The translations under genes and the position numbers were made by a program. Shown here one piece after another: positions 1-20,709 of a stretch of 20,709 nucleotides of DNA (position 1 is the first letter of the stretch; every line of letters starts with the position of its first letter). Source of the DNA: a virus; IMG/VR virus record IMGVR_UViG_3300001979_000008, positions 1 to 20,709 of that record; one strand, written 5' to 3'. The notes beneath the pieces were generated by a model that made no database searches, had not been told where the DNA came from, and was given only the letters and a program-made list of their open reading frames with translations.

Positions 1-296
1 GCATCACGTTCCTGAGCAGCACCACGACCACGAATGACATTGGCGAGGTGGTTGAGGACGCTCCAACTGAGGTCGCAACGGTCTGGGCCGCCAAATATCA
101 GCTGACCGTCAAGGACATCACTCGCGCTGCCGGTCAGTCCGCGCAGGCAGAGGTAAAGTTCCTCATTCGCTACCGTGCCGACATCACAACAAAGATGATC
201 GTCCAGCACAAAGGCGTCACTTACGCGATTACTGGCCTTGAAGAATATGAGGCCGGTCAGGGCTTGTTCGTGATGGTCCGTAGCATGACCGCATAA
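1..296 (+). CDS. Phage head-tail joining (head closure) protein, 5' partial
   Basis: The reading frame is already open at base 3 and reads ITFLSSTTTTNDIGEVVEDA before the first in-window ATG at 48, so the gene begins upstream of the window and the ATG is internal. The visible ~98 residues have the pattern of the Phage_H_T_join family (PF05521-like). They show a 'vWA' motif near VATVWAAKY, an 'IRYR-DI' strand and a closing 'Y-I-G' strand ending at the TAA at 294-296. Such proteins form the ring that seals the filled capsid and receives the tail. The neighbours (gp10-like, DUF3168, tube) fit this position exactly. The family call is by pattern and context. Confidence 0.75.
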   Translation, partial: ITFLSSTTTTNDIGEVVEDAPTEVATVWAAKYQLTVKDITRAAGQSAQAEVKFLIRYRADITTKMIVQHKGVTYAITGLEEYEAGQGLFVMVRSMTA

Positions 297-322
297 GCAT
301 CTAGATAAAGAGAACATAAAAG

Positions 323-787
323 ATGGCTGACAGACTACGCATTGAAATGAGGGGATGGGACGAACTCAAGAGGGGTTTGGAACAACTCGGCCCAGAACTA
401 GCTACTAGGGCTGGCAAGTCCGCGATCCGTGCTGGCGCTAAGGCCCTTTCGGAAGAAGTGAAAGCGGCAACGCCGGTTGGCGATGAAGATACTTCGCGCA
501 GCTACCGCACGAAAAGTGGAGAGAGCGTCACCGTCGATTACGGCCACATGCGCGATAACATAAAAGTTAAAATGGGTCGCCCCAAGAAGGCGTTCAATGT
601 CGTGGCCATTGTTACGTTCGGCTCTGCGTTCTGGGCACGCTTCCTTGAATATGGCACTGTGAAGATGGCTGCGAAGCCATTTGCCAAGCCAGCGTTCGAC
701 AATGCGTCGATCATTGTTCTTGAGAAAATCAAAACTTCGCTAGGCGCATCCATGGATCGCCTCGCAAAGAAGTATGGGAGGCGCTGA
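323..787 (+). CDS. HK97 gp10-like head-tail/tail completion protein
   Basis: The 154-residue protein has the usual length and layout of HK97-gp10-like proteins. It has a basic N-terminus with WDELKRGLEQLG, a helix with 'AGKSAIRAGAKALSEEVKAATPV', and the typical C-terminal 'FGSAFWARFLEYGTVKMAAKPFAKPAF' segment (family pattern: xFxEfGT-k--a-PfmrPAf). These proteins act at the head-tail junction or in tail completion. Upstream spacing is 26 bases, with only a weak purine-rich ribosome site (AGAGAAC) before ATG 323. It precedes the DUF3168 gene by 2 bases, as in many siphovirus operons. Confidence 0.85.
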   Translation: MADRLRIEMRGWDELKRGLEQLGPELATRAGKSAIRAGAKALSEEVKAATPVGDEDTSRSYRTKSGESVTVDYGHMRDNIKVKMGRPKKAFNVVAIVTFGSAFWARFLEYGTVKMAAKPFAKPAFDNASIIVLEKIKTSLGASMDRLAKKYGRR

Positions 788-789
788 GC

Positions 790-1155
790 ATGGATAGTGC
801 TTTCTACGCCGCTCTCAGCGCACAGACAGGAACTGTGAAGCTCTATCCGGTTCTCGCCCCTGATGATGCCGTCGCTCCGTTCGCTATTTACCAGCGCACC
901 AGCACCCAGCGCGGGGTCGCACTTGATGGCTTAATCGGATTGGCTTCTGCGTCATATCGCATCGATGTTTACGCAACCTCTCTCAAGGCAGCACAGCAGA
1001 TCGCCGACGATGTTGTGACCGGCTTTGCTGCTTATAGCGCAGCACCAATCAACTTTATCAGGATCGATAATGAGTTCGACGCTTCGGACCTATCCGGTGA
1101 TCCCAAGTTGTTCAGAATGATTGTTGAAGTGACGGCTCACTTCACCGCCGACTAA
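790..1155 (+). CDS. DUF3168 tail terminator/completion protein
   Basis: The 121-residue protein matches the DUF3168 pattern. It starts with a short helix (FYAALSAQ), has a strand with 'PFAIYQRTSTQRGVALDG', the central 'YRIDVYATSLKAAQQIADDV' strand-helix, and a closing '-FRMIVEVTAHF' strand. In related siphoviruses this family caps the end of the tail tube at the head-proximal side. The ATG is preceded by GGGAGGCGCTGAGC, a good ribosome site lying in the end of the gp10-like gene. It is followed by an 83-base gap with a structured element before the tube gene. Confidence 0.85.
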   Translation: MDSAFYAALSAQTGTVKLYPVLAPDDAVAPFAIYQRTSTQRGVALDGLIGLASASYRIDVYATSLKAAQQIADDVVTGFAAYSAAPINFIRIDNEFDASDLSGDPKLFRMIVEVTAHFTAD

Positions 1156-1180
1156 GAGAACGGCCGAAGTCTCCAGAAAA

Positions 1181-1228
1181 TAAATAGTTGGAAGCAAGCC
1201 CTGAGAGGCGAGCTACCAACTTTGGAGG
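1181..1228 (+). promoter_or_regulatory. TAAATA motif plus symmetric stem-loop ahead of tail tube gene
   Basis: TAAATA (1181-1186) leads into a stem. AGTTGG (1186-1191) pairs with CCAACT (1216-1221). Inside, AGC (1193-1195) pairs with GCT (1212-1214), and GCC (1198-1200) pairs with GGC (1207-1209), around loop CTGAGA (1201-1206). The internal loops are symmetric (A opposite A, AA opposite GA). The ribosome site GGAGG (1224-1228) begins just after the stem, 10 bases before ATG 1239. The pairing is visible in the sequence; a role in control of tube synthesis is inference. Confidence 0.55.
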
Positions 1229-1238
1229 CTAAAACATA

Positions 1239-1649
1239 ATGACAACCGCCGTAGAAACTCAGGGCACTGTCCTATCCATTGAAACCGCCACTGGCGTTTT
1301 CACCCCTGTCGCTAAGATCACCGACTTCTCCGCATTCAGCGGCTCGGCATCGGTCATCGATACAACCAACCTCGACAGCACTGCTAAAGAAAAGCTGATG
1401 GGCTTGCAGGATTTCGGTCAGGTATCCATCAACTTCCTTGTCATCCCAAATGATGCCGGACAGGTCGCGCTTGAAGCAGCCAAGGCTTCGCGCTCCCTCA
1501 AGAATTTCAAGCTACAGTTGAATGATACCGACAACACAACCTACGCTTTTTCCGGCTTCGTTATCAGCAAGCCACTGAACGGCGGTGTCGACGCAGCAGT
1601 CACCGGCTCGGCCACTATCGAAATCTCCGGCGACGTAACGGTGAGCTAA
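1239..1649 (+). CDS. Major tail tube protein (lambda gpV-like)
   Basis: The 136-residue protein has the look of a lambda-type tail tube protein (Phage_TTP_12-like). It starts with a strand 'TVLSIETATGVFTPVAKITDFSAFSG', then 'IDTTNLDSTAKEKLMGLQDFGQVSINF', the family pattern where IDTTnldSta-e---Gl-d-G-v---. It ends with a Ser/Thr/Gly-rich strand 'GSATIEISGDVTVS'. It would polymerise as stacked hexamers around the tape measure. Its stop overlaps the next start in TAATG (1647-1651), which suggests translational coupling to the chaperone. A TAAATA/stem-loop element lies upstream, reasonable for the most abundant tail protein. Confidence 0.85.
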   Translation: MTTAVETQGTVLSIETATGVFTPVAKITDFSAFSGSASVIDTTNLDSTAKEKLMGLQDFGQVSINFLVIPNDAGQVALEAAKASRSLKNFKLQLNDTDNTTYAFSGFVISKPLNGGVDAAVTGSATIEISGDVTVS

Positions 1650-2047
1650 TGGCAAAGCTGGCTACAAAATCGTTCTTGCTATCGCAAAAGCCACGTTCGA
1701 CCGAACTGTTCATCCCAGAGTGGAATGCAACAATTCGCTTGGAGGCGTTCAATGTCGAACGTCGCGTGGCTTTCGTGACGACCCTTCAAGACAATGCCAA
1801 AGCGGTTCAGGTTCACAACGATGATCCGAAAGCCAACCCATATGTCGAACCTCTTGACGAAGCGATGGTCGGTATCGTGTTCAGTGTGGTGGATGGCAAG
1901 GGCAATCTCATGTTCTCCCTTGACGATATTCCAGCACTAAAGAAGCTACCATACCAGCAAATCCAGAACATTTATCTGCATATGCTGTCCATGTCGCTTT
2001 CAGGCGGAAATATGCCGCAGCAGGTCGAGGCCGAAAAAAAAGATTGA
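1649..2047 (+). CDS. Tail assembly chaperone, short form (lambda gpG-like)
   Basis: The 132-residue protein is a tail assembly chaperone by position between tube and tape measure and by its small size and mixed charged composition (for example RLEAFNVERRVAFVTTLQDNAK). In lambda, G and the frameshift product GT bind the tape measure and recruit tube subunits. The gene ends in GAA AAA AAA GAT TGA, and the A run forms a -1 slippery heptamer at 2035-2041. The start ATG at 1649 overlaps the tube stop. The call depends strongly on synteny and on the frameshift signal; no catalytic motif is expected. Confidence 0.8.
   Translation: MAKLATKSFLLSQKPRSTELFIPEWNATIRLEAFNVERRVAFVTTLQDNAKAVQVHNDDPKANPYVEPLDEAMVGIVFSVVDGKGNLMFSLDDIPALKKLPYQQIQNIYLHMLSMSLSGGNMPQQVEAEKKD
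2035..2041 (+). promoter_or_regulatory. -1 programmed ribosomal frameshift site (A AAA AAA)
   Basis: The zero-frame codons are GAA(2033) AAA(2036) AAA(2039) GAT(2042) TGA(2045), so bases 2035-2041 form a perfect X-XXY-YYZ heptamer made of A. After a -1 slip, reading continues AGA TTG ATG GAT into the next open frame. Lambda-type G/GT genes use the same logic to make a minor fused chaperone at fixed ratio. I see only weak secondary structure just downstream. Confidence 0.8.
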
Positions 2048-2388
2048 TGGATAACCCGGAGAGGCTGTTTATCTGCCGACTAGCTTTGGCACTTGGCAAA
2101 AGCCTCTCCGAAGTCGCAGCCATGCCGTTGCCAGAGTTCACAACATGGGCCGCCTATTATGAGCTTGAGCCATGGGGCTGTCCAGTCGAGGACGAGCGTT
2201 CCAGAAACCAGCTCACGCTGTTCTACTCCGCTTATCGAGCTTCGTCCGATACTCCGATCCCTACATTCTATGACAGATGGAAGTTGGAAGAGAAGTCCGA
2301 ACCAGAACCGGAAAGCAATCTGCACAACAAGATCAAGGGCTACTTCAAGGCATATGCGGAACGCCAGAACAAGAAGCGCCCTGCCTAG
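2044..2388 (+). CDS. Tail assembly chaperone T domain, made as -1 frameshift fusion (lambda gpGT-like)
   Basis: This frame lies at -1 to the upstream chaperone and resembles the minor tail protein T family (PF06223-like): 'RLALALGKSLSEVAAMPLPEF' followed by 'WAAYYELEPWGCPVEDERS', where the family has a-fg-s--el-----e---w-aYy---PfG--ded-r. The C-terminal ~45 residues are charged and linker-like. A TTG (2044) or ATG (2047, overlapping the upstream TGA) could start it independently, but no clear Shine-Dalgarno is present. The main product is therefore probably the ~247-residue fusion made by slipping at 2035-2041. It would help load tube subunits on the tape measure. Confidence 0.8.
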   Translation: MMDNPERLFICRLALALGKSLSEVAAMPLPEFTTWAAYYELEPWGCPVEDERSRNQLTLFYSAYRASSDTPIPTFYDRWKLEEKSEPEPESNLHNKIKGYFKAYAERQNKKRPA

Positions 2389-2392
2389 CCAA

Positions 2393-2424
2393 TAAATACT
2401 CCGTAAGTCCTACGGAGTATTTTT
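2393..2424 (+). promoter_or_regulatory. TAAATA hairpin that buries the tape measure Shine-Dalgarno; also terminator-like
   Basis: AAATACTCCGTA (2394-2405) and TACGGAGTATTT (2411-2422) form a perfect 12-bp stem with a 5-base loop (2406-2410). The only ribosome site of the tape measure, GGAG (2414-2417), lies in the 3' arm, 7 bases before ATG 2425. A run of five T (2420-2424) follows, so the hairpin also has the form of an intrinsic terminator. The pairing is direct observation; attenuation of tape measure synthesis is inference. Confidence 0.7.
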
Positions 2425-4782
2425 ATGTCACAGTTCGGCAGTCTCTACGCCAGCCTTTCGCTTGAGAGCGCATCATTCTTGAGCGGCATGAAGAAGGCCG
2501 CCGATGAAAGCACCAAGACATCGCGCATCATTCAAGGCTCGATGGACAAGGCCAGCATTGCGGTCAAAGGTTTAGCTGCTGCCGTGGGCATAGATATGCT
2601 TGTTGGCCTTACGCAGAAGGCGCTCGATTTCAGCGATGCCATTGCGGATATGTCAGATCGAACGGGCGTCTCGACTAAGATGATCCAAGAGTTCCGTTAT
2701 GCTGCCCAGATGGCGGGTTCGGATTTCGAGACAGCAGATGCTGGCTTGGAAAAGTTCTCTAAGACCGTAGGTGACGCAGCGAATGGCAATGAAGCAGCGA
2801 TCAAGAAGCTGAACGAATACGGCGTCACCACTCTTGAGGTCGATAAGGCGGTTAAGCAAGCCGCCGACAGCATCAAGAAGATGGATAATCCGACCAAGCA
2901 GATGTCTGCCACGATGGACCTGTTTGGCAAAAAGGCCGGCACGTTGACGCAGACACTTGCTGGCGGCTCCGAAGGTCTGGAACTCCAAGCAAGGGCTGCT
3001 CGTGATCTCGGTATCGTGCTGGAAGACGGCATTATCCGCAATGCGGGTCAGGCGAACGATCAGCTTGATACCATGAAGATGATCCTCAGCGCGCAAATGG
3101 CAGCGAATATCTCGGCTAATGCTGGCGCAATCGCGGGATTTGCCAGCGGTATTTCGAGCGTGACATCGGCACTCATGAAGTTTTGGGCACAGAACCCCAG
3201 GACTGCAATGGGTATCATGGGCGCGATTGCCGGTGGTTTGGCCTCCGGTCCATGGGGTGCCGCCGCTGGTGCTGCTGGTGGTGTCTATCTTGGTGGCAAG
3301 ATGGATCAGGCCATGCAGGACGGCAACATGGACCTGCGCTTTCGTCAGCAGAAAATGCACGAAGCGAGGCGGAAATACTATGATGCGAAGGCAGCGGGCA
3401 ACATCGCGGATGGTGGACCGCTCGGCACTATTAGATATGACACTCAGGGCTTGTTGAAAGAATGGCAGCGCCAAGTTGGCCTGCTCAATAAGGCAGTTAC
3501 CGCCTCCAAAGCTGGTAACGCCGGTCAGGGCACTGCGCTTCCTACCCCAACTCCAAAGCCTACTCCCGCTAAGTCCGGACCATCGGCGGCAGAACTAGCG
3601 CAGAAGGAAGCTGATCGCCTAGCTGCATATCAGGCTGATGTTGCCCGCGCCAATGTCGATCTGGCCCGCGCTTCTTACATTGACCACGGGGACTACGCGC
3701 AAGGATATGCGTTGGAGCGCGAAGCTATCGACAAGGAATTGGCGCAGCGCAAGCAGGAAATCCTCAATGATGTAAAGACGCAGCAGAACACCAGCGGCAA
3801 ATACACTGAGGAAGAGGCAAACAGCCTCATTCAGCTACAGGAGAAGATCGCTCTCGCGGAGAAGAGTCAGATTAACAACGAGGAAGCTGTCCGCATTGAA
3901 GCTGAACTGCTCAAGAGCAAGGAAGCCGAACTATCTGATCAACTCGACATGCTGGGCATAGTTGGCGAAATGTCTAAGACAGCCCGCCAGCGCCGCGAGG
4001 TCGAACTTCGCACGCTCGAACTGCAAAAGAAGCGCGAAAAGCTGGAACTTGAAGCCGTTCTGTCAGCAACCAGCACGGCTTCGCCGGAAGAACGCGCAAC
4101 AGCGCAGCGCAGGCTTGACGGTTTGGATGCCAAATATGGCGCGCTCTCGGACAATGCGATCAAGAACACGATGGGGCCGCTGGAAAGCTATCTCGACAGC
4201 TTGCCCGGTAGCGCAGCAGAGGTTCAGGAAGCCCTAGAAGCCATCGGCACAGAGGGGCTTCAATCGATCAGCAGCGGCTTGGCCGACGCAATCGTGAACG
4301 CGAAGAATTTTGGTGATGTGTTCCTAGAGGTCGGGAAAAAGATCCTCGCCACCATCGCGGAAATCATCATCCAGCAGGCGTTCATTAAGCCCATTGGCGG
4401 CCTGCTCAGCGGCGCGCTATCGGGCATCGGTATCGGCGGTGGCGGTGCTGGCAGCGATATTGTGATGGGCGGGGCCTACAACAATTACATGGGCGCTCAT
4501 GCGAACGGTGGCCTTGTGTCATCGTCAGGTTGGAAGCTCGTCGGTGAGCGCGGCCCTGAACTGGCCTATCTCAACGGCGGGTCGAAAGTGATCTCACACA
4601 ATGTTCTCTCGAACATCAGCGGAAACGCTGGAGGGATGACGATCAATGTCGATGCCCGCGAGAGCCAGAATGAAGCCCGCACTCAGGAACTCGTGATGAA
4701 TGGTATCATTCAAGCCCTACCAATGATCAAGAAGCAAGCCAACAGCTACACAATGGATCAATTTGGTAGAGCCCGACTTTGA
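2425..4782 (+). CDS. Tail tape measure protein
   Basis: The 785-residue protein sets tail length and is held inside the tail tube before DNA ejection. Residues ~1-215 are helical with tape-measure-like text such as 'DLFGKKAGTLTQTLAGG'. Residues ~219-290 form a hydrophobic Ala/Gly-rich segment (likely membrane-active). Residues ~395-545 are strongly charged and probably coiled coil. The C-terminus at ~692-728 carries the common tape-measure ending 'HANGGLV... GERGPELAYLNGGSKVI'. At roughly 1.5 Angstrom per residue (known rule) the tail would be about 115-120 nm (inference). The start is fixed by the GGAG inside the hairpin upstream. The gene stops 8 bases before the end of the opposing ATPase gene. 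Confidence 0.92.
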   Translation: MSQFGSLYASLSLESASFLSGMKKAADESTKTSRIIQGSMDKASIAVKGLAAAVGIDMLVGLTQKALDFSDAIADMSDRTGVSTKMIQEFRYAAQMAGSDFETADAGLEKFSKTVGDAANGNEAAIKKLNEYGVTTLEVDKAVKQAADSIKKMDNPTKQMSATMDLFGKKAGTLTQTLAGGSEGLELQARAARDLGIVLEDGIIRNAGQANDQLDTMKMILSAQMAANISANAGAIAGFASGISSVTSALMKFWAQNPRTAMGIMGAIAGGLASGPWGAAAGAAGGVYLGGKMDQAMQDGNMDLRFRQQKMHEARRKYYDAKAAGNIADGGPLGTIRYDTQGLLKEWQRQVGLLNKAVTASKAGNAGQGTALPTPTPKPTPAKSGPSAAELAQKEADRLAAYQADVARANVDLARASYIDHGDYAQGYALEREAIDKELAQRKQEILNDVKTQQNTSGKYTEEEANSLIQLQEKIALAEKSQINNEEAVRIEAELLKSKEAELSDQLDMLGIVGEMSKTARQRREVELRTLELQKKREKLELEAVLSATSTASPEERATAQRRLDGLDAKYGALSDNAIKNTMGPLESYLDSLPGSAAEVQEALEAIGTEGLQSISSGLADAIVNAKNFGDVFLEVGKKILATIAEIIIQQAFIKPIGGLLSGALSGIGIGGGGAGSDIVMGGAYNNYMGAHANGGLVSSSGWKLVGERGPELAYLNGGSKVISHNVLSNISGNAGGMTINVDARESQNEARTQELVMNGIIQALPMIKKQANSYTMDQFGRARL

Positions 4783-4790
4783 TCACAATT

Positions 4791-6362
4791 CTAACGTATC
4801 ATTGGACCAAAAATAGGCATGAAATCGGCGCGAAACTGATTCCACCCCGCATGAGCAAAGATGCCGCAAAGAGCTTCGCGCACTGCCTCTTCGGTGCGCT
4901 GAGTGCGCTGTTCGAGGTATGTAATTAGCTCATCTTTAATATCTTTAGCAGCATTGCGGAGTCGACTTCCTTCCAACGTAGCGTCATACTTCCGAACGAT
5001 GTCAGCTATCCGTAGCTGATTGTCCCCGCATCGGTGCCGTAAGCTTTGCTCAAAAGCTGTCAAATTCCCCGCTATGTACCCGATCAAGCCGACTTCTGGA
5101 GTAAAAGGAAGGAATTTGATATCTTGTTCTAGTCGCTGAAACTTCGCCAGTTGACCGTGGTTATCATTCTGTCTCCAGTTGACAAGCGTCTCACTCGAAG
5201 CATCCTCATCCAACACTGCTTTCTGAAGCACTCGGTCGGGCAGCACCGAACGATTGCGTTCAAGAAAAGATACAACTTCTTTAAATCCACCGACCGGAAC
5301 GACCTTCGTTGTCGGACGCTCTGTGGGATCGGCAAATCTCTCGTCAGAGAACTTTTCGAAAAACGCCGTTAAGACATCACGTGCAAAGACATCTTCTACA
5401 TACAACATTATGTCGGGGAGAGTTTCTTCATCAGCGGCAATGTTGCCAATCGCATATGTTGGAAAACAACCGATAATCGGCTTCGTCTCGCCATCATCTT
5501 GTTTTTCTAGATAAATTATGCGCTGGCGCTCTATCGTTTTCAGCAACGTCACTGAATGAGTAGAAAATATTACCGTAAGCGACTTTTCACGAGCTTGCGC
5601 TTCAAGATATCGAAGCAGTTTCACCTGCGCTCTCGGATGAAGCGCCATTTCCAATTCATCGACGATTATCATACTGTTGTTGTTTACCTGCTTCAGCAAG
5701 CGCAACAGTTTCAGTACGCATAACTCTCCGAGGCTAAAGTGCTTTTCAGAGTGATAAGTTGTCGGATTTCCATCTAAAGCAAGAACGAAAGCATCGTTTC
5801 CAACTCCCCGGCTCAGATTGATTGTTCGGAGCATTGAAAACTTGTTCGTCTCAAATATCTCATTAGCCGCTTGGATGATTGTGCGGTCCGCAGCCCTGAT
5901 GTGCCGGGTTTCGAAATCCTCTGGCCTTGGAGTTATTCGTTCGGCAGTTGCGCCGATGTATGTCACAGACGCATAACCAAACCTCTGGAATAGATGAGAG
6001 TTGGTCCTCGGCCTTGGCGTCCAGCGCTCGCCTCGATAGGCATACTCAACGGTGTCCCCGTTAATTTCATATGTCACTGAGCCTTCCGAATGATTATCCA
6101 GCCGGTCTGACCTAAGTGACGAAGCGAAGTGAACCGGGAATGCGTTAGGATGCCCAATTCTTCGAAGGCACGCTAACAACGAAGTTTTTCCTGCCCCGTT
6201 CCCTGCCGTAAGCAACCAAACGCCGCGATCAGGTATGTCGAAGCGCAGCTTCTTGATGTTACGGAGATTGCTGATTTCAACAGTGCCAGCCATTTGATCG
6301 TTGAAGCCTGTGTTGGATAGAGGACAGGGGCTCATAGCCAGTCCTTCATGATCTTTCAACAT
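4791..6362 (-). CDS. OLD-family ATP-dependent nuclease (AAA ATPase + Toprim), probable prophage-borne defence gene
   Basis: The 523-residue protein starts at CAT 6360-6362 (minus-strand ATG) behind GGGGGAGGTGAGGTGG. The ATPase part has Walker A GNGAGKTS (residues ~54-61), an ABC-type signature-like FSLGE (~209-213), Walker B MIIVDELEMALHP (~231-243, D235/E236) and an H-loop STHS (~267-270). The second half has Toprim features: 'IMLYVED' with acidic E323/D324, 'VVPVGGF' (~355-360) and 'VLDEDA' with D385 and D387. This order is that of OLD nucleases, which include phage P2 Old and Gabija GajA. No helicase partner (GajB) or AriB-like partner is adjacent. The gene is antisense to the tail operon, more A+T-rich than its neighbours, and lies between the tape measure and distal tail genes. 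Transfer into the phage and expression from its own promoter in the lysogen are inference. Confidence 0.83.
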   Translation of the reverse strand: MLKDHEGLAMSPCPLSNTGFNDQMAGTVEISNLRNIKKLRFDIPDRGVWLLTAGNGAGKTSLLACLRRIGHPNAFPVHFASSLRSDRLDNHSEGSVTYEINGDTVEYAYRGERWTPRPRTNSHLFQRFGYASVTYIGATAERITPRPEDFETRHIRAADRTIIQAANEIFETNKFSMLRTINLSRGVGNDAFVLALDGNPTTYHSEKHFSLGELCVLKLLRLLKQVNNNSMIIVDELEMALHPRAQVKLLRYLEAQAREKSLTVIFSTHSVTLLKTIERQRIIYLEKQDDGETKPIIGCFPTYAIGNIAADEETLPDIMLYVEDVFARDVLTAFFEKFSDERFADPTERPTTKVVPVGGFKEVVSFLERNRSVLPDRVLQKAVLDEDASSETLVNWRQNDNHGQLAKFQRLEQDIKFLPFTPEVGLIGYIAGNLTAFEQSLRHRCGDNQLRIADIVRKYDATLEGSRLRNAAKDIKDELITYLEQRTQRTEEAVREALCGIFAHAGWNQFRADFMPIFGPMIR

Positions 6363-6413
6363 TCCACCTCACCTCCCCCACTAAATATCTAAAACGGGCG
6401 AGAGGCACCAATA
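6363..6413. promoter_or_regulatory. Divergent gap between OLD nuclease and distal tail gene, with TAAATA motif
   Basis: This 51-base gap holds the start regions of two opposite genes. On the minus strand GGAGGTGAGGTGG is the ribosome site of the nuclease, and TTGGTG with TATTTA 18 bases away is a weak promoter candidate for it. On the plus strand TAAATA lies at 6382-6387 and GAGAGG (6401-6406) is the ribosome site for ATG 6414. CCTC-CCC could pair with GGG-CGA-GAGG, but less convincingly than at the other TAAATA sites. Confidence 0.35.
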
Positions 6414-7016
6414 ATGACAACATATCCGATCAGCGGACCCCCAATCACTCCATCGACTGAAGATATAAAACTGGTCAACAATCAGGGCATCGCGCAGTCA
6501 CCCTTCAGCGGCCACGCTTCTATCGTGAACAACTTCTCACAGTGGCAAGTTCAGCTTTCCTTCCCCAACCAGCAGCGCGGCAGCAGCATAGCGAAACAGC
6601 AAATCGCTTGGGTCATGTCCTTAAACGGCACTATGGGCAGCTTTCTCTATCAGCCTCATGGCAGTGGTAAAGCGATCATCGGCAAGTCGATCTACAACGG
6701 TGCATATGCTGAAAGTAACGTGATCGCCGTTCAAGGCTGGACCGGCAGTGAGGCAACCGGACTGGAAGTGGGCGACTATTTCAGCCTCAACAATTCCCTT
6801 CACCAGATCACGGTCGTCCCCACCAACGCCAGCAGCGGACGCGCCAATATCGAATTCCAGCCTCCGCTTAGGAAGGATTATGCCGGTGGCGCGATTGTTG
6901 AGTTTGTCGCGCCAAAGGTCGAATTGCGCTTGTCATCCGGCGACCAATCCAACGGCTACAGTCAGGATGCGGAGGTCATGTACCTGCGCTCGCTGAGTTG
7001 CGTTCAGAAGCTGTAA
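6414..7016 (+). CDS. Putative distal tail protein
   Basis: The 200-residue protein follows the tape measure (apart from the inserted nuclease) and precedes a hub-like protein and a peptidase. This is the position of the distal tail protein in siphoviruses and of DUF2460 (gp12) in gene transfer agents. It is beta-rich, with 'WQVQLSFPNQQRGSSIAKQQIAWVMSLNGTMGSFLYQPHG', typical of a protein that replaces or measures an interval ('aw-a-f-aLrG--g-F'). The central 'GDYFSLNNSLHQITVV' resembles the 'GD-i-i-g--yrV' strand of small tail domains. I cannot assign a named family with certainty; the role is by synteny. Confidence 0.6.
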   Translation: MTTYPISGPPITPSTEDIKLVNNQGIAQSPFSGHASIVNNFSQWQVQLSFPNQQRGSSIAKQQIAWVMSLNGTMGSFLYQPHGSGKAIIGKSIYNGAYAESNVIAVQGWTGSEATGLEVGDYFSLNNSLHQITVVPTNASSGRANIEFQPPLRKDYAGGAIVEFVAPKVELRLSSGDQSNGYSQDAEVMYLRSLSCVQKL

Positions 7017-7025
7017 GGAGGCAAC

Positions 7026-7646
7026 ATGCGCGACGGTATTACAGGGCCATGGCTCGACGCATTGGAAGCCGAAGGCATCCGCACCGCCATTATGGGCTTC
7101 CTCGATTTCAAAACAGAACCGGCACGGCTTTGGACAGGCTGGACGGCGCTCCAGCCTATGGGCAGCGGCGACATTTACCTCGACAATTATGTGTTCGATC
7201 CGATTGCCGAAGGCATCCCGATCCAAATTGGCGAGAACGCTTTCACCTATCAGGGATCGGAACAGCTATCCTTGGCGCTGGCAGTGCCACAGACGGCTCC
7301 CGACTCCCTTGTCGCCGCCTCCCTCGACAGCACCGAATATAAGGGACGCAAAGCCATCCTCTGGCGCGCTCTCATGATTTCCGCACCAAACGCCAACACT
7401 CCGGCCGTTTGGGCGTTCAGGCGCATTCGCAGCGGGATTATGGACAAGCTCTCCGTGTCCTATGACGGTCAGCAGCGCCTTTTCACCCTCACCATCGAAA
7501 GCCATTCGGCGTCGATCACGAACGCCAGTGCCTCTACCTACCTCGATCAGCCGCTATTCGATCCCGACGATACCAGCCAAGCCTATGCTGTCAGCATCGC
7601 CAACGATCCCCGTGTGCCTGGCCGCCTTGCAACGGGAGAAAATTGA
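7026..7646 (+). CDS. Putative tail hub protein (GTA gp13-like position)
   Basis: The 206-residue protein starts at ATG 7026 behind a strong AAGGAGG (7015-7021). It contains 'LDFKTEPARLWTGW' and 'YQGSEQLSLALAVPQ', features I associate with a small family of tail proteins in alphaproteobacterial prophages. A short 'G-i---a----YDGQQRLFTLTIES' strand pair lies near the end. It lies between the distal tail protein and the NlpC/P60-like gene, the place of the DUF2163 hub protein in gene transfer agents. The stop overlaps the next start in TGATG (7644-7648). Function rests on position. Confidence 0.55.
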   Translation: MRDGITGPWLDALEAEGIRTAIMGFLDFKTEPARLWTGWTALQPMGSGDIYLDNYVFDPIAEGIPIQIGENAFTYQGSEQLSLALAVPQTAPDSLVAASLDSTEYKGRKAILWRALMISAPNANTPAVWAFRRIRSGIMDKLSVSYDGQQRLFTLTIESHSASITNASASTYLDQPLFDPDDTSQAYAVSIANDPRVPGRLATGEN

Positions 7647-8074
7647 TGTTCCAGCGCACCAAATACTGGCCTGATTCCCTTTCGACCTATCTCGACCGCG
7701 TGAGCGAATATCGCTTCGATTGGGGCGCCACCAAAGCCGATAGCCATGACTGCGCGACATTCATTTGCGGAGCGATCAAGGCGCAGACCGGCGAAGATAT
7801 TACCGGCGATTTTGCGGGCAAATATACGAGTTGGAAAGAAGCCGGAAAATGGCTGATCGATAATGGCTACAGGTCGTTCTACGATTGCGTCACTCAACGC
7901 CTTGGCGAGTCCGTTCATGCAAGTCAGGCAAGGCGAGGTGACATTGTGGGCCGACAAGAAAATGGCCGCTTCTATCTCGGCGTCTGCGTTGGAAAGTTCA
8001 GCTACTTCCTAGATGACAACGGACTTGTCCCTTGGCCGTCAATGGACTGCGATGCTTGTTGGCGCATCGGCTAA
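7646..8074 (+). CDS. DUF6950 / NlpC-P60-like tail tip peptidase
   Basis: The 142-residue protein has the DUF6950 arrangement. An 'RFDWGATKADSHDCATFICGAI' segment has C36 (counting from ATG 7646) as the likely nucleophile. A mid-region 'GKYTSWKEAGKWLIDNGY' follows, then a 'RRGDIVGRQENGRFYLGVCVG' strand pair in the place of the catalytic His strand, and an ending 'CDACWRIG'. Related cell-wall peptidases sit in the tail tip and help it cross the envelope. Here the expected His position is not obvious, so activity is uncertain. ATG 7646 was chosen over TTG 7643 because of GGGAG 8 bases upstream and the TGATG coupling with the previous gene. Confidence 0.75.
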   Translation: MFQRTKYWPDSLSTYLDRVSEYRFDWGATKADSHDCATFICGAIKAQTGEDITGDFAGKYTSWKEAGKWLIDNGYRSFYDCVTQRLGESVHASQARRGDIVGRQENGRFYLGVCVGKFSYFLDDNGLVPWPSMDCDACWRIG

Positions 8075-8092
8075 GTAAGAACGCCTAAACGG

Positions 8093-8122
8093 TAAATACC
8101 TCAAAATAATTGAGGTATTGAA
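8093..8122 (+). promoter_or_regulatory. TAAATA hairpin that buries the Shine-Dalgarno of the J-like gene
   Basis: AATACCTCAA (8095-8104) pairs with TTGAGGTATT (8110-8119), a perfect 10-bp stem with a 5-base loop AATAA. TAAATA occupies 8093-8098. The ribosome site GAGG (8112-8115) lies in the 3' arm, exactly 7 bases before the GTG start at 8123. Both stem size and spacing mirror the element before the tape measure, but the inner stem sequence is different. A role in translational gating is inference. Confidence 0.65.
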
Positions 8123-10213
8123 GTGGGCAAAATCATTAAGTTCGTGGCGATTGTGGCTCTTGCCGCAGTCGCCATGGTTGCTTTCAGTTATCTAGCACCG
8201 GCACTTTTCTCAGCGTTCGGTGGTTCGGTCGCGGCCGGTATGACTGCATCCTCTGCTCTCGCGGCAGCAGGAACTAGCGCAGCGGCTATCGCGGCTAAAG
8301 TGGTCGCAGGCATGATCGTCACGCTGGGCATGTCGCTGGCTACTCGAATGATCATGGGCAAGCCCAAGACACTCGGCTCTGCTCTCAGCTTCAACATCAC
8401 GACCGACCCGACAGCGCCGCGCAAGATCGTCTTCGGACGAACAGCGGCAGGCACAGACGAACGTTTCCATGAGAAGGTGAAGCGCGACAGTTGGGCCTAC
8501 ATGACCGAACTCATTGCAGCCAATTCGAAAAGTGCTTTCTGGAACCAACAACCTCGCGTGACTGCTATTCTGAAGAAGGGCGACTATCTTCACAGGGTCA
8601 TCGCTCTCGCAAGCCATCGCGTTCACAAGGTATCGAAGGTCTATCTAGAGGACGAACTGTCCTATCTCAATGGCAGCACCACCGGCAAATATGATGACAA
8701 AAGCGGCCTCGTAATTGGCGCGGTTGAAGAAGGTGACACTGAGAACGCGGAAAAGTTCGGCAGCGGCGATTATTGGAAAAACACTGCTACATTTACCGGC
8801 TGCGCCTATCTCAAAATGATCTTCCGTCTCAGCACGGATAATTACCCTGACGGCCTGCCAACCCGCATTACGACAATCGTTGACGGCTGCCCTGTCTACG
8901 ATCCGCGACTCGATAGCACGGTCGGCGGTGTTGGCTCTCACCGCGCCAATAATCAGGACACCTGGTCCTTTATAAGCGGGTCGGAGGATATTGGCCGCAA
9001 CCCTGCTCTGGCTCTGCTGACTTACCTCATCGGCTGGAAGATCAATGGCCGCCTTGCTTGGGGCATGGGCATTCCAGTGGATCGCATCGACCTCGGCAAT
9101 TTCATGACCTACGCCAATATGTGCGAGGAACCGGTTGTCACCAATGGCGGAACCACGGTCAATCGCTACTTCTGCGATTGCCTCCTATCGACCGCCGATA
9201 CCCACGAAGCGAATATCAACATCATTTCGGCGGCCATGGGCACGGCAAAGCTGGTCGATACCGCTGGCATGTATCAGCTTATCGGCGGCTATGACGATCT
9301 CGACGGCCCGACGATCACGTTCACAAGGGACGATCTGATCGGCCAGTATGAATACACGCCAGACAACCTATCCCTCAAAGATACCTTCAACATCGCTCGT
9401 GGTCGCTTCCCTGATCCTGAGAACCTGTACCAGTTGAACGATTGGGGGCAGATCGAAATTGCCCCGCTTGAGGATAATATTCCTCGCCCGCAGGTCTTCG
9501 ATTTCGCGGCTGTGACGCGATACGAGCAAGCGCAGCGCATCGCCAAGCAGAACCTCGTCAGGAACAAATACTCCGCGACATTCTCATCCGTGTTCGGCCC
9601 GAAGGCATTTGCGGTTCAGGTCGGTTCGCTGGTCCGCATGGTCGTCCCTGAATTGGGCTGGGTCACGAATGGCAAACTGTTCCGCGTAATCAGTCAAAGC
9701 GAGACGATCGACCTCGCTTTCAACATGACGCTCCAAGAGGAAGCCGCGCAAATCTACGCATGGGACGATGACGAGACGAAAGACCTGCCTCCGGTCGTCA
9801 AAGTTCCGGCTTATGACCCGAATGAGAGCATCGGCGTGGAAGGGCTGACAGCTTCAACGCGAACCATCACCAACAGCAACGGCGCACAGGTCAGCCAGAT
9901 TGACGTTAGCTGGATCGCGCCCGACGCAGGCGTTCAGGCCATCCAAATCCAGTTCCGTGAGCAGAATGGCGACACATGGAATACCGCTACTGATCGTTTC
10001 AGCCATGAGGCGGAAATCTTCTCATTTTCCGCAATCGCAGGCGGCGTGAACCACATCATTAGAGCGCGCTTCCTCATGTATAGCGGCATGTGGGGAGACT
10101 GGACTGAGACGCAAGTGGACAGCGCAAGGGATAGCTATGCTTCAAGCGTCGTCGGCTATCTGACGAATGAGAATGTCTCGTTCCCGTCCGACGCATCCGG
10201 CAACATCACATAA
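8123..10213 (+). CDS. J-like tail tip attachment protein (N-terminal and FnIII part)
   Basis: The 696-residue protein starts at GTG 8123. The first ~78 residues are a hydrophobic Ala/Gly-rich region, typical of alphaproteobacterial tip proteins (fusion of lambda I-like and J-like parts). The middle has the tail-protein-3-like features 'PRKIVFGRTAAGTDERFHEKV', 'GRLAWGMGIPVDRIDLGNFMTYANMCEEPV' and 'ISAAMGTAKLVDTAGMYQLIGG', the pattern of the J-type tail domain that forms the tip ring. Residues ~570-670 look like one fibronectin type III domain. Lambda J is ~1130 residues; here the protein stops early at a single TAA (10211-10213), and the next gene, in the same frame, carries the DUF1983 part that normally lies at the C-terminus of J. 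Confidence 0.85.
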   Translation: MGKIIKFVAIVALAAVAMVAFSYLAPALFSAFGGSVAAGMTASSALAAAGTSAAAIAAKVVAGMIVTLGMSLATRMIMGKPKTLGSALSFNITTDPTAPRKIVFGRTAAGTDERFHEKVKRDSWAYMTELIAANSKSAFWNQQPRVTAILKKGDYLHRVIALASHRVHKVSKVYLEDELSYLNGSTTGKYDDKSGLVIGAVEEGDTENAEKFGSGDYWKNTATFTGCAYLKMIFRLSTDNYPDGLPTRITTIVDGCPVYDPRLDSTVGGVGSHRANNQDTWSFISGSEDIGRNPALALLTYLIGWKINGRLAWGMGIPVDRIDLGNFMTYANMCEEPVVTNGGTTVNRYFCDCLLSTADTHEANINIISAAMGTAKLVDTAGMYQLIGGYDDLDGPTITFTRDDLIGQYEYTPDNLSLKDTFNIARGRFPDPENLYQLNDWGQIEIAPLEDNIPRPQVFDFAAVTRYEQAQRIAKQNLVRNKYSATFSSVFGPKAFAVQVGSLVRMVVPELGWVTNGKLFRVISQSETIDLAFNMTLQEEAAQIYAWDDDETKDLPPVVKVPAYDPNESIGVEGLTASTRTITNSNGAQVSQIDVSWIAPDAGVQAIQIQFREQNGDTWNTATDRFSHEAEIFSFSAIAGGVNHIIRARFLMYSGMWGDWTETQVDSARDSYASSVVGYLTNENVSFPSDASGNIT

Positions 10214-10239
10214 ATATTGGGAGTTCCAATATTAGGTGA
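10211..10239 (+). promoter_or_regulatory. TAAATA hairpin between the two J-like reading frames
   Basis: AATATTGG (10213-10220) pairs with CCAATATT (10226-10233), an 8-bp stem with a 5-base loop GAGTT. TAAATA at 10211-10216 includes the TAA stop of the upstream gene. The ribosome site AGGTGA (10234-10239) abuts the 3' arm and serves ATG 10244. Geometry matches the elements at 2393 and 8093 (5-base loop, AATA/TATT base of the stem). Confidence 0.6.
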
Positions 10240-10243
10240 CAGC

Positions 10244-11884
10244 ATGACTTCCCTCGATACGTTTAGCGGCCAGTTCAAAATCTACGACAATGCGGTTGAT
10301 GTTACGACCGGCAATGGTGCAACTTATGAAGTTGCCTATCAAGAGGGTTGCTCTGTCGCCATCAATAGCAGCAATGGCCAATATGGCGTTACGGCTGTTG
10401 CGAATGACAATGCGAATGCGACATTTCGCGCCTACTATAATGGCTATGAAATCTACAAGACTTTCACCATTGCAAAGGCTCGCGCTACTGACGGCACGAG
10501 CAAATATGTTGAATTAGCGACAAGCCATTATTTCTATGCCTATGACGCGAACAATCAGGTTCTACCGCAAACCACTACCCTGACGCTGACAAAGTATAAT
10601 CTTTCTTCAACAACACAGTGGCGGTTGAAGAGGGTTGATAACACGGCTCTCGCAGAGGGAACCGCTGCTGCTCTGCTGACAGCCGGGAAGATCAGTAGTT
10701 CAGCTAACGCGAACAGCATAACCCTTGAAGCCGCGCTGTTTGACGATCTGTGTCGGTCGAATGGCGTTTCGGCGCTCGTCATTGAGGCTGTCGTGGCAAA
10801 TGGCACCGCGTTCAGCACTGACCGGGTTACGCTCTGTCAGATGCTCCGGCGTTCCCGCATCGCATGGGACAGCGTTACCGACCCATACGGCACAAAGCCG
10901 GAAGACAATGCCACTGTTGGCGCACCAGAGGGCACAATGATCGGCCTTCGTCCGGTTAGCGAGGTGCTTGCCGATCTGGAGTTCAATGCCGACTCCATGC
11001 TGGAACAGGTCTTTCGCGTCGATAACATGGAAACGGTCTATGATGCCCGCACGTTTGTCGAGGGACAGCCGGTAGGCACGTTTGTTCTGAACGAACGAAC
11101 CCAGCGCGAAACGGACATCGCCGCGATCAACACAACGCTCGATCTCATCGGCGCAAAAAGCTCTGATGGAACGGCCTTCATTCTAGATGCGGCAACAGTT
11201 CAAAGCCAGCCGGGTAAAACCCTCGCGTCAACACTCGATGAACTAAGCGCAGCGACGAGCGAGCATGAAGCCTCGATCATCAACTTGAGCGAAGTTCTCA
11301 TTTCGTCCGATGGCGTCACTGCAAAAGCAGTCCATCAGATCAACGTTGACGGGCATATTACCGGCGTCGTGAATACGAATGATGGGACCGTTGGTGACTA
11401 TGCGATTGTCACGGACGTATTCAGGCTTATCGATCCGAATGAGGGAACGTCAATCACTCCTTTTGCTTACGCCGATGGCGTGATCAAGATGACCAATGTT
11501 GAAGTCGATACGCTAAAAGTGGGAACAGGCGGCACGGTCGGCGCTCCATCCATTAGTTCCGCAACATTAGCAGTCGCCGGAACGGGGACGAGCAACTGGC
11601 TCACCATATTGTCGCAGTCGATAACGCTGGCCAGTCCCGGCACAATCTTTGCCAATGTGAGCGTTGCTCTTGGCTTTCCAGATGGTGACAAGACTTGGAA
11701 TACAAAGCTGCGGATCAACGGACAGCAAGTCTTCCACATCGGCGGCATGAAGACAGCAGACAGCGTTCCTATGATGGGTGCACTACAGCTTGCAGCAGGC
11801 ACCTATACCGTTGATGTTATCTTCGCTGCGGAGACTTCCGTTACAGCCAATAGCCGTACGCTCTTCTCCATGACGATCTACTGA
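10244..11884 (+). CDS. Central tail fibre protein with DUF1983-like domain (C-terminal part of a split J)
   Basis: I chose ATG 10244 because AGGTGA lies just upstream; a TTG at 10217 would start inside the hairpin loop region and is less likely. The ~546-residue protein has N-terminal Ig-like beta sequence (residues ~1-190) and a DUF1983-like domain at ~285-420. That domain has 'ERTQRETDIAAINTTLDLI', then 'FRLIDPNEGTSITPFAYADGVIKMTNVEVDTL', the well-known 'F-i-------pF-v-dG-v-i--A-I--L' pattern. A C-terminal beta sandwich (~440-546, 'SQSITLASPGTIFANVSVALG') could bind the cell surface. It is in the same frame as the J-like gene, separated by one stop codon, so a fused form of about 1250 residues by readthrough is formally possible. 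Confidence 0.72.
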   Translation: MTSLDTFSGQFKIYDNAVDVTTGNGATYEVAYQEGCSVAINSSNGQYGVTAVANDNANATFRAYYNGYEIYKTFTIAKARATDGTSKYVELATSHYFYAYDANNQVLPQTTTLTLTKYNLSSTTQWRLKRVDNTALAEGTAAALLTAGKISSSANANSITLEAALFDDLCRSNGVSALVIEAVVANGTAFSTDRVTLCQMLRRSRIAWDSVTDPYGTKPEDNATVGAPEGTMIGLRPVSEVLADLEFNADSMLEQVFRVDNMETVYDARTFVEGQPVGTFVLNERTQRETDIAAINTTLDLIGAKSSDGTAFILDAATVQSQPGKTLASTLDELSAATSEHEASIINLSEVLISSDGVTAKAVHQINVDGHITGVVNTNDGTVGDYAIVTDVFRLIDPNEGTSITPFAYADGVIKMTNVEVDTLKVGTGGTVGAPSISSATLAVAGTGTSNWLTILSQSITLASPGTIFANVSVALGFPDGDKTWNTKLRINGQQVFHIGGMKTADSVPMMGALQLAAGTYTVDVIFAAETSVTANSRTLFSMTIY

Positions 11885-11894
11885 TAAGTAGCGT

Positions 11895-12497
11895 ATGTCC
11901 AGAACACTCGATCAGCTTGATACCGATCTAGCGGCGCTCGAAACAACCGTTGGCGCGGAGTTGTCGCCTAGCCGCGCTGACCTCACCAACCAGATGTCCG
12001 AACTGCTCGATAAATGGCAGGCGCGAGAAACCGAATTTCGCACATGGATGACCGGCACGATCAACGGCGGTCCCAATGGTGACGGCTTTTACCCTCTCAC
12101 CGATTCCACTGGCTATGCCCAGCTCGCGGCCTGTCCCGCGAAACTGAGGAATATTTCACAGGTCATTATCCAGCGGATCACCCCTACGTCCTCAAGCCTG
12201 TTCGTGGATGCTTTTGCGGGGCCGGTGGCGCATATCACGCTAAACACGGCTAGCCTGACCCTCACAGTGGGCGTTACTACCGTCGATACAGCCCATGAGC
12301 ATCGGCTGCGCCTGTATCTCACGCAGGACGGATCAGGGGGCCGGGACATTAGCTGGCCCTCGAATATCATGTGGAACCAGCAGCGCGAACCCATCTTGTC
12401 GGTGACGCCGGGTTACACCGATATTATCGACCTATCGAGCATCGACGGCGGCGTGAGTTGGTTCGGCATCTTTGCCGGGGTGGCGTTCACCTCATGA
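11895..12497 (+). CDS. Small tail fibre-associated protein, unknown function
   Basis: The 200-residue protein has an N-terminal helical segment with heptad character (residues ~3-48, 'LDQLDTDLAALETTV') and then a beta-rich domain with 'GPVAHITLNTASLTLTVG' and 'DISWPSNIMWNQQREPIL'. Trp-containing '-isWPsni-W' strands of this kind are frequent in phage appendage and tail-spike accessory domains. The start ATG 11895 has no convincing Shine-Dalgarno and follows a 5-bp hairpin (CTACT-GATA-AGTAG) overlapping the upstream stop. Its end overlaps the next start in ATGA (12494-12497). Fibre association is inferred from position. Confidence 0.5.
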   Translation: MSRTLDQLDTDLAALETTVGAELSPSRADLTNQMSELLDKWQARETEFRTWMTGTINGGPNGDGFYPLTDSTGYAQLAACPAKLRNISQVIIQRITPTSSSLFVDAFAGPVAHITLNTASLTLTVGVTTVDTAHEHRLRLYLTQDGSGGRDISWPSNIMWNQQREPILSVTPGYTDIIDLSSIDGGVSWFGIFAGVAFTS

Positions 12498-15352
12498 CCG
12501 GCACATTCTCGAACGACATCGTTAGCATGATTATCAGCCTCCACAATTTCGTGGAGCGATATACCGGCGATGCTGCCGTGGGCGAGGACGCCAATTACCT
12601 CGTCAACAATGCCGGGGTGGTCAACAACTCGCTGCACTATGAAAGCGGTCGCGGCAGCTATCTGCCTAGCAATGCGGCTACCAGCGAAAGCCAAGTGCTG
12701 CTCGCACTGGGCTATATCCGCGCCTATGAAGCAACCGGCATCCCGATATTCAAAGACCGTGCCGTCCGGTTCACTAACGCCTATCTCGAAAACTACTTTC
12801 CGGCATATTCGCTGCCGATCTCCGTCGGTGAATGGCGGCATCATTGGGTTATCAACGGCAAATACCCGTTCAAGGTGCTGGGGCCGGTCGATACGCGAGA
12901 TTATCAGCAGTCCGGTTCTTTCGATCTTGTCGTGGATTTCGAAGATGGGATCGGCTTCATCCCGCACGGCTCCCCGAACTTTGGCGAACTGACTGCCCGC
13001 GTCTATTTCGCCTACGGCCCTGTCGCTACCGCAAAGCTGCTCTGGAAAAACGTCTTTGCCGATGTGCTGGGCGATACCGGCGAGAAATATGCGGTGGATT
13101 GTTTCATCGATAGCCGATTGATGAAGATGGATGCCAATGGCGTTGAACTCGGCATCTTGGAAAGCGAGACAGCCGGAAAAATCAAGCTTGTCGAGCCGTT
13201 CACCGGACAACTCAAGGTCGCATCTGCTGCCCGTACAGGAGCCGTCATTGCGCGCAACAATGGCTTCGATGCTTGGCCTATGTGGCGCAAGCTGGGCTAT
13301 GGCGAGTGTGCGAGCGCGATGGACGTTGAACTCTGGCACATCGAACTGTTCAAGGCGATGTACGACAGCACCGGCAACACGGACTATCTGCGCGCCTTCA
13401 ACTCCGCTGCCTATTCATTGGATGCCGCAACACGGCTGGAACCGGAAGCCTACTACTTCAAGAAGAACTCTACTTCTTCCAAGCCTTTCAAACATGGCAT
13501 CGCTTATTGGTCGCTCAGCAATAGTTCGATGACCGCTTATGTAGGCGTTGATCGCGGTTACAGCACAATCATGAAATATCGCGAGACCGGCTCTGACGTT
13601 GCGGAACTTGAAGTCGCACAGACCGCGATCATCAATCGGGTGACGCCCGAAACCGTCCTTAACTGCGAAATGCTGTTGAACAGCCCCAACACCTTCTGCG
13701 ATCTGACCATCACTGTTAGCGATGAACTGGGAGCGGAGCCGCAAACGTTCAGCGAAATCCTGCTTGCCGATGACAGCCTGAGTTCCGTGCCCATTCGCGC
13801 ATTCAAGTTCAAAACCTTTCGCCGAAAAAAGAAAAGCGACGGCACCAGCTATCTGACCGCCGATCAAGCCGAGTTCATGCCCAATTCGGGCGCGGTAGCG
13901 ACGAAAGAGATGGGCTATTTCAATGATCGCCTCGTCGGTTTTGCAGGCATTTCCCTGCCATCGCCGGAAGCATATTGCGTCGTAGGGTTCTGGACCGTCA
14001 CATCAGGATCGATCGGCCTCGACACGCTCACATATCGCCTCAAGTCCGGTCGCTGCGCTATCACTGTTCAGGATGCCGATGGATGGATTTGGGGGAAGGA
14101 ATTAGCGGCAGGCACAGGCGGCTGGAGCCAATACACTCTCGGCGCGGGGGATCTCACGCCATGGCCCTACCAGAACAACACAGGGACGCCGCCGAGCGCG
14201 TTTCCATCCGGCACCAGCTTCAACAGCTTCAGTTTCGCGCCGATCCCTGAAACCGGGCCGGCCTCCATCGACGTATATTGCTATGGCGAGGAGCCGACGA
14301 ACTTTGATCTTCCCGAAGCGATGCTGACGGAGGTGAAGCTGAAAATGAAAAGCCGCGCCGCGATCACCGCGAAGTTCGGGGACATTTATGTCTCGAACAG
14401 CTTGCCGATCAGCTACCGTTACAGCCCCGGCGTCGTGCCATTCACGACTGATAGGAACGGCAAGGAAGGCACGAAATTTTGGCGCGGCACTCCGTATGTC
14501 GCGTACCAATATCCCTCTGTCTGGGCGATGCTGGGAAAGCTGGATCATGTCAGCCAGGTCATAGAATTCTACAGAGACAGCCAGGACGATTATTACAGCA
14601 AAACCGGCCTGCGCGGCCCGTTCTCGCAGGTCTATATCTGGCCTAAGTGGGATAACGTCGCATACGGGCAGGCAGAGGGCTTCTCAGCAACCGGCCCTGA
14701 CCCGAACACCTATTGGGGCGGCTTCCAAGCACGCTCTTTCAACGGCGCTGCTAGCCTATTGCTGCAACTGGACAGGGACGGCAATGCGATCCCGACCGCG
14801 CTTTATGAGGTCGTTGACGACTACGTGGCGTTCCTTGCAGATTTCTTGCGTGATAACGGCAATCAGCCACCGACATATTTTGCTCAGGATGGTTCGTCGC
14901 TGCCCAGTACCTCCTATGACGAGCCGCATATTGCTGCGCTCCATATCAACGCCCTATCGGCGCTGATCGAAGCCGGTCATTCGACCGCCGACATTTTTGA
15001 GGCGCGTGAACGCAGCCTCAGCTACCTCTACGCCCTGTTCAGCAAGAGCGGGGAAATGTCGGGCAGCTTTTCCCCAAGCCCCTCTACGAGATTGTTTTAC
15101 GGGTTCTGGGTAGGCGAAATTCTCAGGGCGCTATCCTCGTCAGTCCTGATGGAGGATCAGCAGTTGCGAACGCCGTCATCTGTCATCGTAGAACCGGAGC
15201 AGATGGAATTTGAAGAGGAAACCTTTGTCACCCTCGAAACCGGGGAAGTGCTGGCGTTCGACATGCCGGTTATCATGCCAGTGATTGAAATGGAATTTGC
15301 CGACGCAGTAACAGTGGCCACGGAAACCGGAGACGTCCTCGCCTTTGAGTAA
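12494..15352 (+). CDS. Large putative tail fibre / glycosidase-like protein
   Basis: Translation most likely starts at ATG 12494 in an ATGA overlap, not further upstream where the frame merely overlaps the previous gene. The ~952-residue product begins with Met-Thr-Gly-Thr-Phe. Both ends contain alternating amphipathic helices: residues ~55-110 with 'LGYIRAYEATGIPIFKDRAVRFTNAYLENYF', and ~770-890 with 'VVDDYVAFLADFLRDNGNQPPTYF' and 'HINALSALIEAG'. These recall alpha/alpha toroid (six-hairpin glycosidase-like) folds of depolymerases. The middle is beta-rich. The last ~60 residues hold two copies of an 'MEF-----V-TETG-VLAF' motif. A role in recognising or cutting surface polysaccharide is inference; no catalytic residues can be assigned. 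Confidence 0.6.
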   Translation: MTGTFSNDIVSMIISLHNFVERYTGDAAVGEDANYLVNNAGVVNNSLHYESGRGSYLPSNAATSESQVLLALGYIRAYEATGIPIFKDRAVRFTNAYLENYFPAYSLPISVGEWRHHWVINGKYPFKVLGPVDTRDYQQSGSFDLVVDFEDGIGFIPHGSPNFGELTARVYFAYGPVATAKLLWKNVFADVLGDTGEKYAVDCFIDSRLMKMDANGVELGILESETAGKIKLVEPFTGQLKVASAARTGAVIARNNGFDAWPMWRKLGYGECASAMDVELWHIELFKAMYDSTGNTDYLRAFNSAAYSLDAATRLEPEAYYFKKNSTSSKPFKHGIAYWSLSNSSMTAYVGVDRGYSTIMKYRETGSDVAELEVAQTAIINRVTPETVLNCEMLLNSPNTFCDLTITVSDELGAEPQTFSEILLADDSLSSVPIRAFKFKTFRRKKKSDGTSYLTADQAEFMPNSGAVATKEMGYFNDRLVGFAGISLPSPEAYCVVGFWTVTSGSIGLDTLTYRLKSGRCAITVQDADGWIWGKELAAGTGGWSQYTLGAGDLTPWPYQNNTGTPPSAFPSGTSFNSFSFAPIPETGPASIDVYCYGEEPTNFDLPEAMLTEVKLKMKSRAAITAKFGDIYVSNSLPISYRYSPGVVPFTTDRNGKEGTKFWRGTPYVAYQYPSVWAMLGKLDHVSQVIEFYRDSQDDYYSKTGLRGPFSQVYIWPKWDNVAYGQAEGFSATGPDPNTYWGGFQARSFNGAASLLLQLDRDGNAIPTALYEVVDDYVAFLADFLRDNGNQPPTYFAQDGSSLPSTSYDEPHIAALHINALSALIEAGHSTADIFEARERSLSYLYALFSKSGEMSGSFSPSPSTRLFYGFWVGEILRALSSSVLMEDQQLRTPSSVIVEPEQMEFEEETFVTLETGEVLAFDMPVIMPVIEMEFADAVTVATETGDVLAFE

Positions 15353-15375
15353 ATAACGATAACAAAGGAGGCGCC
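15342..15375 (+). promoter_or_regulatory. TAAATA in the loop of a stem covering the last fibre gene's Shine-Dalgarno
   Basis: CCTTTG (15342-15347), at the end of the large fibre gene, pairs with CAAAGG (15363-15368). The loop contains the TAA stop and TAAATA (15350-15355). The 3' arm is part of the ribosome site AAAGGAGG (15364-15371) of ATG 15376. The motif position differs from the other sites (in the loop rather than the stem base), but the outcome, a covered Shine-Dalgarno, is the same. Significance is uncertain with a 6-bp stem. Confidence 0.4.
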
Positions 15376-16239
15376 ATGGCGACAAAGAAAATATCCGAAC
15401 TCACTACAGTTCCAAGCGTTGACGGCACCGAGACTTTTCCGATCTTGAAGTCCGGCTTCAATTACAAGATGACCGTGGCGCAGATTAAAGGCTGGATTGG
15501 CAACGCGACCTCTTCTGTCGCTGGATTGCTTTCCGCTTCCGATAAATCGAAACTCGATTCCATTGAGACTGGCGCAACCGCTAACGCGAGCAATGCCCAG
15601 CTTCGTGACCGCTCCACACATACCGGCACTCAAGCAGCCAACACGATCACTGGCCTGTCCGACGTTGCTACCACGGGGGATTACGACGATCTGACCGGCC
15701 AACCAACGGCAGTTACCACATCGGTTGACGGCCTTATGTCCGCGTCGGACAAAACGAAGTTGAATGGCATCGCAACTGCCGCGACAGCGAACGCAACCGA
15801 TGCCCAGCTACGCGACCGTTCCACCCATACAGGCACCCAAGCGGCCAGCACGATCACCGGCCTTGGGGCGGTAGCTACGAGCAACAGCTATAATGATCTC
15901 TCCAATAGACCCATCGACGCCAGCTATGTGCGGTTGCCCACAGTTGCTTTCCAGAGCGCAACAGGCACGACTGCTGGCACCGCTGCTTTGGTCACAAAAT
16001 CTGTGTTTCACATATCCAGCGCCGACGCATCCAACAAGGGCCTCATACTCCCGGCCAGCATGACCCTTGGCACCACATTCTCGATCTTCAACGGCACGGG
16101 CACTGGACTGAATATCTATCCACCTACAGGCGGCCAGATCAACTATGCCGGGGTGAATACGCCTTACGCGCTCGGGGCCTATACGCCGCTGACCATCGTG
16201 CTGATCGATCAAGCCAACGGCGTCTATCAGCAAATCTGA
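15376..16239 (+). CDS. Tail fibre protein with phage tail repeats
   Basis: The 287-residue protein starts behind AAAGGAGG. Residues ~1-45 form a short tail-attachment segment ('KKISELTTVPSVDGTETFPI', a common fibre N-terminus pattern). Two repeats follow, starting at residues 47 and 116 (69 apart). Each has 'GL-SASDK-KL--I-T-ATANA--AQLRDR' and then 'STHTGTQAA-TITGL--VAT---Y-DL---P', the familiar phage tail repeat (PTR-like) text. The C-terminal ~100 residues are a beta-rich domain that may be the receptor-contacting part. This is the last gene that is clearly of the phage. Confidence 0.8.
   Translation: MATKKISELTTVPSVDGTETFPILKSGFNYKMTVAQIKGWIGNATSSVAGLLSASDKSKLDSIETGATANASNAQLRDRSTHTGTQAANTITGLSDVATTGDYDDLTGQPTAVTTSVDGLMSASDKTKLNGIATAATANATDAQLRDRSTHTGTQAASTITGLGAVATSNSYNDLSNRPIDASYVRLPTVAFQSATGTTAGTAALVTKSVFHISSADASNKGLILPASMTLGTTFSIFNGTGTGLNIYPPTGGQINYAGVNTPYALGAYTPLTIVLIDQANGVYQQI
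15514..15912 (+). repeat. Two imperfect ~200-bp tandem repeats inside the fibre gene
   Basis: The copies begin at about 15514 and 15721 (207 bases apart, in frame). They encode matching text such as STHTGTQAA and ITGL with scattered substitutions. Such repeats allow fibre length to change by recombination. Confidence 0.7.
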
Positions 16240-16282
16240 CGCGAAGCCCAATGGCGATGGCCGGAAGGGGTGGCAGGCGGTC

Positions 16283-16318
16283 AGTCTGCTTGCGGGATGG
16301 ATATAGCGAAAGCAGACT
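16283..16318. repeat. 9-bp inverted repeat after the fibre gene
   Basis: AGTCTGCTT (16283-16291) and AAGCAGACT (16310-16318) are perfect inverted copies with an 18-base loop. It could be a stem-loop at the end of the late transcript, but no T run follows, so it is not a standard intrinsic terminator. It lies in the 194-base gap between phage genes and the DUF6894 gene. Confidence 0.45.
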
Positions 16319-16404
16319 TCGAAGCTCACGGCCTCTACATACAAAAGGGGGGTGAACGCCCCACACTTAATGCAGGTAGTGGTGCAAGCGCGGAAAATAG
16401 CTAG
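16297..16404 (+). CDS. Possible 35-residue small ORF (doubtful)
   Basis: An open frame from ATG 16297 to TAG 16402-16404 encodes a short hydrophilic peptide ending in ASAENS. It is preceded by GCGGG, a poor ribosome site, and starts inside the loop of the inverted repeat. There is no homology I recognise. It may be real but could equally be chance in a gap. Confidence 0.15.
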   Translation: MDIAKADFEAHGLYIQKGGERPTLNAGSGASAENS

Positions 16405-16433
16405 GCTGTTTGGTCCTTTAGCAGGACGCTGCG

Positions 16434-16685
16434 ATGCCCATTTACTTTATGCACATGACGGAAGGGGACGAGTTCATCCCGGATTTAGAAGGCATTGAGC
16501 TTCCCAACATAGCTGCAATTCAGAAGGCCGCGATCGCTGGTGCGAGCGGTCTGATCGCCGAGGCCGTAAAGCAGGGCCGGCGGGATTATAGTGGCCGGTT
16601 CGACGTGGAGGATGAGCATGGCCAGAAGCTGCTCACCCTGACATTCGCATGTCCGATTCACATCGAACTTGCCTCGCCCGGCTAG
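16434..16685 (+). CDS. DUF6894 family protein
   Basis: The 83-residue protein has the DUF6894 pattern: MPIYFMHMTEG at the N-terminus (family: MpryffhV-dG), 'DLEGIELPNIAAIQKAAIAGASGLIAEA' (D-eG-el-d---A--eA), and the closing 'FDVEDEHGQKLLTLTF' (v-V-DE-G--l--l-F). The family is common, often in several copies, in sphingomonads and rhizobia; its biochemical function is not known to me. AGGA lies 8 bases before ATG 16434. It converges with the Crp/Fnr gene, with 7 bases between stops. Confidence 0.8.
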   Translation: MPIYFMHMTEGDEFIPDLEGIELPNIAAIQKAAIAGASGLIAEAVKQGRRDYSGRFDVEDEHGQKLLTLTFACPIHIELASPG

Positions 16686-16692
16686 AAAGCGG

Positions 16693-17436
16693 CTAGGCCG
16701 GAAGCGCAAAGCATTGATGAAGATATGCGCTATTAAAGTCGCCTGCATCCTGCAAATCTTGCCAGTTTGTGATGGTCACTGATTTGCTGCCCAAGCTGAT
16801 GAGCCCGTCTTCGCGCAGGCGTTGAAGCGTGCGGTTCACATGAACATTTGTGAGGCCGGTGGCATCACCGACCTGTTCCTGAGTCATCGGCCACTCGAAA
16901 CGCGGCCCTTCGCAAATTCCCGCCGCCTCCTGCCGCAGCGCCAATTCGCAGAGCAGATGCGAAATCCGTTGGCGTGCATCCCGCTGGCCAACATTGAGTA
17001 TCCATTCACGAAACACCGAAGCGTCCACCAGTGTGTCGCGCCAGAAGGCCTGCGTGACTGCGGGATACGCCGCCGCTACATCCAGGATTGCCTCCTGCGA
17101 TATATAGGCCAGTTCAACGCGGGTAAGCGCCTGCACATTGTGGTCCGCTACTTCGAGCAGACTGTTCTGCAGGTCCACGAGGTCGCCTTGCAGATGGATT
17201 GAGAGAATCTGCCTATCCCCATCACCCGTCATCTTGCTTCGATAAGCGAAGCCAGAAAGGAGCACGATGCAACTATCGGCTCTGTCACCTTCTCGAACTA
17301 AATAGGTGCCAGGGTCGCGAGTAGCCAAGCGATAAGGCAGGGCGAGTAAAGCGGCGGTGTCAGCGGGGCCGAGCGGCGAACGGCTCGCCAGCTTGTGAAC
17401 CATGGGTGCGAGCACGGGAGAAGTCGGGGTATGCAT
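16693..17436 (-). CDS. Crp/Fnr family transcription regulator
   Basis: The product has an N-terminal cyclic-nucleotide-binding-like beta barrel at residues ~15-130 ('RDPGTYLVREGDRADSCIVLLSGFAYRSKMTGDGDRQILSIHLQGDLVDLQN') and a C-terminal winged helix (HTH_Crp_2-like) at ~170-235 with 'MTQEQVGDATGLTNVHVNRTLQRLREDGLISL'. The Fnr-type N-terminal cysteine cluster is absent, so it does not look like an oxygen-sensing [4Fe-4S] protein. I prefer ATG at 17436 (247 residues), because GGAGGG lies just before it inside the longer alternative that starts at 17451. Relatives in sphingomonads are numerous; targets cannot be told from here. A divergent 287-base region separates it from the second DUF6894 gene. 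Confidence 0.87.
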   Translation of the reverse strand: MHTPTSPVLAPMVHKLASRSPLGPADTAALLALPYRLATRDPGTYLVREGDRADSCIVLLSGFAYRSKMTGDGDRQILSIHLQGDLVDLQNSLLEVADHNVQALTRVELAYISQEAILDVAAAYPAVTQAFWRDTLVDASVFREWILNVGQRDARQRISHLLCELALRQEAAGICEGPRFEWPMTQEQVGDATGLTNVHVNRTLQRLREDGLISLGSKSVTITNWQDLQDAGDFNSAYLHQCFALPA

Positions 17437-17723
17437 AAACCCTCCGTCCATTCAGGCGGGGGAAGCTAGCCCTCAGCCGCCAGCGCCCTTGGAAGTGGCT
17501 GACGATGAGCGATCTTAACATAAGCATTTCCTGGCCGCTACAACTTACATCAGCTTGACCCGTCTCTGCGACAAGCTACGGAAAGCATGCATCCGAGATC
17601 GGCGAACCTCTGGGAATGCCATCTGGCTTTTCGGAAAAGCGAGCCACCCTATTGGTAAGCAAAATGAAAGGGAAGACTGGAACTGATTGAACGCTCCTGC
17701 GCTCTGGTAGGCGGAGAAATCGG
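17437..17723. promoter_or_regulatory. Divergent intergenic region between Crp/Fnr and DUF6894 genes, with candidate operator
   Basis: The region has no convincing ORF. It holds an inverted repeat AGCTTG (17552-17557) / CAAGCT (17572-17577) with a 14-base spacer, a possible dyad for a dimeric regulator, though its spacing is not the standard Crp/Fnr TTGAT-N4-ATCAA site. A GGAAC at about 17679 followed 16 bases later by CGCT is close to, but not, the EcfG stress promoter (GGAAC-N16/17-CGTT). GGCGGAG before 17724 is the DUF6894 ribosome site. Confidence 0.3.
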
Positions 17724-17975
17724 ATGCCCAATTACATTTTCAACATCCGAACCGCATCTCATATTGGGGATGCCGTGACCGTACAAATGGACGACCATAC
17801 CGCTCTTCGAACTGAGATGGCCCGCTTTGTGGGAAAGCTGCTGAGCGATCACGCCGAGGTCATCTGGGTGGATGAAGATTGGCAATTTGACGTAACTGAT
17901 GAAAGTGGATTGATCCTCTATGCCATGAACATCAGCGCGATGAAGACCGCAGCAACCATGAATAAGAGGCCCTAG
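17724..17975 (+). CDS. DUF6894 family protein, second copy
   Basis: The 83-residue protein follows the same plan as the first copy: MPNYIFNIRTASHIGDAV, 'MDDHTALRTEMARFVGKLLSDHAEVIW' and 'WQFDVTDESGLILYAMNISA'. The N-terminal and C-terminal strands match the family, but the middle is clearly diverged from the first copy, so this is not a recent duplication. It is divergent from the Crp/Fnr gene and may be under its control (inference from arrangement only). Confidence 0.75.
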   Translation: MPNYIFNIRTASHIGDAVTVQMDDHTALRTEMARFVGKLLSDHAEVIWVDEDWQFDVTDESGLILYAMNISAMKTAATMNKRP

Positions 17976-18254
17976 GCTGAGCCCCCGGCGAACAACGAGC
18001 ACCTTCGTAAATCCCAAGCCTCCTATGTGGTCGAGTGGATTTCGTCCTGCGCGTTGTGGGGTCAGTAAGCGTCCACTTGTGAGAGGCGTGATAGCGTTCA
18101 TCAGCGACAACAAGTGGTCGACGGCGGCACGGCCGCTTTCGCTTCCACGCGATGCCAACGACGGCGTTAGGGCGTTCTCTTCTATACTCCCGTCGATTGG
18201 ACCGCGATGGCGATGGAGTGGCGTGCGAATAGTTGGCTGCAAGGGAGCGGGGTA
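17976..18254. other. 279-base gap with an 8-bp interrupted inverted repeat
   Basis: I see no gene here. CCACTTGT (18073-18080) and ACAAGTGG (18110-18117) are perfect inverted copies 29 bases apart. A TATACT at about 18183 is a possible -10 box for the following gene, with no good -35. Frames on both strands through this gap look non-coding. Confidence 0.3.
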
Positions 18255-18467
18255 ATGCCAATGGGATCGCGCCACGACGAAACAGGCTGGCTGAACGATA
18301 ACGGCGGCCAATGGGTGCTCCGGGTCGAGGGAGGCGGCCAGTGGCAATTAGACGTGGGCCTGTGGACGGCTTGGCGATCCCGTAACCTGATCGGCAAACG
18401 GGTGCGCGTCATCGGTAAGCGGGCGGGTTTCGACCTGTTAGACGTTGATCGGATCGAGGCGCTTTAG
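18255..18467 (+). CDS. DUF5818-like small protein
   Basis: I start this gene at ATG 18255, where GGGAG (18243-18247) gives a normal ribosome site; the frame is open further upstream from 18207 but without support. The 70-residue product reads MPMGSRHDETGWLNDNGG, then 'WVLRVEGGGQWQLDVG' and 'SRNLIGKRVRVIGKRAGFDLLDVDRIEAL'. This is the pattern of DUF5818 proteins seen in sphingomonads: an 'RHDETG' start, a 'GGGRW-LD' strand and an OB-like ending 'iGkrVrV-G-R-GFDlLdVdrIe'. The ending recalls a small OB-fold. Function unknown. Confidence 0.7.
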   Translation: MPMGSRHDETGWLNDNGGQWVLRVEGGGQWQLDVGLWTAWRSRNLIGKRVRVIGKRAGFDLLDVDRIEAL

Positions 18468-18502
18468 GTCCATGCTTCAAAGACGGTCTTTTATGCGGCC
18501 TA

Positions 18503-18534
18503 GATTGATCTCCACCTGCGCCCTCTACTATACC
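18503..18534 (+). promoter_or_regulatory. Possible sigma70-type promoter for the acidic protein gene
   Basis: TTGATC followed after 18 bases by TATACC lies about 25 bases upstream of ATG 18561. Matches to consensus are partial (TTGACA / TATAAT), so this is only a candidate. It stands in the 93-base gap after the DUF5818-like gene. Confidence 0.3.
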
Positions 18535-18560
18535 GCCATCGAAACAAATGTTGGTGAAGC

Positions 18561-19346
18561 ATGGCTGGTGCAGATTTAGTTGGTCCCAGTGACCCCCCGT
18601 CCCTAGATGGGCTGGAGGAAGACGAAGCCGTTGAGGCAATGGTCGATTGGTTCGCCGCTAACTACGAAGACCCTGCTCAATCCACGCCCTACGACAGCAG
18701 CGAAGGGGGTTATCAATATATATGGGGCGGCCCTTATGACGCCGAGGAGGAAATCTGGGGAGCCTTTCCCGATGCTGACGAAGAATGGATCGCCCGAGCC
18801 GTTGACGAAGTGCAGAATGACGGAACTTTCGATTGGGCACCAAATTCAGGACGCGTCCAAGAAGTAGAAGAGGATTTCGAGGACGACGATTACGATCAGG
18901 CCCCCAGCCTGAACGAACGCCTCAACGCACTAGGTGAGCAGCTTGACCGGATCGAGCAGCACATCGAATTCTGGCAAAACCGTCCTGCGGGCATGGGCCA
19001 CAATGCACCGCCAGAGGAATTCCAACTCAGCCCAGACGACATTGATCTTGTGGAAGCTCGCGAAAGCGTAGCAGAGGTTCGGGCAGAATTAGCCAAGCCG
19101 GATCGTGAAACGTCCGCTGATTTGGAAGTAGTTGAGCGGGCGGAAAGCCGGTTCAAAAAGCTCGCGGCCCGCATCTTGAATTTCTGCAAGAAGCCGTGGG
19201 CGGTCGCTGGCGCAGTTTTTATTGGTGACCATATCGCCGACAAGGCATTTGACGCCGCTTGGGACAATCCGGACGCCTTCTATTCGGCATTGCACACAGC
19301 TGGACATACCTTGGCGTTATGGGGCGCAAGCATAATCGGCATCTGA
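18561..19346 (+). CDS. Acidic multi-domain protein of unknown function with GHNxPPE motif
   Basis: The 261-residue protein has three visible parts. Residues ~20-110 are very acidic and Trp/Tyr-rich with 'WFAANYEDPAQSTPY' and 'EGGYQYIWGGPYDA', a block that looks like a conserved module rather than low complexity. Residues ~113-142 are a probable coiled coil (LNERLNALGEQLDRIEQHIEF). 'GMGHNAPPEEF' (~144-154), a GHNxPPE motif I associate with alphaproteobacterial accessory and phage proteins, leads to a charged helical segment (~155-200). The last ~55 residues are Ala/Gly/Trp-rich and may be membrane-seeking. Neither enzyme motif nor signal peptide is visible. It converges on the zinc-ribbon gene, 29 bases away. 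A role in defence or prophage biology is possible but unproven. Confidence 0.6.
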   Translation: MAGADLVGPSDPPSLDGLEEDEAVEAMVDWFAANYEDPAQSTPYDSSEGGYQYIWGGPYDAEEEIWGAFPDADEEWIARAVDEVQNDGTFDWAPNSGRVQEVEEDFEDDDYDQAPSLNERLNALGEQLDRIEQHIEFWQNRPAGMGHNAPPEEFQLSPDDIDLVEARESVAEVRAELAKPDRETSADLEVVERAESRFKKLAARILNFCKKPWAVAGAVFIGDHIADKAFDAAWDNPDAFYSALHTAGHTLALWGASIIGI

Positions 19347-19347
19347 G

Positions 19348-19360
19348 TGGCTCTGAGCCA
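19348..19360. terminator. Short hairpin between convergent genes
   Basis: TGGCT-CTG-AGCCA forms a 5-bp stem with a 3-base loop, right after the stop of the acidic protein gene and before the end of the opposing gene. There is no T run on either side, so termination by it is only a guess from position. Confidence 0.25.
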
Positions 19361-19375
19361 GCCATCGCTTAAAAC

Positions 19376-20323
19376 TTATCGAACTTCGTCCCCCGGTCTC
19401 GCCAACTTTCTGAGCGGCACCGTTGGAATGATGCACTCGCCATCATCGTCCTTGCCCTCTCTGGTGATAATCGGGATGGGTTCAGTGGTAATCTGGACTG
19501 GCTCGCCCATCCATTCGCATTCAGGACAAAACGGCCCCTCCCAAACATCTTTCGGGTCTTCCGGATTTTCGGCTCTCAGCGGAGTAAGGCGCAGGTTGCC
19601 GCATTCTGGGCATTGGCTGGGCACCTTCCGAATGAAGAGGGTCGTAGCGGTCGAGCAAAGCGATATAGCCCCCTCCGTGGCATGAACTCCGGTTTCGGCA
19701 TCGTGCCAGTTCGATGATGTGCTATGCGTGAGCCAGTTCACGAACGTCCATGCAGCATCGGCCTGCGTCTTCAATAGCTGACGCCGATATTTGTTGGTTT
19801 CCCCCGCCAAGACGACACTACAGACATGATCAATCCACCCCTTGAAGTCGGCCTTCTTCGGAGCATCGCCTTCCTTCGTCCATGGAATGGCGACCTGAGC
19901 GATTGCGACGAATGCCAGCAGGGCCTCACGGCAGCGAACTCCGACAGTCTGAAAATCAGAAACTTTATGGGCCTGACCCAACGCTTCATAGGCCGCTGCC
20001 ATCGCCTCGAATGACTTGGAAAACGGCTCGATCTGGGCCTCCATGATCGCAGGCCGCTCTGAACGGGGCATCCGCAGCATCAATCCCAAATGGAATGTGA
20101 CCGCATAATCCATGTTGGGGAATTGATCTTGGGAATAGAGGTTGGTCGGGTTCGTGATGACCCACCAGCGATCCTTGGTGGTATGAACATCCCAGACATC
20201 ATGGCGATGACTCAAGACGCTCTCACTGTAGATTTTCTGACAGAACGTGACTTTTAGATCAGGTGCCTGCCATTCCACATAATCAGTGATCTTTTGGACT
20301 TCTTCGTCAGTCGCAGATAGCAC
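19376..20323 (-). CDS. Unknown protein with all-helical domain and C-terminal zinc ribbon
   Basis: The frame is open to a TTG at 20461, but no ribosome site precedes it. GAGGTGA five bases before GTG 20321-20323 makes the 315-residue form more likely. Residues ~25-85 contain 'SHRHDVWDVHTTKDRWW' and 'ITNPTNLYSQDQFPNMDYAVTFHLGL', a distinct conserved-looking block. Residues ~95-230 are helical with 'RCREALLAFVAIAQVA' and 'NWLTHSTSSNWHDAETGVHATE', which vaguely recalls HEPN-like domains (Arg and His on facing helices), not proven. Cysteines at about 238, 241, 266 and 269 (CPEC ... CPEC) form a zinc ribbon. The tail is acidic then basic. Gene context suggests an accessory island; function unknown. 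Confidence 0.6.
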   Translation of the reverse strand: MLSATDEEVQKITDYVEWQAPDLKVTFCQKIYSESVLSHRHDVWDVHTTKDRWWVITNPTNLYSQDQFPNMDYAVTFHLGLMLRMPRSERPAIMEAQIEPFSKSFEAMAAAYEALGQAHKVSDFQTVGVRCREALLAFVAIAQVAIPWTKEGDAPKKADFKGWIDHVCSVVLAGETNKYRRQLLKTQADAAWTFVNWLTHSTSSNWHDAETGVHATEGAISLCSTATTLFIRKVPSQCPECGNLRLTPLRAENPEDPKDVWEGPFCPECEWMGEPVQITTEPIPIITREGKDDDGECIIPTVPLRKLARPGDEVR

Positions 20324-20461
20324 GCCATTCACCTCGATTGATCCATAGCTATTACAGGAGAATCGCGCTGAGCGATAGTTTCTATGTAGAGGAGGACGAA
20401 CGCTGACGCGCTGTCCTGCTTCTACACAATCTACTCGCTTTCCGTGCGGATCGCACTCCAA

Positions 20462-20574
20462 GCGGCAGATTGTTTGAAGCGACTTCTTTTAGAAGTTAGT
20501 CGGAAGAGCGATAAGCAGAAGCAGTGGAAGCTATCTTGATTAGTTCTGATCCATTCCAGGTGGATTGATACACA
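20462..20574. other. Non-coding stretch upstream of the zinc-ribbon gene
   Basis: No gene is supported between the zinc-ribbon gene and the right edge. This A+T-richer part has an ACTTC-TTTTA-GAAGT hairpin near 20481-20495 and a small ATCCA/TGGAT pairing near 20549-20566. An in-frame stop near 20490 closes the upstream frame of the zinc-ribbon gene. Confidence 0.4.
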
Positions 20575-20647
20575 CTTCCCCCATATACCAGAACCATTGC
20601 AAAGAGAGATAACATTCTCAAAACTCAATTCTAGTATATGGGGGAAG
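20575..20647. repeat. Long interrupted inverted repeat (19-base arms, one mismatch)
   Basis: CTTCCCCCATATAC (20575-20588) is perfectly repeated inverted as GTATATGGGGGAAG (20634-20647). After one mismatch (20589 against 20633), AGAA (20590-20593) pairs with TTCT (20629-20632). The spacer is 35 bases and contains a short GAGA/TCTC pairing. It could be a structured RNA, a cruciform-forming protein site or the ends of a tiny element; no gene or T run identifies which. Confidence 0.65.
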
Positions 20648-20709
20648 CTATGTGGGTATTCCAGTACGGACGTCTCACACTTCGTATCTAACGCCCTTAT
20701 CAGGGGCAG

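Follow-up and report, generated by a model that had tools for sequence, protein, structure and literature searches.

In a group of sphingomonad prophages and one unrelated virus, the hexamer TAAATA and a hairpin that usually hides the ribosome-binding site precede nearly every separately started virion gene, an arrangement that is a convention rather than an inheritance. This arrangement probably makes expression of each virion gene dependent on a late start signal of its own. Our preferred explanation, to which we assign a probability of roughly 60%, is that TAAATA is the −10-like core of a late promoter lacking a −35 element and that the hairpin acts as a translational lock. Below, "the window" denotes the whole 20,709-nt stretch of viral DNA that was analyzed.

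TAAATA at late gene starts

All six plus-strand copies of TAAATA predicted for the gaps of the tail module are present (Table 1), and the single further plus-strand copy expected in the window lies at 17299; one minus-strand copy lies at 885. These eight copies compare with 3.6 expected from shuffled sequence, and 2 of 100 shuffles contained at least eight. Upstream of the gapped late genes of the window, TAAATA occurs at 5 of 10 crude starts versus 0.38 expected, a count reached in none of 500 shuffles; its opposite-strand form, TATTTA, occurs at none of these 10 starts. The proposal that the elements mark gene starts was correct.

Absence of the motif from related phages would have counted against the original prediction; the opposite was found, with TAAATA at every homologous gap examined. 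We compared the gaps that lead into six genes (major tail, tape measure, distal tail, J-like, 10244, and 15376), and the motif is kept in 7 to 13 homologous viral-contig gaps per gene, also where the sequence farther upstream is different. Relatives of the window carry 9 to 17 copies per 28- to 39-kb contig; with few exceptions, these are on the coding strand, in the gap ahead of a gene. In late-gene gaps, 50 copies lie on the plus strand versus 1 on the minus strand, and one-mismatch variants are hardly enriched. The suggested comparison of gap counts with shuffled sequence gave a clear result: shuffled gaps never reach the observed TAAATA counts in four phages.

Gapped late genes carry the motif at 13 of 14 starts in G003 (1.33 expected), and gapped genes do so at 8 of 13 in G005 (0.61 expected) and 5 of 8 in L133 (0.25 expected); coupled genes, which overlap or abut a neighbor, carry it at 0 of 22 starts in these three phages together and at 1 of 5 in the window. 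The presence of the motif at gapped late genes and its absence from coupled genes define a rule: separately started late genes carry TAAATA. L133 is a podovirus contig, obtained from a pattern scan, whose eight copies all lie on the same strand. The head and tail families of G003 (terminase phrog_979, portal phrog_145, capsid phrog_247, and tape measure phrog_2335) are not those of the window group, with which it has mainly tail-tip genes in common. The same layout in phages with nonhomologous head and tail genes, and in an unrelated podovirus, argues for a convention and not for shared descent.

The scan that yielded L133, as well as T4-like cyanophages, required a hairpin, so hairpins at those pattern hits were selected; a second pattern scan returned further members of the window group. 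Among the T4-like cyanophage contigs, L187 (position 582), L196 (minus strand), and L130 (position 7875) have a AATAAATACCTGAGTATCAGGTATT box in a hairpin, the hairpin being pattern-selected; AATAAATACCTGAGTATCAGGTATT precedes a gene whose product starts MAQLFGFSIK and is probably the portal.

J-like prophages that belong to the same family but are more distant lack the motif. Sphingobium sp. TCM1 and S. bisphenolivorans YL23 carry prophages of the G007 and G008 types. In two Sphingobium genomes, the inspected regions around WWTAAATA held no such gene-start elements except at the prophage site, and two named phages show no comparable strand bias: phiKM1 has 0 copies, and Piluca has 21 versus 15 by strand. 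As the original prediction had stated, no description of these elements in sphingomonad phages was found in the part of the literature that our search covered.

Table 1. Positions of the elements and loci discussed (window coordinates unless a contig is named)
Feature	Position	Strand	Gene start	TAAATA	Details
Major tail protein gene element	1169-1238	+	1239	1181-1186	Anti-Shine-Dalgarno arm GTCTCCA 1169-1175 pairs with Shine-Dalgarno arm TGGAGGC 1223-1229
Tape measure gene element	2393-2424	+	2425	2393	Stem 2394-2422; MFE z −3.27
ATPase-like gene inside tail operon	4791-6362	−			Upstream of distal tail element
Distal tail gene element	6370-6413	+	6414	6382-6387	Shine-Dalgarno GAGAGG retained
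J-like gene element	8093-8122	+	8123	8093	Stem 8095-8119
Element of gene starting 10244	10211-10243	+	10244	10211	Stem 10213-10233
Variant element	11885-11894	+	11895		TAAGTA 11885-11890, 4 nt before ATG
Element of gene starting 15376	15342-15375	+	15376	15350-15355	Shine-Dalgarno AAAGGAGG
A3 protein	L075:4278-4676	−			
A3 protein	L075:3648-4169	−			
A3 protein	L071:4-384	−			
Small-RNA-like locus	L078:15675-15791	−			
Small-RNA-like locus	L264:768-875				
Small-RNA-like locus	L329:2181-2290				
Small-RNA-like locus	L315:2764-2875				
Small-RNA-like locus	L074:18004-18114	−			
Conserved TATAAATA	G003 28727	−			Oriented contig
Conserved TATAAATA	G005 32879	−			Oriented contig
Conserved TATAAATA	G006 30950	−			Oriented contig
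Conserved TATAAATA	G007 29850	−			Oriented contig
Conserved TATAAATA	G008 27495	−			Oriented contig

Hairpins over ribosome-binding sites

The three perfect stems described earlier, each with a 5-base loop, proved exact: 12 bp at the tape measure gene, 10 bp at the J-like gene, and 8 bp at the 10244 gene. In shuffled windows, 12-bp stems number ∼0.02 and 10-bp stems ∼0.17, so the two longer stems are far above chance. In the tape measure element the 5′ arm contains TAAATA and the 3′ arm contains GGAG, and in the J-like element the Shine-Dalgarno sequence GAGG sits in the 3′ arm. At the major tail gene, TAAATA is followed by a conserved nested stem-loop (MFE z = −3.94; 93% of cells paired, covariation absent). 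The distal tail element of the window has lost most of its 5′ anti-Shine-Dalgarno arm beside the ATPase-like gene; in several relatives, TAAATA lies in the loop of an intact 8- to 10-bp anti-Shine-Dalgarno/Shine-Dalgarno stem, and 89.8% of cells are paired across relatives.

At 10211, where the TAA of the motif is also the stop codon of the J-like gene, a Shine-Dalgarno-like AGGTGA lies directly 3′ of the stem; this element is weak on its own (MFE z = −0.27). The 15350 motif lies in a loop, as claimed, between CCTTT (15342-15346) and AAAGG (15364-15368), and its TAA terminates the reading frame of the previous gene (MFE z = −0.8). In orthologues of the 11895 gene from other phages, TAAATA takes the place of the TAAGTA variant, likewise 4 nt before ATG. 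Relatives differ in sequence just upstream of the distal tail, J-like, and 11895 genes, a pattern suggestive of preferred insertion points.

We folded 35 elements, each gene family or type being represented once. Their mean z is −2.03 (Fisher p = 1e-15), compared to −0.54 for 70 control starts (p = 9e-6); for L133 elements 1306 and 4432 the start position used was off by one base, which left the result materially unchanged. Some elements (e.g., 10211, G003 6507, and G003 15340) fold no better than shuffles. It had also been proposed that the fold is kept while its sequence changes, which is correct. The hairpin in the J gap covaries: 98.6% of pair cells are kept in seven sequences, both partners have changed in two of the pairs, and the G-U pairs fit coding-strand RNA only. 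No other gap shows clear covariation, and the major tail and distal tail stems are conserved without it. A search of 119,884 bases against Rfam gave 0 matches.

Stem sequences vary from gene to gene, and the hairpin usually hides the ribosome-binding site. We found that 85% of the pairing of this site is with bases no farther downstream than position TAAATA+6. Its accessibility is 0.45 in the full RNA, 0.68 in RNA starting 5 nt after TAAATA, and 0.52 when the 5′ part is shuffled; when only the accessibility of the Shine-Dalgarno sequence is scored, many elements do not individually reach significance. The geometry is thus that of T4 gene e, namely a helix that covers the Shine-Dalgarno sequence or AUG and takes its 5′ strand from the TAAATA box or from bases preceding it.

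In L073, L075, L077, and L081, a leader of ∼100 nt follows TAAATA upstream of the major capsid gene; it includes a near-invariant block, CTTGCTCAAGTGAGCCGCTACAGGGG(C/T)GATCCTGTCAATAGGTCACA, with no Rfam match.

Start-signal features and competing explanations

Spacing between TAAATA and the start codon falls into two classes, either 4 to 5 nt or at least 12 nt. Genes of the first class (terS, terL, and the 18146 and 14225 genes) always start with ATG and mostly have a weak or absent Shine-Dalgarno sequence; this spacing implies that their messages would be leaderless. Genes of the second class usually have a Shine-Dalgarno sequence. The logo of the 35 elements reads (R)ATAAATA, with the core fixed by the search: A precedes TAAATA in 26 of 35 and T precedes that A in only 2 of 35, the four following bases are A/T at 62 of 140 positions, which is not above the 47% background, and no column from −50 to −3 exceeds 0.3 bits, so there is no −35 element. 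In five phages, TAAATA directly precedes an ORF-less segment of ∼90 nt composed of a diverged stem-loop, the sequence CUCCUU(A/G), which is complementary to the Shine-Dalgarno sequence, and an intrinsic terminator. One such segment has a fold z of −7.3, and the fifth of these small-RNA-like loci was found only after its prediction from prophage position. Bimodal spacing, ORF-less segments, and logo favor a transcription signal. The placement of TAAATA within the RNA also varies (loop at the distal tail, 15376, and portal genes; stem arm at the tape measure and J-like genes; internal loop at the major tail gene; flanks elsewhere), as expected for a signal at the DNA level.

Together with the pairing geometry of the ribosome-binding site, these features lead to the model of a promoter inside a lock, as in T4 gene e and I-TevI. 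Read-through RNA would carry the 5′ arm of the hairpin, which would pair with the ribosome-binding site and block translation; RNA starting ∼4 to 6 nt after TAAATA would lack this arm and leave the site free, and where ATG follows at 4 to 5 nt the message would begin with the start codon. Because the arm would block read-through RNA and be absent from promoter-born RNA, late genes would be expressed only from their own promoters, when a putative late transcription factor acts at each of them, and independently of read-through from prophage surroundings or inserted genes. Placement, strand bias, conservation, structure, and geometry of the elements are established here; we infer the transcription start at TAAATA, the function of the lock in the cell, and the existence of the late factor.

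The chief rival to this promoter reading, though an unlikely one in our estimation, is that UAAAUA is bound by an RNA-binding regulator, encoded by phage or host, that acts on the Shine-Dalgarno-hiding hairpin of a polycistronic late message by opening or holding it, in the manner of Mu Com or T4 RegA, but regulon-wide. The coding-strand nature of the J-family hairpin, with its G-U pairs, would suit such a regulator, as would a family of small basic proteins (A3) that occurs as one or two minus-strand copies and, on contigs long enough to include the region, is found next to the late operon of both phage types. However, UAAAUA lacks a single RNA context, being found in loops, stem arms, flanks, and internal loops, and the motif also stands before the ORF-less, terminator-ended segment and 4 to 5 nt before ATG codons whose Shine-Dalgarno sequence is weak or absent. 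A3 itself has no recognizable fold: an AlphaFold model (pLDDT 79) gave no reliable structural match, with weak PURA-like rows only. Of 398 genomes of the family that were searched, 19 contain A3 relatives, and A3 proteins also lie near many loci without the motif.

The pairing geometry would equally suit an endonuclease that cuts the long late transcript at UAAAUA, since a 5′ arm at or before the site would be removed by cutting there and each ribosome-binding site freed. We consider such processing improbable. RNase E prefers RN-WUU, which UAAAUA does not match, a strict 6-base core is unusual for such endonucleases, and the ORF-less segment is explained without processing. More improbable still is that motif and hairpin form an AU-rich standby or S1 landing site, or a stop-reinitiation signal, with no trans factor: at 10211 and 15350 the upstream gene does end in the TAA of the motif, but its stop lies elsewhere at 2393, 8093, and 1181, the core is strict whereas standby sites need only be unpaired, and G005, G006, and G007 have copies preceding no gene. 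Chance stems and chance motifs, the latter commoner in AT-rich gaps and reaching the observed count in those 2 of 100 whole-window shuffles, have a negligible probability and are ruled out by the gap shuffles, with an opposite-strand count of 0 in the same four phages, by the fold z-scores, and by conservation at homologous gaps.

As for the factor that the promoter reading calls for, a search for Sigma70_r2 gave no match in seven phage records (G003 to G009), which are possibly fragments, and gp55 is highly diverged. A2, a family of 306 aa, is common to G003 to G006 and absent from G007 to G009, G001, and G002; A2 and A3 are leads only as late-factor candidates. A fuller version of the model, which we hold tentatively and at slightly under even odds, is that the whole late regulon consists of individually locked minimal promoters served by a putative non-sigma-like phage factor, with the same promoter driving the CUCCUU anti-Shine-Dalgarno small RNA.

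Five oriented contigs also have a conserved minus-strand TATAAATA (Table 1), followed by a hairpin leader and a terminator-like stem with a T run and then by a minus-strand gene; judged from its sequence, this looks like an attenuated early promoter.

If the promoter-in-lock model is correct, small temperate phages would organize their late expression by a design known from a few T4 genes, with each late gene silent in read-through RNA and turned on only from its own start signal. This would explain how differing inserted genes, in either orientation, can lie just upstream of a tail-operon element; it would also predict late promoters and leaderless messages for sphingomonad phages and point to a new late factor.

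Comparison with known phage systems

The original prediction likened the elements to the start-associated sequences (SAS/ESAS) of cluster K mycobacteriophages, which are found at nonstructural genes and whose ESAS repeats do not support RNA pairing (PMC3203893; also PMC12699233). Like SAS/ESAS, the elements described here number about a dozen copies per genome, lie on one strand, and are found at gene starts with longer gaps, in genes of different families. The likeness ends there. The 13-bp SAS, GGGATAGGAGCCC, located 3 to 7 bp before starts, has 0 matches in the window with up to 2 mismatches allowed; our elements precede terminase, portal, capsid, and tail genes, not the nonstructural half typical of SAS; and the 17-bp inverted repeats of ESAS share a consensus, whereas the stems here differ between genes and the J stem, which covaries, pairs as RNA. 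We therefore reject identity: SAS/ESAS is a fair comparison of layout, not of membership.

In phage Mu, Com activates translation of mom, and a stem-loop hides this one late gene start. The elements here likewise place a stem-loop over phage late gene starts; in Mu, one gene is concerned.

The resemblance of TAAATA to T4-type late promoters, also part of the original prediction, held up: the core is ATAAATA, without −35 conservation, before late genes. T4 late promoters likewise lack −35 conservation (PMC2988020); the box is TATAAATA in T4 and KVP40 and NATAAATA in cyanophages (PMC2984593), approximately one helical turn before the start. Unlike T4-type promoters, the first base here is A or G rather than T, no AT-rich stretch lies downstream of TAAATA, and sigma region 2 gave no match in G003 to G009. 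T4 genes e, soc, and 49 and I-TevI have hairpins that hide the Shine-Dalgarno sequence, and two of them, e and I-TevI, have a late promoter within or close to the 5′ side of that hairpin (PMC3014915). The elements described here share with these two a Shine-Dalgarno sequence or AUG in a helix of the read-through RNA and a TATAAATA-like box within or close to its 5′ strand, such that RNA started at the box would lack that strand. In T4, locks occur in few genes; here candidate locks occur in most separately started virion genes, and in non-T4 temperate siphophages and a podovirus in which, unlike T4, no gp55-like factor was detected.
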